Shown here: piece after piece, positions 1-64,000 of the stretch
Position numbering within the stretch: position 1 is the stretch's first letter
Layout: every line of letters begins with the position of its first letter
Assembly (NCBI GenBank): GCA_030603495.1
Contig: JAUVXR010000001.1
Span: 211,944 to 275,943 of the forward strand
Origin: a bacterium
GTDB lineage: Bacteria > Armatimonadota > Zipacnadia > Zipacnadales > Zipacnadaceae
DNA: 64,000 nucleotides
Direction of reading: 5' to 3'
Program-made: the position numbers and the translations under genes
The notes under the pieces: model-generated
Told to the model about the DNA's origin: nothing
Databases searched by the model: none
What the model saw: only the letters and a program-made list of their open reading frames with translations

Positions 1-300
1 GTCAATGGACAGATCTTCCCGCCCCTCCAGGTGATTGACATGGAAGCGATATGCCTTCTGAGAGGGCACTCGACCCGCGGAGGTATGGGGCTGGTGCAAG
101 TAGCCCATACGGTCCAACTCCGCCATCTCGTTGCGAATCGTCGCCGAACTGACCGCCAGTCCATAACGTCTGGCCAAGGCCTTGGACCCCACCGGGCAGG
201 TAGTCCTGATGTGCTCACGAACCACGGCGGCGAGGACTTGCCGCTGGCGCTCGCTTAGCTCTTCACCGGCCTCTACTGCCTGCGTTCTGTCACGAGTCAT
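1..300 (-). CDS. hrcA: Heat-inducible transcription repressor HrcA (N-terminal part, runs off window)
   Basis: HrcA represses class I heat-shock operons (groE, dnaK) by binding the CIRCE inverted repeat, with GroEL as modulator. The 100 codons present hold the whole N-terminal winged-helix region: LSERQRQVLAAVV (15-27), ATIRNEMAELDRMGYL (53-68) and the family signature HTSAGRVPS (72-80). The ATG at 298-300 is the natural start, because the similarity to HrcA begins about 15 residues later. The remaining domains lie beyond the left edge, where grpE/dnaK/dnaJ would be expected on the same strand. I see no CIRCE-like repeat in 301-430, so autoregulation is not supported here. The gene is divergent from the MazG-like gene. 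Confidence 0.93.
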   Translation of the reverse strand, partial: MTRDRTQAVEAGEELSERQRQVLAAVVREHIRTTCPVGSKALARRYGLAVSSATIRNEMAELDRMGYLHQPHTSAGRVPSQKAYRFHVNHLEGREDLSID

Positions 301-431
301 CAAACCGCCGACCTCCAATCATCCATACCCTCTCCAGATAACAGAATACCAAGCTCCCCGCTGACTGTCAAGACTCCGGTTGGGTCGCGGCCCAGGCTGA
401 CAAGCAGGTGAGACACCCTTTGCCGCAGAAC

Positions 432-764
432 ATGCCCCGTGAGATGACCATTGGTGAGTTTCAACAGCTAATCGAGCGGACCTACTACGACAAGGACAGC
501 AGCCGCGGCCTGGCGCCCAGTTTTATGTGGTTCATTGAGGAGGTCGGCGAGCTGGCGCAGGCTCTGCGCAGCGGCGACCGCAACGAGCTTGCTGATGAGT
601 TCAGCGACGTACTAGCCTGGTTGGCCACGATGGCCTCCATCAGTGGCATTGATCTGGAAGACGCTGCACAGAAGTATGCCTGCGGCTGCCCGAAATGCGG
701 CGAGATGCCGTGCACGTGTCCCGAGCCGGGCGGACATCAGTCGGAATCATCGGCCTCGTGTTGA
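432..764 (+). CDS. MazG-like nucleotide pyrophosphohydrolase with Cys-rich tail
   Basis: Small all-alpha NTP pyrophosphohydrolase of the MazG-like superfamily, which typically hydrolyses (d)NTPs to NMP and PPi. The metal-binding pattern is visible: E36-E37-x-x-E40 (FIEEVGELAQ) followed by E56-x-x-D59 (ADEFSDVLAW). At 110 residues it is a single domain. The C-terminus adds a compact cysteine cluster (CGCPKCG and CTCP, residues 84-96) that could bind a metal; similar tails occur in some MazG-like proteins. Starts at GTG 408, ATG 432 and ATG 444 are all in frame and none has a good ribosome site. ATG 432 was chosen because family similarity begins at MTIGEF. The 3' end overlaps the convergent AddA-like gene by 28 bases. 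Confidence 0.8.
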   Translation: MPREMTIGEFQQLIERTYYDKDSSRGLAPSFMWFIEEVGELAQALRSGDRNELADEFSDVLAWLATMASISGIDLEDAAQKYACGCPKCGEMPCTCPEPGGHQSESSASC

Positions 765-3700
765 CAAAGCGCCGTCCACTCACAGCTTGCGCACGGCGCT
801 GCCTCTGAAGTTTCCGGCCACTGGCGACTGGATTCTAGTGCGACAAGCACAGCCAGGGCCCGGTCGAGCTGATCTGCCTGGCGGGCTAGCAGTGCTTCTT
901 CCAGCGGCACATCTTCGAGCCCGTCCCCCCTGACATGGACCAGCACCGGCTGCCAGTCGCGCCCAGGCTCCGACTCGGCGGCGAGCGCGTGCTGGTATAT
1001 GAACATCTGCAATGCATAGTCTTCTATCTCGGCCCCGCCCAGGTGCCGGTTAGTCTTAAAATCGGCAAACTGGCCCTGTTCTGCCAGGACCAGGTCCACC
1101 TTGCCACTGACAGCTACGGTTAGCTCACCAACTCGGCGGACCAGGTGCACTGGCCGTTCCACTTCGTGGCCAGGCACGACAAGTTGCGCCCACGGACTGG
1201 CCGAGAACGCTTCGATCAGCTTGCGCAACCTGTCTAGGTCATCTGCACCAGCCTCGGCCAGCGCGGTCTCTCCCAGCTCCCGGATGTAGTCGTCATTCGG
1301 CGGGCATCCCTGGCGGTAGTATGCCGCGACGTACTGGTGGAAGCAGGTGCCGATTGCTATCTCAGTCGTAGGACCAGTCTCTTCCAGGACCCGCTCCGGC
1401 CGCCACTTCTGGGTAATCCACCAGCGCCGCGGGCAGACCAAGACGTCCCGCAGTGCGCTGAAACTGGTATGTATAACCGCAGGCTGGTGGGGACGCTCGA
1501 CTCGCGGGGGCAGCAGTGTCGGCAGAAGTGGCGCGGCCTGAGCGGGGCCTGGTCCGAGGGTGACAAGCTTAGCTAGTTCATCACCTGATTCTTCAATCGC
1601 ACCGACCAGGTCCTCCCCCCAGGGAATCTGTGCATCTTTCTTTGTGCCGGCCGCGTAGGTTACACACAGTAGGTGCTTAGCCCGGGTCAGCGCGACGTAC
1701 CAGAGGCGCTCCTCCTCCTGCATTTCCTCCTCGCTGCCGCTAAACAGCTTCCGGACAATGGTTTTGGCCGAGGCCTCGCCATCCACATTGAGGCTCGCCA
1801 GCCCCCACGTATCGTCGTACGCGCAGCCGGGGGAAGGATTCCTTGTCGGGTCCCAGGCCATCACAAAGACAGCGGGGAAGCCCAGGCCCTTGGCGCAGTG
1901 GATGGTCATGACCTGCACAGCGTTCTGGGCGGGCAGGTCGGGAGCAGACAGTGCCAGGCCGCTTTCCGCTTCGTACAGATCTACTGCCTGCACCAGCGAG
2001 GCCAGGTCAGCCTGGCCGCCCTCGCCGCCCAGTTCCCCGATAATCGCCTCGAAGGTCGCCTTGACCGCTACGGCCGCTGCCCGCTCAGCCGGGGTCATTC
2101 CTGATTCAGAAATGCTTCCCAGCATCATCTCGAAGACAGTGCGGGCAGGATACATCAGACTGGCCCGCCGCAGCCGCTGAATCAAGCCGTACAGCTCCCG
2201 CAGTCGGTCAATCGGTAGCTCATCACGCTCTGCCGACGCACGCCAGTCATCGCGCCCTTCCGCCAACTCCGCCACAGCGCTGATGATAGCCCTATCCTTG
2301 GGCCGCCGGCGCATCTTGGTCGCGGCTTCTGCCTCCTCGTCTGATGCGCTACCTTGACTTGGTAGGAGCGACATTCCTGTCGCGATGCCCGGTTCCCGCC
2401 CACACGGTATACTGACGAGCAGAAACAACTGGCGGTCATTGAGACAGAGCGGTGGTCGGCTCAGCAGCCGCACAAGCGAGTTGTCATCGCAGGGATCATT
2501 GACCACCCGCATCAGCGCCAGCAGGTCGCAGGCCAGGGGATGATCGAAGAAGCCTATCCCGCCCTGAGCCTGGTAGGGAATCCTACGTTCTTCCAGAGCG
2601 CTCTTGAGATAGCGGAAACCGTGGCGCTTGCGCATCAGCACGCAGATATCGCCGTATTCAAACTGCCCCTGCTCGCCAACAAGGCACTGGATCTTCTCAG
2701 CGATATAGGCGGCCTCGTGGCGGTGGGTATGGCGCATTTCCTCACCCTCTTGGGCGGTGAACGGCGCGACCTTGATGATCGTGCCCGGCTCCGGCTTGGG
2801 ACTGACCAGCGCCGGGTCATCAGGTCGAGTGCGCAGGGCCGCCCGGTTGGCCACCTCGGTGAGCCGCTCATCCATACGATAGGTTGTGCTCAACGGCCGG
2901 CAAATCTCGCTAGCGCCCACATTGTCTCCCAGTTGGAACGGCAGCAGCTTGTCGAGGTTCCCCGGCTTCGCATCCCGCCAGCCGTAGATGGACTGCTTCT
3001 GGTCACCCACGACCATCAGGCGGTGGTAGCTGCTGATCTCCCGAAGCTTGCCGTCCCCTTGCACCTGCAGCCGCATTGGCTGCGCTAGCGCCTGGAGCAT
3101 CGCCATCTGGGCGGGGGAGGTGTCCTGGAACTCGTCCACCAGGATGTATTCGAACTTGCGGCTGTAGCGCTCGCGCAAATCACTCCGCTCAGTTAACAGC
3201 CTCTGTGCCATCATTATCTGGTCGTCGAAATCAATGCTGTCCGCCTCCGCCAACTGCTGCTGATAGATCTCGTAGGCCGCTGCTGCGGCAGCAATAATCG
3301 CGCGTTCGGTCTCTTGCGCACGCTCGAAGGACCCCGTCACATCAGGGCGCCGTTCGTACCTTACTAGATCACGGTAGTAGAGCTTCTTGAAGTCGTTGAC
3401 ATGGTTCCGCTTGGCCTCGGAGACTGAGCGGAGTTGGACACCAGGCAGGCCAGCACGGAACCGTTCCCCAGCCACATTGGGAATGTCATCGGTATCTGCC
3501 AGACCCCAAGCATCTTCTGGAGATAGCATAGCCTCCCAGAATCTATCACTCAACTCCTGGGCCTGCTGGCGGAACTCGTCCGGCTCCAGCCCATAACTCT
3601 TGGCATAGCTGATGAGTCTAACCAGCACGTCACGCAATTGGTCGGGCGTGGCCAAGCCCAGCTGGGCCAGCCGGTCGGTTCGCAGGGCCGTAAGTTGAGC

Positions 3701-4120
3701 GTAATCGCCAGCAAAGATACCCTCAGCAAGGCGGTCCCGGGCAACCTGCTGGCGCATCTCGGTGAGAAGCTGCGGCTCGGGCGAGAGGCCCACCCGGTAG
3801 CTGGACTCGCGCAGCAGACGCGCGGCGAAGCTGTGGAAAGTATGCACCCATAGATCGCCGATCGCAGCAATGCCGTTGAGCCGCAGCAGCCGCTTGATGC
3901 GCATCTTCATCTCGGCGGCGGCGTTGTTGGTGAAAGTTAGCGTCAGTATGCGCTCAGGCGCGGTAACTTGCCCGCTGACGACCAGCCAGGCAAAGCGGTG
4001 GGCCAGCACGAAGGTCTTGCCCGACCCAGCACCAGCCACGACCTTTAGAGGAATGTCAAGGCGCGGCTCCTCGATAATGGCCTTCTGTTCTTCACTTGGC
4101 TGCTGTTCGTACTGCATCAT
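737..4120 (-). CDS. AddA/AdnB-like UvrD-family helicase-nuclease
   Basis: Superfamily 1A helicase of about 1127 residues with a C-terminal PD-(D/E)XK nuclease domain, expected to process double-strand breaks with the upstream gene. Helicase motifs are intact: GAGSGKT (30-36), YILVDEFQDTS, VVGDQKQSIYGWR, TIHCAKGLGFPAVF and WYVALTRAKHLL. The nuclease part begins near VCPRRWW and contains SGKVDLVL and ADFKTN. It ends in CASCEWTALC, the four-cysteine arrangement of iron-sulfur AddB/Cas4-type nucleases. The start ATG overlaps the stop of the upstream gene (ATGA, 4117-4120), so the two are translationally coupled; a longer reading to 4219 would run back through that gene. A copy of an interspersed repeat lies in frame at 2362-2385. 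Confidence 0.88.
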   Translation of the reverse strand: MMQYEQQPSEEQKAIIEEPRLDIPLKVVAGAGSGKTFVLAHRFAWLVVSGQVTAPERILTLTFTNNAAAEMKMRIKRLLRLNGIAAIGDLWVHTFHSFAARLLRESSYRVGLSPEPQLLTEMRQQVARDRLAEGIFAGDYAQLTALRTDRLAQLGLATPDQLRDVLVRLISYAKSYGLEPDEFRQQAQELSDRFWEAMLSPEDAWGLADTDDIPNVAGERFRAGLPGVQLRSVSEAKRNHVNDFKKLYYRDLVRYERRPDVTGSFERAQETERAIIAAAAAAYEIYQQQLAEADSIDFDDQIMMAQRLLTERSDLRERYSRKFEYILVDEFQDTSPAQMAMLQALAQPMRLQVQGDGKLREISSYHRLMVVGDQKQSIYGWRDAKPGNLDKLLPFQLGDNVGASEICRPLSTTYRMDERLTEVANRAALRTRPDDPALVSPKPEPGTIIKVAPFTAQEGEEMRHTHRHEAAYIAEKIQCLVGEQGQFEYGDICVLMRKRHGFRYLKSALEERRIPYQAQGGIGFFDHPLACDLLALMRVVNDPCDDNSLVRLLSRPPLCLNDRQLFLLVSIPCGREPGIATGMSLLPSQGSASDEEAEAATKMRRRPKDRAIISAVAELAEGRDDWRASAERDELPIDRLRELYGLIQRLRRASLMYPARTVFEMMLGSISESGMTPAERAAAVAVKATFEAIIGELGGEGGQADLASLVQAVDLYEAESGLALSAPDLPAQNAVQVMTIHCAKGLGFPAVFVMAWDPTRNPSPGCAYDDTWGLASLNVDGEASAKTIVRKLFSGSEEEMQEEERLWYVALTRAKHLLCVTYAAGTKKDAQIPWGEDLVGAIEESGDELAKLVTLGPGPAQAAPLLPTLLPPRVERPHQPAVIHTSFSALRDVLVCPRRWWITQKWRPERVLEETGPTTEIAIGTCFHQYVAAYYRQGCPPNDDYIRELGETALAEAGADDLDRLRKLIEAFSASPWAQLVVPGHEVERPVHLVRRVGELTVAVSGKVDLVLAEQGQFADFKTNRHLGGAEIEDYALQMFIYQHALAAESEPGRDWQPVLVHVRGDGLEDVPLEEALLARQADQLDRALAVLVALESSRQWPETSEAAPCASCEWTALCQHEADDSD
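2362..2385 (-). repeat. Interspersed short repeat inserted in frame within the AddA-like gene
   Basis: The plus strand reads GTAGGAGCGACATTCCTG followed by TCGCGA. The same 24 bases recur at 61762-61785 in the fixB-fixC intergenic region with one difference (T to C). Here the repeat is translated on the minus strand as part of the peptide GIATGMSLLPSQG, between helicase segments, without breaking the frame. Confidence 0.75.
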
Positions 4121-7100
4121 CCGCTGGGGTCGGCCTCCGTGCAGATCAGCACGTACGGGCAAGCACCAATTCGCGGGGTGCAGCCCTCCCTGGGCGGATG
4201 CCCCTCGAACCCAGGACACTGCTTGATTTCCCGCGCTTTGTCAGCCAGAAAGCCAGCGATCTGCTGTAACTCGCCGGCGCTGAAGTTCTCATCCTTAGGC
4301 TCGGCATCGTCGGCAACTAGCTCTATGCAGGAACGCTTACAGGGTGGGCTGATATCTGGCTTCAGACTCTGGAGACATACTCGCACCACCGGGCGACCGT
4401 CAATCATTGCCCAGGCCAGCGCGTAGATCGGGAGTTGATAGTCTTTGCGGAATGGCTCCTTGGCCTTGTCAGTTTCACGGTAGCAGAAGCTACGGCGCAG
4501 CGCGGCCGGTGCCTCGACTTTGCCGCTCTTGTAGTCAATCACCTCAACAGCATCACCTACGCCCACCACCTGATCAATACGACCTCGGAATCGATGAACC
4601 TGTCCACTGTCGTCAGTCAGCTCGATGTCAAACCACTGCTCGCTGGCAAGCGACTCTTCCCGGAAGAACTCAGTTCCAGCATAGACTTCCAGGGCCCGGC
4701 GGGCCCGCCCGTAGTGGACGCGGCGCGAATAGTCAGACTGGAACTCCTGCGCGTACTGGGCGAACTTCTCGCCGAGCAGCTCAACGGCCCGTTCGGCAGT
4801 TCGCTCAGCTCCGGGGAGCTGGTTAAGCTCAGCCATAACTGCGTGAAGGACTCCACCGTAAACCATTGCCTCGGACTCCTCACCAGCCAGTCCCATGAGC
4901 TTCTCGAAGAAGAATCGCCGTGGACAGTGTAAGTAGGTATTAATGGAACTCGCGCTCAGCGGCCAGTCGGGCGCCAGCTCGGCCAGAATCGGCTCTTGGC
5001 TGATTGCTGGGCACACCAGACGGTCCTCTTCGGACTCGGTAGTATCCCCCGCCGGCAGTGGACGGCGGGCACAGGGGGTAACCGGACAACCCTCGTGGCT
5101 GGCACGCCCACCTGGCTTCTGTTCCACTAACCCCCAAAAGACGCACTCAAAGCCCGCCCGGCCCTGTTCTTCAGCCAGTCCCAGAGCGAAGTCCTCGGGC
5201 AACGCTGAGATCAGGAACTCTGACGGACCGACCTCGCCGCCCTCGTCCTCGACGTGGCAACTAAGAATAAGCCGGTGACGAGCGCGGCTGATAGCTGTGT
5301 GGAACAGCCGGGCCTCCTCGGCGAGCGCCTCGCTGGCCGCTTCGCCGAAGCCTGCGAACGTCAGCGTAGCGGTGGGTATACCCAGATGCGCCCGGGCCCG
5401 CTCGCGTAGTGCCCGGACCGTCTCCTGAGGCAGCAGCCGCGAGACAACCAGCGGCGCCGGGAAAAGACCCTCGCTCAGCCCAAGCAGATAGACGACGTCA
5501 AACTCCAGGCCACGCGCATCGTGGGCAATCACGACCCGCACCCCCCTGCTGTCTCCAGGCACTGGCGGGACCGCATTCATCTCCACAACGCCACGGGTCT
5601 GCGCCAGGGACAGGCCTTTTCCCGTCACCTCCACCAAGGCCTCCTGGGTATTCGCCAAGCTGTTGAGCAAATAGAGCAACCCAGCCACGGCTGAAGGCGC
5701 ATTCTCAGCCATCTGGCCCCAGAGACCGGTCTCGCGCAGCACCAGCCTTATTGCATCAACCGGCTTGTCTGCGGCGATTGCCTGAGCCTCTCGCACCACC
5801 TCCACCCAAAGATTCAAGGGGCCGACAGAGCATTCGACATCCTGAAGCAGCATGGACCGACGGGCGCGTTGGCCGTGCCGATACACTTCGGCAATGGCCA
5901 GCTCATCAGCACCAGCGAGGCTGGCCAGCCGGCACAGCGCCAGGTTGGCCCGCTCCGTTTCTTGCTCACGGACTGCCACAGGATAGGTGTCCTGCTCCTG
6001 GGCGCAGACCAGCAGATCAATGACGTCGCCAGCCAAACTGCGGGCGGCCCAGTTGCCTTCGGCCACCTCCTGTCCGGCCACGGGAATTTCGCGCAGGGCC
6101 AGATGCTCACGGGCCGCCTCCGCCTGGCGGTGATTGCGTACGATGACGGCAATCTCATCCGCCGCACAATCGCCTTCGTCGAGGAGCTCGATGATCTCGT
6201 CCCCCACGCCGACCAGCTCCTCACTGAACGTCCGATAGACCCGGACAGCGACCTGGCCAGGGCTATGACCCTCCGCGAGCGGAGCACTCAGCGCCCAATC
6301 CTGGGTAAACTGGCGGGCGACGTGGGCCAACTCCGGGGCCATCCGACCTCGTTGATCCACCGACAACTGCGTGCGAGTTAGCTCGCGGTCGGGCAGCAGC
6401 GATTCCAACAACACTGCCGGGTCCTCCACAGCCCCGCGAAAGCGGTATATCGCCTGCGCCGGTTCGTAAGCACCGGCCATGCGCGTGCCTGGACCACACA
6501 GCGCGGCCAGTAGCTCTATCTGGAGGCAAGTCGCGTCCTGGAGGTCATCAGCGATGATCAGATCGTAGCGCTGGTGCCAGCGTGCGGCCAACCCCTGGTC
6601 TGTCAGCGCCAGCAGCGCCAGCCAGACGATGCCGCGCAAATCGTAAACCTGCGCCTGGCGCAACCACTCCTGGTAGCGCTCGTAGATATCAGCCAGGTCG
6701 CCCAGAGCAGGCGCGTGGGACAAGCCCGGGATGACCTTCTCCCGGAAGGTCTTTGTGTCTATCTTGCAGCGCTTGAGCTCCGCAATGAAGTCGGCGACAT
6801 CATCACGGAAGCGAGGGCTACGGCGCACCTGCTCGGCCTGGTAGTAGCGTGCGCCTGACGTTGTCTCCCGAATGACCTCGCCGACCAGCAGCCGCTCGGG
6901 CAGCGGGCCGATCACACCACGGCCTGGGTGGCCCACGTTCTCCTGCAGAATCCGCTGGGCCAAATCCTCGTACGTTTCAACGACCGGAATTACTGTTCGG
7001 CCCGCACTGACACTGCGCTGAGCGAAATAGTCCCTCTGGCGCTGCTGGGCCGCTCGGTCCAGCGCGAGCCATAGGACCCGCGCCGGCGCAAGGCCACCTG

Positions 7101-7194
7101 TCTCGATAGCCTCCGCCACAATCCGCGCCAGGTACGTGGTCTTACCCGAGCCGGGGCCCGCTTTGATTAGTTCAGTCGTCGGCTCAACAGCCAT
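4117..7194 (-). CDS. AddB/AdnA-like helicase-nuclease partner subunit
   Basis: A 1025-residue UvrD-like protein that begins almost directly with its P-loop (GPGSGKT, 13-19). Further helicase-like motifs are LIIADDLQDAT, GAYEPAQAIYRFRG, HDARGLEFDVVYLLGL and LFHTAISRARHRL, so the ATPase site looks largely intact. The C-terminal third is a PD-(D/E)XK nuclease: CPRRFFFEKL, YGGVLHAVMAEL, GRIDQVV and VIDYKSGK. It ends with cysteines in CPYVLIC that, with the CPRR cysteine, suggest a 4Fe-4S cluster. It is co-transcribed with the downstream AddA-like gene (4-base overlap). Having motor plus nuclease in both subunits resembles mycobacterial AdnAB as well as AddAB. DNA end resection for recombination is the expected role. 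Confidence 0.85.
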   Translation of the reverse strand: MAVEPTTELIKAGPGSGKTTYLARIVAEAIETGGLAPARVLWLALDRAAQQRQRDYFAQRSVSAGRTVIPVVETYEDLAQRILQENVGHPGRGVIGPLPERLLVGEVIRETTSGARYYQAEQVRRSPRFRDDVADFIAELKRCKIDTKTFREKVIPGLSHAPALGDLADIYERYQEWLRQAQVYDLRGIVWLALLALTDQGLAARWHQRYDLIIADDLQDATCLQIELLAALCGPGTRMAGAYEPAQAIYRFRGAVEDPAVLLESLLPDRELTRTQLSVDQRGRMAPELAHVARQFTQDWALSAPLAEGHSPGQVAVRVYRTFSEELVGVGDEIIELLDEGDCAADEIAVIVRNHRQAEAAREHLALREIPVAGQEVAEGNWAARSLAGDVIDLLVCAQEQDTYPVAVREQETERANLALCRLASLAGADELAIAEVYRHGQRARRSMLLQDVECSVGPLNLWVEVVREAQAIAADKPVDAIRLVLRETGLWGQMAENAPSAVAGLLYLLNSLANTQEALVEVTGKGLSLAQTRGVVEMNAVPPVPGDSRGVRVVIAHDARGLEFDVVYLLGLSEGLFPAPLVVSRLLPQETVRALRERARAHLGIPTATLTFAGFGEAASEALAEEARLFHTAISRARHRLILSCHVEDEGGEVGPSEFLISALPEDFALGLAEEQGRAGFECVFWGLVEQKPGGRASHEGCPVTPCARRPLPAGDTTESEEDRLVCPAISQEPILAELAPDWPLSASSINTYLHCPRRFFFEKLMGLAGEESEAMVYGGVLHAVMAELNQLPGAERTAERAVELLGEKFAQYAQEFQSDYSRRVHYGRARRALEVYAGTEFFREESLASEQWFDIELTDDSGQVHRFRGRIDQVVGVGDAVEVIDYKSGKVEAPAALRRSFCYRETDKAKEPFRKDYQLPIYALAWAMIDGRPVVRVCLQSLKPDISPPCKRSCIELVADDAEPKDENFSAGELQQIAGFLADKAREIKQCPGFEGHPPREGCTPRIGACPYVLICTEADPSG

Positions 7195-7253
7195 ATTGGC
7201 GTGCCGTCACCTGCTATCAGTCGGTTGCTGATTACCACGACCGTCGCTGCGTG

Positions 7254-7284
7254 CCGGCTTCACTGCGTTCAACCGGCCCCTCCG
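7254..7284 (+). repeat. REP-like element, truncated copy A
   Basis: A 31-base copy of the first segment of the element seen at 7766 and 7875 (CCGGCTTCACTGCGTTCAAC, then CGGCCCCTCCG). It stops 2 bases short of the transposase stop codon at 7287, so the transposase gene is bracketed by same-orientation copies. Confidence 0.8.
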
Positions 7285-7286
7285 AA

Positions 7287-7751
7287 CTACGGCCAGCTTA
7301 CCAGTACTGACCACGGCCAATCTTCCCAACGTTGGCATAGACCCTCACGCACAGGATTGTCCAAGACATACTGTATCATAGCCCGCACGTTTTCCTCCTC
7401 ACGCGCATGCCTATCCCAATAACTACGCTGCCAGGCGAAATGAGCATGTCCCAAACGATGAGCTTGGCGGCTGATTTCACTTTTCAACGTGGCAATAAAC
7501 GGTTGAAAACCGCTATCTCTACTATCCATCGAGCACACAACGTGCATATGGTCTGGCATCACACAATACGCATGCAAGGAGAGCCTGAAACGAACGGCCC
7601 GCTCGTGCAGCACTCTTACGACCATTGGCGCCAGGTCAGGAACAAGTAAGCTCTGCCCCTTTTTCGCGGCAATAGTGACAAAGACTGGTGAGCGATCAGT
7701 CCTGTAAACTGCCTCAGGTAGTCTAAATGGATGTCTTCGGTTAGGTAGCAT
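7287..7751 (-). CDS. REP-associated tyrosine transposase (RAYT, IS200-like Y1 family)
   Basis: Single-strand DNA transposase of the Y1 HUH type. The HUH pair is in YCVMPDHMHVV, and the catalytic-helix region is followed by the RAYT-typical block YVLDNPVREGL and EDWPWS near the C-terminus. About 154 residues is the normal RAYT length. Starts are ambiguous: Met at 7751 opens MLPNRRHPF, Met at 7757 is possible, and the most upstream Met at 7784 would sit inside repeat copy B. The gene is flanked by three copies of a hairpin repeat in the same orientation, the arrangement of chromosomal RAYT/REP modules, in which the transposase is domesticated or mobilises the repeats. Confidence 0.85.
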   Translation of the reverse strand: MLPNRRHPFRLPEAVYRTDRSPVFVTIAAKKGQSLLVPDLAPMVVRVLHERAVRFRLSLHAYCVMPDHMHVVCSMDSRDSGFQPFIATLKSEISRQAHRLGHAHFAWQRSYWDRHAREEENVRAMIQYVLDNPVREGLCQRWEDWPWSVLVSWP

Positions 7752-7765
7752 GCACATGGCACAGA

Positions 7766-7854
7766 CCGGCTTCACTACGTTCAACCGGCGCCTCCCGGAG
7801 GGGCCTGTCGAGCAGACCGAGTAGCACGAGGTCTGCGAGGCTGGCCCGCCCTAC
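7766..7854 (+). repeat. REP-like element, copy B
   Basis: A full copy just upstream of the transposase start. It contains a C-rich small hairpin (CCTCCCGGAGG). It also has a perfect 7-bp stem, GCAGACC (7812-7818) with GGTCTGC (7830-7836), around an 11-base loop GAGTAGCACGA. It ends in CCCGCCCTAC, shared with copy C. Confidence 0.85.
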
Positions 7855-7874
7855 CACAAGCCCTAGAGCACGGG

Positions 7875-7950
7875 CCGGCTTCACTGCGTTCAACCGGCCC
7901 CTCCCGGAGGGGTCTGTCGAGTGGGCCGACTATCACGAGGCCCGCCCTAC
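7875..7950 (+). repeat. REP-like element, copy C
   Basis: A second full copy, 20 bases after copy B and in the same orientation. The first 47 bases are nearly identical to B. The distal stem is changed on both sides to GGGCC (7923-7927) and GGCCC (7939-7943), while the 11-base loop GACTATCACGA is retained. These are compensatory changes relative to copy B. Confidence 0.85.
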
Positions 7951-8064
7951 GTAACTTCTCTGCCCATCTCTCCACTCCTGCCCCGGGAGAGGTGAAGGAC
8001 TCGTGATCATTTCGGCGAAAATACGCTCACCCCCAGCAACCACTGTTGATCAGAGGGAGACACT

Positions 8065-9438
8065 ATGAACAGTTCGGACATAAGTATAAAGCAAATCGAG
8101 GTGGCCTTCGAGCCGTTCATCGCCCGCACGCCGCTCAAGTTTGGTGCCGTTGTTATGGACGCGCTACACTTCTGCCGGGTCAAAGCGACTGTCGAGAACG
8201 AGGATGGGCAGGTCGCGGACGGTTGGGGCGGGATATTCGTGGCTGATTTCTGGGCCTGGCCTACCTTTGAACTCACCCACGAGCAGAAGCAGGCAGCCAT
8301 GACGGATGTGATACAGCGCTATGCCGACATGGTGACTGCATACCCCGGGCCGGCACATCCGATTGATATCTTCCTGGACCTGGAAGAAGACCTGCGCGCG
8401 ATGAATGAACAAGTCTGCGCGGAGCACGAGCTGATGCCCGCACAACCGTTCCTGGGCGGGCTGGTCTGTGCCTCGCCGATAGACGCGGCGCTTCACGACG
8501 CCTTCGGCAATGTTAATGGCATTGACTGCTACGACGGCTACGGCCCGGAGTTTATGAGCGACCTGAGCAAGTACCTTGGTCCTGAGTTCCGGGGCAGGTA
8601 TATCCCGGACTACATCCGCAGCGAGTACATGCCCGAGGTGCCGATCTTCCACCTGGTCGGCGGACTGGACAAGCTCACCGAAGCGGAGAAGGATGACTCC
8701 GATCCCGACGACGGCAAGCCGGTCAGCCTGGATGAGTGGATCCGCGCTGAGGGCATGTACTGCCTGAAGGTGAAGCTGCGCGGTAACGACCTCGACTGGG
8801 ACGTAGACCGTACGCTGGCCGTGTACAGGATCGGGCGCGAAGAGTTGCCCAAGCTTGATATCGAAGAGATGCACTTGACCGCCGACACCAACGAGCAGTG
8901 CGAAACCCCGGAATACATCATCGAGATGCTCCACAGGATAAGGGAGCAATCGGAAGATTGCTTCGAGCGGATTCTGTACATCGAGCAGCCCACCGAGCGC
9001 GAGCTGACCGCGCACCGCCACGACATGCGCGAGTTGTCCCAGCTCAAGCCGGTGATCGTGGACGAGAGCCTCACCGACCTGGAGAGTTTCGAGCTGGCGA
9101 TGGAGCTAGGCTGGTCGGGCGTAGCGCTCAAGACCTGCAAAGGCCACTCGTCCAATATGATCTTCGCCGCGAAAGCCCGGGAGTTAGGCATCCCCTATGC
9201 GCTCCAGGACCTGACCAACCCCAGTCTGTCGCTGATCCACTCGGTGGGCATGGGCGCACGCCTGTACACGATAATGGGCGTGGAGGCCAACAGCCGGCAG
9301 TTCTTCCCCGATGCCACCACCGAAGCCGAGCAGCGGGTACATTCCGACATCTTCAACGTCCGCCGAGGCGTGGCGGATACCGCCAGCCTGCAGGGCACCG
9401 GCCTGGGCTACCAGATGGACAAGTTGCTGGGCTCCTAG
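8065..9438 (+). CDS. Enolase-superfamily (mandelate racemase/muconate-lactonizing type) enzyme
   Basis: A 457-residue protein with enolase-superfamily barrel landmarks. These are a KVK motif in CLKVKLRG (about 235-237), a first metal ligand in LTADTNEQ (about 274), a second in YIEQP (about 308), a third acidic site in IVDESLTD (about 333), and a lysine-containing strand ALKTCKGH (about 356-359). Such enzymes abstract a proton alpha to a carboxylate with Mg2+. The substrate cannot be read from sequence; sugar-acid dehydratase or racemase activity would be usual. The long capping domain with an insertion around EAEKDDSDPDD is unlike standard mandelate racemases. The start is supported by AGGGAGAC seven bases upstream of the ATG. 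It stands alone between the repeat region and the antiporter gene. Confidence 0.8.
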   Translation: MNSSDISIKQIEVAFEPFIARTPLKFGAVVMDALHFCRVKATVENEDGQVADGWGGIFVADFWAWPTFELTHEQKQAAMTDVIQRYADMVTAYPGPAHPIDIFLDLEEDLRAMNEQVCAEHELMPAQPFLGGLVCASPIDAALHDAFGNVNGIDCYDGYGPEFMSDLSKYLGPEFRGRYIPDYIRSEYMPEVPIFHLVGGLDKLTEAEKDDSDPDDGKPVSLDEWIRAEGMYCLKVKLRGNDLDWDVDRTLAVYRIGREELPKLDIEEMHLTADTNEQCETPEYIIEMLHRIREQSEDCFERILYIEQPTERELTAHRHDMRELSQLKPVIVDESLTDLESFELAMELGWSGVALKTCKGHSSNMIFAAKARELGIPYALQDLTNPSLSLIHSVGMGARLYTIMGVEANSRQFFPDATTEAEQRVHSDIFNVRRGVADTASLQGTGLGYQMDKLLGS

Positions 9439-9471
9439 CCGGACGATCTCCGGTCCTACTCCGCGGGTGAC

Positions 9472-9501
9472 TTGCCAGGATAGTCCGACTTACGGTATCA
9501 T
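9472..9501 (+). promoter_or_regulatory. Sigma70-like promoter for the antiporter gene
   Basis: TTGCCA, an 18-base spacer and TATCAT lie 43-72 bases upstream of the antiporter start, between it and the stop of the preceding gene. Confidence 0.5.
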
Positions 9502-9543
9502 TTGGAATGTATCCACTGGTAACGAAAGAGGTATCCCACAGGA

Positions 9544-10533
9544 ATGGCTGTCATCGAGTTTCTCGTCCTGCTGTTGATAATAGCGGGCGCTGCGATATTG
9601 CTCAGCCTCGGCGCAGAGATACTGGCCGAGCGCTACGGTGCCAACTTCACGGGCAGCATCGTCCTGGGCCTGATTACCACTATGCCCGAGTATATGTTCG
9701 TCATTTGGGCCGTGATTAAGGGCCAATACCACATGGCTGTCGGGTCGGCGGTGGGGGCGTGCGTGATCCTGGTCACCCTTGGCTACGGTCTGGTGCTTAT
9801 CGTCGCCACCACTCGGCTGAGCCGCAAACCAGTGCGGGTGGTTGAACTTTCGCGCACGACTGCCATTGACGCCTGGTATCTGGGCGGCACAGCCATCGTC
9901 GCCCTTCTGCTGGCCTGGGAGGGTAACGGGCTAGACATCAAAGACGGTATTATCCTTATGCTGCTGTTCGGCGGGTATATGTACCAGTTGGCACGTCACG
10001 CACGCGAATTCTCAAAAACGGTAGAGACCGCGCCCCCCCGTCAGCAGATGGTCAAAGCGGCCCTGTTCCTCTTGGCCGGTGCTGTAATCATATTTCTCCT
10101 GACCGAGCGATTCGTGGACTCAATGCTGGAGATAGCCCACCTGGCCGGGATAAGCCCGTTTGCGGTGGCCCTCATCCTGAGCCCCCTGGCCTCCGAGATG
10201 CCCGAGAAGCTAACGGCCTACTTCACCGTTCACCGGGACGGAAAACTAGCGGAGATCTCGGTGTGCAATTTCCTGGGCTCCAAGGTCAATCACAACAGCC
10301 TGCTGCTGGCGATGCTGCCCTTTGTGGCGTACCGATGGCACGGGATGACTAATGTGCCCAACATTATCACGATTCCCTTTATACTAATGACAGTGATTAC
10401 TTTCTTTGCCGTGGCCAACCTGGCGCGGCGGCGGCTGACCTTCAAACACGGGGTGATGTTCGCCACCGCATATCTGCTACTAATTGGGGCTGCGTACTTT
10501 GTGGCGGATCCCACTATGTTTCCCGGCCACTGA
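9544..10533 (+). CDS. Sodium/calcium exchanger-family cation antiporter
   Basis: An integral membrane antiporter of the CaCA superfamily (329 residues, about 10 hydrophobic segments). Both inverted alpha-repeats are recognisable. Alpha-1 is around 36-75 (GLITTMPEYMFVIWAV then MAVGSAVGACV). Alpha-2 is around 215-260 (ILSPLASEMPEKLTAYF then VCNFLGSKVNHN). Each keeps the Pro-Glu pair that binds the cation. The second repeat ends GSKVNHN rather than the usual GSNIFN, so ion specificity may differ from classical Na+/Ca2+ exchangers. A weak ribosome site (AGAGGT) and a promoter at 9472 precede it. It ends 48 bases before serS. Confidence 0.85.
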   Translation: MAVIEFLVLLLIIAGAAILLSLGAEILAERYGANFTGSIVLGLITTMPEYMFVIWAVIKGQYHMAVGSAVGACVILVTLGYGLVLIVATTRLSRKPVRVVELSRTTAIDAWYLGGTAIVALLLAWEGNGLDIKDGIILMLLFGGYMYQLARHAREFSKTVETAPPRQQMVKAALFLLAGAVIIFLLTERFVDSMLEIAHLAGISPFAVALILSPLASEMPEKLTAYFTVHRDGKLAEISVCNFLGSKVNHNSLLLAMLPFVAYRWHGMTNVPNIITIPFILMTVITFFAVANLARRRLTFKHGVMFATAYLLLIGAAYFVADPTMFPGH

Positions 10534-10581
10534 GGAGCGGGCACATTTTCTTGCTGTAGTTGAATGGAGGGGAGCAATACC

Positions 10582-11868
10582 GTGCTCGATCGAAGGATAA
10601 TTCGGGAAGAACCACAGAAAGTGCGCGAAGCGCTAGACAAGCGCGGCTGCGACTTCGATCTTGATGCCCTGATCGAGCTGGAGGCACGGCGGCGCGATCT
10701 GCTTCAGGCCGTTGAAGCGCAGAGGGCCCAAAGGAACCAGATCTCGGAGCAGGTCGCACAGACCGTGCGGGAGGGCGGCGATGCTGAGCCGCTTAAGCAG
10801 CGCTCCATCGAGATAGGCCGGCAGCTTGCCGCCAACGAGCAGGAGCTGGCGGAGGTCGAGGGACGTTTCGACCAAATGATGGCCGAGCTGCCCAATATCC
10901 CCCTGGATGAGGTGCCGGTCGGCGAGTCTGAGCAGGACAACGTGGTGATGTACGAGGTGGGCGAGCCGCCGAAGTTTGATTATACTCCCCGGCCCCATTG
11001 GGAAATCGGCGAGCAGCTCGGCATCCTGGACTTTGACGGTGCCACGCGCATGGCCGGTGCCCGGTTCGTGACCGATGTCGGCGCGGGAGCAACGCTGGAA
11101 CGAGCGCTAATCAACTTTATGCTCGACACTCACACTCGCAAACACGGCTACACCGAGGTATTTCCCCCATATCTGGCTAACGAGCGCTCTCTTTTCGGCA
11201 CCGCCAACTTGCCCAAGTTCGAAGATGACCTGTTCAAGACAACCGACGGCTATTATCTGATACCCACCGCCGAGGTCCCACTGACCAACATGCACCAGGG
11301 CGAGATTCTCGAGGGCGATGATCTCCCCATCTACTACACCGCCTACACAGCCTGCTTCCGGCGCGAGGCGGGGGCAGCAGGTAAAGATACCCGAGGGATG
11401 GTCCGGGTCCACCAGTTTCATAAAGTAGAACTGATGAAATTCGTCAAGCCAGGGCAGAGTTCCGAGGAGCTAGAAAAGCTGGTCAAAGACGCCGAAGTGA
11501 TACTGCAGGCGCTGGAGTTGCCCTACCGGCGCGTCCATCTATGCACCGGCGATATGGGCTTCCAGCCTCGCCAGACCTTTGATCTCGAAGTCTATTGCGC
11601 GGGGATGGACCGCTGGCTGGAGATTTCCTCGTGCAGCCAGTATGGCGACTTCCAGGCGCGCCGCTGCAATACCCGCTATCGCCCCCAGCCACAGGCCAAG
11701 CCCGAGTTCATTCACACTATGAACGGCTCAGGTGTAGCTGCGGGCCGCACATTGCTGGCCATCCTGGAAAACTACCAGCAGGAGGGCGGAACTGTAGTGA
11801 TCCCCGAGGTATTGCGCCCCTACATGGGCGGATTGGCCGAAATCCTCCCCCGATCCCTGCTGTCGTAA
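10582..11868 (+). CDS. serS: Serine--tRNA ligase
   Basis: Class II aminoacyl-tRNA synthetase charging tRNA-Ser (428 residues, normal length). It has an N-terminal coiled-coil tRNA-binding arm (about 25-105), motif 2 (ACFRREAGAAGKDTRGM, about 256) and motif 3 (GSGVAAGRTLLAILENYQ, about 381). The GTG at 10582 is chosen over the ATG at 10564. GGAGGGGAG sits just before the GTG, within the first codons of the longer version, and VLDRRIIREEP aligns with the usual MLDIKLIRENP opening. The short upstream gap leaves no room for a T-box leader. Confidence 0.96.
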   Translation: MLDRRIIREEPQKVREALDKRGCDFDLDALIELEARRRDLLQAVEAQRAQRNQISEQVAQTVREGGDAEPLKQRSIEIGRQLAANEQELAEVEGRFDQMMAELPNIPLDEVPVGESEQDNVVMYEVGEPPKFDYTPRPHWEIGEQLGILDFDGATRMAGARFVTDVGAGATLERALINFMLDTHTRKHGYTEVFPPYLANERSLFGTANLPKFEDDLFKTTDGYYLIPTAEVPLTNMHQGEILEGDDLPIYYTAYTACFRREAGAAGKDTRGMVRVHQFHKVELMKFVKPGQSSEELEKLVKDAEVILQALELPYRRVHLCTGDMGFQPRQTFDLEVYCAGMDRWLEISSCSQYGDFQARRCNTRYRPQPQAKPEFIHTMNGSGVAAGRTLLAILENYQQEGGTVVIPEVLRPYMGGLAEILPRSLLS

Positions 11869-11880
11869 CAGCGGCATCTC

Positions 11881-11908
11881 ATCCGCCGTAGCTGTAGCGA
11901 AGGCGGAT
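11881..11908 (+). repeat. Intergenic hairpin after serS
   Basis: A perfect 7-bp inverted repeat, ATCCGCC and GGCGGAT, around a 14-base loop, 13 bases after the serS stop. No T-tract follows, so it is not a standard terminator. It could be a processing or attenuation hairpin or an interspersed repeat. The rest of the gap (11909-12121) holds a degenerate GTTGTCTG-containing repetition near 11970-12040 and no gene. Confidence 0.5.
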
Positions 11909-12121
11909 CCTGCCGCGACTTCACCAAGCCAGCGAGCAGCCTCCCACAATACCAGAGAACAGTGGACAAGACGTCGTTGTCTGTCGTTACCTGCCTCCAT
12001 CTGCCGTTGTCTGCCCCTATCTGGTGTTGTCTGCCGTATTGCGGCAGGGGAACCTGGCCGGGCCGGCGAAAGTCTCATATGCTACAAGAACAGCACGCCC
12101 GTGTTCGGGAGTTGAACAGCA

Positions 12122-13210
12122 ATGTATCAGGCAGCGGTATTTGCCGTGATCCTGTTTGTCAATGGCGTACAGATCCCCATGTCGGCCCCGGCAGTAGTCG
12201 AGGGTGAGACTACCTGGATACCGCTCCGAGCCGTCTTCGAGGAACTGGGCTGGGAGATAAAGTGGGATGACGCCACCAAGTCAATCAATATCACCGCGCC
12301 GGATCAACCGGAAATCCGCATCCAGATCGACAACTCCAAGGTGAGAATCGGCACCCGACTGGACGATTTTGCCGCCGCTCCCCGGCGCCGCGACGGCGTG
12401 ACCTATATTCCCGCGAGCCTGCTCAAGGTCATACCGGGAGTGCAACTGCGGTGGGACAATGAGAAGAAAGCCCTGCATATTGACGCTGTGCCCACCGGGC
12501 GTCCTGTCGCCGTGACCATCGGCGAACTGGTCGCCAATCCGCCTGGTTGGCTGAACAAGACAGTGACCCTCACCGGAGAGTACACCGGCTGGCAGGGCGA
12601 CCCCTTTAGCCCCACCACCAGCCAGGGCCCGCCCGTGACGCGCAGTGATTGGACCGTCCGCGACGCTACCGGGTCCATATACTGCACCGGCGGCTGCGAT
12701 ACCCGCGGCGAACGCCCCATATCACTGATGCCCTATGAAGACTACGGGCGGCGCATCACCCTGACCGGTGCGGCCCGCCTGGCCGTGGACGGCTACCCGT
12801 ACCTCGAGCCGACCGCAATCGCGCCGGTAAGCGGCCTGGCCGGCTTGACCTGCTTCGTGAGTACCGACCGCCGCCAGTACCAGCCCGCCGATACGCTCGT
12901 CATAGAGATGACCGTGGCCAACCCCTTCGCGGAGACAGTAATGCTCCAGTTCACATCCGGTCAGACCTATGACTTCATCATTCGCGACGCGAAGGGCAAC
13001 AAGGTCTGGCAATGGTCGGACGGCAAGGTCTTCACAATGGCCTTAACATCCCGCGAACTGAAAGCGGGAGAAAGCTACCGGGTCTCGGCCCAGTGGACCG
13101 TGCCGACAGGTGATAAGGCACTTGCCCCGGGGCGATACCGTGTCTACGGCATTGTCAATGCCGACGTTTCAGCCTACCCCCATACCATCGCGATTGCGGC
13201 ACAAGACTAG
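12122..13210 (+). CDS. Secreted copper-amine-oxidase-N-like protein with BsuPI domain
   Basis: A 362-residue exported protein. A short hydrophobic signal (MYQAAVFAVILFVNG) is followed by a copper amine oxidase N-terminal-type domain (about 20-120: VEGETTWIPLRAVFEELGW, then VTYIPASLL), which in Firmicutes is a wall- or polymer-binding module without oxidase activity. The middle region (about 125-250) is an OB-like segment with GYPYLEP. The C-terminal part (about 255-345, TLVIEMTVANPFAETVMLQF and SRELKAGESYRV) matches the BsuPI intracellular proteinase-inhibitor fold. A cell-surface structural or inhibitory role is inference. The weak GGGAG ribosome site supports the ATG. The next gene follows 29 bases later. 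Confidence 0.75.
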   Translation: MYQAAVFAVILFVNGVQIPMSAPAVVEGETTWIPLRAVFEELGWEIKWDDATKSINITAPDQPEIRIQIDNSKVRIGTRLDDFAAAPRRRDGVTYIPASLLKVIPGVQLRWDNEKKALHIDAVPTGRPVAVTIGELVANPPGWLNKTVTLTGEYTGWQGDPFSPTTSQGPPVTRSDWTVRDATGSIYCTGGCDTRGERPISLMPYEDYGRRITLTGAARLAVDGYPYLEPTAIAPVSGLAGLTCFVSTDRRQYQPADTLVIEMTVANPFAETVMLQFTSGQTYDFIIRDAKGNKVWQWSDGKVFTMALTSRELKAGESYRVSAQWTVPTGDKALAPGRYRVYGIVNADVSAYPHTIAIAAQD

Positions 13211-13239
13211 CCACATATGAGCAAAGAACTCGCGGAGTG

Positions 13240-14196
13240 ATGCCAGTGGCTGGGCCGAAAGGCATAGAGAAGTCAGTCTTAGTCTACCTCATCCTGGCGG
13301 GAGTGGTACTCGGTGGCCTGGCCGGCTGGACAGTCCGGGCTAACCGACTTCGCTCCCCCCTAGAGTTGCCCCCAACTGAACTGATTGACGCCGCTACGGC
13401 TGACAAAGAGCAGACGCTCGGGCATCCCCTCGTCTTCACTACCGAGGACACCCCGCCGGCGGCCACACCCGACCTACTCTCCGCCGAGGCCCCACAGATC
13501 TACTGCTTTTACCGCTTCCCCGACCTCCCGCCGGACGCCCAGGTGACTGCACACTGGTGGCACAACGGAGCAGAGCTTGGCCCTATCGAGAGGACCCCGC
13601 CCGACCAGCCCGAACTGGTGCGCGGGCGGCAAGATATGCAAGATATCCCAGAGGTGCCGGAGGGAGCAAAGGAACCATCAGAGCGCGAGGAGCATCTGCC
13701 GCACCTAGTCCTCCGGCCGCCAGGCGAGGCTGAGGCGTTCGCGCCAGGCATTTACGAAGTAGAACTACGCGGCCTCGGCCAGGAGCTGGGGCGGGGCTCG
13801 TTTGCAGTGGCGGAGGGCGCGGAGGAGATTCTGGCTGCCCAGCCCTCGGAAATGGGGCAGACGCGGATCATCAACTGCCTCACCGCCCGCCGCTTAAGCG
13901 CCAAGGGCGAACCCGAGCAACCCCAGAAGACCTTCCGCGGCACCGACAAGGTCTTCGTGGCCTTTACCTACATCAACGGCACAGCGGGCGGGGTCTTCCG
14001 CGTCGAGTGGTACTGTCAAGAGCAACTCATTGAACAGGCCACCCAGGAGCTTGAGATCAAGGGCGGGGCCGGGCGGGGATCCGCCTGGCTCAAGGCGGCA
14101 GAGCAGCGTCTTCCCGCCGGCGAGTACCGGGTGGCAATATTCCTGCAGGGAGTATCACAACCGCTGGCGCAGGCCCGATTCACAGTGCAGGACTAG
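13240..14196 (+). CDS. Membrane-anchored protein with two related extracytoplasmic domains (unknown function)
   Basis: Function not recognised. One N-terminal membrane anchor (about 12-30, VLVYLILAGVVLGGLAGW) is followed by two domains that resemble each other. Domain 1 (about 85-190) opens IYCFYRFPDLPPDAQVTAHW and closes APGIYEVELRGLGQELGRGSF. Domain 2 (about 235-318) opens VFVAFTYINGTAGGVFRVEW and closes LPAGEYRVAIFLQGVSQPLA. Both have the plan strand, x-W, strand, P-A-G-x-Y-x-V, GxxLA. The repeat suggests an internal duplication of an immunoglobulin-like beta-sandwich. The start may be GTG 13237 or ATG 13240. A 7-codon ORF at 13217-13240 ends in TGATG overlapping this start. Likely in one transcript with the preceding surface protein. 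Confidence 0.6.
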   Translation: MPVAGPKGIEKSVLVYLILAGVVLGGLAGWTVRANRLRSPLELPPTELIDAATADKEQTLGHPLVFTTEDTPPAATPDLLSAEAPQIYCFYRFPDLPPDAQVTAHWWHNGAELGPIERTPPDQPELVRGRQDMQDIPEVPEGAKEPSEREEHLPHLVLRPPGEAEAFAPGIYEVELRGLGQELGRGSFAVAEGAEEILAAQPSEMGQTRIINCLTARRLSAKGEPEQPQKTFRGTDKVFVAFTYINGTAGGVFRVEWYCQEQLIEQATQELEIKGGAGRGSAWLKAAEQRLPAGEYRVAIFLQGVSQPLAQARFTVQD

Positions 14197-14242
14197 GACG
14201 ACGGAGAACGGCTGAGGACACGTCCAGGGAACACCCGTGGCC

Positions 14243-14271
14243 TTGCCTGTGCCGGCGCAGGACTGTATAAT
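14243..14271 (+). promoter_or_regulatory. Sigma70-like promoter
   Basis: TTGCCT, 17 bases and a perfect TATAAT lie 56 bases upstream of the small membrane protein at 14327. Confidence 0.7.
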
Positions 14272-14326
14272 TCCCCTGTAATGTGCATCCTGGCTATCGG
14301 CGCACGACTCAAGGAGGGAGCCTGAA

Positions 14327-14743
14327 ATGAGTGAGAACGATCAGGGCCAGCAGTTCGAGCAGGGCGCGCAGCCCCCGGCCACGCCCCCCGGTCCGCCGAC
14401 CCCACCCCCGCCCACCGCTCCCATACCCCCGCCGGTAGCGGCGAATACCTCGGGTACCGGCGGCCCCGTCCCCGAGGAAATCAAGGGCTGGAACTGGGGC
14501 GCATTCTGGCTCAACTGGATCTGGGGGATCGGCAACAACGTCTGGATTGCGTTGCTGGCCTTCTGTCTGCCGCTGATTTGGCACATCGTCCTGGGCGTCA
14601 AGGGCAACGAGTGGGCCTGGCAGCACCGCCAGTTCGACAGCGTCGAGCAGTTCAAACAGACCCAGGCCGTGTGGTCCAAGTGGGGCTGGATAATCGGCCT
14701 TGCGATAGTCGCATTTTGGGCTCTGGGGATGATCATACAGTAA
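14327..14743 (+). CDS. Small proline-rich membrane protein (unknown function)
   Basis: A 138-residue protein with no assigned function. The first 50 residues are disordered and Pro/Gly-rich (TPPGPPTPPPPTAP). Then comes a tryptophan-rich hydrophobic block (GWNWGAFWLNWIWGIGN, about 58-74), a membrane segment (ALLAFCLPLIWHIVLG), a cytoplasmic-type loop GNEWAWQHRQF, and a terminal membrane helix (about 122-138). The GxNWGAFxLNWxWGI pattern recurs in uncharacterised small membrane proteins. A strong ribosome site (AAGGAGGG) and a near-consensus promoter suggest good expression as a single-gene unit. Confidence 0.7.
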   Translation: MSENDQGQQFEQGAQPPATPPGPPTPPPPTAPIPPPVAANTSGTGGPVPEEIKGWNWGAFWLNWIWGIGNNVWIALLAFCLPLIWHIVLGVKGNEWAWQHRQFDSVEQFKQTQAVWSKWGWIIGLAIVAFWALGMIIQ

Positions 14744-14925
14744 TGGTTGGTGCGTGGGCGGCACTATCTTCCAGAGACAGCGACCAGCCCGGCCCATACC
14801 CGATTGAATCGTAGCCACAAAGCGAAGATGAACCAAGCCTTCACCGACCCTTCCCTAGTCTGCCGGCGAAGACTGTTTGCTCCGGGCAGGCCACGGGCGC
14901 ATAGTAGGCGCTGCTCCCGCCGCCT

Positions 14926-15507
14926 TCAGGCCTGTTCCGGCACCAGGTAATCTGCTATTGCCTGCCCCAGCACCTGGTAGCCCTCGGGGGTAAAGTGGAC
15001 GCCGTCGGGCGCCAGGAGCGCTTCGGGATCGTTATCCATCACTGCACGGTACAGGTCTATTGACTCCACGCCCCTCTCCGCCATCACGGCATCGGCGATC
15101 TCATTGTACGCGATGACATCCTCGTTCCCCCGCCCGAACGCCTTGACCGCCTGGTGGCGCTTGTCAATCACTGGTGTCGTCCGCGCCCAGATCAGCCGTG
15201 GCAAGTAGGCCAGCCCCTGCAACCGCGCCACGATGTCCCGCAGATTCGCCTCGTATTGATCCGCCGGTGTGGCCAGCTTGTCCTCCTCCCGCGCGACATC
15301 GTGCAGCCCACAATTGAGCAAAACCACGTCCGGGTCATATCCCGCCAGCCAGTCGTCCAGACTCTCGACGATGCGCGTGGAGGGCCCGGCATTCGCCGGG
15401 CAGTGCATTACTGCATACGTCTCAGCGAGTGACTCTACCAAGACCACAAGAAGATAGCCCAGCGAGATCGAGTCGCCGATAGAGTAGAGCATCTTATACT
15501 TACGCAT
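14926..15507 (-). CDS. SGNH/GDSL-family hydrolase
   Basis: A 193-residue esterase/lipase-fold protein. Block I is SIGDSISLG with the nucleophile Ser13. Block III is NCGLHD in place of the usual GxND. Block V is DGVHFTPEGY (about 167-176), giving the Asp/His of the triad. There is no signal peptide, so it is probably cytoplasmic. It overlaps the upstream fucosidase gene by 8 bases and is surely co-transcribed. Removal of acetyl or other ester groups from fucosylated oligosaccharides is a reasonable inference, not shown by sequence. The His in GLHD replaces the oxyanion-hole Asn, a variant found in some SGNH families. Confidence 0.82.
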   Translation of the reverse strand: MRKYKMLYSIGDSISLGYLLVVLVESLAETYAVMHCPANAGPSTRIVESLDDWLAGYDPDVVLLNCGLHDVAREEDKLATPADQYEANLRDIVARLQGLAYLPRLIWARTTPVIDKRHQAVKAFGRGNEDVIAYNEIADAVMAERGVESIDLYRAVMDNDPEALLAPDGVHFTPEGYQVLGQAIADYLVPEQA

Positions 15508-16687
15508 GGCTGACTTCGCCTCCCCGTGGCTCCCCGTCCAACTCCAGCGCGATCACCGAGATGTGCGGATCAGGGGGCGCTTCCGGCAGCGCCGGAAAGA
15601 TGACCCGATCGCCCTCCTGGACGAACTCAAGCTCCTCCCCAGTGGTCAGCAGCCGGGCATTTTGCACCGTGTTATCCAGCTCGCTGAAAGCCCACTGCTG
15701 CCCCGGCCACAGCAGCATATGCAGATACAGCGTATTCCCCTGGGCGGTAGCGCCGCCGTTGACGAAAGTGCCGTGGCTGCCATACTTGCAGCGCTGCGCT
15801 CCGTAAATCGCCTCGCCGTGCCGCGCCAGCCACCGGCCCATCTCGCGCAGGATCTCCTGCTGCGGCTCGGGGATAGCACCGTCGGCCCTCGGCGAGATGT
15901 TCAGCACCAGATTGCCACCCCCGCCAGCGATGTGCACCAAGTCCAGCAGCAGTCGCGTGGGCGGCTTGTAGTACTGCTCGTTGCAGTAGAAGCCCCAGCG
16001 GTGGCCGACAACCAGGCAGCTTTCCCACATCCGGCCTTCCTCGAAAGCCTCGATTGTCTGCTCCGGCGTATCGAAATCGGCAGGCAGCAAGCCACGATTG
16101 TTAATCAGACAGTCCGGCTGGAGCTCGCGGATCATCTTTGCCAGTTTCTCCGCTCGCCAACAGGCCGCACATCCCGGGCCACCGCCGTCAAACCACATCA
16201 CGTCAAGCGGCCCGTAGTTGCTGCACAGCTCGCGGACCTGCCCGTGGACATACTCGATAAACCCGGGCCACTCGTCCGACTCCGGCCCCGCCTGCCAGCC
16301 GGGATGATGCCAGTCCGCCAGCGAGTAGTACAAGCCCGCGCGCATTCCCCCCGCCCGTGCTGCCTCAACGTACTCAGCGATCAGGTCGCGTTTGGCCGCG
16401 CTTCTTGGCGCAGTGAAGTCTGACAAGTCGCTGTCATACAGACAGTAACCGTCGTGGTGACGCGCGGTCAGCACCATATACCGCATCCCTGCCTCCTGGG
16501 CCAGACTCACCCAGTCTCTCGGATCCCAGTCATCGGGCGCGAACTGGTCGGCGTACCGGCGATACTCCTCGAAGGGCATTTTCTCGTCGTGCAGCATCCA
16601 CTCAGCGTGCGCCGGCACGGAGTATATCCCCCAGTGGATAAACATCCCAAACTTCGCTTCGTTGAACCAACTGGCATCCGGTGGCAT
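15500..16687 (-). CDS. Alpha-L-fucosidase, GH29 family
   Basis: A retaining glycosidase releasing alpha-L-fucose (395 residues). It opens with the GH29 signature WFNEAKFGMFIHWGIYSVPA, then TARHHDGYCLYDS, and the nucleophile aspartate in DVMWFDGG (about 167). The second half, GGGGNLVLNISPRADGAIP, is also family-typical. No signal peptide is present, so it probably acts in the cytoplasm on imported oligosaccharides. The start is supported by GAGGAGG nine bases upstream. It is shorter than secreted GH29 enzymes, with a reduced C-terminal beta domain. It is coupled to the SGNH hydrolase downstream. Confidence 0.92.
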   Translation of the reverse strand: MPPDASWFNEAKFGMFIHWGIYSVPAHAEWMLHDEKMPFEEYRRYADQFAPDDWDPRDWVSLAQEAGMRYMVLTARHHDGYCLYDSDLSDFTAPRSAAKRDLIAEYVEAARAGGMRAGLYYSLADWHHPGWQAGPESDEWPGFIEYVHGQVRELCSNYGPLDVMWFDGGGPGCAACWRAEKLAKMIRELQPDCLINNRGLLPADFDTPEQTIEAFEEGRMWESCLVVGHRWGFYCNEQYYKPPTRLLLDLVHIAGGGGNLVLNISPRADGAIPEPQQEILREMGRWLARHGEAIYGAQRCKYGSHGTFVNGGATAQGNTLYLHMLLWPGQQWAFSELDNTVQNARLLTTGEELEFVQEGDRVIFPALPEAPPDPHISVIALELDGEPRGGEVSHA

Positions 16688-16799
16688 ATTTCGGTCCTCC
16701 TCAGGTGATAGGCGTTCCGTGTATCATTCCACCATCCGCCGGATTCTCCTTCGCGGCATGAGTAGACTATTGACCGCCGCAACCTTGACCTGGTGCCTC

Positions 16800-16827
16800 T
16801 TGACTCGTACTACCCTCGGCGGATAAT
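16800..16827 (+). promoter_or_regulatory. Sigma70-like promoter
   Basis: TTGACT, 16 bases and GATAAT lie about 50 bases upstream of the small-multidrug-export-type gene, in the gap shared with the divergent fucosidase operon. Confidence 0.55.
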
Positions 16828-16878
16828 CTTTACGCAAGTGATGAGGGACTATCGCCGATAGCAAGGAGAGCGGCCCAA

Positions 16879-17382
16879 TTGGCACAGCAGCTATTTGAGG
16901 CACTGCGCAACCTGTCTCCGGAGTGGGTCGTTGTTATTCTTTCCGCCGCGCCCATCAGCGAGGTGCGCGGCGGCATTCCGGCAGGAATGATTATGGGTAT
17001 GCCGCTGGCCCATATCCTGCCGCTGGCAATAATCAGCAACGTGGTCTCGGTCATCCCTGTGGTCCTGGGCTTCAACTGGGCCGCCGAACGACTGGCGGAC
17101 AAGCCACTTCTAGGAGGGTTGATCACCCACCTAATTCAGCGGGCCCGCTCCAAAGAAGCAATGGTCGAAAAACATGGTGTGTGGGCGGTCACGCTGTTCG
17201 TCGCCATCCCGCTGCCGGTGACCGGCGCTTGGACTGGCAGCGTAGTCGCGGCGGTCTTCGGCATGCGCTTTGAGCGGGTGCTTTTCTGCCTGACCATCGG
17301 TGTAATGATCGCCTCGGCGATTGTCACCTTGCTGATGCTCGGCGGCACCGAGATCTTCAGCGCAATCTCTGGCACCCCGTGA
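16879..17382 (+). CDS. Small multidrug export-like membrane protein
   Basis: A 167-residue integral membrane protein matching the putative small multi-drug export family (YuiD/Sm_multidrug_ex type). It has four to five hydrophobic segments, the conserved opening SAAPISEVRGGIPAGM (about 22-37), and the re-entrant-like FVAIPLPVTGAWTGSVVAAV (about 111-130). Transport function is a family label rather than a demonstrated activity. The start is TTG, supported by AAGGAG ten bases upstream. It has its own promoter and is separated from cdaA by a promoter and leader. Confidence 0.75.
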   Translation: MAQQLFEALRNLSPEWVVVILSAAPISEVRGGIPAGMIMGMPLAHILPLAIISNVVSVIPVVLGFNWAAERLADKPLLGGLITHLIQRARSKEAMVEKHGVWAVTLFVAIPLPVTGAWTGSVVAAVFGMRFERVLFCLTIGVMIASAIVTLLMLGGTEIFSAISGTP

Positions 17383-17417
17383 CGCACCAACGGCAGGCCG
17401 CAGCCGACCGTTGGGCA

Positions 17418-17447
17418 TTGACTGGCGAAGGCGGGCTGTGGTATATT
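17418..17447 (+). promoter_or_regulatory. Sigma70-like promoter of cdaA
   Basis: TTGACT, 18 bases and TATATT. The predicted transcript starts near 17454, which gives cdaA an untranslated leader of about 170 bases. Confidence 0.6.
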
Positions 17448-17453
17448 TGCCCA

Positions 17454-17627
17454 CAGTGAAAGGTCCCACACGTTCGGAGCGACGCGGAAAAGATCGTAGT
17501 GCGCTGTCGCCAGGACGGTACGTCCTGAGCACTGGTTCGCGGAACCTTCCTTTCGTGGGAAGGCCACACCCTGTTTGAGGGACAGGCGCGGACCTCGCGG
17601 ACTGGTGAAAGGAGCATGCCAGAATAG
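17454..17627 (+). ncRNA. Structured 5' leader of cdaA (candidate cis-regulatory RNA)
   Basis: The leader contains a chain of short perfect inverted repeats: CAGGAC/GTCCTG, GTTC/GAAC, CCTTCC/GGAAGG, CCTGT/ACAGG and CGCG/CGCG. In addition, TCCCAC near the 5' end can pair with GTGGGA, which sits in the CCTTCC/GGAAGG hairpin, so two alternative folds are possible. It does not show the conserved segments of the ydaO/c-di-AMP riboswitch or of a T-box. There is no T-tract terminator; any control would be at translation. It ends with AAAGGAG (17608-17614) and a three-codon ORF (ATG CCA GAA TAG) abutting the cdaA ATG. Confidence 0.35.
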
Positions 17628-18440
17628 ATGTCTGTGCTGCAAAGTGCTTGGGAACTGCTCAGCCACATAAAGCCGCGTGATGTTGTAGACATCGTGCTGG
17701 TGGCCATGCTCGTGTACTACCTGGCTCGCTTGTTCCGCCGCACGCGGGCCACATCCCTGGTCAACGGTCTGGTGGTCGTGTTCCTCGTGGTCCTGCTTTC
17801 TACCGGCCTGCCTACCCTCAACTGGCTACTGCGCGGGTTGACCGTTGCTGGTGTGTTGGCACTGGTTGTGATCTTCGGCCCGGAGCTACGCCTGGCCCTG
17901 GAACGGCTGGGGCGCGGCGGCCTCTTCAGCAGCGCCCTGAGCCCGATGGGCACTCAGAGGCAGCAGTCTGCAGTAAACCAGGTCGTAGACGCCGCCTACC
18001 GCCTCTCGGAAGAAGGCTACGGAGGCCTCATCGTCCTGGAGCGACAAAGCGGCCTGATGGATATCATCCGCACCGGCAAGACCCTTAACTCCCGGCTCTC
18101 CGTGGAATTGCTGCTCACCATATTCTACCCGGGCACGCCGTTGCACGACGGCGCAGTGGTCATCCGCGAGGACGAGATCGTCGCTGCCGCGTGCGCCCTG
18201 CCGCATTCAGAGAGCCCCGGCCTCTCGACCAGTACGGGCATGCGCCACCGCGCTGCTCTGGGGCTCGCCGAGCGTACCGACGCCGTCTGTGTAGTCGTTT
18301 CCGAGGAAACAGGCGCTGTTTCAATCGCGGTCAACGGGGCCTTATCACCGCGCATCGAGCGTCCCCAGCTTACCGAACGTCTCATGGCGCTGTTCGAGGC
18401 CGAGCAGGAGCAGTTCGGCTTCTTCTTCTGGCGCAAGTAG
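17628..18440 (+). CDS. cdaA: Diadenylate cyclase CdaA
   Basis: A membrane-bound enzyme that condenses two ATP into cyclic di-AMP (270 residues, typical length). Three N-terminal membrane helices (about 20-95) are followed by a coiled linker and the DAC domain. The catalytic DGA is in LHDGAVVI (about 173-175) and the RHR is in GMRHRAALG (about 206-208). GGLIVLERQSGL and IIRTGKTLNS are also family-typical. cdaR follows 26 bases downstream, as in Firmicutes, but glmM does not. The leader described separately suggests regulation. Confidence 0.95.
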   Translation: MSVLQSAWELLSHIKPRDVVDIVLVAMLVYYLARLFRRTRATSLVNGLVVVFLVVLLSTGLPTLNWLLRGLTVAGVLALVVIFGPELRLALERLGRGGLFSSALSPMGTQRQQSAVNQVVDAAYRLSEEGYGGLIVLERQSGLMDIIRTGKTLNSRLSVELLLTIFYPGTPLHDGAVVIREDEIVAAACALPHSESPGLSTSTGMRHRAALGLAERTDAVCVVVSEETGAVSIAVNGALSPRIERPQLTERLMALFEAEQEQFGFFFWRK

Positions 18441-18466
18441 TATCAAGCCGGCCGCGGGTACGAGAT

Positions 18467-19585
18467 ATGAGGAATGTGGCGCGAAAAATCGCCGAAGCCA
18501 TCGAGAACGAGTGGCCACTCAAGATTCTTTCCCTGGCCCTGGCCCTCGTACTGTGGGGATATGTCATCACCACAACAAACGCTCCCACCCAGGAGCAGAG
18601 AACGCTGGCAGTGGAAGTGGTCAATACTCCAGGGAGACTGATCCCTACCACCATCCAGCCGGGCGAGGTCGAGGTGACCTTCCAGGGGCGCCGCCGGTCC
18701 CTGGCCGCGGCTGACCTGAGCGAGGTTACCGTCATCGCCGACCTCACCGACCTGAACGACGAACAGATCGGTGAGCACCGTATCCCACTGCAGACCCGGC
18801 CACTGCCAACTGGCATAAGCGCGGTCCTGAGCAAACCGATGGCCCGCATAACGCTCGACCAAAAGGGCTCCACCGAGCGACCCGTGGAAGTTGAGCTTTT
18901 GGGAAAACAAGCACCAGGATTCCAGATGGGCGCCCCCCGCGCCAGTCCTACCCAAATAGCCATCGAGGGGGCCAACAGCGCCCTGCGTGAGGTGGCGCGG
19001 GTGGTGGCGGTAGTAGACGTCTCCGGCTTCAACTCTACCGTGCAGAAGAAGATTACCCCAGAACTACGTGACGAACGGAACGTGCCGATAACCGGCCTGC
19101 AGACAGGGCCAGCTACGGTCGAGGTCACTGTGCCCATCACCAAGCTGGCGACCAAGACCGTCCCCATCATACCCCGACTAAGCGATCCGCCCGGCGGCTA
19201 CCAGATAGAGTCAGTGCAGACCAGTCCGAGTACAGTCACCATAGCTGGAGACGAGAGCACTATCGAGGAGATCGAATCGGTCAACACAGCCCACATCAAC
19301 ATCAGCAACTTGCAGGGCAAGGCGACGTTCACGCCCAACCTGGTCTTCGATGCCGACGTGAGATCAATGGGGGTGAGCGCAGCGACAGTCACAGTTACCA
19401 CCAAGCGCGTGGCGCTGCCACCACCATCGGAGCAGCCCGAGCCGGAAGAAGGTGAGCCGGGTACGGATTCATCTGGATCTGCGCCACCGGCCTTGTCGCC
19501 AGACACTGACACGGAAACACCTACCGACGAAGCCCCGCTGGCTGATGATACCGAGGACGCTGCCGGGGCGGACGAGACTGGATAG
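18467..19585 (+). CDS. cdaR: YbbR-domain protein CdaR, regulator of CdaA
   Basis: A single-pass membrane protein with extracytoplasmic YbbR repeats that modulates CdaA. The start ATG at 18467 is chosen although the frame is open upstream to 18191, because upstream codons lie over the cdaA 3' end and MRNVARKIAEAIENEWPLK is the usual CdaR opening. The membrane anchor is about 20-38 (LSLALALVLWGYVI). About four YbbR units follow up to residue 320, each with a pattern like RPVEVELLG and PSTVTIAG. The last 50 residues are acidic and Pro/Ser-rich (PPPSEQPEPEEGEPGTDSSG), probably unstructured. It forms a two-gene operon with cdaA. Confidence 0.9.
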   Translation: MRNVARKIAEAIENEWPLKILSLALALVLWGYVITTTNAPTQEQRTLAVEVVNTPGRLIPTTIQPGEVEVTFQGRRRSLAAADLSEVTVIADLTDLNDEQIGEHRIPLQTRPLPTGISAVLSKPMARITLDQKGSTERPVEVELLGKQAPGFQMGAPRASPTQIAIEGANSALREVARVVAVVDVSGFNSTVQKKITPELRDERNVPITGLQTGPATVEVTVPITKLATKTVPIIPRLSDPPGGYQIESVQTSPSTVTIAGDESTIEEIESVNTAHINISNLQGKATFTPNLVFDADVRSMGVSAATVTVTTKRVALPPPSEQPEPEEGEPGTDSSGSAPPALSPDTDTETPTDEAPLADDTEDAAGADETG

Positions 19586-19602
19586 GCACGTTCAGTAAAC
19601 GG

Positions 19603-20706
19603 TTACTGCTCGCCAAGCAATCGCTGCAGGCGCTCGTAGTTGAACTTTGTTGCGGGAAACTCGGGCGTCTCCTCGTACATCTCCTCCCACTGTTTAAAGC
19701 TGGCCTCAAGCTGCCCGAGTCGCTCCAGAGCATGAGCATACACCCGCCACCCGACCCCCTTTGCTCCCAACTCGACGGCTTTACGCAGATAAGGCAGCGC
19801 CAATTTATACTTCTTGAGGTTGAAGTAGTGCCAGCCGAGGTAGTAGTGGCTCAGGGGATTGTCCGGCAATATCTGAATGGCGCGGTGGTAAGTGCCGATC
19901 GCTTCGGTGTTGTAGCCCAGGCTCCACTGCAGCCAGGCAACGTCGCTGTAGGTTTCGACCAGGTCCGGATCCATCAGCAGGATAACCTCCAGGCAGCGGA
20001 TGCACTGGCTGTAGTCTCCCCAATGCCACCACCAGTCCGACTCGGCTTTAAGAGCTCCGATCACTGCCTGCCAGATTGCGGAGGCTTCGCCGGTCGAAAC
20101 CGAGGCCTCCTCCTTGTCGGCCGCCGGCGGGAGCACCGGCGCAGGCTCGGCCAGGGCTGCCGCTATCGTACGGTTGATGAAATCGGGCTGCCCGGGCTGC
20201 ATGGCCTGGAGCGCATGGCGAGCCGAGTCCGAGTTCAGCCGACTCAGGCCCAGCACTGCGTAGTAGCGAATCCAGGTCGGCTCGCCAATCAGCGCCGCCT
20301 CGGCAGCCTTCTGCCCGCGCTGATCACCCAGACATGCCAGCGCGATGCCGGCCTGTATGCGCACATCGCGGCAGCCGTCACGAGTGGCCTGAACCAACGG
20401 CGCGCAGGCGGACAGATGCCCGATCTGACCGAGGAGAAATGCCGCCCGCTGGCGCTGCTCCGTGTCGCCCTCGCTGAGCAAACTGGTTAGCACTGGGACC
20501 ATCTCGCTGTGCCCCCACATAACCGGCAGGGGGGCCCATTCCGGACGATCCGTCCGCATTGCCAGCTCTTCTAGCTCCGGCGCATGGATGCCAGCTATTC
20601 CGAAATCGGGAGCTTCTTCCGACGCAGCACTGTCGGCCTCCGGGGCTGCGCCCGCAGACCGTACCAGTAGCACAAGCAGGCAAGCCGTGACAATAATTCG
20701 GGGCAT
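19603..20706 (-). CDS. Exported HEAT-repeat plus TPR protein
   Basis: A 367-residue protein with a signal peptide (MPRIIVTACLLVLLVRSAGA). The N-terminal half has HEAT-like helical repeats (about 60-185: QRAAFLLGQIG, VRIQAGIALACLG, WIRYYAVLGLSRL). The C-terminal half has tetratricopeptide repeats (about 225-350: VETYSDVAWLQWSLGYNTEA, LSHYYLGWHYFNLKKYKLA). ATG 20706 is preferred over an upstream GTG because GAGGAG lies eight bases before it. It is the last gene of a minus-strand operon with a lipoprotein, a secreted protein and a large barrel, so a periplasmic scaffold role is plausible. Confidence 0.8.
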   Translation of the reverse strand: MPRIIVTACLLVLLVRSAGAAPEADSAASEEAPDFGIAGIHAPELEELAMRTDRPEWAPLPVMWGHSEMVPVLTSLLSEGDTEQRQRAAFLLGQIGHLSACAPLVQATRDGCRDVRIQAGIALACLGDQRGQKAAEAALIGEPTWIRYYAVLGLSRLNSDSARHALQAMQPGQPDFINRTIAAALAEPAPVLPPAADKEEASVSTGEASAIWQAVIGALKAESDWWWHWGDYSQCIRCLEVILLMDPDLVETYSDVAWLQWSLGYNTEAIGTYHRAIQILPDNPLSHYYLGWHYFNLKKYKLALPYLRKAVELGAKGVGWRVYAHALERLGQLEASFKQWEEMYEETPEFPATKFNYERLQRLLGEQ

Positions 20707-20734
20707 ATCCTGCACTCCTCACTGGCCCCGCGGC

Positions 20735-21940
20735 CTAGTTAACCGTCAGGGTGAAGTTGATGTTCTCTAATACTCTTCCGCCGCCGAGAAGTTCGACCTC
20801 CCGGCCGATGGTATGGTCGCCATAAGTGACTTCAATACGGTAGTCCCCTGGCGGCACGAACAAGTAGTAGTAGCCGTCGGTGTCAGTGGTATCTTGACCG
20901 AGCACAACGCCACGGTCAAGTTCCAAAGCCGTCACCACCGCGCCCGAGTTGTCGGGAGCGCCCAGCAAGGTGACCCGTCCAGTGATGGTGTAGGGGTCAC
21001 CCGGAGGCTGTGGCGAGAACTCGGTGAGCAGAATCCGGAGGGGCTCGATTCCAGGCAGCACGTTTATGACCGTGTAGTAGTCATCGTAGCCCTCCGCACT
21101 GGCCAGCACCGGCTGCTCACCGACACCAACACCGGACACCGAAAAGCTCCCGTCGAGCTCGCTTACGACCGGGAGCTGGTCACCGATCTGTACGGTAGCC
21201 CCTGCCACCACCGCCTCCGTGCGTATCTCGAGCACCTGTCCGCTGACGGTGATCGTAGATTCCCCGCTGAACAGCGCAAAGTTGAGCCGATCGTTTTCGC
21301 CGACCGAGTCGGCCACGACGGTGAGAGCGGCTGCGTCTTCGAGATAGCCCACAGCCTGACAGGCCACCTCAACCGAACCGGCGGGGATGCCCCCCACAAC
21401 ATAGAAACCGCCCTGATCGGTGAAGCCCTTGACCAACACCGTATCCGAGGCCGGCACCACCGTCCCTTCAAAGCTGACTAGCGCGTTGATGAGCGGCTGA
21501 CCGGTATCCACATCGGTGACCGTACCCGCCACAGTGCCAGTAGTATCGGGGTCTGCCGGTGTCATCGGCACACTGGCTGTAGTGTAGCTGAACTCATTGA
21601 GGGTCAGCGTCTGGGAGGCGGTGACGTACCCCGGAGCAGTAGCGGTGAGCGGCTGCTGGGGCGGGCTTGCCGAGCCCAGCGGCACACCCTCGAGTATGAC
21701 CCAGTTGTCCTGCAGATTCGTTTGGCCCCGCACCCCACCGACTACCACATCCGCCGGCACATCAAGGAATTCCTCGCTGCCCTCGATAAGACACTCGACG
21801 ATGACCGTTGTGGTTACCTGCTCACCGGTCCCCTCGGTGCTCACCCCCCCGCAGCCAGCCAGGTGCGCAACTGCCGCAAGGCAGCCAACAAGCCCCAATA
21901 TTGCGAGCAGATTCGACTTGACAAAACCTCTCTTGACCAT
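20735..21940 (-). CDS. Lipoprotein with carboxypeptidase-regulatory-like repeats
   Basis: A 401-residue lipoprotein: basic N-terminus, hydrophobic stretch and lipobox LAGC with the acylated Cys30. It carries at least three beta-sandwich repeats of the carboxypeptidase regulatory type. The units are GTVAGTVTDVDTGQPLINAL...GGFYVVGGIPAGSVEVAC (about 133-200), VSGQVLEIRTEAVVAGATV...DGSFSVSGVGVGEQPV (about 230-295), and ITGRVTLLGAPDNSGAVV...DGYYYLFVPPGDYRIEV (about 315-385). Such modules are structural or binding domains on surface proteins. It is 33 bases downstream of the 742-residue secreted protein gene in the same operon. Confidence 0.85.
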   Translation of the reverse strand: MVKRGFVKSNLLAILGLVGCLAAVAHLAGCGGVSTEGTGEQVTTTVIVECLIEGSEEFLDVPADVVVGGVRGQTNLQDNWVILEGVPLGSASPPQQPLTATAPGYVTASQTLTLNEFSYTTASVPMTPADPDTTGTVAGTVTDVDTGQPLINALVSFEGTVVPASDTVLVKGFTDQGGFYVVGGIPAGSVEVACQAVGYLEDAAALTVVADSVGENDRLNFALFSGESTITVSGQVLEIRTEAVVAGATVQIGDQLPVVSELDGSFSVSGVGVGEQPVLASAEGYDDYYTVINVLPGIEPLRILLTEFSPQPPGDPYTITGRVTLLGAPDNSGAVVTALELDRGVVLGQDTTDTDGYYYLFVPPGDYRIEVTYGDHTIGREVELLGGGRVLENINFTLTVN

Positions 21941-21973
21941 AAAGCCCTTACCGAAACGAGCAGGTGATCTGTT

Positions 21974-24187
21974 CTACATCGGTGGAAAGACAAGCCGCGC
22001 GCCCTCTGCGGTGAGGCACCGTACCCAATAACCGGCGAAGGGCTGAAGCGTCTGAGCCAGCACGTATCCGCTCTGCTGGCTGTACCCGTACACCCCCGCC
22101 TGCATCCAGCCCCGCGTTACTGCTTCGCTGAAACTGACCGCCCCGGCGGTGCCGACCTCCACTTGCAGGTCGGCCAACGCTACCGGCTCGAGCCGGGGGC
22201 TGCCGATCATATTCCAGCCCAGGTCCACCGCCACCCCACAGCTTCTGTCCTCCTCGGGTATTACGCCTTGCAGGGCAACGGTGACGTCATCGAGCAGGCG
22301 TATCCAGAAGCCGCGACCGGGCGCAAACGGCGCGATATCCGGCCAGATCTCGTAGCGGCCACGGGGCGGCCGGCTCGGGTCCCAGCGGGCAAGCAGTAGA
22401 TCGCTACTCGGTATTCCCAAGATCTGAGCGGCGTCAGCTTCCTCGTAGGTCATCGGCAGCGTAGTCATTAGCAGCCCGCTGGCGCCGGCGTAGAAGGTAT
22501 GACCGACGGCAGACTGCCCGCCGCCCTCCAGGAAAATCACATACGAATCCCAGCCGACATTCACCCAGCGAGTAAAGCTATCCCCCTGCGGGTTGGTCGT
22601 AGTCACCTCAAGCTGGGCCGGCGTAAGGCGTGCGCCACTTATGCACGCGCCGAACACGGCGCGCTCCGCCGAGATACCAGACTGGGCGAAGCCGCCGGTT
22701 ACGTCAATGGTTGCCTCCGGGCCGCCGCGGAGGCCGCCGTACAGGTCATTCTCGCCGGGATCATACCCGCGTACGGCGTACGGAAAGGGATACTCCCGGC
22801 GCAGGCCGTTGAGGTCAATCTGAACGGTTATCTGCTGAGGGCCACCCACGTTGTAGAAGGTGGGGATCAGGTAGCCCTCTCCGGCGCTAGGGCCGCTGCT
22901 GGCCACATCAATAACGTAGCCCTCCTCGGCGTACAAGCTCAGCGTACGGCTGTAGTTCCAGTAGATGCAGCGGCCCTGGCCGCCACGCGGCGACTCGTCC
23001 CCGCTACTGTCGGTGCTGTAGTGCTCCGCAATAAGCGCCACTGACTGCACCAGCGGGATATTCCAGGTGTAAAGCTTGCTGCCCGTGCGGATGCTGGTAT
23101 CCAGCACGTACTGGCGTTCGTACCAGTCGTAGAAGTTCATACCTTCGACCGTGCCGATGGCCGAGGTCGCAATATCCTTAAGACCAGGAATATCCCCCGG
23201 TAAGCCCTCATAGAAGCTCTGATAGTAGATCTGGTTGAAGTTGGCGAAGAACTGGGGGTCCTCGATATAGCACTTATACCAGGCGGCGCGGGCCATGGCC
23301 ACGCGCCAGACCAGCATGCCGGCAAAGCCCGAGGCGGGGTAGAAGGTGCTGTTGCCTAGCTCAGGCTGGTTCTCCGCCTCGTAGACCGACAGACAGTAGA
23401 ACGGGCCCGGAACAACCGGATCGTAGCCCGGGGCCACCCCGGGACTGATCTGGACTGCCGTGGCCGCCGCCCCGATGAAGCCTTGCTCCCAGGCATCGTA
23501 GAAGAAGGCCACATCGTCGTGGAAAGCGTTGAGCACCAACATCATCAGGACGAAGGTGTCCTCGACGTAATTGCCGGACAGCGGCGCGAGATGGATCTCG
23601 TTGGCAGTCGCGTCGTATATCCCGCCCTGGATCTCCGCCAGGGAGTCGTCGCGAATCACCGTCACCGTGATGTCAAACGCCGGCGGCCCGTAGATCATCC
23701 GCGCCTTGGGCATTGCGCCGTCCAGGTACCCCTGCAGCGCCGCCTCCTCGGTCTCGGTGAAGCCCTGGAATTGAAAGGTAATATCGTTGGCCGGATCGCC
23801 CAGACCGGTGCCGCCTTGCATGGCCCGAACCAGGTCAGGTAGCTGCACCTGGCCCTCGCGGATGTGGTAAGCCGTGCGCGGGAAGCGCAGCCGCGCCGCC
23901 GGGCTCTTCAGCCCCAAGCCCTGCAATAGCTGCATAGTGCGCTCCGCACGCTGCAATGAAGCCGGGCTGTGCTGCGCAGCAGCCACCTGGCTGACTACCG
24001 CCTGGACAGATGCCAAGCCCGGCGGAGGCGCCGGCACCAGAATCGCCCCGACCGGTCCGTCCGCCCGGGTCGCAAAGGGCGTGTTATCAGTATTCCCGAA
24101 CTGCGTGCCAGCAGCCGGGTTGGCGGTCACGGCACAGGCCATCACCGCAAGTCCCAGCATAGCCAAACGAAATCTGTTGTTATTCAT
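21974..24187 (-). CDS. Large secreted protein with C-terminal GWNMIGSP domain; possible inactive metalloprotease
   Basis: A 737-residue exported protein (signal peptide about 1-27, ending NPAAG). A central region (about 195-360) has LNAFHDDVAFFYDAWEQGF, which resembles the Zn-protease layout HExxHxFHD...WEEG but lacks the HExxH residues. A catalytically dead peptidase fold is therefore possible, and this is inference. The C-terminal region (about 610-737) is the APGRGFWIRL...DLGWNMIGSP...LQPFAGYWVRCL domain, seen in many large secreted proteins of Armatimonadota-like bacteria. ATG 24187 is chosen for the signal peptide; an upstream GTG overlaps the barrel-gene stop. Second gene of the barrel operon. 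Confidence 0.7.
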   Translation of the reverse strand: MNNNRFRLAMLGLAVMACAVTANPAAGTQFGNTDNTPFATRADGPVGAILVPAPPPGLASVQAVVSQVAAAQHSPASLQRAERTMQLLQGLGLKSPAARLRFPRTAYHIREGQVQLPDLVRAMQGGTGLGDPANDITFQFQGFTETEEAALQGYLDGAMPKARMIYGPPAFDITVTVIRDDSLAEIQGGIYDATANEIHLAPLSGNYVEDTFVLMMLVLNAFHDDVAFFYDAWEQGFIGAAATAVQISPGVAPGYDPVVPGPFYCLSVYEAENQPELGNSTFYPASGFAGMLVWRVAMARAAWYKCYIEDPQFFANFNQIYYQSFYEGLPGDIPGLKDIATSAIGTVEGMNFYDWYERQYVLDTSIRTGSKLYTWNIPLVQSVALIAEHYSTDSSGDESPRGGQGRCIYWNYSRTLSLYAEEGYVIDVASSGPSAGEGYLIPTFYNVGGPQQITVQIDLNGLRREYPFPYAVRGYDPGENDLYGGLRGGPEATIDVTGGFAQSGISAERAVFGACISGARLTPAQLEVTTTNPQGDSFTRWVNVGWDSYVIFLEGGGQSAVGHTFYAGASGLLMTTLPMTYEEADAAQILGIPSSDLLLARWDPSRPPRGRYEIWPDIAPFAPGRGFWIRLLDDVTVALQGVIPEEDRSCGVAVDLGWNMIGSPRLEPVALADLQVEVGTAGAVSFSEAVTRGWMQAGVYGYSQQSGYVLAQTLQPFAGYWVRCLTAEGARLVFPPM

Positions 24188-24195
24188 TTGCCAGA

Positions 24196-27100
24196 TCACC
24201 ACTGCGGGAAGCCACTGGAGTAGTCCTGGTGGGAGCTGCCCTGCCGACCCCGCTCCGAGCCGCCGTAGCTCGACCAGTCCTGGCCGAAGCCAGCCTGGTA
24301 GCCGCCGAAGGTGCCGCGCCGCTGTCCGGTATCCATCGTCGCGCTGGGCCCCCTGAACCCAGCTCTACCCATGCCGCTGGCGAAGCTGCTCTCCAGCCCC
24401 AGCATGAAGGTATGAGCGTTGTAGTCTTGACTTTGGGCGACAACTCCGGTGTATCCGATAAAAGGCGAACTGGGCTCGCCGGCCCGATGCCCAATGAAAC
24501 GGTAGCTAAAGGTTAAGTCGCTCTGCCCCATATCATAGGTCACACCCAAATCGGCGGTCTGCTTGCGGAACGCCGCGTAGCCGCTATCAAAATCGGAAAA
24601 CCCCGCCCGTCCGGTCAGAGTTGCCTTATCACCGAGCCGGTAGTGGAGTTGCCCGGACAAGTCAGTCAAGTCAGTAGCAGTCTGATAATATCGCTCGTGA
24701 CCGCCGATCAAGACATAAGAGGGGCTGTTACCCGACATCCGGTTTACCGACAGATCAAGGCCCCAAGGTCTGTCCTTGGGTTGATAGTCCACACCGAAGA
24801 TGACAGACTGGCTGGTCACTGCCCCTCGCCCTTCTTCGAAGAACCGAAGAACGTCATCGCTGAAGTTGGTGGTCAACCTTATTTCGTCGGTGGCGCGCCA
24901 CGTCATCGCCATGTTCTGGTACTTCTGGTCGCTGTCAGCTAGATAGCCACTGCCGCCACCGCTAAGATAGTTGCGCTGCCCGATGCTCAGCATCAGGGAC
25001 AGTCTCCTGGTGGGCTGGTAGGTCGCGCTGAGGTTGGTAGTGGTATCTTCGTAGTGCGGGACCTCGTCGTCCTCGTCATCCTGCGCCGGCCACATCCTGC
25101 CAGCAGTCGGACCAAGCTCACCGTCCACTGCCCCGGCAATCGGCCCGGGGAAGCCGCCACCCCCGCCGTAGCCACTGCCCGGAAAGTCCCCGTAGAAGCC
25201 GCTGGTGACCCGGCCGTGCGACTTCGAGGCGCTGCGGTCCACGGTGAAGCTCAACTTCTGCGACGGTGACCAGCTACCACGTAGACGGACGTAGTCCGAC
25301 TCGGAGCGATTGTCCTCACCACCCACGGCCGCAGACCGGTTGCTGCCCACCTGAGCATGCAGATTGAGTGAAGATGAAGGATCGTACCGCAGCACAAGCC
25401 TCTGTTCACGGGTCGCGCTGCCGAGCACCGCGTCCGTTTCTGCGGTACCTTGATTGCGCTGCTCGGTGTCTGACAGCGAGAGGTCCGCCCGCAGTTTGCT
25501 GCCAAAGCCGTGAGACAGGTCTAGGGAGGTCCGCACGTAGTTGCTGTTGCTTTGCGTACCGCCGGCGTTGGACATCGTCTCGCGGCTCAGTGTCGCCGTC
25601 GGCCAACTGGGGAAGCGCAGCTCGACCGCCACGTCCGTACGCTTGGTCCCGACATCTCGCACCGGTGTAGTCTGCAACGGCCGCACACCTTCGGCCTGAA
25701 GCGGATAGTAGCCGGTGTTGAACCCGGTGCCACCACTGTACCCACTGTAGCCAAACGAGTATCCCTGAGTGCTATCCATATCCTCCAGATGGCTGCGTAT
25801 GCTGACATACCGGCCCGGCCGCCAGCCCAAATTGAGTTTGAGCCCCTTATCATTGCGGCGAAAACCGGTGGAGTCTATGTAGGTGAACTGCGGTGCGACG
25901 TCCCGATAAGTGGCCAACAGGTCATACGTAGGCTGCTGGTAGCTGACAATTGTCTGGAGAGCGCGGCCGGAGTTGCCCTGACTGTCGCTCTGGGCAAAAG
26001 CGGTCCGCAACCATAGGTTCTTACTTGCTTCGTAGCTGAGATCCAGACCGCTCACCTGCGCATCACCCGAAAGAGCGGTCTCGCCTAGTTCGTAGTAGTA
26101 CTGAATGTGCACCAGGGAGGTCGGCGGGACCGCCAATCGGAAGATAACCCGGCCGATCTGCCGGTAAGCGTCGTAGTCTACACCCTCCAGCATCTGCACG
26201 TTGTCCACAAAGACTTCCAGCGCCTCAGTGATTGTCTGCGCCTGGCCCTGGTAGATGACCTCGGCGCCGTCAGCAATGATGGGCCGGAAATTGGTGTCGA
26301 ACGGCCCCGTGCTGCCCGAACCGTAGTAGACATCTTCCTGGTAGGCGACCGTGTCGCCCTGGCCCGCCTCGGGACGGTCCTGCTCCAGCCACGTGACCCC
26401 AACCACCAGCTTGCCAGCTTTCAGGGGCATCTGAACGCGTGCGCCGGTGAGGATGCCGGCATTGCCGAAATACCCCGACGACTGGTAGCTCACAGAAATG
26501 GTCGAGGTGCTGGGGATGACCTTGCCCGGGCCCTCTACCGGCACGAACCACAACTCGCCGGTCTGGTAGTTGAGGCTGTAGTCCACACCCCGCTCCTGGA
26601 CCTGCTCATCCACCTTGACTGCTTCGCTGCCGTCAATGATGGGCGTGTAGCTGAGAAAATACGGCCCGGGGGTATCGTTGCCGGACAAAGTTTCGTTGCG
26701 CGTGTAGCCCTTCGTCTCCGAAGTAAAGGCACGGAGCAGGCCGTCACCGGGCAGTTTCTGGTCAAGCTGCCAGCCCTTCAGGCTCTTGGCGAAGCTGGCA
26801 AATTCGTTGTTGCGCATGCTGATGTTGAGATCGCCGAAGTACAGCGCAGTATCGTGGCCCACATAGCCCACCAGCCAACGGGAGTAGCTGGCGCCGTAGC
26901 CCGAGAACGAAAGATCGCTCTGGAAGCCGAGCTCCTTCCAGATCGGCCCTTCGACTCTCAGACTGGTCTGCCGCTGCAGTGTCCCGGTGTCCCAGCGCTG
27001 ACTCTCAAAGACTGCGGCAGCCCCTTCGATACCGTGCTCTTGCAGGGTCAGCGTGTTGTGACCCGATATCTGGACGCCCTGGAACAGCCCCCACCTGTCG

Positions 27101-27198
27101 GAGAGGCGATCAAGGCTCTCTAGTGGATTGCCGCAGGCCTGACCTGCTGCTGCCAACAGTCCAACAGCCGCCAGCAGCACAGACAGCCGCCGTATCAT
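24196..27198 (-). CDS. Large outer-membrane beta-barrel protein
   Basis: A 1000-residue protein: signal peptide about 1-23 (LLAAVGLLAAAGQACG), then almost wholly alternating hydrophobic/polar strands with aromatic ends, as in outer-membrane barrels. Two internal copies of a strand module are visible. ERGVDYSLNYQTGELWFVP continues to STISVSYQ, and LEGVDYDAYRQIGRVIFRL continues to LVHIQYYYE. This GVDY-type pattern is shared with some large outer-membrane translocon and adhesin proteins. A Gly/acidic loop near 660-720 and a Gly/Tyr/Ser-rich C-terminus (YQAGFGQDWSSYGG) are low-complexity. It heads a four-gene operon and its stop is within a few bases of the next start. Function unknown: pore, adhesin or export channel. 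Confidence 0.75.
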   Translation of the reverse strand: MIRRLSVLLAAVGLLAAAGQACGNPLESLDRLSDRWGLFQGVQISGHNTLTLQEHGIEGAAAVFESQRWDTGTLQRQTSLRVEGPIWKELGFQSDLSFSGYGASYSRWLVGYVGHDTALYFGDLNISMRNNEFASFAKSLKGWQLDQKLPGDGLLRAFTSETKGYTRNETLSGNDTPGPYFLSYTPIIDGSEAVKVDEQVQERGVDYSLNYQTGELWFVPVEGPGKVIPSTSTISVSYQSSGYFGNAGILTGARVQMPLKAGKLVVGVTWLEQDRPEAGQGDTVAYQEDVYYGSGSTGPFDTNFRPIIADGAEVIYQGQAQTITEALEVFVDNVQMLEGVDYDAYRQIGRVIFRLAVPPTSLVHIQYYYELGETALSGDAQVSGLDLSYEASKNLWLRTAFAQSDSQGNSGRALQTIVSYQQPTYDLLATYRDVAPQFTYIDSTGFRRNDKGLKLNLGWRPGRYVSIRSHLEDMDSTQGYSFGYSGYSGGTGFNTGYYPLQAEGVRPLQTTPVRDVGTKRTDVAVELRFPSWPTATLSRETMSNAGGTQSNSNYVRTSLDLSHGFGSKLRADLSLSDTEQRNQGTAETDAVLGSATREQRLVLRYDPSSSLNLHAQVGSNRSAAVGGEDNRSESDYVRLRGSWSPSQKLSFTVDRSASKSHGRVTSGFYGDFPGSGYGGGGGFPGPIAGAVDGELGPTAGRMWPAQDDEDDEVPHYEDTTTNLSATYQPTRRLSLMLSIGQRNYLSGGGSGYLADSDQKYQNMAMTWRATDEIRLTTNFSDDVLRFFEEGRGAVTSQSVIFGVDYQPKDRPWGLDLSVNRMSGNSPSYVLIGGHERYYQTATDLTDLSGQLHYRLGDKATLTGRAGFSDFDSGYAAFRKQTADLGVTYDMGQSDLTFSYRFIGHRAGEPSSPFIGYTGVVAQSQDYNAHTFMLGLESSFASGMGRAGFRGPSATMDTGQRRGTFGGYQAGFGQDWSSYGGSERGRQGSSHQDYSSGFPQW

Positions 27199-27360
27199 AC
27201 CGTGCGCCGTCGTTGCTTCACTTCCTCAAATCAGCTTGGAATCACAGGTCTAGGTTTGACGCCGTTACCAGGTGATTTGTTCCCGCGCAGAGGTTCTGCG
27301 CGCCAGATACCACACTGCACGCGCCACTATTGAGCAACCAGTAAGCGCCTCTCAGCCATC

Positions 27361-27389
27361 TTGACAGCCCCGAAGGGTTGCGGTAGTAT
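27361..27389 (+). promoter_or_regulatory. Sigma70-like promoter of the tRNA gene
   Basis: A perfect TTGACA, 17 bases and TAGTAT end 16 bases before the tRNA 5' end. Confidence 0.7.
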
Positions 27390-27405
27390 GAAGCTGAACT
27401 AGGGT

Positions 27406-27492
27406 GCCGAAGTGGTGGAATTGGTAGACACGCTGTCCTCAGGAGGCAGTGGGCTTCGGCCTGTGCCGGTTCGAATCCGGCCTTCGGCACCA
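27406..27492 (+). tRNA. tRNA-Leu (anticodon CAG)
   Basis: The acceptor stem GCCGAAG pairs with CTTCGGC and is followed by an encoded ACCA. The anticodon stem CTGTC/GGCAG carries the loop CTCAGGA, so the anticodon is CAG (Leu, CUG codons). A long class II variable arm with its own TTCG-capped stem and the T-arm GCCGG-TTCGAAT-CCGGC complete the fold. It is a plus-strand gene between two minus-strand genes. Confidence 0.96.
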
Positions 27493-27507
27493 CCGGCCAA
27501 CAGCCCC

Positions 27508-27526
27508 GCGGCAGCATCTCTGCCGC
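27508..27526 (+). terminator. Hairpin downstream of tRNA-Leu (probable terminator)
   Basis: GCGGCAG-CATCT-CTGCCGC forms a perfect 7-bp stem 15 bases after the tRNA. A moderately T-rich stretch follows (ATTATTGCTCTCTACTTTT). Confidence 0.5.
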
Positions 27527-27538
27527 CATTATTGCTCT

Positions 27539-28561
27539 CTACTTTTCCGGGCCGATGGTCACCACGGTGATCAGATCGGGGTTAGACTGGCCGAGGAAGT
27601 ACTCTGCGCAGGCGGCCTGGAGGTAGTTACGGGCTGCCTCAGGCTCCGCTGGCTCAAGGCCTACTTCTCGACGCTTTGCGGTCAATATGTCCAGTCCTAC
27701 CGTATCCAGAGCCACCGGGTCTGAGGACAGAAGCAAGCCGGCATATTCCCAGCGGGGGCTGGGATTGGCAGCAGTGGGCGCCGCGTAGTACGGATGAAGA
27801 GCAAGCAGAAAGTGGAAGATGACCTTCTGCCGGACCAACGGCTGCGCGGCGACTGAGGCCAGTTGCCGCGGTTCCGAGACGACCTGTTTGACATCCGCCG
27901 GTGGCACACAGGACAGATGATTGTGGATCGCACCGGTCATACCCAACTGCGCATGAGGGTGCAGATAGGCTAGGTTGATGACCTTGTCGCACATATCAGC
28001 GAGGATCCGGGTCAGGCTGTGGCGATAGCCCACCGACGCCGCCCCGTAGCACTTCACTCCTGGGCGGTCGTGACGCAGCGAGAAGCCGGCAGCAAACAAA
28101 TCCCGTTCATCTCCCGAGAATATCAGGATATTGTCAGTCCTGACACCCACCAGGACCAATTGCTCGATAATCGCCTCGACCACAATGATTGGGATAGGCG
28201 GCTCCTGGACATCAATCATCAGACCAACGCGGTCGTTGGGGCTAAAGTACTGCCGCCAGAAGTCCTCGGGCTCCTGCTCACCGGACCACGCCGTAACCGC
28301 ACGGCTAAGCAACGTAGTGACCACCTCGTAGTCTATTTTGCCCTCGGGGTAGATAAACTTGGGGGTCAGCGGTGAATCGGGCAGGTAAACGTGATCGCCC
28401 CGGGCCAGGCCCACTGTCGCCGGACCAGGTATCCGGCCCGGATCGGTCCAGCCAACGCCGAGACTCGCCACCAGCAGGGCCACCCCCACCAGCGCCCAAG
28501 CCAGCAGGCCGCGAGCAACTCTGTCCATTAGCGATGCTGTCTCGTGTTTACCTATGGACAT
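27539..28561 (-). CDS. DUF362-family protein, membrane-anchored or exported
   Basis: A protein of about 340 residues with an N-terminal hydrophobic segment (ARGLLAWALVGVALLVASLG). It has DUF362 features: VGLMIDVQEPPIPIIVVEAI, GVKCYGAASVGYRH, VINLAYLHPHAQLGMTGAIHN and the C-terminal SSDPVALDTVGLDILTAKR. Function is not established for the family. In-frame starts at 28561 (MSIGKHE) and 28528 (MDRVARG) both lack a clear ribosome site; the frame is open further to 28669 but that part is not protein-like. It ends just before the tRNA terminator hairpin. Confidence 0.75.
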   Translation of the reverse strand: MSIGKHETASLMDRVARGLLAWALVGVALLVASLGVGWTDPGRIPGPATVGLARGDHVYLPDSPLTPKFIYPEGKIDYEVVTTLLSRAVTAWSGEQEPEDFWRQYFSPNDRVGLMIDVQEPPIPIIVVEAIIEQLVLVGVRTDNILIFSGDERDLFAAGFSLRHDRPGVKCYGAASVGYRHSLTRILADMCDKVINLAYLHPHAQLGMTGAIHNHLSCVPPADVKQVVSEPRQLASVAAQPLVRQKVIFHFLLALHPYYAAPTAANPSPRWEYAGLLLSSDPVALDTVGLDILTAKRREVGLEPAEPEAARNYLQAACAEYFLGQSNPDLITVVTIGPEK

Positions 28562-28650
28562 AATCACACAGATATGGACACCCCCGCAGCCCCATAGTTT
28601 CAGCCCGCCCCGCCAACCTCTGGCGCACCGGCCATGAACCTGCAGTCCCA

Positions 28651-28687
28651 AAGTAAAGCCCCCCGCCATCCCGGCAGGGGACTTTAT
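28651..28687 (-). terminator. Rho-independent terminator after the outer-membrane protein gene
   Basis: On the minus strand, AAAGTCCCC...GGGGGGCTTT forms a GC-rich hairpin flanked by A and T runs and followed by ACTTT. It lies about 75 bases downstream of the stop at 28762. The flanking A/T runs make it potentially bidirectional. Confidence 0.75.
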
Positions 28688-28761
28688 CGTTTGGCGAGCA
28701 CTCGGCCAGTCACAGCCGAGCAGTCGCTGGCTGATGTCGTTCTGTCCTCGCTGCCCGCTGG

Positions 28762-29607
28762 CTACTTGAAGGAGCGGGAGAATGTAGCGACGATCTCGTC
28801 GTCCACAGCAGGCTGCTCAGATTCTGCCCAGGCCAAGTCCAGTTTCCACGTACCACCGTCATACCCAAGGCCAGCGGTAAGTTCATCGCCGCCAATGAGG
28901 CCGGCACGCACCGCCCACTCATTGGGCGCAACATACTCCACGCCGAGATTATACGTACTGTCAATCTCGTCGCTCACGTCCCACCAGTCGGCTACCAGCA
29001 GCACATCCTCACGCAGACACCGGGCCAGCGGCACCGCTATGCCCAGGTTGAAGAACGGGCCATTGTTGGTCTCGTCGGTTAAGTCCTGCAGGTGAAGCCC
29101 GAGCCTGACCGGTTCATAGCTTGCGTCCTCTTGAGGAACCTCGTACAGCAGTCCGGCGTGCAAGAGAGTGTCGCTGCCACCGCCACTGCCGAGGTTCTGC
29201 ACACCGAGGCCCCAGCTCCAGTTTGCGCCCTGCTGCACACCGAATCCAACCGACCATTCATCAGCTCCCATGGTGTCCGCCCAGTAGGCACCAAGACCAT
29301 AGCCATTCTGGCTGTTGCCACCCGCCAAATGTAACGCCTTGTAGTCCAGATCGCCGCTGACTTCCAGAGAGCCAGCCACCTGCCAATCCCACGGGTGAGC
29401 CCAAGGATCGTACTGTGGGTGCGCGGCAGCCGGGAGCGCAATATCCAGAGAGGCCAGGTTGGCCGGATTAAACTGCAGCGCTCCGGCATCGTCTGCCACG
29501 GCAATCCCGGTCATGCCCATGCCCAGGTAACGGGCCGTCTGGGCGAAGGCGACCGTGCTAGCCAGCAACAGCGCTACTGCGGCTACTACCAACGATATCG
29601 GTTTCAT
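28762..29607 (-). CDS. Outer-membrane protein, PorV/FadL-like small barrel
   Basis: A 281-residue exported protein with a clear signal peptide (MKPISLVVAAVALLLASTVAFA). The opening ARYLGMGMTGIAVADDAGA and FNPANLASL is the characteristic N-terminus of PorV/PorQ/FadL-like outer-membrane barrels (RxxGMGGAxxAxxDDxxAxxxNPA). The remainder is repeated amphipathic strands such as YGLGAYWADTM, WSWGLGVQNLG and LLVADWWDVSD. The start at 29607 has GGGGAAG upstream; a longer reading to 29643 lacks support. Probably monocistronic, since a terminator follows. Confidence 0.85.
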   Translation of the reverse strand: MKPISLVVAAVALLLASTVAFAQTARYLGMGMTGIAVADDAGALQFNPANLASLDIALPAAAHPQYDPWAHPWDWQVAGSLEVSGDLDYKALHLAGGNSQNGYGLGAYWADTMGADEWSVGFGVQQGANWSWGLGVQNLGSGGGSDTLLHAGLLYEVPQEDASYEPVRLGLHLQDLTDETNNGPFFNLGIAVPLARCLREDVLLVADWWDVSDEIDSTYNLGVEYVAPNEWAVRAGLIGGDELTAGLGYDGGTWKLDLAWAESEQPAVDDEIVATFSRSFK

Positions 29608-29669
29608 CTGTTTCTTCCCCCCATGCAGCGAATTGTGCGGCACAATGGACTCCGACCTGTGGCGACGAC

Positions 29670-30329
29670 TCAGAATATGCTCAGCCCGGCTTTGTCCCAG
29701 TCGTCCAAGAAGCGCGCAAGTCCGACGTCAGTCAGGACGTGGTGGAAGCACTGTTCCAGCGCCTGGAAGGGTATCGTAGCGACATCCGCGCCGATCAGGG
29801 CCGCCTGAACAAAGTGCTGGGTGTGGCGCAGGCTGGAGGCGATTATCTGGCTGTGCAGGTAGTCGTAGTTATCCAGAATCTGCCTGATCTGGGCGACCAA
29901 CTCCATCCCGTCATGGCCGATATCATCGAGCCGCCCGACAAACGGCGAGATGTAGGTAGCTCCAGCCTTCGCCGCCAACACCGCCTGGGCCGGTGAGAAG
30001 CACAACGTGCAGTTGACCCGGATACCCTCCTGGCACAGGACAGTTATCGCCCTAATACCCTCGGGAATCAGCGGGATCTTCACGACGACATTGGACGCCC
30101 ACGAAGAGACCTCCCGGGCCTCGGTCAGCATTTCTTCGGCATCGGTGGCGACCACTTCTGCGCTCACCGGCCGGTCGCCCATAATATCACAGATCTCCTC
30201 AACTATCTCCCGGAACGGCCGCTTCTCGCGACCCGCCAGCGTAGGGTTGGTGGTTATCCCGTCCAGTATACCCCAGCCGTCAGCCGTACGAATGTCGTCA
30301 GCATTAGCAGTATCTAAGAAGATCTTCAT
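29670..30329 (-). CDS. tal: Transaldolase / fructose-6-phosphate aldolase family protein
   Basis: A 219-residue small-subunit transaldolase (TalC/FSA type) of the pentose-phosphate pathway, transferring dihydroxyacetone units through a Schiff base on Lys84 in NVVVKIPL. The opening MKIFLDTANADDIRTAD, GITTNPTLA (about 24-32), NCTLCFSPAQAVLAAKAGA and ISPFVGRLDD are family signatures. AGGAGG lies seven bases upstream of the ATG. Sequence alone does not separate transaldolase from fructose-6-phosphate aldolase activity. Confidence 0.92.
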   Translation of the reverse strand: MKIFLDTANADDIRTADGWGILDGITTNPTLAGREKRPFREIVEEICDIMGDRPVSAEVVATDAEEMLTEAREVSSWASNVVVKIPLIPEGIRAITVLCQEGIRVNCTLCFSPAQAVLAAKAGATYISPFVGRLDDIGHDGMELVAQIRQILDNYDYLHSQIIASSLRHTQHFVQAALIGADVATIPFQALEQCFHHVLTDVGLARFLDDWDKAGLSIF

Positions 30330-30365
30330 GTTGGTTTCCTCCTGTGCGTGGCGAAGCGGCGCGAG

Positions 30366-30593
30366 CTATGCAACGGCCTCAACCGCCTGCACCTCGGGAA
30401 GCTCCTCTTTCAGGATGGCCTCGATACCCATCTTGAGTGTCTGCTGGGCCATGGGGCAGCCCTGGCAAGCACCCTGGAGGCGGACGCTAACCACCCCCTC
30501 ATCGCTCACTTCCACCAGTTCCACATCACCGCCGTGCGCTTGCAGGTTAGGTCGCAGTTTGTCCAAAACCTCTTCGACTTGTTCTTTAAGCAT
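30366..30593 (-). CDS. NifU C-terminal-domain iron-sulfur scaffold (Nfu type)
   Basis: A 75-residue single-domain protein with the cluster-binding C43-x-x-C46 in [18 protein letters not shown], preceded by [14 protein letters not shown], the signature of Nfu domains that carry 4Fe-4S clusters to targets. ATG 30593 is chosen because [10 protein letters not shown] starts the family match right after it. GGAGG lies 12 bases upstream, and a GTG at 30617 is possible. The window is rich in Fe-S proteins (polyferredoxin, FixB/FixX, AddAB nucleases) that it could serve. It lies 36 bases upstream of tal. Confidence 0.9.
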
Positions 30594-30736
30594 TGGCTCG
30601 CTCGTTCCTCCAAACACGCCCTCACGGGCACTAGTATGCTACCCATCTGGATAGATTGTAGGAAACTATCCTGGCAGTGTCAACCCCAGCAGGCTTGCCG
30701 ATAGTACGCCATCCGCCCACTGCTGGCCCTCATCCC

Positions 30737-33088
30737 CTACTCGTCCTCTGGCACCTCCACCTCGGTGCGCTCCCCGTCTTCCAGCGGTCGGAACATCTCG
30801 CGGGCTAGCGCGCGGACCGGGCCGGGCGACCTCTTGACCATTAGCACTGAGCACTTCGCCTGCTTGGCAACAGTCTGCGTGACTGAGCCGAACATCAACT
30901 GCTGCACCGCCGACTCGCGCGCTGAGCCGAGCACCAACAGATCAAACTGCTCGGAACGGCGCACCAGCTCAGCGGCCGGTGACTGCGCCTCCCAGATGGT
31001 GATCGGTAGGCGCTTACTGGAATCCTCCGGCTCAATGTAGTGCTGCTTGATTACGTCACTGATCGGTTCCCCGGGCTGAAGAATGTGGGCGTAGGTGACC
31101 TCGGCACCCAGGAAGTCCGCAAAAGCCTGCGCCGCTTCAAGTACCAGCGGATTCTCCGGACTGCCCGTCACTCCCGCCATGATCCGCTTGATCTCCCGAA
31201 TCGGCGCAATCGCCCTGAGCACCGCCAGATCGCACTTAGCCTGGCGGATCGCGGGATCGAGCGTCGTCCCCATTACCCGGCGCGATTCGGCCGTCCACCC
31301 CCGCCAACCCAGCACCAGCATGTCAACCTCGTCGTCTTCGATAGTGTTGATGATCGCCTGGTGGACCCGATGTCCCACCCGGGCCACTGTGCGAATGGAC
31401 ACCCCGAGCTCCTGCCCAAGATCTCGGGCCGCCTCCAGAATCCGTTCCGCAGAGCCCAGAAAGCGTATGCCCTCTTCAACGGGTAGAATATCAGGTACGG
31501 TAATGACGTTCAGCGCGGTGATATCACCGTCGAGCCGATCAGCCAAAGCCGCACCGGTCAGCAACAGATTCTCCATATGTTCAGGATTGGCCACTGGCAC
31601 CAGCACCTGATAGGTTTCGAAGTCCGGTGGCACTCGCTCAAAGACCACGGGTGCGGCTCGCTCCTTCTCCTTCTTCTTCTGGGGGGCCAGGTACAGATAA
31701 TACAGAGCAACACCCAGCCCGATCCAACCGAGTGCAAAGGCCCAGGCAATCCAACTGAACTGGAACATATTGATGGCCAGGAAAAACTGGGTGGCGATCC
31801 CGACAATGGGTATGTAAGGCATCAGCGGGACCATGAAGCCGCGCTTGAGGTCGGGTCGCCGTCGCCGCATCGTGATAACCGCCACGTTCACCTGAAGAAA
31901 CAGGATGAGGAACATGATGTTGGCAGCACTGGCCACATCGTGAAGGGGCAGGGCCAGGGCCATCAGGGTGACTATACCCGCCGAAGTGATAATGGCGATA
32001 TGGGGCGTGCGCCGCTTGGGGTGCACATGGCTCATCGCCCTGAGCAACTCCCGGTTGCGCGCCATTGAAAACGAGACCCGCGACGACGAGTAGATCGTAG
32101 CGTTAAGTGCCGAGCTGGTCGAGAGCAGCCCGCCGATGATCCATAGCAACCCACCGATTGCCGGGCCGCCCAGCATTATCATTCGGGCGGCCTTCACCAG
32201 TCCGACCGGGCCCTCGGCACCCAGCCATTGCCAGTTCGTGGCAAGATCATGGGCACCCGGATTAATCCCGCCCAGGGCAGCGACCACGATCAGGCAATAT
32301 ATTGGCACAACGATCGCCACCGCCAGGAACACCGCCCGGGGCAGGTTGCGGCGGGGGCTCTTAACCTCCTCCCCACACTGGGTGATGATCTCATAGCCCT
32401 GAAAGGCGATGAAGGTGAGTCCCATCGCCGTCACCACACTGCCGGATCCCCGAGGCATAAAGGGCGTGAACGACCCCTGCCAGTCCGGCCGCAGGAACAT
32501 ATAGTAAAGCCCGGAAACAATGAACACGCCGAGCAGCACGATCTTGCCCAGCGTGATGAGGACCGCGATCTTGCCGGTCTCCGACGCGCCGCGGAAGTTG
32601 ATGTAGGTGAAGACTGCTATCACCGCAACCCCCAGGATCTTATGCAGCCACTCCTGGACAAACAGCTCGGGTGGCAGGCCAATGGTGACTCCCATTTTCT
32701 CAGTAAGGTGCAGCAGCAGCTCTCCGAAGTAGACACCGAAGCCTAGTGCGTACAGGCTGCACGCTGTCGCGTGGGCAAACCACAACATCCAGCCCGCCAG
32801 GAAGCCGTTCGGCCCAGGCAGCGCCTCCCGTACCCACAAGTACCCGCCACCAGCCCCCGGGAAGGCCGAACCCAGTTCGGCATAGGAGGCAGCGGTAATC
32901 AGCGTGATGAGACCGTTGAGGGCGAAGGCCAGAATTAGAGCCGGACCGGCTACACCCGCGGCGATGGGCATGAGCACGAAGATGCCGGCGCCAATCATCC
33001 CGCCGACGCCGATCATCGTGATATCCAGCAGCCCCATATCCCGGCTGAGGGACACCTCTTGTCGTGCTGCCTCCGGCTGGACAGCCAT
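30737..33088 (-). CDS. APC-family amino-acid permease fused to two universal-stress domains
   Basis: A 783-residue membrane protein. Residues about 15-465 form the 12-helix APC permease core, starting DMGLLDITMIGVGGMIGAGI with the substrate-binding GxGxxxG region, then SYAELGSAFPGAGGGYLW. The cytoplasmic C-terminus has two UspA-like domains (about 490-625 and 640-765) with nucleotide-binding patterns such as LVLGWRGWTAE and LVLGSARES...FGSVTQTV. This architecture occurs in cationic or general amino-acid permeases where Usp domains may sense ATP. The substrate is unknown. A promoter on the same strand lies at 33150-33178. Confidence 0.9.
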   Translation of the reverse strand: MAVQPEAARQEVSLSRDMGLLDITMIGVGGMIGAGIFVLMPIAAGVAGPALILAFALNGLITLITAASYAELGSAFPGAGGGYLWVREALPGPNGFLAGWMLWFAHATACSLYALGFGVYFGELLLHLTEKMGVTIGLPPELFVQEWLHKILGVAVIAVFTYINFRGASETGKIAVLITLGKIVLLGVFIVSGLYYMFLRPDWQGSFTPFMPRGSGSVVTAMGLTFIAFQGYEIITQCGEEVKSPRRNLPRAVFLAVAIVVPIYCLIVVAALGGINPGAHDLATNWQWLGAEGPVGLVKAARMIMLGGPAIGGLLWIIGGLLSTSSALNATIYSSSRVSFSMARNRELLRAMSHVHPKRRTPHIAIITSAGIVTLMALALPLHDVASAANIMFLILFLQVNVAVITMRRRRPDLKRGFMVPLMPYIPIVGIATQFFLAINMFQFSWIAWAFALGWIGLGVALYYLYLAPQKKKEKERAAPVVFERVPPDFETYQVLVPVANPEHMENLLLTGAALADRLDGDITALNVITVPDILPVEEGIRFLGSAERILEAARDLGQELGVSIRTVARVGHRVHQAIINTIEDDEVDMLVLGWRGWTAESRRVMGTTLDPAIRQAKCDLAVLRAIAPIREIKRIMAGVTGSPENPLVLEAAQAFADFLGAEVTYAHILQPGEPISDVIKQHYIEPEDSSKRLPITIWEAQSPAAELVRRSEQFDLLVLGSARESAVQQLMFGSVTQTVAKQAKCSVLMVKRSPGPVRALAREMFRPLEDGERTEVEVPEDE

Positions 33089-33149
33089 AAAACAAACCTT
33101 CCTAACGTCTGAGGGGAGAGATTCGACTATGCTACTTTGATCGCCCCAT

Positions 33150-33178
33150 ATTGTACAATTCTGGCCGAGCTAACGCAA
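33150..33178 (-). promoter_or_regulatory. Minus-strand promoter of the permease with overlapping palindrome
   Basis: On the minus strand, TTGCGT (33173-33178), 17 bases and TACAAT (33150-33155). The -10 hexamer is part of the perfect 10-base palindrome ATTGTACAAT (33150-33159), which could also be an operator. Confidence 0.45.
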
Positions 33179-33357
33179 GGGTGCACAACTCCACCGGCAC
33201 GCGCCGCATACGTACTCGTTCGGGAGGAAATTCGGGCAAAAGCGCGAAGAAACCCTCTCACAGTACCCACATTTTTCATATCACGCAACGCCCGTCGCAC
33301 GGAGGCTCGATGATGTGCAAGACGACAGCCGCAGTACCTGGCCGGAGCGACTGAGCT

Positions 33358-34317
33358 ATGTCCGCAGAGACTGACAAACGGCTGGCGCAGATTGCCCTGA
33401 TGTGGCACGGCCGCATTGGGCCGGCGGGCTTCCGCCGATTAATCGGGCACTTTGGTGACACTTCGGCTATCCTCGGTGCCTCCGAGCAGGAACTCGCCCT
33501 GCCCAGTGTGCGCCTCGACGCTGAGCAGATCGCGGCAATATCCAGCCTGGGCGACAGGCTGGCCGAGGTCGAAGAGCAGCTCGACGGGCTTGACGACCAG
33601 AACATCCACGTCGTCTGCGACTTTGAGCCCGACTACCCCGAGATTCTTCAGGATATCCCCAACCCACCACCGGTACTGTGCATCGCCGGCCGTATTCTGC
33701 CTATTGACGACCCAGCGGTAGCCATCGTCGGCACGCGCAGTCCCAGCCAGGAGGGCTACCAGATGGCCCACGATGTGGCGGCGGCGTTGGTCGAGCACAA
33801 GATCACCGTCGTCAGCGGCCTGGCACTGGGCTGCGATACCGCCGCGCACCATGGCGCGTTGGCTGGGGGCGGCCGCACCATTGCTGTGCTAGGCTCGGGA
33901 ATCCTGGTCGTCCACCCGCGCACCAACCTCGACCTGGCCCGTCAGATCGCCGAGCATGGCGCAGTTATCTCCGAGCAGTCACCTACCGCCGATCCCGCCG
34001 TGGGTCGGCTCATGGCCCGCAACCGCCTCCAGAGCGGATTGTCCCGCGCGGTCATCGCCATTGAAGCGGGAGAATCCGGCGGGACAATGAAGACGGTGGA
34101 ACGGGCCCGGCGCCAGGGCCGGCTCGTGTGCACAATAAAATGGCTGGAAATGGGGGAAAAGCGCGCCGGGCCTGCCCAGCTTCTGGCGGAAGGCGCTGAG
34201 CCGATTGACGGCCCGGAGCAGATCGCGGCCTTCGTGAGGGCACTGTACTTCCACCGCGAGCAGATGCGCTGCGATCACGCCGAGAAATCTCAACAGCAAC
34301 TCTTTGCCGAGGAATAA
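33358..34317 (+). CDS. dprA: DprA/Smf-family DNA-processing protein
   Basis: A single-stranded-DNA-binding, RecA-loading Rossmann-fold protein of natural transformation (319 residues). The DprA core is VAIVGTRSPSQEGYQMA (about 121-137), VVSGLALGCDTAAHHGAL, TIAVLGSGILVVHP (where the usual sequence is GxGxxxxYP) and ISEQSPT. The C-terminal winged helix is not evident; after GPEQIAAFV only a short charged tail remains. The N-terminal helical domain (about 1-95) is present. It is monocistronic between the permease and the convergent MFS gene. The divergence in the core motifs leaves open a DprA paralogue of other function. Confidence 0.85.
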   Translation: MSAETDKRLAQIALMWHGRIGPAGFRRLIGHFGDTSAILGASEQELALPSVRLDAEQIAAISSLGDRLAEVEEQLDGLDDQNIHVVCDFEPDYPEILQDIPNPPPVLCIAGRILPIDDPAVAIVGTRSPSQEGYQMAHDVAAALVEHKITVVSGLALGCDTAAHHGALAGGGRTIAVLGSGILVVHPRTNLDLARQIAEHGAVISEQSPTADPAVGRLMARNRLQSGLSRAVIAIEAGESGGTMKTVERARRQGRLVCTIKWLEMGEKRAGPAQLLAEGAEPIDGPEQIAAFVRALYFHREQMRCDHAEKSQQQLFAEE

Positions 34318-34393
34318 GCGCGTGCAGCGCAGGCAGGTGGAACCGGTCCCTCCAAACCTGTTTGGCATGAATACACCATCTGCCGGTAATTGG

Positions 34394-35554
34394 CTATGCG
34401 GCTGTCTCTGCTTCGTCTGCCGGCAAAGCCAGCAGGACTAGTGCTGAGAGGATCATTATTGTTCCACTGATCACGAAGGGCCCGCTGTACCAGTGCTCAA
34501 ATACCGCTCCGGCTATCAATGGGCCCACTATCCAACCCAGAGAAGCCACGGCAAAAACCTTACTTACGTCACGCCCTCGTGTGGCGGGACGCGAGTACCT
34601 CTGGATAAGTTTGCTCTGGATGGGAATCCATACTCCGGCACCGAACAGGTCATGGGTAAGCCAAACTACAGCTGCAGGCAGGAAGCTGGGCATCAGACCG
34701 GAGAGGGCCAGTGCTATTCCTTCGAGTATCACAAACGTTACATAGATCTGCTTGAGATGCCGCTTGACCACCGACCCTACGAACAACATGGGAAGGCCCA
34801 AAGTGAGGCGGTGAATCATAAGGATGGTTCCAACACCGGCAGGAGAGACACCAAACTGTCTGGACCAGAAGAGTTGCATTACGAAACAGTGACTGACCGC
34901 CAGGCCCGCGGTGAAAACGAAAGCCGAAGCAGCCAACACGAGAAGAGGCCGAGGTAGATCCAGCGCAAAGATACCTGGCAGCGACTCCCCAGTAGACTGA
35001 CGGGTCTTGCCGGCTCGCTGGCGGTATCCGGCCAGGAACATCACAGCAGCAGCAAACAGGACGAAGGCCGAAAGCGCGAAAGCACCGGTGTAAGCTCGGC
35101 TGACCAAGAGCCAACCAGCTCCGAACACACCGGCAGCCGCGGCGATGGCCTCCAGGCCCCGTACTTTGCCCATCCGGTCCAGATATCGCCAACGCTCCTC
35201 ATCGTGCAGAGCAAGCTGGTACATGCTGTCAAAGACAGTGCTGCCCGCATCGCGCAGACTCTTCAGCACCATCTGCATCCAGAAGATCGGCGCGTAAGGC
35301 GTCAAGCCACTGACCGCAGAGGTCACTAGTAGAGAGGCAGCGTAGAGACTCTTGCGGCCCACACGGTCCGAAAGCTCTCCGGCATAGACCCGGACGATAA
35401 ACACAAACATAGCCCCAGCCGCATAGATCACACCCAGCCGCTGCATCGAGATGCCATGTTCATCCAGGAAGTATGGCAGGACAAACTCATAGATCCCCAA
35501 ACCCAGTCCAAACATCAACGACCCAGCTACGAGAAACGCATAATTGCGGTTCAT
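34394..35554 (-). CDS. Major facilitator superfamily transporter
   Basis: A 386-residue carrier with 12 predicted membrane helices. The MFS motif A region lies between helices 2 and 3 (GELSDRVGRKSLY, about 59-71). No substrate can be assigned. The ribosome site GAGGA lies six bases before the ATG. Base composition appears slightly lower in GC than its neighbours, which might indicate more recent acquisition. It stands alone between dprA (convergent) and the polyferredoxin gene. Confidence 0.88.
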   Translation of the reverse strand: MNRNYAFLVAGSLMFGLGLGIYEFVLPYFLDEHGISMQRLGVIYAAGAMFVFIVRVYAGELSDRVGRKSLYAASLLVTSAVSGLTPYAPIFWMQMVLKSLRDAGSTVFDSMYQLALHDEERWRYLDRMGKVRGLEAIAAAAGVFGAGWLLVSRAYTGAFALSAFVLFAAAVMFLAGYRQRAGKTRQSTGESLPGIFALDLPRPLLVLAASAFVFTAGLAVSHCFVMQLFWSRQFGVSPAGVGTILMIHRLTLGLPMLFVGSVVKRHLKQIYVTFVILEGIALALSGLMPSFLPAAVVWLTHDLFGAGVWIPIQSKLIQRYSRPATRGRDVSKVFAVASLGWIVGPLIAGAVFEHWYSGPFVISGTIMILSALVLLALPADEAETAA

Positions 35555-35625
35555 TATCTATCCTCAAAGTGCCTCTTCGCAACGCAGCGGCGGGCACAGA
35601 GCAAAAGCTGGCTGACAGTGCTCAA

Positions 35626-37137
35626 TCAGGTTGAGGGTCGGCGCGAGACGGTGATGGCAGGTGCTGACTCCTGGTTGCCTACTGGACAGACGTGCTCGCA
35701 CTGCCCACAGCCGACACACTTATCCAGCCGCATGAATGGACGCAGTTGCCCCTCGTGCATCTCGGCCACGACCGCCTGATACGGACAATGTTCTACGCAG
35801 ACCAAGCACAGCCGGTACTCCTCGCCGCGTTGCCACGGTAAGCAAGTGTCGGGATTGATGGTGGCCAACCCCAGCTTGATATCGTTCTTCTCCTCGATGG
35901 TGTGGAGCCGCAGTGCCCCGGTGGGACAAACCCGGCTGCATACATTGCACTCCTGCTCGCAGAAGCCAATCTGCGGGATGAGCACCGGCGTGAAGACTCC
36001 GTCCCACCCCGCCTGGCCCAGCGCCGGCTGCAGCCCGCCGGTGGGGCAGGCTCGCATACAGTTGCCGCAGCGCACGCACAGGTCGCGGAACTCCTGCTCA
36101 CTCATGCGCCGGAGAAGGCCGCTGGGTGGGCGGATGATTGCCCCCGGAGGCCGAATGAGCTTGGGATGAACTTCCAGCCGGTGCAGACCCAACCTCACTG
36201 CCACGCCGTAGGTCGCCCCCACACCCAGCGCAGCCATGAACGCCCGGCGGCTGGCGTGCGTAGCGCCGTCCGCACCTCCCGACATAGCCGCGTGAAGGCC
36301 GATGCCCATTGTACCCGGCCGCGGGCAGGCCACACAGTCGTAGCACAATATGCACTCAGGTGTGTGAGTCTTCGCGCAATCATCAGCGGAGATAACGCCC
36401 ATCTTGCAGGCGGTCGCGCAGAACCCACAACTCGTGCACTGCTCAGATACACGCCGCTTCCACAGGCCGAAGCGCCCGACAAAGGCCAGCAGTGCCCCCA
36501 GTGGGCAGAAGGTCCGGCACCACATCCGCCGGGCAAAGAAGCTCATCCCCAGCACCGCCAGGAACATCAGGCCGACAGCCACCTCAAGATGAAAGTGGCG
36601 CACAACAACCGGGTAAAGATACAGGTCGAGCCGGCGCAGGATCGGTTCAGCGTGAATCACAAGCAAGTTATACGCGCCGAGGCTCAGCGGGTAGACGACC
36701 GTAGCGCTGGTGCGCGTGAGCAGAGGGATCGGGTCAAGCAGCCAGGCAATCTGTGTACCGAACAGCGCCGCCACCAGGACCGCGGCCAGGACGTAGTATT
36801 TCCACGGGGGACGGACATACCTGGGGCGCTGGCCACCACGGTGGCGGAAAAACAGCGTGTCGGAGATATCAATACAGGTACCCAGGGGGCATATCCATCC
36901 ACAGAAAAAACGCCCGAAGACGACGGTCAGCGCCAGCAGCACCAGTCCTGGCAGAACATACGTCAGGACAATAGGCCCGTGCGCCAACAGAGTCGTTAGG
37001 ACGACCAGCGGATCCGTACGCAGGAACACCGGGGATGGTATCTGCCCGTCGGGCACCCAGCGCGACTGGTGAAGAAGCCACCCGAAGGCCAATAGCGCCG
37101 ACAGTTGGACTATCCGCCGAGTCCATCTGACATGCAT
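35626..37137 (-). CDS. Membrane polyferredoxin, NapH-NapG-like fusion
   Basis: A 503-residue iron-sulfur membrane protein. The N-terminal half (about 1-215) is NapH/NosR-like with four to five helices and the two CxxxCP motifs FCGWICPLGTCID and WCRTFCPLGALL. Two ferredoxin motifs follow (CTSCGFCATACK and CILCYDCVACPRP). After a second hydrophobic segment (about 292-310, next to SRRAFMAALG), a NapG/MauM-like part carries CVRCGNCMRACP, CEQECNVCSRVCP, CLVCVEHCP and CVGCGQCEHVCP. It should pass electrons between the quinone pool and a periplasmic acceptor, but no nitrate or nitrous-oxide reductase lies nearby. SRRAF recalls a Tat-type motif, although it is internal. Confidence 0.85.
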   Translation of the reverse strand: MHVRWTRRIVQLSALLAFGWLLHQSRWVPDGQIPSPVFLRTDPLVVLTTLLAHGPIVLTYVLPGLVLLALTVVFGRFFCGWICPLGTCIDISDTLFFRHRGGQRPRYVRPPWKYYVLAAVLVAALFGTQIAWLLDPIPLLTRTSATVVYPLSLGAYNLLVIHAEPILRRLDLYLYPVVVRHFHLEVAVGLMFLAVLGMSFFARRMWCRTFCPLGALLAFVGRFGLWKRRVSEQCTSCGFCATACKMGVISADDCAKTHTPECILCYDCVACPRPGTMGIGLHAAMSGGADGATHASRRAFMAALGVGATYGVAVRLGLHRLEVHPKLIRPPGAIIRPPSGLLRRMSEQEFRDLCVRCGNCMRACPTGGLQPALGQAGWDGVFTPVLIPQIGFCEQECNVCSRVCPTGALRLHTIEEKNDIKLGLATINPDTCLPWQRGEEYRLCLVCVEHCPYQAVVAEMHEGQLRPFMRLDKCVGCGQCEHVCPVGNQESAPAITVSRRPST

Positions 37138-37183
37138 ATCTCAATAAGCCGTTGCTTGCCTGTGATAGGTTAGTAGATGAGAG

Positions 37184-37687
37184 CTACTGACCGGTCGAGC
37201 CGAACCCGCCTGTACCCCGCGTGCTCTCGGGCAGCTCTGTGACTGCCTGCCACCGCGCGCGGCTGACAGGGGCGATGATCAGTTGGGCAATGCGATCTCC
37301 GTGATGTATCACAAACGGCTTCTCACCCAGATTGATAAGAATGATCTTGACCGTGCCCCGGTAGTCGGCATCAATAGTTCCCGGCGAATTGAGCACCGTC
37401 ACCCCAGCGTTGATCGCCAGCCCGCTGCGCGGCCGCACCTGCGCCTCAAAGCCTGGCGGCAGCGCGATGCGCAGTCCCGTGCTCACCAAAGCCCGCTGCC
37501 CGGGCTCGATTACGATCTGCCCACCCTCGCAGTCGCTCAGAGCCGCCCGCAGGTCCATGCCCACCGATTGCTCGGTCTCGTACGCGGGCAGGGGTAGGTC
37601 TTCAGCTTCCGCCATTACCTGTACGGCAACGGTGACCGACGCAACGCTCGGCTTTGACTGGCTTGCTTCGTCTTGGTGGAAACTCAT
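37184..37687 (-). CDS. dut: Deoxyuridine 5'-triphosphate nucleotidohydrolase
   Basis: A trimeric dUTPase converting dUTP to dUMP and PPi (167 residues). All five motifs are present: [37 protein letters not shown] and the C-terminal [10 protein letters not shown] arm. The ATG at 37687 is the only suitable start in frame. The frame is open upstream to 37858, but those codons cross the promoter. A 20-residue polar N-terminal extension precedes the first beta strand. The promoter places the transcript start at or next to the ATG, so the mRNA may be leaderless. Confidence 0.95.
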
Positions 37688-37694
37688 CGGCGCT

Positions 37695-37723
37695 ATTATA
37701 GCAGACGGCTGTGCGCCAGGCAA
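37695..37723 (-). promoter_or_regulatory. dut promoter (probably leaderless transcript)
   Basis: On the minus strand, TTGCCT (37718-37723), 17 bases and a perfect TATAAT (37695-37700). Only seven bases separate the -10 box from the dut ATG. Confidence 0.7.
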
Positions 37724-37802
37724 CGTTCGCCAGATTCCTGCCGACTCCGCCCTCCGGCCTACAGATTCTCGTGAAGACTGTAACGGGGAATCGTGACCGA
37801 TA

Positions 37803-37831
37803 TTGACACCTTTCCTGCGCTGGGGTATAAT
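37803..37831 (+). promoter_or_regulatory. Perfect-consensus sigma70 promoter upstream of the cinA-recA operon
   Basis: TTGACA, exactly 17 bases and TATAAT: a full consensus match with optimal spacing. It points toward the small ORF and cinA. Downstream the leader carries a three-copy 8-base tandem repeat (37888-37911) and the near-symmetric GAAC-N5-GTTC (37973-37985). Confidence 0.8.
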
Positions 37832-37887
37832 GATAAAGAGGAAAGTTAACATAACCAAACGGCATCGGACCCCGAAACGATTGTCTA

Positions 37888-37911
37888 CCGTAATGCCGTA
37901 ATACTGTAATA
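37888..37911 (+). repeat. Three tandem 8-base repeats in the cinA-recA leader
   Basis: CCGTAATG, CCGTAATA and CTGTAATA follow directly on one another 57 bases downstream of the consensus promoter. A repeated protein-binding site is possible. Confidence 0.5.
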
Positions 37912-38006
37912 GCCCGCAACAGACACAACGAATCGCTTGACGTGTCAGATATTGATTGCTCGCTCTCGAGCTGAACGAGAAGTTCCCGATAGAGGGGCAC
38001 AGCGAA

Positions 38007-38213
38007 ATGCCCAGGGAGATTCTCCTGCGAATGCGACTTACTAACCATATGGTGTACGACTGCGCGCCCCAGGACGAAGTGAGTGGCGTTCACTCGGACA
38101 ACCCGGAGGTGGCGGCGGAGTTTTCGTTGGAGCCGCCCCACGAAGATCGGCTCGAGAGCGCTAGCAAAGAGACTAACGAGCAGGAATCTGACCAGGACGC
38201 TACGGAGGATTGA
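38007..38213 (+). CDS. Small acidic protein upstream of cinA (unknown function)
   Basis: A 68-residue ORF: a basic, hydrophobic opening ([18 protein letters not shown]) followed by a strongly acidic, Glu/Asp/Ser-rich tail ([19 protein letters not shown]). GAGGGG lies eight bases before the ATG, and the promoter at 37803 would transcribe it. In-frame codons extend upstream to 37956 without a ribosome site. I do not recognise a family; it may be a real small gene or a fortuitous ORF in a long leader. Confidence 0.4.
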
Positions 38214-38288
38214 GCAGGAGAGTCATTTTCTCTGCATTCTGACCACGGCAGGCGATCGGCGGGCCCTACTTGAGGGCAGAAGCAGCGC

Positions 38289-39539
38289 GTGAAAGCCGAA
38301 ATCGTCGCCATCGGGACCGAGTTACTCTTAGGCGAGATAGACGACACTAACGCCACCTATATATCCCGGGAGCTTACCACCATCGGGATGGACGTTTACC
38401 TGCGCCACACCGTGGACGACGATCTGGGTCGCATCGTCCAGGTGTTGGGGGCAGCGATGCGGCGCAGCGATGTGGTCGTCATCTGCGGCGGACTGGGCCC
38501 GACCCCTGACGATCTCACCCGCGAGGCCATCGCCCAAGTCACCAATCGTGCCTTGCAGAGCGTGGTCGGCGCCGAGGACCAGCTCCGCCAGTTCTTCGCC
38601 CAGCGTCACCGGACGGTGACCGAGAATAACCTTAAGCAGTGCCAGGTGCCCCGCGGCGGCCGGCTCCTGGATAACCCGGTTGGCACCGCACCGGGAATCC
38701 TCGTGGAGCACGAAGGCTGCACGCTTGTTGCCGTCCCCGGCCCGCCCCCAGAGATGCGCGAGATGATGAGCAACCACGTGATGCCGTTCCTGCGCAGCAA
38801 GCTCGAGGAGCGAGGCGATGTGCCCTTGTTCACCCGCTCGCTGCGCCTGGCCGATATCGGCGAATCGGAAGCGGCCAATGAACTGGCGGACATTCTGGAC
38901 CAGGCAACCGATCCAGCCGTGGCTCTGTACGCCTCGCCCGGGGAAGTGCGTATCCGCATCGCGACCAAGGCCGCATCTGAAGCGGAGGCCAATAAGAAGC
39001 TGGGCCAGATTGAGCAGATTATCCGCCAGCGACTCGTCGAGCATGTCTACAGCGTGGACGAGGAGACAATGGAGGTGGCGATTGGCCAGGCCCTGAGGGC
39101 GGCGGGGGCAACACTGGCAGTCGCGGAAAGTTGCACCGGCGGGCTGATTGCCAGCCGTATCACTGATGTGCCGGGCAGCTCGCGCTACTTCCTTAACGGA
39201 TATGTCACCTATAATAACGAATCCAAGCAGCGGCTGCTCGGTGTGCCCGCCGCGATCCTGGAGCAGCACGGCGCGGTCAGCAAAGAATGTGCGCAAACAA
39301 TGGCTGAAGGCGCACGCAAGGACAGCGGCGCCGGCTATGCTGTGGCGGTGACGGGCATTGCTGGGCCGGACGGTGGGACTCCTGAGAAGCCAGTCGGCCG
39401 GGCCTATATCGCCGTGGCCGACGAGCGGGGGACGATCTGTGAGCAGTTTGACTGGCCGGGTACACGTACCCAGTTCAAGCAGCGCGTCTCGCAGATGGCG
39501 CTCAACCTAGTCAGAAAGCGGGTGCTGGGCCTTGCCTGA
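38289..39539 (+). CDS. cinA: CinA: competence/damage-inducible protein, NMN amidohydrolase
   Basis: A 416-residue two-domain protein. The N-terminal MoaB-like domain (about 1-170: VAIGTELLLGEIDDTNA and CGGLGPTPDDLTREA) has ADP-ribose pyrophosphatase activity in characterised members. The C-terminal PncC domain (about 255-410: VAESCTGGLIASRITDVPGS and VTGIAGPDGGTPEKPVG) deamidates nicotinamide mononucleotide. It starts at GTG with GAGGG upstream. It overlaps thpR by 8 bases and leads the conserved cinA-recA order found in many bacteria. Confidence 0.95.
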   Translation: MKAEIVAIGTELLLGEIDDTNATYISRELTTIGMDVYLRHTVDDDLGRIVQVLGAAMRRSDVVVICGGLGPTPDDLTREAIAQVTNRALQSVVGAEDQLRQFFAQRHRTVTENNLKQCQVPRGGRLLDNPVGTAPGILVEHEGCTLVAVPGPPPEMREMMSNHVMPFLRSKLEERGDVPLFTRSLRLADIGESEAANELADILDQATDPAVALYASPGEVRIRIATKAASEAEANKKLGQIEQIIRQRLVEHVYSVDEETMEVAIGQALRAAGATLAVAESCTGGLIASRITDVPGSSRYFLNGYVTYNNESKQRLLGVPAAILEQHGAVSKECAQTMAEGARKDSGAGYAVAVTGIAGPDGGTPEKPVGRAYIAVADERGTICEQFDWPGTRTQFKQRVSQMALNLVRKRVLGLA

Positions 39540-40203
39540 GACGCTGCGGCTGTTCTTTGCTGTGCCTCTGCCGGACGAGCTGCGGACGGCAGCCTGCGAG
39601 CTGCAACAGGAGTGCGCCTGCCCAGACGTCAAGATTGGCTGGACCAGGCCCCAGAATATGCACTTCACGCTGAAGTTCCTGGGGGATATACCCGCGGACC
39701 GGGTGGCGAAGCTGGTGGAAGTGGCCGCAGAAGTCGCTCAGTTGCGCCCGGCCCACCGTGTTACCGTAGGGACGGTGGGCGCGTTTCCCAACAAGCGGCG
39801 GCCCCGGGTGATATGGATTGGCTGCACCGATGGCGCGGACGAACTCGGGCAGCTGGGTACAGATCTGGACTGGGCGCTGGCACAGGCCAAGCTCAGCCAG
39901 CGGGAAAAGCGCGATTTCGTGCCGCATCTGACCCTGGGGAGGGTTCGCGGGGGGCGTGACTTCAGCGAGCTCAATACAGCGCTGGACCGGCTGGCCGACC
40001 GCACGGTCGGCGAGATGGTAGTGGATCACTTCACACTGATGCGCAGCGACCTGCAGGCGGGACAGCCGCCAGTGTATACCGAGCTGGGCCGGCTTGAACT
40101 GGGTGCAGAGTGCCGAGGCCAGAGCCAACAAGGGCGGGAAGGCGCAATTTGCCAGAAGGGATGCGATGACAATGGCAGACGAGAAGAGCAGCAAGAAGGA
40201 TAA
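39532..40203 (+). CDS. thpR: RNA 2',3'-cyclic phosphodiesterase ThpR
   Basis: A 2H-superfamily phosphoesterase (2'-5' RNA ligase-like) that opens 2',3'-cyclic phosphates. The two HxTx motifs are HFTLKFLGD (about 44) and HLTLGRVR (about 134). The start is TTG, overlapping the cinA stop. The conserved domain ends near LGRLELG. A polar tail of about 38 residues then reads through and overlaps the recA start by 38 bases, an unusually long same-strand overlap. The role in the operon is not settled. Confidence 0.9.
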
Positions 40204-41227
40204 GGCTCTCGATCTGGCGGTGAGCCAGATCCGCAAGCAGTTTGGCGAGGGCGCGGTGATGCGATTGGGTGAAGAGCCCACGGACCTGGCCATTGCTGCC
40301 ATCCCCACCGGGGCCCTGTCCCTGGACATCGCCCTGGGTGTGGGCGGGCTACCCTGTGGCCGGACTGTCGAGATATACGGTGCGGAGGGTTCGGGGAAGA
40401 CCACGCTGGCGCTGCAGGTCGTGGCCGAGGCCCAGAAGCGGGGCGGGACCGGCGCATTTATTGACGCCGAGCACGCCTTCTCCCGCGAGTATGCCCAGAA
40501 CCTGGGTGTGGACCTGGACGAACTGCTCGTCTCGCAACCCGATTTCGGCGAGCAGGCCCTCGAGATATGTGACACGCTCATCCGCAGCGGGGCGCTGGAT
40601 GTGGTAGTGATAGACTCAGTGGCGGCACTGGTGCCACGCGCGGAGCTCGAGGGGGAGATGGGCGACGCGCATGTCGGGCTGCAGGCGCGACTGATGAGCC
40701 AGGCGCTGCGCAAGATCACCGGGTCGGTGGCCCAGAGCAACACCCTGGTCATTTTCATCAACCAGATTCGCGAAAAGATCGGGGTGATGTTTGGCAATCC
40801 CGAGACCACGCCGGGGGGCCGAGCGCTGAAATTCTGGTCTTCGGTGCGCCTGCAACTGAGCCCGCGCGCGGGCATCAAACGGGGCAGTGAATCAATCGGC
40901 CGGCGCATCAATGTGCGGGTGGTCAAGAACAAGGTCGCCCCGCCATTCAAGCACTGCGAAGTTGACCTGATCTACGGCCAAGGCATATCCCAGGCCGGCT
41001 GCATTCTGGACGAGGCCCTGGAGCTCAACTTGGTGGAGCAGTCAGGAAGCTGGTTCAGCTACAATGACGAGAGTATCGGCCAGGGCCGGGATAATGCCGT
41101 GCAATTCTTCGATGAGCACGAAGACATCCGCACGGCACTGGCGGACAAGATCCGCCAGGCCCACGGTCTAAGCCCGACCACTCCAGAGGCCGCCAGCGAA
41201 CCAGCGCCCGAGGAGGACCAGCCATAG
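40166..41227 (+). CDS. recA: Recombinase RecA
   Basis: A strand-exchange ATPase of homologous recombination (353 residues). The Walker A motif is GAEGSGKTT (about 71-79). [22 protein letters not shown] is Walker B with loop L1, and [20 protein letters not shown] is loop L2. ATG 40166 is chosen, with AAGGG close upstream; ATG 40172 is the next option. The acidic C-terminal tail ([13 protein letters not shown]) is typical. It lies between thpR and recX, its usual regulator partner. Confidence 0.98.
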
Positions 41228-41261
41228 CACAGCGAGCGGCCCGTGAGGGAGCGATTGGGCA

Positions 41262-41906
41262 GTGGACAAGACGCCGCGAATCACTGCGATTAAGCCGCAG
41301 AAACGTAACTCGCATCGGTATGCGATATTCGTCAACGACGAGTTTGCCACCGGCGTAAGCGAGGAGGTGATACTCAAACTACGGCTGCGGCGCGGCGAGC
41401 CAGTAACGGCCGAGCGGCTCGCGCAGATCATAGCCGTGGAACAGGACAGCCAGGCACGGCGGGCAGCTCTGAACCTGCTTGAGTACCGAGCCCGAACCCG
41501 ACGCGAACTGGCCCAACGGCTGCGCAAAAAGGGTCTGCCGGATGAGTCAATTGAGCGCGTCATCGCAGATCTCGAGGCCAGCGGGCTCGTTGATGACGAA
41601 CAGTTCGCCCAGCAGATGACCAAAAGCCTGATCCGCAGCAGGAACCTGAGCCATAGAGCAATATTGAGCAAGCTGCGGCAGGCGGGGGTGGACTCGGATA
41701 CGGCGCAGGCAGTGGTCGAACAGGAGCTGGGCGACTACGATGAGCACAGCCGCGCCGAGCAGGCCGCAGCCCAGCAGATGCGGCACCTGAGCCGACTCGA
41801 CCAGACTACGCAGCGTCGCCGTCTGTACGGCTACTTGCAGCGCCGCGGGTTCCCGCATTATGTGATCGCTCAGGTTGTCCAACAGTTCCTGGATAATGAC
41901 CAGTAA
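41262..41906 (+). CDS. recX: Regulatory protein RecX
   Basis: An all-helical protein of 214 residues that modulates RecA filaments. Three tandem three-helix repeats are visible: ALNLLEYRARTRRELAQRLR (about 67-86), then GLVDDEQFAQQMTKSLIRSR, and YGYLQRRGFPHYVIAQVV at the C-terminus. The start is GTG with GAGGGA upstream. It follows recA by 34 bases. Confidence 0.94.
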   Translation: MDKTPRITAIKPQKRNSHRYAIFVNDEFATGVSEEVILKLRLRRGEPVTAERLAQIIAVEQDSQARRAALNLLEYRARTRRELAQRLRKKGLPDESIERVIADLEASGLVDDEQFAQQMTKSLIRSRNLSHRAILSKLRQAGVDSDTAQAVVEQELGDYDEHSRAEQAAAQQMRHLSRLDQTTQRRRLYGYLQRRGFPHYVIAQVVQQFLDNDQ

Positions 41907-42031
41907 CTAGGCAGAGGAAGTGCGCGGCGGTCAGGCTGACTGGGTACGTACTGCGACTGTACAGCCGGCAGACTGCTGCAAGCAGCACAGGTAGCACTCG
42001 GACCTAATCAACAAGATCGGAGGTGCTCCAG

Positions 42032-43600
42032 ATGAACCTGGAGACCCTTTCACATATGCTGTACGAAAACACTATGGCAGTGCTCATCACCGGCTTCATA
42101 GCCCTGGTTTTGTTCCTGTTTCTCCTGCAGCGGGTGGTGCGCGTGCGGCAACTGCTCAAGCAGGTCAAAGCGGATGCGGCACAGCAAGTGGCAGAAGCAC
42201 ACAAGCAGCTCGAAACGGAGCGGCGAGCGCTGGAAGTAGCGGCCAAAGAGCAGATACTCCAGACCCGGCAGAAGATCGAACAGGAGTTGGCAGAGCAGCG
42301 CAGCGAGGCAGAAAAGACCAGACGCCGCCTGGAGCAGCGAGAGGATACTCTCGACAAGCGCCAGGTGGAGTTGGACCAACTCAGCAAGGATATAGCCGCG
42401 GGCCAAGAGCAACTCGCCCAGCAGCGGGAGCAACTCGAGGATGCCATCGGGGAGCAGATCGAAGAACTCGAGCGGATCGGGACGCTAAGCCGCGGCGAGG
42501 CGCGCCAGGAACTGCTGCGCCAGGTGAATGATGAGCTGCGGCAAGAACGGCTCCAGTTGATCCAGCGTAGTCAGCAGCAGGCTGAGGAACAAGCTGAACG
42601 GACTGCCCGTAACACCATCGCTCAGGCGATTCAGCGCTGCGCAGTTGACCACACCACCGAAACCACCGTATCGGTGGTACAGTTGACCAATGACGATATG
42701 AAAGGACGGATAATCGGGCGCGAAGGCCGCAACATTCGGCACTTTGAGGAGCTGACCGGAGTTGACCTGATCGTGGATGATACGCCGGAGGCAGTAGTGC
42801 TCAGCGCCTTTGACCCGGTGCGGCGGGAGGTGGCCCGAATTGCGCTGGAGCATCTGATCCAAGACGGGCGAATTCATCCCGGACGCATCGAAGAGATGCT
42901 GGAAAAGGCCCGTCAGACGATCGAAGGCCGCATCCGGGAGGCCGGAGAGGCCACCTCACTGGAAACCGGTGTCACCGGCCTACATCCGGAGATTATTCGG
43001 TTGCTGGGCAAACTGCAGTTCCGTACCAGCTTCGGACAGAACGTCCTGCGCCACTCAGTCGAGGTCTCGCACCTGGCTGGTGCCATGGCCGGAGAAATCG
43101 GAGCCCGGGTGCCCCTAGCACGTCGCGCCGGATTGCTCCACGACCTGGGTAAAGCTGTTGACTTCGAGCGCGAAGGCACCCACGCCCAGATCGGTGCGGA
43201 GATCACCCGTACCCACGGCGAACACGAGGATGTCGTGCACGCCGTCGCGGCCCACCACGGTGAAGTTGATCTGGAATCAATCGAGGCTGCCCTAGTCCAG
43301 GCCGCCGACGCTATTTCTGCCTCGCGCCCGGGAGCACGCCGCGAGACGCTGGAGAACTACCTCAAACGGCTGGAGAGTCTGGAGAGCATCGGTATGGGGT
43401 TCGAGGGTGTGAAGAAGGTCTACGCCATCCACGCCGGACGGGAGATTCGCGTCCTGGTCAAGCCCGAGGAGATTGATGACCTGGTGGCCTACGAACTGGC
43501 CCGCAATATGGCCAGCCGGATTGAGCAGGAGATGGACTATCCCGGCGAGATTAGGGTCACGGTCATCCGGGAGACACGGGCTGTTGAGTACGCTAAATAG
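42032..43600 (+). CDS. rny: Ribonuclease Y
   Basis: A membrane-anchored endoribonuclease that initiates mRNA decay (522 residues). It has an N-terminal helix (about 14-34, [16 protein letters not shown]), a long coiled coil (about 38-195), a KH domain with [19 protein letters not shown] (about 225-243), and an HD domain with the metal-binding pair in [13 protein letters not shown] (about 368). ATG 42032 is preferred over GTG 42023 because GGAGGT lies seven bases before it. It sits between recX and ymdB, the order known from Firmicutes and Deinococcus-type genomes. Confidence 0.96.
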
Positions 43601-43659
43601 CATAACCATCAGCTATCCGGACGGACAGCGGGGGGCAATTTCGGCCAGGAGAAGGCAAT

Positions 43660-44466
43660 TTGAACATACTTTTTATCGGTGATGTCGTCGGCCGGGCCGG
43701 TCGGCGGACGGTGGCCGAGGCCCTGCCCACTCTGACGCAGAAACATAGCGTTGACTTCGTCATCGTCAACGCGGAAAACGCTGCAGGCGGGTACGGGCTG
43801 ACGCCGCAAACGAGTCTTGAGCTGCTGAGGGCAGACGTGGACTGTCTGACCTCGGGCAACCACATCTGGGCGCAGCGGGAGGTCTACGAACTCCTGCGAC
43901 AGGACAGACGCATCCTGCGGCCGGCAAATTATCCACCAGACGCGCCGGGCGGCGGTGCCCAGATCTATCGGACCTCCGCAGGGAGCTCAGTGGGGGTGAT
44001 CAATCTATTAGGGCGCGTCTTCATGGACCCAGTGGACTGCCCCTTTCGCCGTGCCCAGGAAGAAATTGAACAGATGGCCGGGCACGCCGACCTGATAGTC
44101 GTGGATTTCCATGCCGAAGCCACCTCCGAGAAGCAGGCTATGGGCTACTTCCTCGACGGCCAGGTAAGTGCAGTGGTCGGGACGCACACCCACGTACAGA
44201 CCAGTGACGAGCGGATATTAGAAGGGGGCACAGCGTACATCACCGACTGCGGGATGACCGGGCCCAGCGATACGGTTATCGGCGTGGAGAAGCAGATCGT
44301 CGTGGAGACCTTCCTTACCCGCTTGCCACAGCGCTTTGTGGTGCCCAAAAGCGGGCCTTGTGTAATATCGGGCGTAGTGATACAATGCAACTGCCAAAAT
44401 GGATTAGCTCAGGCCATAACGAGGATAAGCCTGTCCTATCCGGACTTGCCAAGTGGCTATACCTGA
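43660..44466 (+). CDS. ymdB: YmdB-family metallophosphoesterase
   Basis: A dinuclear-metal phosphodiesterase (268 residues); the Bacillus homologue hydrolyses 2',3'-cyclic nucleotides and affects biofilm and sporulation decisions. Motifs are IGDVVGRAGRR (about 6-16), NAENAAGGYGL, SGNHIW, VVDFHAEATSEK and GTHTHVQTSD. The start is TTG with AGGAGAAGG just upstream. The product ends in a slightly longer, unconserved tail (ISLSYPDLPSGYT). Confidence 0.94.
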   Translation: MNILFIGDVVGRAGRRTVAEALPTLTQKHSVDFVIVNAENAAGGYGLTPQTSLELLRADVDCLTSGNHIWAQREVYELLRQDRRILRPANYPPDAPGGGAQIYRTSAGSSVGVINLLGRVFMDPVDCPFRRAQEEIEQMAGHADLIVVDFHAEATSEKQAMGYFLDGQVSAVVGTHTHVQTSDERILEGGTAYITDCGMTGPSDTVIGVEKQIVVETFLTRLPQRFVVPKSGPCVISGVVIQCNCQNGLAQAITRISLSYPDLPSGYT

Positions 44467-44632
44467 GGACAACTCATCGAAACCGCCTATTCCCAGCAAT
44501 CTTTCGCCGAGGTAGTACAGATAATACCGCTTGCCAGCCCATCGTGAACAGCAATCTTAGTACAAATATCCGCCCTTACCGCCGCCAGTGGGGCAAAACG
44601 CAGCGAGAGACAGCGAAAAAGGGGGAGTAGCG

Positions 44633-44899
44633 GTGACTGTTCTCAGGATAGGGTCCAAGTCCGATCCCAACAAGGTCGCCGGCGCACTGGCCGGTACCAT
44701 CCGGGAAGAGAACCGTTGCGAGATGCAGACGATCGGGGCAGGCGCCCTCAACCAGGCAGTCAAGGCTTTGGCTATCGCGCGCGGCTTCCTAGCTCCTTCT
44801 GGGATAGATATAGTCTGCTATCCAGCCTTCGTAGACGTAGACATTGATGGTAATGAGCGTACAGCTATCAAGCTATTCGTCGAGCCCCGCGAGCGCTGA
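44633..44899 (+). CDS. spoVS: Stage V sporulation protein S
   Basis: An 88-residue Alba-like protein needed for spore coat assembly in Bacillus and also found in non-sporulating Deinococcus-type and deep-branching bacteria. The sequence is near-canonical: LRIGSKSDPNKVAGALAG, QTIGAGALNQAVKALAIARG and DIDGNERTAIKLFVEPR. The start is GTG with AAAGGGGGAG nine bases upstream. It follows ymdB after 166 bases in which I see no further gene. The same ymdB-spoVS neighbourhood is found in Firmicutes. Confidence 0.95.
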   Translation: MTVLRIGSKSDPNKVAGALAGTIREENRCEMQTIGAGALNQAVKALAIARGFLAPSGIDIVCYPAFVDVDIDGNERTAIKLFVEPRER

Positions 44900-45102
44900 G
44901 TATGATCGCCCAGCCAACGACCAGCCCGCCAGCCAATATGACTATGCTCCGGTTTCCCGGGTGGAGACGGGGCTTTTCGGTTAACGCCCCCAAGAGCAGC
45001 ACCAAGCGGGCTACCAGCGGCGGGAGCTTGGCCCGGCCATTGCTGGTACACTAAGGGTCTCAGTCGCTAACGCGCACGCCAAGAACCCCGGAGGGTAAAG
45101 CG

Positions 45103-46785
45103 ATGAGAGTAGATATGACCTGGCAGCAGCGCGCGCCACGGTTCGTCATCTATCTACTGCTGGCCCTGGCTCTGATATTTGTGTACCTGGTATTCATGGC
45201 CGGGCAGTTCAAGGGCCTCAGCGATGAAAATGCCATGGATTACGGCCAAATCGGCCGGAACCTGGCCCAGGGCGAAGGCTTTACCACCAACTTCATCAAG
45301 CCGCTCAGCCTCACGCGGGACCTGAGTTTAGACCGCCACCCCGACCTTACTTATCCCCCCATCCATCCCTGGCTGATCTCAGTGGTCATGCGCACGATAG
45401 GGATGCATGGTCGGGCTGTGGCGATAGCCAGCGGCATTCCCTTCCTGCTTAGCGTACCGCTCATCTTCATATTCGCGCTCTGGATCTTTGATAGCCGCGT
45501 AGCCTGGCTCACAGTGGCCCTGTATGTCACCAACGTTGGCATACTTCGCTACAGCATCTCCGGACTCGAGGTCCCCTTGATAGCCCTCTGGGTCACCGGG
45601 CTGTTCATGATACTGTACCAGTATGCTCAACGTCGCCAGTACCGGCCACCGCTAGCGGCGGCAGCGGGCGTGGTGGTGGCCCTGATCTATCTGACCAAGT
45701 ATCTGTGGGCTGTCGTGCTCATACCCGTCCTGATATACCTCTACTACGTTTCTGAGCGTCGCCAACGCGGTCAGGCCCTGCTAATCTTAATGGTCGCCTT
45801 CGTCATAGTGATAGCCCCATGGTGCTGCCGGATGTACAATGTCAGTGGCAACCCCTTCTTTACCTGGCGCTGGTATGAAGCCACCATGGCCACGCGGACC
45901 AACCCCGGAATGACCTTGTATCGGTCGTTTCCTGAGGCGCTCACTCCCCTACTCACTTATGCCCTGCACTACCCAATGGAGATGTACGAGAAATTCCGCA
46001 CTGGTGTGGGCACCTTGTACGGGGTCTTACCGGCAGTTGGCGGGCATTACGTAACAGCCTTTTTCCTTGTCGCTATCCTGGTACCCCTGGGCACCCGGAA
46101 CTTCGAGAGGCTCAGATACTTGCTGTATGGGATGTTCGTGCTGGTGTTGCTGGCCTTGGTAGTGGTTATGGCTGCTCCCCGGCTGCTGTACCCTTTCGCG
46201 CCGTTCATCACTCTGATTGCCGCCGGATTCTTCTACCGCATACTCCTGCCCCTCATCCAGAACATGGGAGCTCGCGAGCAGAGGCGCTACACAGCCGTGG
46301 CCGTGGGCGCATTGCTGCTGCTGCAAGTCGCTCCCCTACTGTTAGCCCTGAGTGCCCGCCCGCCCGCGGGGGAACCGGTCCAGCAGCAGGTCAAGACGGC
46401 GACGCGCGAGGCCAAGGAGTTGGGCGGCGAGCCGGTCATCACCGATGTCCCCTGGCTGGTAGCCTGGCACAATGATATGGTCGCCATCTGGCTGCCCAAG
46501 ACACCCCAGGACCTGATGCGGATCCAGGCCAAGATCGGCCAAGTCCCCTGGCTGCTGTTGACACCCGCAGTGTCCCGCAACGAAGTCACCGAGCGCACTC
46601 AGCCGTGGTCGCAGCTATGGCGGGAGGCGATAGTCAGGGATGTACAGCCTTATCATGGGTTCGTCGTCCAGGAACGGTTAAGTGGCGGCTTGTGGGTGCT
46701 GTTCCGCAAGATACCGTTGGCTCCTGCCGAGCCGACACTAACAGAAAGTGCACCAGTGCCTAACTTGCCCGAATCGGAAAGCTGA
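45103..46785 (+). CDS. GT-C glycosyltransferase, family 39-like
   Basis: A 560-residue polytopic protein (about 11 helices) of the dolichyl/undecaprenyl-phosphate sugar transferase type (PMT/ArnT). The first extracytoplasmic loop carries the acidic catalytic region in LSDENAMDYGQIGRNLAQGE (about 38-57). It should use a polyprenyl-phosphate sugar donor at the outer face of the cytoplasmic membrane; the acceptor is unknown. GGAGGG precedes the ATG. It heads a run of four overlapping genes ending in exosortase and EpsI, so the modified substrate is probably an envelope glycan or sorted protein. Confidence 0.82.
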   Translation: MRVDMTWQQRAPRFVIYLLLALALIFVYLVFMAGQFKGLSDENAMDYGQIGRNLAQGEGFTTNFIKPLSLTRDLSLDRHPDLTYPPIHPWLISVVMRTIGMHGRAVAIASGIPFLLSVPLIFIFALWIFDSRVAWLTVALYVTNVGILRYSISGLEVPLIALWVTGLFMILYQYAQRRQYRPPLAAAAGVVVALIYLTKYLWAVVLIPVLIYLYYVSERRQRGQALLILMVAFVIVIAPWCCRMYNVSGNPFFTWRWYEATMATRTNPGMTLYRSFPEALTPLLTYALHYPMEMYEKFRTGVGTLYGVLPAVGGHYVTAFFLVAILVPLGTRNFERLRYLLYGMFVLVLLALVVVMAAPRLLYPFAPFITLIAAGFFYRILLPLIQNMGAREQRRYTAVAVGALLLLQVAPLLLALSARPPAGEPVQQQVKTATREAKELGGEPVITDVPWLVAWHNDMVAIWLPKTPQDLMRIQAKIGQVPWLLLTPAVSRNEVTERTQPWSQLWREAIVRDVQPYHGFVVQERLSGGLWVLFRKIPLAPAEPTLTESAPVPNLPESES

Positions 46786-47378
46786 TGGCACAGAGCCCGG
46801 AGAGCAATTTGGTCGCGAAATGCTACCGGTGCGACACGCCCATCACCGAGGGGACCAAGGCCTGTCCCAACTGTGGACGCAACCAGTTTCGCACCTGCTA
46901 CTGCGGCGCAGATATTCCAGTGACAGCACGGACCTGCCCCGACTGCGGCGCGGACTGGTCGGGCAGTTACCGGCTCCGGCGCCAAGCCAGGTCTCGGCAA
47001 CTGGATTGGAAGCGGATGGCAAAGTTTGCGGTCGCCGGGAGCCTGCTCGCCCTGGTAACCGCTGGCGTGCTCAATGCCATCATCACCGGGCTGGCGCGCC
47101 ACAGTCTACCCAGCGGCCAAGAAATCCCCGCCTCCGTCATCCAGAGACTAGGGCTGGCCCTTAACTCGGTTTGGATGACCTTGGAAACCATGGGGCACCG
47201 CCTGGCTGAGATAGGCGGCGGGCTGGGTACTGTTACGGTGGTGTTGGTGGCCGGTGCCGGGCTTGGCGCCCTGGCGTACCTGGCTCGGGAAGGTTTCTTG
47301 CGGCTACGCCGCCAGCACAGACATCCAGTTAAGCGCAGGCGCAGTTCTCGACAGTCTGGTTCATCGAGCCAGCGATGA
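46785..47378 (+). CDS. Double zinc-ribbon membrane protein
   Basis: A 197-residue protein with no characterised relatives that I can name. The cytoplasmic N-terminus has two zinc-ribbon knuckle pairs, C13/C16 with C27/C30 and C38/C40 with C51/C54 (KCYRCD, ACPNCG, TCYCG, TCPDCG). Two membrane helices follow (about 79-97 and 149-170), with a Ser/Arg-rich basic tail (RRRSSRQSGSSSQR). It overlaps the glycosyltransferase by one base (TGATG) and the exosortase by four, so it is tightly coupled to both. A regulatory or docking role for the exosortase pathway is inference. Confidence 0.7.
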   Translation: MAQSPESNLVAKCYRCDTPITEGTKACPNCGRNQFRTCYCGADIPVTARTCPDCGADWSGSYRLRRQARSRQLDWKRMAKFAVAGSLLALVTAGVLNAIITGLARHSLPSGQEIPASVIQRLGLALNSVWMTLETMGHRLAEIGGGLGTVTVVLVAGAGLGALAYLAREGFLRLRRQHRHPVKRRRSSRQSGSSSQR

Positions 47379-48262
47379 GCACTCCGGTGATTGAGCGAAC
47401 CCACCAACCCCGGCGCGAACCGCACGATGGTGGCACAGTCTCGGTGCCTCAGTTGATCGCGCTAGCCGTAGCGGTGCTACTTGCCTACGGCCACTTCCTC
47501 CTCTGGATGGTAGACTGGTGGTGGAGAAGCCAGTACTATGGCCACGGATTTCTGATCCCGATCATCAGTGGCTACCTGATCTGGCGCCAGCGGGAAAGCC
47601 TGCGCAAGCTACCCAGAGAACATTTTAGTCCGGGGCTGACAATCATCATTGCCTCGTTACTCGTGCACCTGGGTGCCACCCTTGGCGATATTCACTTTCT
47701 TTCCGGCTTTGCCCTGGTGGGCACCATATTTGGTCTGGTCGTATGGATCGGTGGTCGGCAGTGGGGCTGGGCCCTGGCGTTTCCCACAGGCTTCCTCCTG
47801 TTTATGGTGCCCCTGGACCGGCTTCTGGTAGATCAGCTTGCCCAGCCACTGCAGGTGTTCTCCGCACGGATGGCAGGGGGCGTTGTCGCCGCCATCGGCA
47901 CTGACGTGATTATCGAGGGCACACTCATTCACACACCAATCTACACCTTCGAAGTGGCCATACCGTGCAGCGGTCTGAAATCAACCATCGCCATGACGGC
48001 GCTGGCGGCGCTGTTCGCATATTTGGTGGTGGCGCCACCGTGGAAAAGGCTATTCCTGTTTGCCGCTGCCTTCCCCGTGGCGCTGCTGGCTAATGCGGCG
48101 CGCATCTTTGCCACCGTAGTCCTGGGCACAACGCTCAGCCCAGCACTAGCCGAAGGCTTCTTCCATAGTATCTCCGGAATCCTGGTCTTCCTGTTGGGTC
48201 TATCCGGTCTGTTCGGTGTCGGGAGGTTGCTGGGGTGTCTGCAATTACGCGACGATATGTAG
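47375..48262 (+). CDS. Exosortase (transpeptidase-like protein-sorting enzyme)
   Basis: A 295-residue polytopic membrane protein of the exosortase/archaeosortase family, which cleaves PEP-CTERM-type C-terminal signals and transfers the protein to an envelope acceptor. The catalytic triad is visible: Cys in EVAIPCSGLKS (about 199), Arg in NAARI (about 242) and His in FFHSISG (about 264). About eight helices are predicted. The start overlaps the zinc-ribbon gene by four bases, and the 3' end overlaps the epsI-like gene by 28. I find no protein with a PEP-CTERM tail in this window, so the substrates lie elsewhere. Confidence 0.92.
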   Translation: MSTPVIERTHQPRREPHDGGTVSVPQLIALAVAVLLAYGHFLLWMVDWWWRSQYYGHGFLIPIISGYLIWRQRESLRKLPREHFSPGLTIIIASLLVHLGATLGDIHFLSGFALVGTIFGLVVWIGGRQWGWALAFPTGFLLFMVPLDRLLVDQLAQPLQVFSARMAGGVVAAIGTDVIIEGTLIHTPIYTFEVAIPCSGLKSTIAMTALAALFAYLVVAPPWKRLFLFAAAFPVALLANAARIFATVVLGTTLSPALAEGFFHSISGILVFLLGLSGLFGVGRLLGCLQLRDDM

Positions 48263-48942
48263 CGGCGCTGGTAGCAATGGTCGTCACTGCCGCCGCGGTC
48301 GAGGGCATCCACACGATCAGTGAGGCGCCTGCCGCCTATGAGCCCCGTTTCGAACAGCTATCCCTGGGGATCGCCGATTACAAGGGCGAGGAACTGGAGG
48401 TGGATGAAAGCATCTTCCATTTCCTCGGTGCAGACGCAATGATCGAACGGCTTTACAGCGGTGCGGACGGTTGGGTGAGTGTGACACTGATCTACGGGGC
48501 GCATTGGCGTAACGTGCACTCGCCCACCGGCTGTTACCCGGCCCAGGGCTGGCTGATCGTCACCGATGAACCTATCGAGGTGCCTGGCCCCGCTAACTCT
48601 CCCACCGAAGGCCCCATCCAAGCTCGGCTGCTGCGAGTGACGAAGAACGAGGAGCAGCGGCTGGCCATGTTCGCCTTCTGCCACCCGGGCGGGACCACCT
48701 CAGACTGGACCTGGCAGGCCGTGAAGGTAATGTTCGGCCAGCTCTTCACTCAGCGGGGTGCAGGGGGTGTCATCATTATCCTCAACACCGCGCCAACGCC
48801 CAGCCCGGCTGCCGGTGCAGAGCGCATGAAGCAGTTCCTAGCCGAGATCTACCCCTATGCGGTCGGGTTCTGGTATGAAGAACCGGCCACCGGACGGTCA
48901 GAAGTCAGGCATGACCCGGTCCTGAGCACGATGGAACACTGA
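48235..48942 (+). CDS. EpsI-domain exosortase-associated protein
   Basis: A 235-residue protein of the EpsI (DUF3485) family that accompanies exosortases, sometimes as their C-terminal domain. An N-terminal signal or anchor (about 6-22, RYVAALVAMVVTAAAVE) is followed by the family signature VHSPTGCYPAQGW (about 93-105), with a conserved Cys, and FCHPGGTTSDWTWQA. The start is GTG inside the exosortase 3' end. The 3' end runs 45 bases into the convergent glycosyltransferase gene. Here it is a separate polypeptide. Confidence 0.9.
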   Translation: MSAITRRYVAALVAMVVTAAAVEGIHTISEAPAAYEPRFEQLSLGIADYKGEELEVDESIFHFLGADAMIERLYSGADGWVSVTLIYGAHWRNVHSPTGCYPAQGWLIVTDEPIEVPGPANSPTEGPIQARLLRVTKNEEQRLAMFAFCHPGGTTSDWTWQAVKVMFGQLFTQRGAGGVIIILNTAPTPSPAAGAERMKQFLAEIYPYAVGFWYEEPATGRSEVRHDPVLSTMEH

Positions 48943-50496
48943 GACCACGCTGTTCTCATACACCTGCACCCATCCCGTCTCGCCGACCAGCTCCCCCAGC
49001 GCCTCTTTGGGCAGATCCGCCGCCCAGGTTGGTAGGGGCAGATGTCGCGGAATCATCAGCGTGTTGACTCCGTAATGGGCGATGACTTGCCGAATCCGGC
49101 CGGCACGATCAAAGGGAATCTGTACCACGGGACAGCTGCTGTAGTAGCGGACCAGGTATGGATAGTGGGACATTACCACGGTATCCGGGGGGAGATTCGA
49201 GCCTAGCCAGTGGGCCGCAGCGATGTGCGGCTGCAAGCCCAAGTGCGGTGAGCCGGAGTCGAGGCGCCACCAGCCATAGCCGCCTACCCCCAAGCCCGCC
49301 ACCAGCACCGTCACCACGAGCAACCCCGCGGTCGCTTGCCGGAGCGAGCCAAGAACCTGCTGAGAGATCGTCAGTCCCCCCGCTGCCGCGCTCAGCATAA
49401 TCACCGGCACTATCGGCAGTAGTAGCCGAGGGTAGGGCACCCACAGGACGGCAAGCCCGGCGACGAATAATCCCAGGAAGACCCATAGCCGCCGTGCTCG
49501 CCGATGATATTGCGGTATCACGACCAGGAGTGAAGGAAGCACAAAGAACAGACCAATTCCCCCGAACAGCTCACGCCCGGCGCGACCCAGCTCGCGGAAG
49601 CTCCTCCCCGCACTGCCCAGGACTCCGCTCGTTCGCAGCCACTTATCCAACGACGGCAATGTCTCGCCCCAGTAGACATGCATCAGCGCCCGGCCGGAGT
49701 CATCCGTGCCGATGTGGCCGGCGGTGCAGAGATTGGTCGAGTAGAAGGGCTGGCCGAAGAGGCGGTAGTTACGCACCAGCATCGGGGCAGCGAAAACCAG
49801 AGCTATGCCTACGAAGGCGGCCAGCCAGCCCAGCCGTCTCCACACAGGGAGACGTGAAGCATCGAGCCAGAAGAAGACCGCCAACGGCAGCACCAGAAAC
49901 AGCGCGGCAGGCTTGACGGTGTAGGCCAGGCCCAACGTGGCCCCGGACGCGACTATCAGGCCGGGCCGGTTCCAGGCCGCAACCAGCAGCAATAGAGCCA
50001 GAAGGGTCAGATCAATAAAGAGCACGTCGGCGCCGGCGCTCAGTGATTCCTTGAGCCAGTGTGGCCAGGCCAGAAACAGCACTGCAGCAGCGAAACAGAC
50101 CGGAGGGGCGAGCAGCAGTCGGCGGGCCAGTGCATATACCAACAGAGGGCCGGCCAGCAGGCCCAGGAGCAGGTTGGGCAGCGTCGCAGCGAAGGGAGTC
50201 TCACCCAGCAGCCTCATACTTGCCGCCAGAACCAGCGACCACGCCGAGGCTCGGCGGTCCTCGGGATGCAGCACTTCGGGGTACTGACGGTAGAAGTTAC
50301 CAACGACCTCACTGCTCAGGCCCCGCCCCGTGAGCACATTGCGCGCTACCTCGACGTAGTTGGCCGCATCGTAGGGCTCTATATAGGGATTAAGCCAGGC
50401 AACGGTCATACCAGCCGCCAGCGCCACGCCGCAGACCGCAAGCAGGATGCGCAGGTACAACCGATATGCCGCCTGAGCACTGACTTTTTTTGTCAC
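48898..50496 (-). CDS. Second GT-C glycosyltransferase, ArnT/PMT-like
   Basis: A membrane protein of about 532 residues with 10-12 helices and the same first-loop pattern as the enzyme at 45103 (EPYDAANYVEVARNVLTGRG versus the equivalent DENAMDYGQIGRNLAQGEG). GTG 50496 is proposed as the start because GGGAG precedes it and MTKKVSAQ is followed by the first membrane helix. The frame continues to an ATG at 50562 that lacks a ribosome site. It is convergent with the epsI-like gene and overlaps it by 45 bases. Probably the same surface-glycan pathway as the exosortase cluster. Confidence 0.8.
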   Translation of the reverse strand: MTKKVSAQAAYRLYLRILLAVCGVALAAGMTVAWLNPYIEPYDAANYVEVARNVLTGRGLSSEVVGNFYRQYPEVLHPEDRRASAWSLVLAASMRLLGETPFAATLPNLLLGLLAGPLLVYALARRLLLAPPVCFAAAVLFLAWPHWLKESLSAGADVLFIDLTLLALLLLVAAWNRPGLIVASGATLGLAYTVKPAALFLVLPLAVFFWLDASRLPVWRRLGWLAAFVGIALVFAAPMLVRNYRLFGQPFYSTNLCTAGHIGTDDSGRALMHVYWGETLPSLDKWLRTSGVLGSAGRSFRELGRAGRELFGGIGLFFVLPSLLVVIPQYHRRARRLWVFLGLFVAGLAVLWVPYPRLLLPIVPVIMLSAAAGGLTISQQVLGSLRQATAGLLVVTVLVAGLGVGGYGWWRLDSGSPHLGLQPHIAAAHWLGSNLPPDTVVMSHYPYLVRYYSSCPVVQIPFDRAGRIRQVIAHYGVNTLMIPRHLPLPTWAADLPKEALGELVGETGWVQVYENSVVSVFHRAQDRVMPDF

Positions 50497-50610
50497 AGGG
50501 CTCCCTGTCCGTCGCTCTCCTCTAGCCAAGACGCCTCCGTATCGCAAATAGCTTTCCCGCATAGAAGGAGGTTAGTCGTGGACAGCGGATAGCCCTTCCC
50601 TTGGCCCACC

Positions 50611-50802
50611 TCAGCCCGGCGATGTCGGGATGGGACAGATGACCCAGAGCGGTATGAACCGCTCACCGCTAATTATCCCAACATCGAGGGGATGATGCTT
50701 GACGATTTCTCTAAGCTCATCCGCCAGCGCGACTGCAAGCAGTGCCCAGCAGATCGGATGATTGTCACTGCCGTTCAGTAAACCACCTATTCTTTCCCGC
50801 AT
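50611..50802 (-). CDS. Short ORF in the gap between glycosyltransferase and propeller lipoprotein (doubtful)
   Basis: A 63-codon ORF (MRERIGGLLNGSDNHPICW..., ending PIPTSPG) with no ribosome site and no recognised family. It contains a perfect 7-bp hairpin GAGCGGT-ATGA-ACCGCTC at 50647-50664, more typical of non-coding DNA or an interspersed repeat. The rest of the gap 50497-50870 shows nothing I can assign. Confidence 0.2.
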   Translation of the reverse strand: MRERIGGLLNGSDNHPICWALLAVALADELREIVKHHPLDVGIISGERFIPLWVICPIPTSPG

Positions 50803-50870
50803 TCAGAGCTTGTGAACCTGACTCGTCGGCTAGTGTGCTGTACTATTGGAGATAGATGATAAGCCGAAGC

Positions 50871-52391
50871 CTATCTTTCCCCGAAGCGGAAGGCATGCAG
50901 CTTCGCCCCGAACTGCAGCTCGAAGCGCAGCCGTATCGGCTGGCCCGCCAGCGCTGAGACATCCGACTCACCTCTGCGCCAGGTGACCACCCGGTCAACC
51001 GTATTGGCTGTATGTACCCGATCGCAGTCGTCCAGCGTGTAGCCCTCGATGGGAGTGCCGTCGGCATCCTGAATCTCCACTCGCGCCAGGCCCAGCGCCG
51101 AAGTCTCGATGTTAAGATGCAGCGCCTCACCCTCAAATTGCACCGGGCAGGTGGTGAACTTCCCACCGGTGTAATCCGCCTCCACCGCCGTGAAGCGGTC
51201 CTTCAGCAGCACCACCCGGCTCAGGGTAGGCGTACGCTGAACACCTTTAAAGTCCCCGTGCAGGGCGTCATAGCCGATGTAGTACATCCAGATCTCGTCA
51301 CCATGGCTGAACATGCCCGCACACATGTACACGCGCTTGGAGTCGAAACTACCTTCGGGCCCCAGGGGAATCCAGGGCTTGCGCTCGTATCTGTGCCAGT
51401 TAGTCCCATCACGGCTGGCCGCCAGAGCTATGTCGAGGGTACCAGCATTCAGCGAGCCTACTGAATGACGCCCGTAACCTGATAGGTCATCAGCCAAATA
51501 CCAGTCTTCGTAGTGCAAATAGCGGGAATTGAACAGGTAGTAGGCGTCCTCGGCATAAGGATACTGCACTACCTCGGGCATGTAAACATCCATCACGGAC
51601 ACGCCTCCGAACTGCGGGTCCTTCTCGTCAAATTCAAAGACCACCTCGGGCATAGGGAAGCTGGACAGATCGTCAGTGACCGACCGCCCAATGGTCCGCA
51701 TAAAATACGTGTCCTCCTGTCCTAACCTCTTTGCCCATCCGGCAAAGTAGTCCCGCCGTTCCGGCGGAGCCGGATAGGCCTTGTTGACCCGCACATACGC
51801 CACATACTTGTCAAGCCGCGTGTCATAGAAGCACTTGTTGTGGCTGTCCATGCCCCGGGGATACAACGCTCCCCCCGGAAAGATCCCCTGGTGCATAAGC
51901 TCCCACTTGGCGCCGTCGCTCGAAACGCTGATCTTGTTCCTCAATCCATCGAACAGCTTGTATCGCTCCTCGGGCGGGGCAGTAGGATCCACAAAAGGCA
52001 ACCGGTCTCCGTTGTACAGACCCAGCAGATCGTCGGGCTCCGGCGCCGTCCCCGGGGCGACCCGCCGCCAGTTAACACCATCCTTGGTCAAAGCGTGGAA
52101 TCCCCGGAAGGTGCCGTCAACTGGAAAAATCGTCACATACGTATGCAGCCAGCCACTCAGACACTGCTCATAGGTCTTGCGCGGTGGGCATAGCACGATG
52201 CGACAGCCCTCAGTTGAGTCCATGTAGCGCCCGTCAATGAAAACCTGGTTGCGATCGCCAATGTCCACGATCTCGCCTCCTTGCTGCGCAATTCCAGTGT
52301 CCGTGCAACTGACGATGAGCAGGCCCATCATTAGCCACAGAAACATGCACGCCGTCATGCGCTCGCCTACGAAGCTAACCGTCTTCATCAT
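50871..52391 (-). CDS. Secreted lipoprotein with glycoside-hydrolase-like five-bladed propeller
   Basis: A 506-residue protein: N-terminal signal with a lipobox-like IVSC near residue 29, then a fold resembling the five-bladed beta-propellers of GH32/43/68-type enzymes. Repeated blades include YVTIFPVDGTFRGFHALTKD, NKISVSSDGAKWELMHQG, ALAASRDGTNWHRYERK and MFSHGDEIWMYYIGYDALHG. A C-terminal beta-sandwich (about 420-506) may bind carbohydrate. I cannot identify catalytic carboxylates with confidence, so glycosidase activity is only possible. GAGGGAGGAAAGC upstream is a strong ribosome site. It appears to be a single-gene unit. Confidence 0.7.
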   Translation of the reverse strand: MMKTVSFVGERMTACMFLWLMMGLLIVSCTDTGIAQQGGEIVDIGDRNQVFIDGRYMDSTEGCRIVLCPPRKTYEQCLSGWLHTYVTIFPVDGTFRGFHALTKDGVNWRRVAPGTAPEPDDLLGLYNGDRLPFVDPTAPPEERYKLFDGLRNKISVSSDGAKWELMHQGIFPGGALYPRGMDSHNKCFYDTRLDKYVAYVRVNKAYPAPPERRDYFAGWAKRLGQEDTYFMRTIGRSVTDDLSSFPMPEVVFEFDEKDPQFGGVSVMDVYMPEVVQYPYAEDAYYLFNSRYLHYEDWYLADDLSGYGRHSVGSLNAGTLDIALAASRDGTNWHRYERKPWIPLGPEGSFDSKRVYMCAGMFSHGDEIWMYYIGYDALHGDFKGVQRTPTLSRVVLLKDRFTAVEADYTGGKFTTCPVQFEGEALHLNIETSALGLARVEIQDADGTPIEGYTLDDCDRVHTANTVDRVVTWRRGESDVSALAGQPIRLRFELQFGAKLHAFRFGER

Positions 52392-52405
52392 GCTTTCCTC
52401 CCTCT

Positions 52406-52765
52406 TTAGACTGTTGCAAAGGTCGCTAGGTACTTGCTCTCTGAGATCTCCCGCGTGGGTCTTGAGCCATTATGCGATTGCTGGCTCGCTCGCCTAGTTG
52501 CTCCCACGCCAGCCGCGTATGTGCAAGATGCAGGGGTTTTGTGGGCTCCTGACAGGATCCTCACCGCGAACCGGGCAGTTATCACGTCCTGACGACGCGC
52601 ATCCTGATAGAGGTTGACCGAATAATCGACACCACAGCCTGCCAGTACCACCAGCAGGTGGACAAGTAAGCTGCCCGCCCTATCGTGCCAATTACCAGGC
52701 GGGCAAGTTATCCCACCTTCGGCACAGGCGGCTGGGCCGGTCGCTGGAACATCGCCCCCACCCAC
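52406..52765 (-). other. Possible decayed small lipoprotein gene after lnt
   Basis: The 316-base gap between lnt and the propeller lipoprotein contains an open minus-strand frame. Part of it reads like a lipoprotein signal: LLVHLLVVLAGCGVDYSVN, with a LAGC lipobox, then LYQDARRQDVITARFAVRIL. The only in-frame ATG (52765) lies inside lnt and its first 30 residues are not protein-like. No ATG, GTG or TTG lies between the lnt stop and the hydrophobic stretch. It may be a remnant that has lost its start, or chance. Confidence 0.25.
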
Positions 52766-54324
52766 AGAACCACACAGATGAAAAGCAGGGGAAGGTCGCC
52801 GATACGGTGGTAGATGGACAGCCCGGCCAGCGGGTAGATCTTGTGGTGTACGATGCCGCCCACTCCCGCCGGCGCCTGCATCAGTGGCTGCCCGTAGGGA
52901 TTGATGACAGCCGAAGGCCCCATAGTGGCGGCGCGCACCACAAACCGCCGGCTTTCCACCGCCCGCACCGGCGCAGTGACTGCATGCTGGCCCAGTTCAA
53001 AGCTCCCGGCCGCCCAGGAGTCGCTGGTGATAAAGATGAGGAACTGCGCCCCTTCGCGACATAGCTCCCGGGTCGGCTCAGCGAGCGTTGCCTCCCAGCA
53101 GATGATGGTGCCCAACCGCCAGTCAGCGAATTCCATCACATTACGCTCTCGACCTGGTGAGATGTTGTAGGAGCGGACTGGGTACCGCTTGACCAGGGCG
53201 TTGAGCGGACCTAAGTTGGGCACATATTCGCCGAACAGCACCAGGTCACCCTTGCGGTAGCTATCCACCCATTCGCCCTCGGGGTTGAACAGGTAAGCGG
53301 TGTTATACAGTCGGCCGTCTTTGCCCTCTTCCAGCGCCCCCATCAGTAGATGGGCTCGAGCATCGCGTGCGGACTGCTGGACATCCTCCAGATAGAAGGG
53401 GCGGCGATTGAGCACGACCGGAATAGCGGTCTCCGGCCAGACCACCAGGTCTGCTTTGAGCTCGCGGGAGAATTCGCCGGTTCCATAAGTATAGACGAGC
53501 CGGCATTGGTCGGCATCGTCTTCGGTGGGCGGCTGCTGGACCGCCACATTACCCTGGACCACGAGCGGATGGCAGCTCCTGGCTGCCTTAATATCCTTGA
53601 CTCGCGGAGGCACAAAAGTAGCAGTCTGGACGACGGTTGCGCCACCCAGTATCACGGCAAGAACGACGGCGTAGCCCCCGAAAACTGGCTTAGCCAGCGA
53701 GGCACGGCGCTGCCTAGTGCTTGAGTCATAGGGGTGGAGTCTAAGCTGCAAGAGCATCTCCGCCAGCAGGCCATTGGCGAAGACCACCGTCATAGTCACC
53801 GCTCCCGCGCCCAAGACACTAGCGATCTGGAGCACCGACAGTATCTGATGTTGGCTATAGGCTAGGTCTCCGAAGGTGAGCGAAAGCGGACCGATGTGAC
53901 CGCGCAGGTATTCGATCAGCGTCCAGGCCGCCGCCGCTCCCGCTGCCCGCAGGAGCAGGCGCTTCACCGGTCGCAGGTAGACCATCAACCAGCCAAACAA
54001 CCCGAAGAACATCCCCTGAAACAGCGCCAGCAAAATCAGAGGGAAGATACCGTATCGCGCGATGTACGAGAAGAACAGCCCGAAGAAGACGGTCCCGTAG
54101 ATCAGCCCGGTCAGGCCGCCTTGCCAGGGTAGGCGAGCCGCGCCCAGCGCGTAGAGCAGCGGGATCAGAGCAAACCAAGCTAATGGCCCTAAGTCGATAG
54201 GTGGGAAGCTGAGAAAGACCAGCACTGCCGAGAGCAGTGCGCCTAAGACCATTAGCGTCCAGGGGGCCGAAACGTTACTCTTCGAGCCAGCAGACGGATT
54301 CGGGGCGAATTGTACTGGGGTCAT
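52708..54324 (-). CDS. lnt: Apolipoprotein N-acyltransferase
   Basis: An integral membrane enzyme that adds the third acyl chain to lipoproteins, typical of diderms (538 residues). It has six to seven N-terminal helices (about 20-230) and a nitrilase-like domain with the Glu-Lys-Cys triad in VWPETAIPV (about 296), YRKGDLVLFGEYVP (about 358) and TIICWEATL (about 406). ATG 54324 is chosen; the longer frame to 54480 overlaps the aminotransferase gene. It lies 35 bases after that gene. Its presence matches the lipoproteins encoded at 20735 and 50871. Confidence 0.93.
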   Translation of the reverse strand: MTPVQFAPNPSAGSKSNVSAPWTLMVLGALLSAVLVFLSFPPIDLGPLAWFALIPLLYALGAARLPWQGGLTGLIYGTVFFGLFFSYIARYGIFPLILLALFQGMFFGLFGWLMVYLRPVKRLLLRAAGAAAAWTLIEYLRGHIGPLSLTFGDLAYSQHQILSVLQIASVLGAGAVTMTVVFANGLLAEMLLQLRLHPYDSSTRQRRASLAKPVFGGYAVVLAVILGGATVVQTATFVPPRVKDIKAARSCHPLVVQGNVAVQQPPTEDDADQCRLVYTYGTGEFSRELKADLVVWPETAIPVVLNRRPFYLEDVQQSARDARAHLLMGALEEGKDGRLYNTAYLFNPEGEWVDSYRKGDLVLFGEYVPNLGPLNALVKRYPVRSYNISPGRERNVMEFADWRLGTIICWEATLAEPTRELCREGAQFLIFITSDSWAAGSFELGQHAVTAPVRAVESRRFVVRAATMGPSAVINPYGQPLMQAPAGVGGIVHHKIYPLAGLSIYHRIGDLPLLFICVVLWVGAMFQRPAQPPVPKVG

Positions 54325-54359
54325 AATCGTAGCAGCTGCCGGCCGGGTCTTTACATCGG

Positions 54360-55568
54360 TCAGATGGGCGCTGGCGCAGGCTCCTCGAGTGAGACATCCC
54401 CCGTGGCCAACTTGTCCAGGAAGCGCTCCATCCGCCGCAGCGCCTCTTGGAGCTGCTCGAGGCTGGTGGCGTAAGTACAACGCAAGTAGCCACGGCCACT
54501 TTCGCCAAAGGCCTCCCCCGGCACCGCTGCTACTCCTTCCTCAAGTAGTAGGGCACGTGCGAATTCCTTCGAAGTCAGACCAGTATGCTCTATGCGAGGA
54601 AACGCATAAAAGGCGCCCTTGGGTTCCCGACAGGGCAACCCAATGTCATTCAAGCCCTTCACCAAGACCCGACGGCGCTGGTCGTACTCAGAGATCATGG
54701 CCCTCATCTCATCCTCACAACTCCGCAGCGCCTCGATCGCCCCGACCTGAGCGATCGTAGACGCACACAACGCAGTGTAGCCGTGCATTCGCACCATTGC
54801 TTCGATGATCGCCTCCGGAGCGCAGGCATAACCCAGACGCCATCCCGTCATGGCGTAGGCCTTGGAGAAGCCGTTGAGCAGCACCGTCCGCTCTTGCATC
54901 TGGGGCAGCGAGGCAAAGCAGGTATGTGTACCCTCGTAGGTCAGGTGAGCGTAGATCTCGTCGGAGATGACCAGCAGGTCATGTTCGACGGCGATACTGG
55001 CAATCTCAGCCAAATCATCTCGCGCCATCACCGCACCGGTAGGATTATTGGGGTAACTGATCAGGAGCGCGCGGGTGCGATCGGTTAGCGCCGCACGCAG
55101 GGCGTCGGGGCGAAGCTTGAAGTCATCTTGCTCGCACGTGGCGATGATGACAGGCTCCCCGCCAGCAAAGGTCACACAGGGGACATACGAGACGTAACAC
55201 GGCTGCGGGACGATGACCTGGTCGCCGGGGTCCAGCACTGTACGCATCACGAGGTCCATCGCCTCGCTGACGCCAGCAGTTATCAGGATCTGCGCGGCAG
55301 GATTGTACTCAACTTGATAGCGCGACCAGATATCCCCGGCAATGGCCGCGCGCAACTCGGGGAGCCCGTGATTGCTGGTATACGAGGTCATCCCCCGGCC
55401 GAGCGCCTCAACGACCGCATCACATATCTTCCAGGGAGTGGGGAAGTCCGGCTCACCGACACCCAAGCTGATGACCTCGTCGTGGGCCATAACGAGGTCA
55501 AAGAACTCCCGGATGCCCGAAAACGGGACCGCGCGCATCCGCTGGGCTACGAACCGCTGGCCGGACAT
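54360..55568 (-). CDS. Class I/II pyridoxal-phosphate aminotransferase
   Basis: A 402-residue fold-type I aminotransferase of the aspartate/alanine type. The PLP lysine is in LNGFSKAYAMTGWRLGY (about 234). SYPNNPTGAV and VISDEIYAHLTY carry the PLP-contacting Asn and Asp/Tyr, and ISLGVGEPDFPTP is the opening signature. The start ATG overlaps the stop of the Lrp-type regulator (TGATG). This pair resembles the Bacillus alaT-alaR (yugH-yugG) arrangement, so alanine or aspartate transamination is likely. The exact amino donor is not readable. Confidence 0.9.
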   Translation of the reverse strand: MSGQRFVAQRMRAVPFSGIREFFDLVMAHDEVISLGVGEPDFPTPWKICDAVVEALGRGMTSYTSNHGLPELRAAIAGDIWSRYQVEYNPAAQILITAGVSEAMDLVMRTVLDPGDQVIVPQPCYVSYVPCVTFAGGEPVIIATCEQDDFKLRPDALRAALTDRTRALLISYPNNPTGAVMARDDLAEIASIAVEHDLLVISDEIYAHLTYEGTHTCFASLPQMQERTVLLNGFSKAYAMTGWRLGYACAPEAIIEAMVRMHGYTALCASTIAQVGAIEALRSCEDEMRAMISEYDQRRRVLVKGLNDIGLPCREPKGAFYAFPRIEHTGLTSKEFARALLLEEGVAAVPGEAFGESGRGYLRCTYATSLEQLQEALRRMERFLDKLATGDVSLEEPAPAPI

Positions 55569-56047
55569 CAGGGGGTCACCGCCAGCCGGTGGTTGCCGGG
55601 TTCCTCCGTGACGATTTCGCCTTCCATTTTGTAGGTCTTGAGCACGAAGGAGGTGGCGGTGTCGCGCACCCCGGGCGCCGGGGCCAACTTCTCCGCGACG
55701 AGGCGGGCGATCTCGCGGAAGTCTTCGCCCTCGACTACGACCATCAAATCGGCCATCCCCGACATCAAGTAGACCGAGTGAACCTCGTCAAAGCGGCTGA
55801 TGTAGGCGGCGATCTTATCGAACCCGCTGCCGTGCTCCGGACTAGCCTGAACCGCGATGAATGCGTAGATCTTCTCCGCCTCGCCCTTTTCCCAGTTTAT
55901 CAGGGCACTATAATGCAACAGAATGCCCTGCTCTTGGGCCTCCCGGAGAGACTGCTCCACCTCGGCCGCCGCTATACCCAGGCGCGTGGCGATTTCCTCG
56001 ACCGGAACGGGCCCTTCGCGTTCAACAATCTCTAGAACCTGGCGCAT
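55568..56047 (-). CDS. Lrp/AsnC-family transcriptional regulator
   Basis: A 159-residue regulator. The N-terminal helix-turn-helix (about 1-50, VPVEEIATRLGIAAAEVEQSL) is followed by a RAM ligand-binding domain (about 58-140: IYAFIAVQASPEHGSGFDKIA and VYLMSGMADLMVVVEGEDFREIARLV). It is coupled to the aminotransferase downstream and probably controls it in response to an amino acid. AAGGAG lies eight bases before the ATG. Confidence 0.9.
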   Translation of the reverse strand: MRQVLEIVEREGPVPVEEIATRLGIAAAEVEQSLREAQEQGILLHYSALINWEKGEAEKIYAFIAVQASPEHGSGFDKIAAYISRFDEVHSVYLMSGMADLMVVVEGEDFREIARLVAEKLAPAPGVRDTATSFVLKTYKMEGEIVTEEPGNHRLAVTP

Positions 56048-56089
56048 CGGTCGTCTCCTTAGAATCTCGTCGGAGTGTAAGTTAGCCGC

Positions 56090-57217
56090 CTAGAAGCGGC
56101 GCCGGCCGCCGTCGCGACGTTTCTTGCGGCGCTCGCGGCGCGTCTGACGCTTCTCCTCCTGAGCTTCCTGCTTGGCTCGCGCGATCGCTTGCTCGGCACT
56201 GACCCCGGCTGAACCGGCCTCCTCGAGCGGCGCCGCGGCAGTCGCCTCCGCAGTCACGGCGGGGGCATGAGCGGGCCGGCGCTGTGACTGCTCCCGGCGA
56301 ATCCCAGCGCGCTCCCATAGTACCACTATGGGGCTGGCGATGAATATCGAGGAGTACGCCCCGCTGGCGATGCCCACAATCAACGCCAACGAGAACGAAT
56401 GGATGGCGGGGCCGCCAAAGAAGAACAGAGCAATCAGCGCGAACAGCGTGGTCATCGTGGTGTTTACTGAGCGGGTCATGGTCTGGAGCAAGCTGGTATT
56501 GACGATGTCGGCAAACCTACTGCCCCGGTACACACGCATATTCTCGCGAATACGGTCGAAGATAACTACTGAGTCGTTGATTGAATAACCGATGATGGTC
56601 AGGAGGGCCGCCACAAACTCGCTGTTTAGCTCCATACGCAACAGCGCCATCACTCCGATGACGATTAGCACATCATGAATCAGGGCGGCAACCCCGGCCA
56701 CTCCGAAGCGGAACTCATAGCGGATGCCGACGTAGATCAGGATGAGAATCGAGCCAAGGCTCAGGGCCAGCAGCGCGGTGTTGCGTAGGTGTTTGCCGAC
56801 TATCGGCCCGACCATGTCGCGCCCCAGTAAACTGAGCTTCCCCGCGCGCCCCCCAAACTGCTCCTGGAGTGCCGCGCTGATCTGCTTGTCCTGCTCAGCC
56901 GCTTGCTTCTCATCCAGTGTGCCGGTGCGAATGAACAGCTGATCGCCACCCGACACCTGGATCTGAGCGTTGCCCAGACCGTACTGCTCCAGCAGCGGTC
57001 GAGTCTGGGCAATGATCTGACCCTCGGAACTTCCCTCGCCAATCAACGACCGCTCGAACTGGTACTTGAGCAGGCTGCCACCGGTGAAGTCTATGCCCCA
57101 GTTTATACCCTGGGCAAGCATACTGACCAGACCGGCGACTATGATGATCAGCGAGATACTAAACCATAGCTTGGTGCGGCCAACAATGTCCCAGTTGCTC
57201 CGACGGAAGAAGTCCAA
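56090..57217 (-). CDS. secF: Protein translocase subunit SecF
   Basis: Works with SecD to drive late steps of Sec export with the proton gradient (375 residues). It has a first helix near 15-35, a periplasmic P2 domain with GINWGIDFTGGSLL (about 38-51), and five further helices including the conserved SINDSVVIFDRIREN (about 207-221). The cytoplasmic C-terminus is unusually long, with an Ala/Glu-rich coil and an Arg/Lys tail (RRERRKKRRDGGRRRF). The start is TTG with GGGAGG about ten bases upstream. It follows secD by 41 bases. Confidence 0.96.
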   Translation of the reverse strand: MDFFRRSNWDIVGRTKLWFSISLIIIVAGLVSMLAQGINWGIDFTGGSLLKYQFERSLIGEGSSEGQIIAQTRPLLEQYGLGNAQIQVSGGDQLFIRTGTLDEKQAAEQDKQISAALQEQFGGRAGKLSLLGRDMVGPIVGKHLRNTALLALSLGSILILIYVGIRYEFRFGVAGVAALIHDVLIVIGVMALLRMELNSEFVAALLTIIGYSINDSVVIFDRIRENMRVYRGSRFADIVNTSLLQTMTRSVNTTMTTLFALIALFFFGGPAIHSFSLALIVGIASGAYSSIFIASPIVVLWERAGIRREQSQRRPAHAPAVTAEATAAAPLEEAGSAGVSAEQAIARAKQEAQEEKRQTRRERRKKRRDGGRRRF

Positions 57218-57258
57218 CGATACGAACCTCCCGGGCTATCTGCCAACTGCCAGATTGA

Positions 57259-59271
57259 TTAATCTTTGCGCGGTGAGACGCCGTACAGCGCCATATTCTG
57301 CCCCAGGGAGCTACGCCCGGTGATCGTCACCAGCCACCGTGTCACGGTCACCGCAGTAAACAGTGAAGCACAGATGCCCAGGAACAGCACCACCGCGAAG
57401 CTCTTAATGAGGCTAGTGCCCAAGAAATACAATACAGCCGTCACAATCAAGGTGGTTACATTCGCATCCAGGATCGCGGTCCACGCCCGGTCGAACCCCG
57501 CCTCTACCGCCGACCGCATTGTCCGCCCTGACCACAACTCCTCTTTCAGCCGCTCAAAAATGATCACATTCGCGTCCACCGCAAAGCCAATCGAAAGGAT
57601 CAGTCCGGCGACGCCCGGCAGGGTCATAGTCGCGCCGGCCACAACCAGCACCGCCAGGAGCAGCAGTACGTACAGGACCAGCGCAATCCCCGCCAGTATC
57701 CCCGGCAACCGGTAGAAGCCGATCACAAACAGGATGACACACCCGAAGGCTATCCCGCCGGCGATCAGGCTACGGTGGATGGTATCCTGGCCCAGCGTGG
57801 CACTAACGGTGCGATTCTCGGCGATCTCCAGCGGCACGGGCAGAGCACCGGCATTGAGCAGTAGGGCCAGGTCGCCGGCCTCGCCGGCTGCGAAATTGCC
57901 CTCGATCTGCCCGCGACCGCCGCTGATCGCGCTGCGGATCACCGGCGCCATCTGGCACTCTTTGTCCAGCACGATAGCCATTCTCTTGTCCACATGCCGC
58001 CGGGTGAATTCGTAGAAGGTGGTTTTCTTGGGATCGCGTAGCTCAAAGCTAACCACGAAATCCAGAGTCGCCCCGGGCACCACCCGGGCATTGCTCTTCA
58101 AGTCCGCGCCGGTAAAGCCCAGCTCCGCTTCGTTGTAGACCTGCTCCCACGGCACGAGGTTGCCGGTGGCTGTGTCACTCCACTCCCGGTACTCATCAGC
58201 AGCTTCACCGGTCTGGGAAAGCGTATATCGGACAGGAATCACGCGGAACTCGAGCTGGGCAGTGCTCTTGAGAATATCCATGACGTGCTCGGGGTCTTTG
58301 ACCCCGGGCAGCTCGATGATAATCTGGTCCGCGCCTTGCTGCTGGATGATCGGCTCGCGGATATGGCCCATCTGATAAAGCCGGCGGTCTACGATATTCT
58401 TCACTTTCTCGGCTGTCTTAGTCTCGATGAAAACGGTTTCCAGTTCCCGGTCTTCGATCTCTACACCGGGGTAGTTGCCCTGCAGAAAGTCAGCGACTAT
58501 CTTCTGGTGTTTCTCAGCCGTATCTTTGTCATTGGCCCGGGTGCGGACCACCAGCAGATGGGGCGCCGGCACCTCGACCTCCACTTCCTCGGCAGCAAGG
58601 CCGCTGTGTACCAGCACCGCCCGGACCTTTTCTACCAGGCTGGCCTCGGTTTCCGGCGGCTGGTATACGGGAGGACTTTCGGCAGTCCCAGCCGTCTCGG
58701 CGTCCTCTTCGGCCTCCTTCTGCTTCCTCTTGACCAGCGGCTTATCTTCCGGCGCATCAAAGTGCATAGTAGCCTGAGGCAGACAGCGCAGCACAACGTG
58801 CGCGCCGCCCTGGAGGTCCAGACCAAGCTTGATCTGCGGCCGAGGCGAATAAATCGCCAGAGACTCAAATGGCTGCCAGATCGGTTGCTCCTGCCGGTCG
58901 GCGGACGGCCTCTGCGGCCCGCTGACGCCTGCGAACTTCTGCTGAAGCACGCTGGTGACCACCTGCTTGTGTTGCTCGACGACTTCAGCAGTTACCGCAG
59001 TCGTCTCAATATCCACGGTGGAGTTGTCAAGCAGCACCACCCCGTCCGTCATGGTAGTGACGCCGGCGTCTTCGAGCAGCTGCTCGATTTCCGCGGCCTT
59101 GGCCTCCCGGTCTTCCGCGTCGGCCACCAGCGGCTGGGCAAACTCGTAGCGGAAGGTGCTCTCCACCACGCCGCGCGCAACCGGACGGCGCACCGGTTTG
59201 AAAGCAAACAAGAAGCTGACAATGAATAGCATAACGATGGTGATGATCCAGAATTTGTGCCGAGCTGGCAT
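57259..59271 (-). CDS. secD: Protein translocase subunit SecD
   Basis: Sec accessory membrane protein (670 residues). The first helix is at about 8-25. The large P1 periplasmic region starts with KLGLDLQGGAHVVL (about 152-165) and contains a charged, repeat-like insert (KRKQKEAEEDAETAGTAES). Later come IIIELPGVKDPEHV and five C-terminal helices, including SIGFAVDANVIIFERLKEEL (about 563-582). Its transcript starts at a perfect minus-strand promoter (59451-59479), leaving a leader of about 170 bases with one 10-bp imperfect stem. It forms an operon with secF. Confidence 0.96.
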   Translation of the reverse strand: MPARHKFWIITIVMLFIVSFLFAFKPVRRPVARGVVESTFRYEFAQPLVADAEDREAKAAEIEQLLEDAGVTTMTDGVVLLDNSTVDIETTAVTAEVVEQHKQVVTSVLQQKFAGVSGPQRPSADRQEQPIWQPFESLAIYSPRPQIKLGLDLQGGAHVVLRCLPQATMHFDAPEDKPLVKRKQKEAEEDAETAGTAESPPVYQPPETEASLVEKVRAVLVHSGLAAEEVEVEVPAPHLLVVRTRANDKDTAEKHQKIVADFLQGNYPGVEIEDRELETVFIETKTAEKVKNIVDRRLYQMGHIREPIIQQQGADQIIIELPGVKDPEHVMDILKSTAQLEFRVIPVRYTLSQTGEAADEYREWSDTATGNLVPWEQVYNEAELGFTGADLKSNARVVPGATLDFVVSFELRDPKKTTFYEFTRRHVDKRMAIVLDKECQMAPVIRSAISGGRGQIEGNFAAGEAGDLALLLNAGALPVPLEIAENRTVSATLGQDTIHRSLIAGGIAFGCVILFVIGFYRLPGILAGIALVLYVLLLLAVLVVAGATMTLPGVAGLILSIGFAVDANVIIFERLKEELWSGRTMRSAVEAGFDRAWTAILDANVTTLIVTAVLYFLGTSLIKSFAVVLFLGICASLFTAVTVTRWLVTITGRSSLGQNMALYGVSPRKD

Positions 59272-59450
59272 CCTTCAGATCCCTTTCATCTATCAAGGGC
59301 ACCGCCAGCGACGGTGGCACCCTCGGCCAGGCGATGATGCGCACGATGCCGGGACACTATGCCCCGGCCCCGCTACACATAGAGCCAGGCTTATATCGTC
59401 AACAGTAGAATCACGCCTGCAATGCGAAGCCCACTGAGCTTCTTGCCAGC

Positions 59451-59479
59451 ATTATAGGCTTGTCGCGCTAACCTGTCAA
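59451..59479 (-). promoter_or_regulatory. Perfect-consensus sigma70 promoter of secDF
   Basis: On the minus strand, TTGACA (59474-59479), 17 bases and TATAAT (59451-59456). It is divergent from the response-regulator promoter 48 bases away. Confidence 0.8.
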
Positions 59480-59526
59480 GATTCCCGGGCTGGTCCCGCG
59501 CTCACTACCGGGACGATGAATGGCCT

Positions 59527-59555
59527 TTGACCGCAGGCGGTGTAAGAGGTATAAT
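59527..59555 (+). promoter_or_regulatory. Promoter 1 of the response regulator
   Basis: TTGACC, 17 bases and TATAAT, with the expected start about 65 bases upstream of the ATG. Confidence 0.75.
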
Positions 59556-59602
59556 AGGCCCACTCAGAGAAGGCGGTGGGCCAGCGACGCAACCCCCGCC
59601 AG

Positions 59603-59629
59603 TTGACGCACTCGCAGGTACGCTATAAT
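59603..59629 (+). promoter_or_regulatory. Possible promoter 2 overlapping the response-regulator start codon
   Basis: TTGACG, 15 bases (short) and TATAAT, whose last two bases are the first two of the ATG at 59628. If active, it would produce an RNA starting inside the gene. Confidence 0.25.
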
Positions 59630-60023
59630 GGCCGAACATATCTTGCTGGTGGACGACAACGAAGACTTTCTGAAGGCAGGACGCGAGTTTCTGGCCAGCC
59701 AGGGCTATGACGTCAGCATAGCGGCCAACGGCGAAGAGGCCCTGGAGGCGGTGGACGCTCAGCGCCCCGACATCATCCTGATGGACGTGATGATGCCCCG
59801 GATGGATGGATGGGAGACCTTGCAAGCTCTACAAGCCGATGAGCACACCGCAAATATCCCGGTACTTATGCTGACGGCGGTGCGCGGCTCCGATGCAGTC
59901 AAAAAGAGTTTTGACCGCGGTAGCGTATGGTACTATGCCAAACCGATCACCGACTACCACGACCTGCTGCTCGTCATCCGCCGCATCCTCGACCAGAAGC
60001 TCGAGGCCCAACCGGAAGAATAG
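59628..60023 (+). CDS. Stand-alone receiver-domain response regulator (CheY-like)
   Basis: A 131-residue single receiver domain. The acidic pair is D9/D10 in LLVDDNED, the phosphorylation site is Asp53 in IILMDVMMPRMDGWE, and T83 (MLTAV) and K105 (YYAKPI) complete the active site. There is no output domain, so it must act by protein contact. No histidine kinase lies in the window. It is transcribed from its own promoter and is convergent with fixX (stop codons 6 bases apart). Confidence 0.92.
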   Translation: MAEHILLVDDNEDFLKAGREFLASQGYDVSIAANGEEALEAVDAQRPDIILMDVMMPRMDGWETLQALQADEHTANIPVLMLTAVRGSDAVKKSFDRGSVWYYAKPITDYHDLLLVIRRILDQKLEAQPEE

Positions 60024-60029
60024 GCCGAG

Positions 60030-60353
60030 CTAGCCGAACTTGTAGGCTACGCCGAACCCGCCTCGGGGATATTCCCACTCGAAGTTGTCGTACGGGCAGA
60101 CTATCCGGCACGTCCCGCACTCCAGGCAGTTCTCGTAGGCAATCTCTAAGTGCTGCTCGTCCTCCAGCCAGCGGTAAACCTCCGCCGGACATTTGGAGAT
60201 GCAGGGCTTGCGCTCACAGCCAATACACGTTTCCGGCTCGATCACTTCCAGATGGGAGTGCTCCTCATCCACCTCGTACTTGACCAGGTAGAGCTTGTCG
60301 TCGAGCCCCCTGTTGGCATGAGGCTTCATAATAACAACGGGCTTATCGCTCAT
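60030..60353 (-). CDS. fixX: Ferredoxin-like protein FixX
   Basis: A 107-residue ferredoxin that receives electrons from FixC. The cysteines are in CIGCERKPCISKCP (about 43-56) and CLECGTCRIVCP (about 76-87), with the typical C-terminus PRGGFGVAYKFG. It overlaps fixC by four bases (ATGA). It is the last gene of the fixABCX operon. Confidence 0.93.
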   Translation of the reverse strand: MSDKPVVIMKPHANRGLDDKLYLVKYEVDEEHSHLEVIEPETCIGCERKPCISKCPAEVYRWLEDEQHLEIAYENCLECGTCRIVCPYDNFEWEYPRGGFGVAYKFG

Positions 60354-61696
60354 ACGAATGACAATCCTCCCTCGACAGCATCCCAGGCCATCTCCCAGGG
60401 CTTACGCCGCCGCAGCGCTTCCTTGATGATCGCCCACTGCTTCTCCCGCTTGGTCTTATCGTCCACCGTCAGCATCTCCTCGAAGGCATACGCCGCCAGC
60501 GCTGGGTAGACGCTCAGCACCGGATGTCGTTCCATAAAGCCAGTCGCGCGCCGATACTTGCGCATGTCCGCTATTGTCGTCGATTCCTCCTCCAGTCGCT
60601 GGCGGTAGTGACCCAGCGTCCGCTCAGAGAAATCGCCTTTGTTGTGGGCATCAATGGCCGTCTCGGCGGCGGCCTTACCCGAGAGGATGGCGTGATTGCT
60701 GCCCTCGCGATGCATGCCATTGACGAACTGCGCCGCGTCCCCGACAATCATCACCCCGTGCCCGAACAGCGCCGGCATCTGATTATAACCGCCCTCCGGG
60801 ATAAGATGAGCCATATACTCGGCCGGTTCGGCACCCTCAACCAGCGGAGCGATCGCCGGGTGCTGTTTGAGCTCCTGGAGCAAATCATGGGGAGTATCGG
60901 GCAGCTCAGCGAATTCCGATAGCAGCACCCCCAACCCCAGCGACAGCGAGTTGTGGTTGGTATACAGGAACGCCGTGCCCAGCATGCTCTGGGTCGGCGC
61001 GCCGTACATCTCAATCGTCGCACCCTCGCCCTCGCCCAGTCCGAAGCGCTCCTGAATGATCTCGGGCTCCAGACGCAGGACCTCTTTGACCGTCACCGCC
61101 GCATCATTCGACTTCAGGTCCTCTTGCATACCCAACGCCTGCGTCAACTGGGGGTTGACACCCTCGGCCAGAATCACCACCGGGGCGTAGACCTCACCGT
61201 CCGGGCGACCCGTGCGCACGCCGATGACCCGCCCCTCGGCGCTGAGCACCTCGTCCACCTTCGTCTCGTTGATTACCAGCGCGCCGGCAGCCTGGGCCTG
61301 CTCGGCGAAATACTGGTCTATCTTCACCCGCAGCACCGTGAAGCAGTTGGGTACACCCTCGGCGAAATGGGGGCTGCGATAGCCCATCTTGATGACCGAG
61401 TCTTCGGTCATAATCCACTGGTTCTGCTCGATCACGCAGCGCTCGACCGGGGCTTCTTTCCAGAACTCAGGGAATACCTCGGCCGTCGGCCGCGTGTAGA
61501 GCACCCCGCCCATGACGTTTTTGGTGCCGGGTTTGCGCCCGCGTTCGATGATGATCGTATCGAGGCCCGCGCGCGCGCAGACCGTCCCCGCCGCCAACCC
61601 CGCCGGGCCCCCACCTACCACAATCACATCGAACTCGAGCCTGTCCGGCACCGCCGTTTCCGCAGCACCAACTTCCGCGACTTGCATTTCCGTCAT
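60350..61696 (-). CDS. fixC: Electron-transfer-flavoprotein:quinone oxidoreductase-like FixC
   Basis: A 448-residue FAD-dependent oxidoreductase that accepts electrons from FixAB and passes them to quinone with FixX. The dinucleotide-binding motif is DVIVVGGGPAGLAAGTVCA (about 22-40). GVLYTRPTAEVFPEF and the second FAD site HGVMIVGDAAQFVNGMHREG are family features. ATG 61696 is chosen because GAGGAG lies nine bases upstream. The frame is open to 61906, but that extension is made of interspersed hairpin repeats and is not conserved-looking. Confidence 0.93.
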   Translation of the reverse strand: MTEMQVAEVGAAETAVPDRLEFDVIVVGGGPAGLAAGTVCARAGLDTIIIERGRKPGTKNVMGGVLYTRPTAEVFPEFWKEAPVERCVIEQNQWIMTEDSVIKMGYRSPHFAEGVPNCFTVLRVKIDQYFAEQAQAAGALVINETKVDEVLSAEGRVIGVRTGRPDGEVYAPVVILAEGVNPQLTQALGMQEDLKSNDAAVTVKEVLRLEPEIIQERFGLGEGEGATIEMYGAPTQSMLGTAFLYTNHNSLSLGLGVLLSEFAELPDTPHDLLQELKQHPAIAPLVEGAEPAEYMAHLIPEGGYNQMPALFGHGVMIVGDAAQFVNGMHREGSNHAILSGKAAAETAIDAHNKGDFSERTLGHYRQRLEEESTTIADMRKYRRATGFMERHPVLSVYPALAAYAFEEMLTVDDKTKREKQWAIIKEALRRRKPWEMAWDAVEGGLSFV

Positions 61697-61724
61697 TACC
61701 GATGTCTCCTCAACTACTTCGGTA

Positions 61725-61745
61725 CGACAGGCGTCTCGCCTGTCG
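61725..61745. repeat. Hairpin repeat, type 1 (copy 1) in the fixB-fixC gap
   Basis: A perfect 9-bp inverted repeat, CGACAGGCG-TCT-CGCCTGTCG. An inverted near-copy lies at 61947-61967. Confidence 0.8.
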
Positions 61746-61761
61746 GCCATTATCTCATTCC

Positions 61762-61785
61762 GTAGGAGCGACATTCCTGCCGCGA
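61762..61785 (+). repeat. Interspersed short repeat, second copy
   Basis: Matches 2362-2385 at 23 of 24 positions (GTAGGAGCGACATTCCTG then CCGCGA). Confidence 0.75.
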
Positions 61786-61845
61786 CTCCGGCATCTCCCC
61801 ATGCATTCGGGGCTTTTGCATCCTCCTCTGCGTCTACTTCAGTGC

Positions 61846-61864
61846 CACAGGCTCCCAGCCTGTG
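61846..61864. repeat. Hairpin repeat, type 2, in the fixB-fixC gap
   Basis: A perfect 8-bp inverted repeat, CACAGGCT-CCC-AGCCTGTG. Confidence 0.75.
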
Positions 61865-61888
61865 TGCCGTTGCCGTCTGTAGGGGCGA

Positions 61889-61906
61889 ATGTTGCGCCAG
61901 CAACAT
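61889..61906. repeat. Hairpin repeat, type 3, in the fixB-fixC gap
   Basis: A perfect 7-bp inverted repeat, ATGTTGC-GCCA-GCAACAT. Confidence 0.7.
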
Positions 61907-61946
61907 CCACCCGCCGTTCTCCCAATATTGTGGGAGCGCTGAGGCG

Positions 61947-61967
61947 GGACAGGCGAGACGCCTGTCC
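61947..61967. repeat. Hairpin repeat, type 1 (copy 2, inverted) in the fixB-fixC gap
   Basis: GGACAGGCG-AGA-CGCCTGTCC is the reverse complement of the 61725 copy apart from the terminal pair, which changed on both sides (C-G to G-C). Confidence 0.8.
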
Positions 61968-61975
61968 TACCGAGG

Positions 61976-63295
61976 CTAGTCCCCATCCCCCAGCAACTTC
62001 TCCTTGAGATTGCCTTCCTTGGCCTGCTTTATTAGCTCGGGGACGACCTCATACAGGTCGCCAACGATGCCGTAGTCGGCGATCTGGAAGATATTGGCCT
62101 CCGGATCGCTGTTGATGGCGATGATGGTATCAGCCGTCTGCATCCCGACGCGGTGCTGAATAGCGCCAGAAATACCTGCGGCGATGTATAGTCGCGGTCG
62201 CACGGTGTAGCCAGTCTGCCCCACCTGATAGTCGTGCGAGATCCAGCCAGCGTCCACCGTCGCCCGTGATGCACCCATCACCCCGCCTAGCGCCTCGGCC
62301 AACTCCTTCATCAGCTCAAACCCCTTGGGACTGCCCAGTCCCCGCCCGCCGGCACAGATGATCTCGGCGTATTGCAGGTTCGGCTTATCCAGGTCGGCAT
62401 CGGGCCGGAAGTCCTCAACAGCCACACCGATATCCTCTTCGCTGACCTCCAGTGTCTCGCGGACAATCTCCACCTGACGAGTCTCGTCCGGTGCCAGCGC
62501 CTCCATCACCCGCGGGCGCACGGTGGACATCTGCGGGCGATGCTCCTTGCACAGGATCGTCGCCATAATGTTGCCGCCAAAGGCCGGGCGCGTCTGGCGC
62601 AGCAGCCTGGCCTGCTCGTCAATTACCAGACCGGTGCAATCCGCGGTCAAGCCGGTGTGCAAATCGGTGGCAATCGCCCCCGCCAGGTCCCGCCCCAACG
62701 TGGTCGCCCCAATCAGCACAATCTCCGGTTCATACTTACGAACGAGCTTTAGGCACCCTTCGGCAAACGGATGCGTGCGGTACTGACCCAGCAGCGGATC
62801 GTCAATCACGTAAGCTTTATCCGCCCCGTAGTGCCCGGTGGCAACTGCAACATCGTCCACGTCTTCCCCCAGCACCATCGCCGCCAGCTCGCAGCCCAAC
62901 GCATCGGCCAACTCGCGGCCCTTGCCCAGAAGCTCCCAACTGACCGGGTGCACATCCCCGTCGCTCTGCTCAATGTAGATCCACACTCCCTGGTCTTTCG
63001 CAAACGCTACCGGCACTGCACTGACCAACTCGGTCAGACCGGCTTCCACCTCGGGAGCGACTTCTTCAGCAGACTGGGGTGGCGCCGCTGCCTCGGCCTC
63101 TTCTTCACCCTCGAAAAACAGGCAGTCGGTCGGACAGACCTCGACACACTGGCCGCAGCCCGTGCATAGCTCGTAGTCAATCACCGGCACGTCGCCTTCA
63201 AGGCAAATAGCATCAACCGGGCATTCGCCTTCGCAGACGCCACATGCAATGCACTTACCCGCGTTCATCTCTAATTTGCGTTTAGATTTCGCCAT
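61976..63295 (-). CDS. fixB: Electron-transfer flavoprotein alpha subunit FixB with N-terminal diferredoxin
   Basis: A 439-residue EtfA/FixB. The N-terminus adds two 4Fe-4S motifs, CIACGVCEGECPVDAI (about 15-30) and CTGCGQCVEVCPTDCL (about 44-59), joined by an acidic Ala/Glu linker to the ETF alpha domains. The FAD-binding C-terminal part is conserved (GASRATVDAGWI, QVGQTGYTVRPRLYIAAGIS and IAINSDPEANIF). Added ferredoxins occur in ETFs of electron-bifurcating or anaerobic systems. Six bases separate it from fixA. Confidence 0.94.
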   Translation of the reverse strand: MAKSKRKLEMNAGKCIACGVCEGECPVDAICLEGDVPVIDYELCTGCGQCVEVCPTDCLFFEGEEEAEAAAPPQSAEEVAPEVEAGLTELVSAVPVAFAKDQGVWIYIEQSDGDVHPVSWELLGKGRELADALGCELAAMVLGEDVDDVAVATGHYGADKAYVIDDPLLGQYRTHPFAEGCLKLVRKYEPEIVLIGATTLGRDLAGAIATDLHTGLTADCTGLVIDEQARLLRQTRPAFGGNIMATILCKEHRPQMSTVRPRVMEALAPDETRQVEIVRETLEVSEEDIGVAVEDFRPDADLDKPNLQYAEIICAGGRGLGSPKGFELMKELAEALGGVMGASRATVDAGWISHDYQVGQTGYTVRPRLYIAAGISGAIQHRVGMQTADTIIAINSDPEANIFQIADYGIVGDLYEVVPELIKQAKEGNLKEKLLGDGD

Positions 63296-63301
63296 CAGAC
63301 C

Positions 63302-64000
63302 TCACTTCTCTGCTGTGCCCGCCTCGACACGTTGTATTAGTTTATCCACCAACTCTTGAACGGCAGCCGCGGGATCATCGCGCCCACCGGCGATGATCTC
63401 TCCTGCTTCGGGTTGCGGTGGCGCGAAGATTTCCGAGACCGTGGTAGGCGAGCCGTTGAGGCCCAGAAATTGCTCCTCGACCTCCAGGTCGCCTGTGGTC
63501 CAGACCTCCGGCTCGTAGCGGGCTGCCTGAATCATGTTCGGCAGCGGCGCATATTCCAGTTCATTGATCTCTTCAACAACCGTAACCACCGCCGGCAGCC
63601 GGGCCTTGACAACCTCAACGCCATCCTCCAGCCGGCGCTCGACGGTGATTGTGCCCGCTTCCAGGTCAACGTCCGGAATGCCGATAGCATAGGTAATCTG
63701 CGGCCAGCCCAGCCGCCGCGCTATCCCCGGACCGACCTGGGCGGTATCGCCGTCAATCGCCTGCTTGCCACACAGCACCAGGTCCATTCCCTGCTCGTCG
63801 GCAATCCGCTGCAGCGCAGCAGTCAGCGCATAGCTGGTCGCCCAGGTATCGGCGCCGGCAAAGGCCCGATCCGACAGCAGAATCCCCCGATCCACCCCCA
63901 TGCTCACGCATTTCCTGATCGCCTCAATCGCCTGGGGCGGGCCCATTGACAGCACCGTCAGATGGGCACCGTACTTCGCTTTCAAGTGCTGCGCCGCCTG
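63302..64000 (-). CDS. fixA: Electron-transfer flavoprotein beta subunit FixA (partial, runs off window)
   Basis: The 3' part (232 codons) of EtfB/FixA, which binds AMP or, in bifurcating ETFs, a second FAD. VLSMGPPQAIEAIRKCVSMGVDRGILL, LVLCGKQAIDGDTAQVGPGIA and LPAVVTVVEEINE are family signatures. The start lies beyond the right edge, since the frame is open to base 64000. It is the first visible gene of fixABCX. Confidence 0.94.
   Translation of the reverse strand, partial: QAAQHLKAKYGAHLTVLSMGPPQAIEAIRKCVSMGVDRGILLSDRAFAGADTWATSYALTAALQRIADEQGMDLVLCGKQAIDGDTAQVGPGIARRLGWPQITYAIGIPDVDLEAGTITVERRLEDGVEVVKARLPAVVTVVEEINELEYAPLPNMIQAARYEPEVWTTGDLEVEEQFLGLNGSPTTVSEIFAPPQPEAGEIIAGGRDDPAAAVQELVDKLIQRVEAGTAEK

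Follow-up and report, generated by a model that had tools for sequence, protein, structure and literature searches.

The question raised by this locus is how a putative transposase gene relates to the hairpin-forming repeats that surround it, and whether the gene and the repeats move together or separately. The locus lies in a 64,000-nucleotide stretch of DNA, referred to here as the window, from an assembly of 2.67 Mb in 62 contigs, which was coded G000 in our comparisons with related genomes.

The gene encodes a RAYT protein

The gene was located as follows.

7287-7757, minus strand: RAYT/TnpAREP gene, 156 amino acids, assigned by family model, motifs, and fold

The protein scored 101 bits against NCBIfam model NF047646 (REP-associated tyrosine transposases; cut-off of 80) and 24.8 against the IS200 model, which has a cut-off of 55. 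The nearest solved structure by sequence was PDB 4er8 (E=3.9e-10), and the same entry was the top fold match (E=1.1e-9) of an AlphaFold model of the protein (pLDDT of 85.5). This entry is E. coli TnpAREP bound to REP (PDB 4ER8). The HUH motif was found at H70-x-H72, and the catalytic residue aligned as Y130. In the WQxxxWDxxxR motif, W109, Q110, D115, and R119 aligned with W94, Q95, E100, and R104 of the E. coli protein, which are guide-contact residues. Residues H70, H72, Y130, K92, and N134 were invariant in an alignment of 18 clade members. With a match to the curated model and an HUH-Y1 fold that has H-x-H and a single catalytic tyrosine, the gene belongs to the RAYT family, as a first-pass annotation of the window had proposed.

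Among the genomes compared, the nearest relative with the same locus was a Candidatus Zipacnadia bacterium of the phylum Armatimonadota. In G001, the RAYT locus occupied the orthologous place: a 6.5-kb stretch that included both flanks was 76% identical at the DNA level. A dN/dS of 0.13 relative to the G001 orthologue indicated that the gene is under purifying selection. A search of genome contigs recovered just one close relative, and close RAYT gene copies numbered one per genome.

Two further RAYT genes, L021 and L022, were observed in the genome that contains the window (G000:C48:107661-108071 and G000:C1:10116-10547). They were flanked by GTGG/GTAG-type hairpins. This genome therefore appears to contain three or more RAYT/REP systems side by side.

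Full-length repeats consist of two hairpins placed head to head

Partial repeats in the same orientation were found at 7250-7283, 7759-7836, and 7868-7945. The two 78-nt repeats were 85% identical, and the third copy was 97% identical over 34 nt. The three same-orientation copies that had been reported around the gene were confirmed as repeats, but each full copy turned out to be a composite of two different hairpins, REP-a on the minus strand and REP-b on the plus strand, which are positioned head to head. The hairpins and pairs are listed below.

7251-7283, minus strand: single REP-a, 33 nt, 4 nt past the RAYT stop codon; complete, 6 of 7 basal pairs; GGAG GGGCCGG T T GA AC GCA GT GA A G CCGGCAC
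7763-7795, minus strand: REP-a of pair 1; outer stem decayed; ends just short of the RAYT start codon
7797-7847, plus strand: REP-b of pair 1; intact; GGAG GGGCC TGTCGA GCAGACC gagtagcacga GGTCTGC GAGGCT GGCCC
7763-7847, no strand assigned: REP pair 1, head to head, BIME/REPIN-like; heads 1 base apart
7872-7904, minus strand: REP-a of pair 2; consensus copy, intact
7906-7943, plus strand: REP-b of pair 2; lacks its outer 3' arm (13 nt deleted) and retains the distal stem GTGGGCC/GGCCCGC
7872-7950, no strand assigned: REP pair 2, head to head; in tandem with pair 1, 109 nt start to start

Both REP pairs were upstream of the RAYT gene, and the lone REP-a was directly past its stop codon. The lone copy had been called truncated, which was incorrect because it is a complete REP-a. 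A full copy does adjoin the start of the gene, as had been stated, with the correction that copy 1 ends within a few nucleotides of the start codon. The repeats had also been described as having no GTAG or GGAG head. In fact, GGAG was present at the foot of every hairpin in the window. We also considered the minus-strand GTAG that reads as CTAC at 7851-7854 and at 7947-7950. It resembled a canonical head but was rejected, as it was outside the stems and missing in relatives.

The first-pass annotation had pointed to distal stems that differ on both sides between the two full copies (GCAGACC/GGTCTGC and GGGCC/GGCCC, with 11-nt loops) and had taken them as direct evidence for selection on the folded form. 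Both stems and loops were present. The second stem aligned best as GTGGGCC/GGCCCGC. In this alignment, two pairs differ on both sides (A-T to G-C), and a third pair goes from C-G to T-G. By themselves, the two window copies were weak evidence; the comparison was confounded because REP-b of copy 2 has the 13-nt deletion, but the remaining stem still pairs. The 13 nt were most simply lost via a deletion between two GGCCCGC repeats. Folding energies of the isolated hairpins were only modestly under those of shuffled sequences: in copy 2, REP-a had a z value of -2.5; in copy 1, REP-b had one of -1.4; and the decayed halves were at about 0. The bare pattern GGAGGGGCC...GGCCC was not evidence by itself because it matched the genome containing the window 6 times compared to 4 times for a reversed control, and GGAGGGGCC alone was not rare in the window (3 occurrences versus 1.5 expected).

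The stems of REP-a and REP-b covary among relatives

The REP-a consensus on the transposase strand is GGAG-GGGCCGG-T-T-GA-AC-GCA-GT-GA-A-G-CCGGCCC. It has a 7-bp basal stem (GGGCCGG/CCGGCCC), followed by a mismatch and one covarying pair. Above this pair come a tandem GA/GA mismatch and two further pairs, of which the outer covaries, and a GNA triloop caps the structure. The inner part of REP-a, previously taken as a 15-nt loop, contains an invariant tandem GA/GA, a T-A or C-G pair, an A-T or G-C pair, and a triloop that reads GCA, GAA, GTA, or GGA with few exceptions. REP-b, on the opposite strand, is built on a GGGCC/GGCCC base. Above the base are a mismatch, a short G-C/T-G/C-G segment, a tandem GA, and an apical stem that varies freely yet covaries.

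Covariation of the stems was supported by 18 to 20 sequences from related genomes. The REP-a set comprised 20 distinct sequences collected by similarity to the window and filtered on the basal stem and GA motifs, with the inner pairs left unfiltered. The REP-a structure paired in 97.5% of cells and contained 8 double-change cells versus 2.0 in shuffles (0/500), while slid-structure controls gave 2 or fewer. The double changes were at pairs 13-25 and 16-22, which are outside the filter. For REP-b-like 52-mers, there were 17 double-change cells versus 2.2 (0/500), with both-sided changes in five pairs, and the five sequences of the window-type REP-b yielded 4 versus 1.2 (3/500). Aligning copies and computing covariation was the check that the first-pass annotation had proposed, and with the sequences of relatives its claim of covarying stems was borne out. 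The simplest reading of these data is that the folded form is under selection, and folding of the single strand is supported because the stems covary.

Mini-hairpins resembling GCGAAGC or ACGCAGT, in which a GNA triloop sits beside the tandem GA mismatch, were observed in the REP-a apex (e.g., L040, L048, L139, and L148). We take the copies that read GCGAAGC to match a DNA mini-hairpin of unusual stability. To our knowledge, a GNA-triloop mini-hairpin next to a tandem GA has not been reported inside REPs. DNA mini-hairpins of extraordinary stability have been discussed (PMC10527192).

The GGAG head marks one clade of RAYT genes

The head of canonical REPs is GT[AG]G. What we found instead was GGAG in all window hairpins and near 28 RAYT genes of one clade, whatever the stem. 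The relatives L051 to L068 were flanked by GGAG hairpins, and nearly all clade relatives had GGAG elements on both sides of the RAYT gene. GGAG was kept with entirely different stems (GGAG GGGTCGGG.., GGAG GGGCTGCG.., GGAG CGGCCGGGC.., and GGAG GGGCGGGA..), so that the unpaired head was constant while stem and loop changed. Other RAYT genes in the order and phylum had GTAG or GTGG wherever a head could be called. One of them, L232, carried GTAG on a nearly identical basal stem (GTAG-GGGCCGATC..GATCGGCCC).

In a tree of 60 RAYTs, constructed without an E. coli sequence, the GGAG type formed one clade of 29 genes (28 with GGAG and 1 without a callable head; support of 94/92). Head type required 2 changes on the tree compared to 14.5 in shuffles. 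The GTRG labels of L021, L072, L074, and L075 were weak hairpin calls that were absent from a stricter scan, and the GGAG clade was independent of them. When in-clade RAYT genes that had not previously been looked at were held out, GGAG hairpins were found at 9 of 10; L248, as well as L231 in the tree, was called partly by eye, and the tenth gene, L247, was near a contig end.

A separate GGAG case, L258 in genome G180, was outside the main clade. This genome contained 81 copies of a GGAG-headed REP with paired stems that varied together, compared to 0 control matches (L258 and L263 to L292). Judging from the tree and these copies, G180 has a second, independent GGAG family.

These findings bear on the idea that the hairpins are RNA elements, such as terminators or stabilizers of mRNA ends, that serve host gene expression and are near a RAYT gene incidentally. 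The hairpins are placed at gene ends, and REPs are thought to be active at the RNA level too (PMC3733652). However, the region had 0 terminator-like sites, an Rfam match was absent, and an RNA role would leave aside the constancy of the unpaired GGAG on changing stems and loops, the agreement of head type with the RAYT tree, and the bracketing of the RAYT gene in nearly all clade relatives. We consider the RNA explanation very unlikely.

A YCGT motif is often located 5' of GGAG

Of 137 flank-collapsed copies, 45% had YCGT no more than 8 nt 5' of GGAG, compared to 5 to 8% in control positions further upstream, and the motif was seen across subfamilies with differing stems. The motif was not seen at GTAG (10 versus 6%) or GTGG (3 versus 8%) hairpins. 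In the GGAG family of G180, T or CT, rather than YCGT, preceded GGAG, and 93% of the collapsed flanks had a T at -1. YCGT is thus a feature of this clade, as neither the GTAG/GTGG hairpins nor the G180 family have it. The G180 flanks refuted the proposal that guide and target are coupled, such that GGAG implies a CGTT flank; a GGAG head does not by itself entail the motif, since G180 has T or CT in its place. YCGT may be either a preferred target or cleavage site or the outer part of the element.

In G011, G033, and G035, GGAG elements (e.g., L038, L066, and L068) were situated in stretches rich in TGYCGTT repeats, and the motif was sometimes present on the 3' side too. These stretches look as if they were sites of repeated insertion or excision.

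The repeats are dispersed and the RAYT locus probably stays in place

A covariance model was used to search for REP-a across 41 genomes of the order. REP-a was present in 17 of these, with 26 copies in G001, 36 in G011, 33 in G009, 28 in G036, and a maximum of 47 in G016. The further copies that the first-pass annotation expected therefore exist. The genome that contains the window has five copies of REP-a. Counts from fragmented assemblies are probably minima because several contigs end at copies. In the genomes searched, REPs were far more numerous than RAYT genes, and several genomes (G008, G013, and G016) had REP-a copies without a close RAYT gene. REP-a was found singly as well as paired. 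Inverted REPs as a repeated unit, the hallmark of BIMEs and REPINs, were found in both window pairs and in pairs from G001, G036, and G016. The general properties of REPs (a 20- to 60-nt hairpin with an invariant head and an imperfect stem in tens of copies) were seen in the relatives, with the copy number of five in the window's own genome as noted. As in other RAYT systems, REPs flank the gene and related REPs are dispersed elsewhere in the genome.

Two intergenic sites were occupied in G001 and empty in the congeners available for comparison: L126 (empty in G000, G005, and G006) and L133 (empty in G000, G004, and G006). The empty versions were much shorter. Both sites contain another, GTAG-headed repeat as well, and the intergenic DNA has diverged too far for a base-level reading of the insertion junctions. 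Because sites filled in one species are empty in relatives, it is probable that the repeats move while the RAYT gene stays put. Given the few copies in its genome and the presence of only one intact REP-a and one intact REP-b in the two window pairs, the system in this strain may be only weakly active or no longer active.

The same data weigh on whether the locus is an IS200/IS605-type insertion sequence, in which the transposase and its subterminal hairpins would transpose jointly. The protein shares the HUH-Y1 fold family with such elements, and hairpins are present on both sides of the gene. Nevertheless, its score passed the RAYT model and fell short of the IS200 model, each genome has a single close gene copy, RAYT genes are far fewer than REPs, and the G001 locus is in the same place with identity extending through both flanks. 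A mobile unit made of the gene and its end hairpins is not what these results describe, and the earlier claim that transposase and repeats behave as one unit was not upheld, since the RAYT locus has kept its place in G001 while REPs come and go elsewhere. We therefore see little chance that the locus is such an insertion sequence. That the repeats are passengers of a DDE-type miniature transposon, with the RAYT not being the mover, is also highly improbable: about ten GGAG pairs in G001 are inside a 230- to 260-nt repeat with TAGTRCTTAGTTGC.../...GCAACTAAGCACTA ends, but many copies (in the window, G011, G013, G016, and G036) have no such ends nearby.

The 230- to 260-nt repeat itself has inverted ends, a GGAG REP pair mid-unit, and two alternative right halves, and is MITE-like. 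Units were observed in G001 (L118, L120, L121, L123 to L125, L127, L129, L131, L132, and L134) and in the window's own genome (L005 on G000:C48 and a half copy, L003, on G000:C60). A GTAG-headed REP family (GTAGGAGCGACATTC...) was also observed, with two copies in the window (2362-2376 and 61762-61776, plus strand) and many in the genome and its relatives.

A well-supported REPtron with a GGAG head

Taken together, we think it highly likely that this region is a REPtron, in which a vertically inherited RAYT, a TnpAREP-type HUH single-strand nuclease, is located among its own GGAG-headed REPs, which it is predicted to bind, cut, and join, with the head-to-head hairpins as a BIME/REPIN-like mobile pair. 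In the proposed mechanism, the working unit would be the GGAG-headed hairpin, and two such hairpins placed head to head would form the mobile pair. The hairpin would fold while its strand is single-stranded, as on the lagging strand. The RAYT would bind the hairpin together with its basal GGAG guide and cut beside GGAG through Y130. It would then join the element to another site, in many cases directly 3' of a YCGT(T/C) motif. The family, the conserved contact residues, and the co-distribution of genes and heads point to recognition of GGAG plus hairpin. By analogy with E. coli TnpAREP, Y130 is predicted to make the cut and the element to be joined at a new site. The putative target role of YCGT reflects a correlation.

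The E. coli TnpAREP (RayT) REPtron with its y and z REPs (PDB 4ER8; PMC8266576) shares with the window system the HUH-Y1 fold, the WQ...E/D...R guide-contact residues, a tetranucleotide at the hairpin foot, an in-stem mismatch, and inverted REP pairs around the gene. The window system differs in having GGAG rather than GTAG, a tandem GA mismatch, and a GNA triloop, and in having no long C-terminal tail. The REPtron layout is likewise shared with the canonical GT[AG]G families, the TnpAREP subclasses (PMC6006769), and the RAYT-REP list of Nunvar 2010 (PMC2817692), as are one RAYT per REP type and several RAYT/REP systems per genome; in those families, the named heads are GTAG or GTGG (PMC6006769, PMC2817692). 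CGTC-tagged palindromic repeats (PMC3733652) are similar in that many copies here have CGT(C/T) just outside the palindrome. In the system described here, however, GGAG separates that motif, where present, from the stem, and the repeats have a dedicated RAYT, whereas the CGTC repeats are said to be without one (PMC3733652). IS200/IS605 elements such as IS608 and ISDra2 have the HUH-Y1 fold, a hairpin plus tetranucleotide guide, and a target motif 5' of the element, but the window system is without a mobile gene-bearing unit, and its protein is below the cut-off of the IS200 model.

The heads named in published surveys are GTAG, GTGG, and CGTC (PMC2817692, PMC3733652, PMC6006769), and we found no GGAG-headed REPs described in the open-access literature. 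The locus is best filed as a known RAYT/REP system with GGAG in place of GT[AG]G, because the head departs from GT[AG]G while the other testable properties of REPs were observed. The suggestion of a new REP class thus fails on its original ground, a missing head, and retains some merit in that the heads named in the open papers do not include GGAG. More tentatively, and leaning slightly against it ourselves, we raise the possibility that GGAG replaced GT[AG]G as the guide of the Zipacnadia RAYT clade, and that clade-specific residues adjacent to the guide-contact site (RS-W in WQRSYWD and RHPxRL near the N terminus) co-evolved with it, as did a target preference of the clade's own (YCGTTY); this would be a natural retargeting of a single-strand transposase, with G180 as a second, independent switch.

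The GGAG head is of interest because the open papers name no heads other than GT[AG]G and CGTC. The automatic search in PMC6006769 started from GTAG and GTGG and would have overlooked GGAG elements, and surveys restricted to these heads will have missed REP families. Moreover, the head is the part of the REP that characterized RAYT enzymes barely tolerate changing (PMC8266576): the E. coli enzyme accepts no substitution in GTAG, and with the enzyme from Stenotrophomonas, changing the second base of the head leaves hardly any cutting (PMC8266576). A natural clade with a second-position head change, together with an independent case, would provide enzymes and substrates for testing how RAYTs read their guide and choose their cut site.
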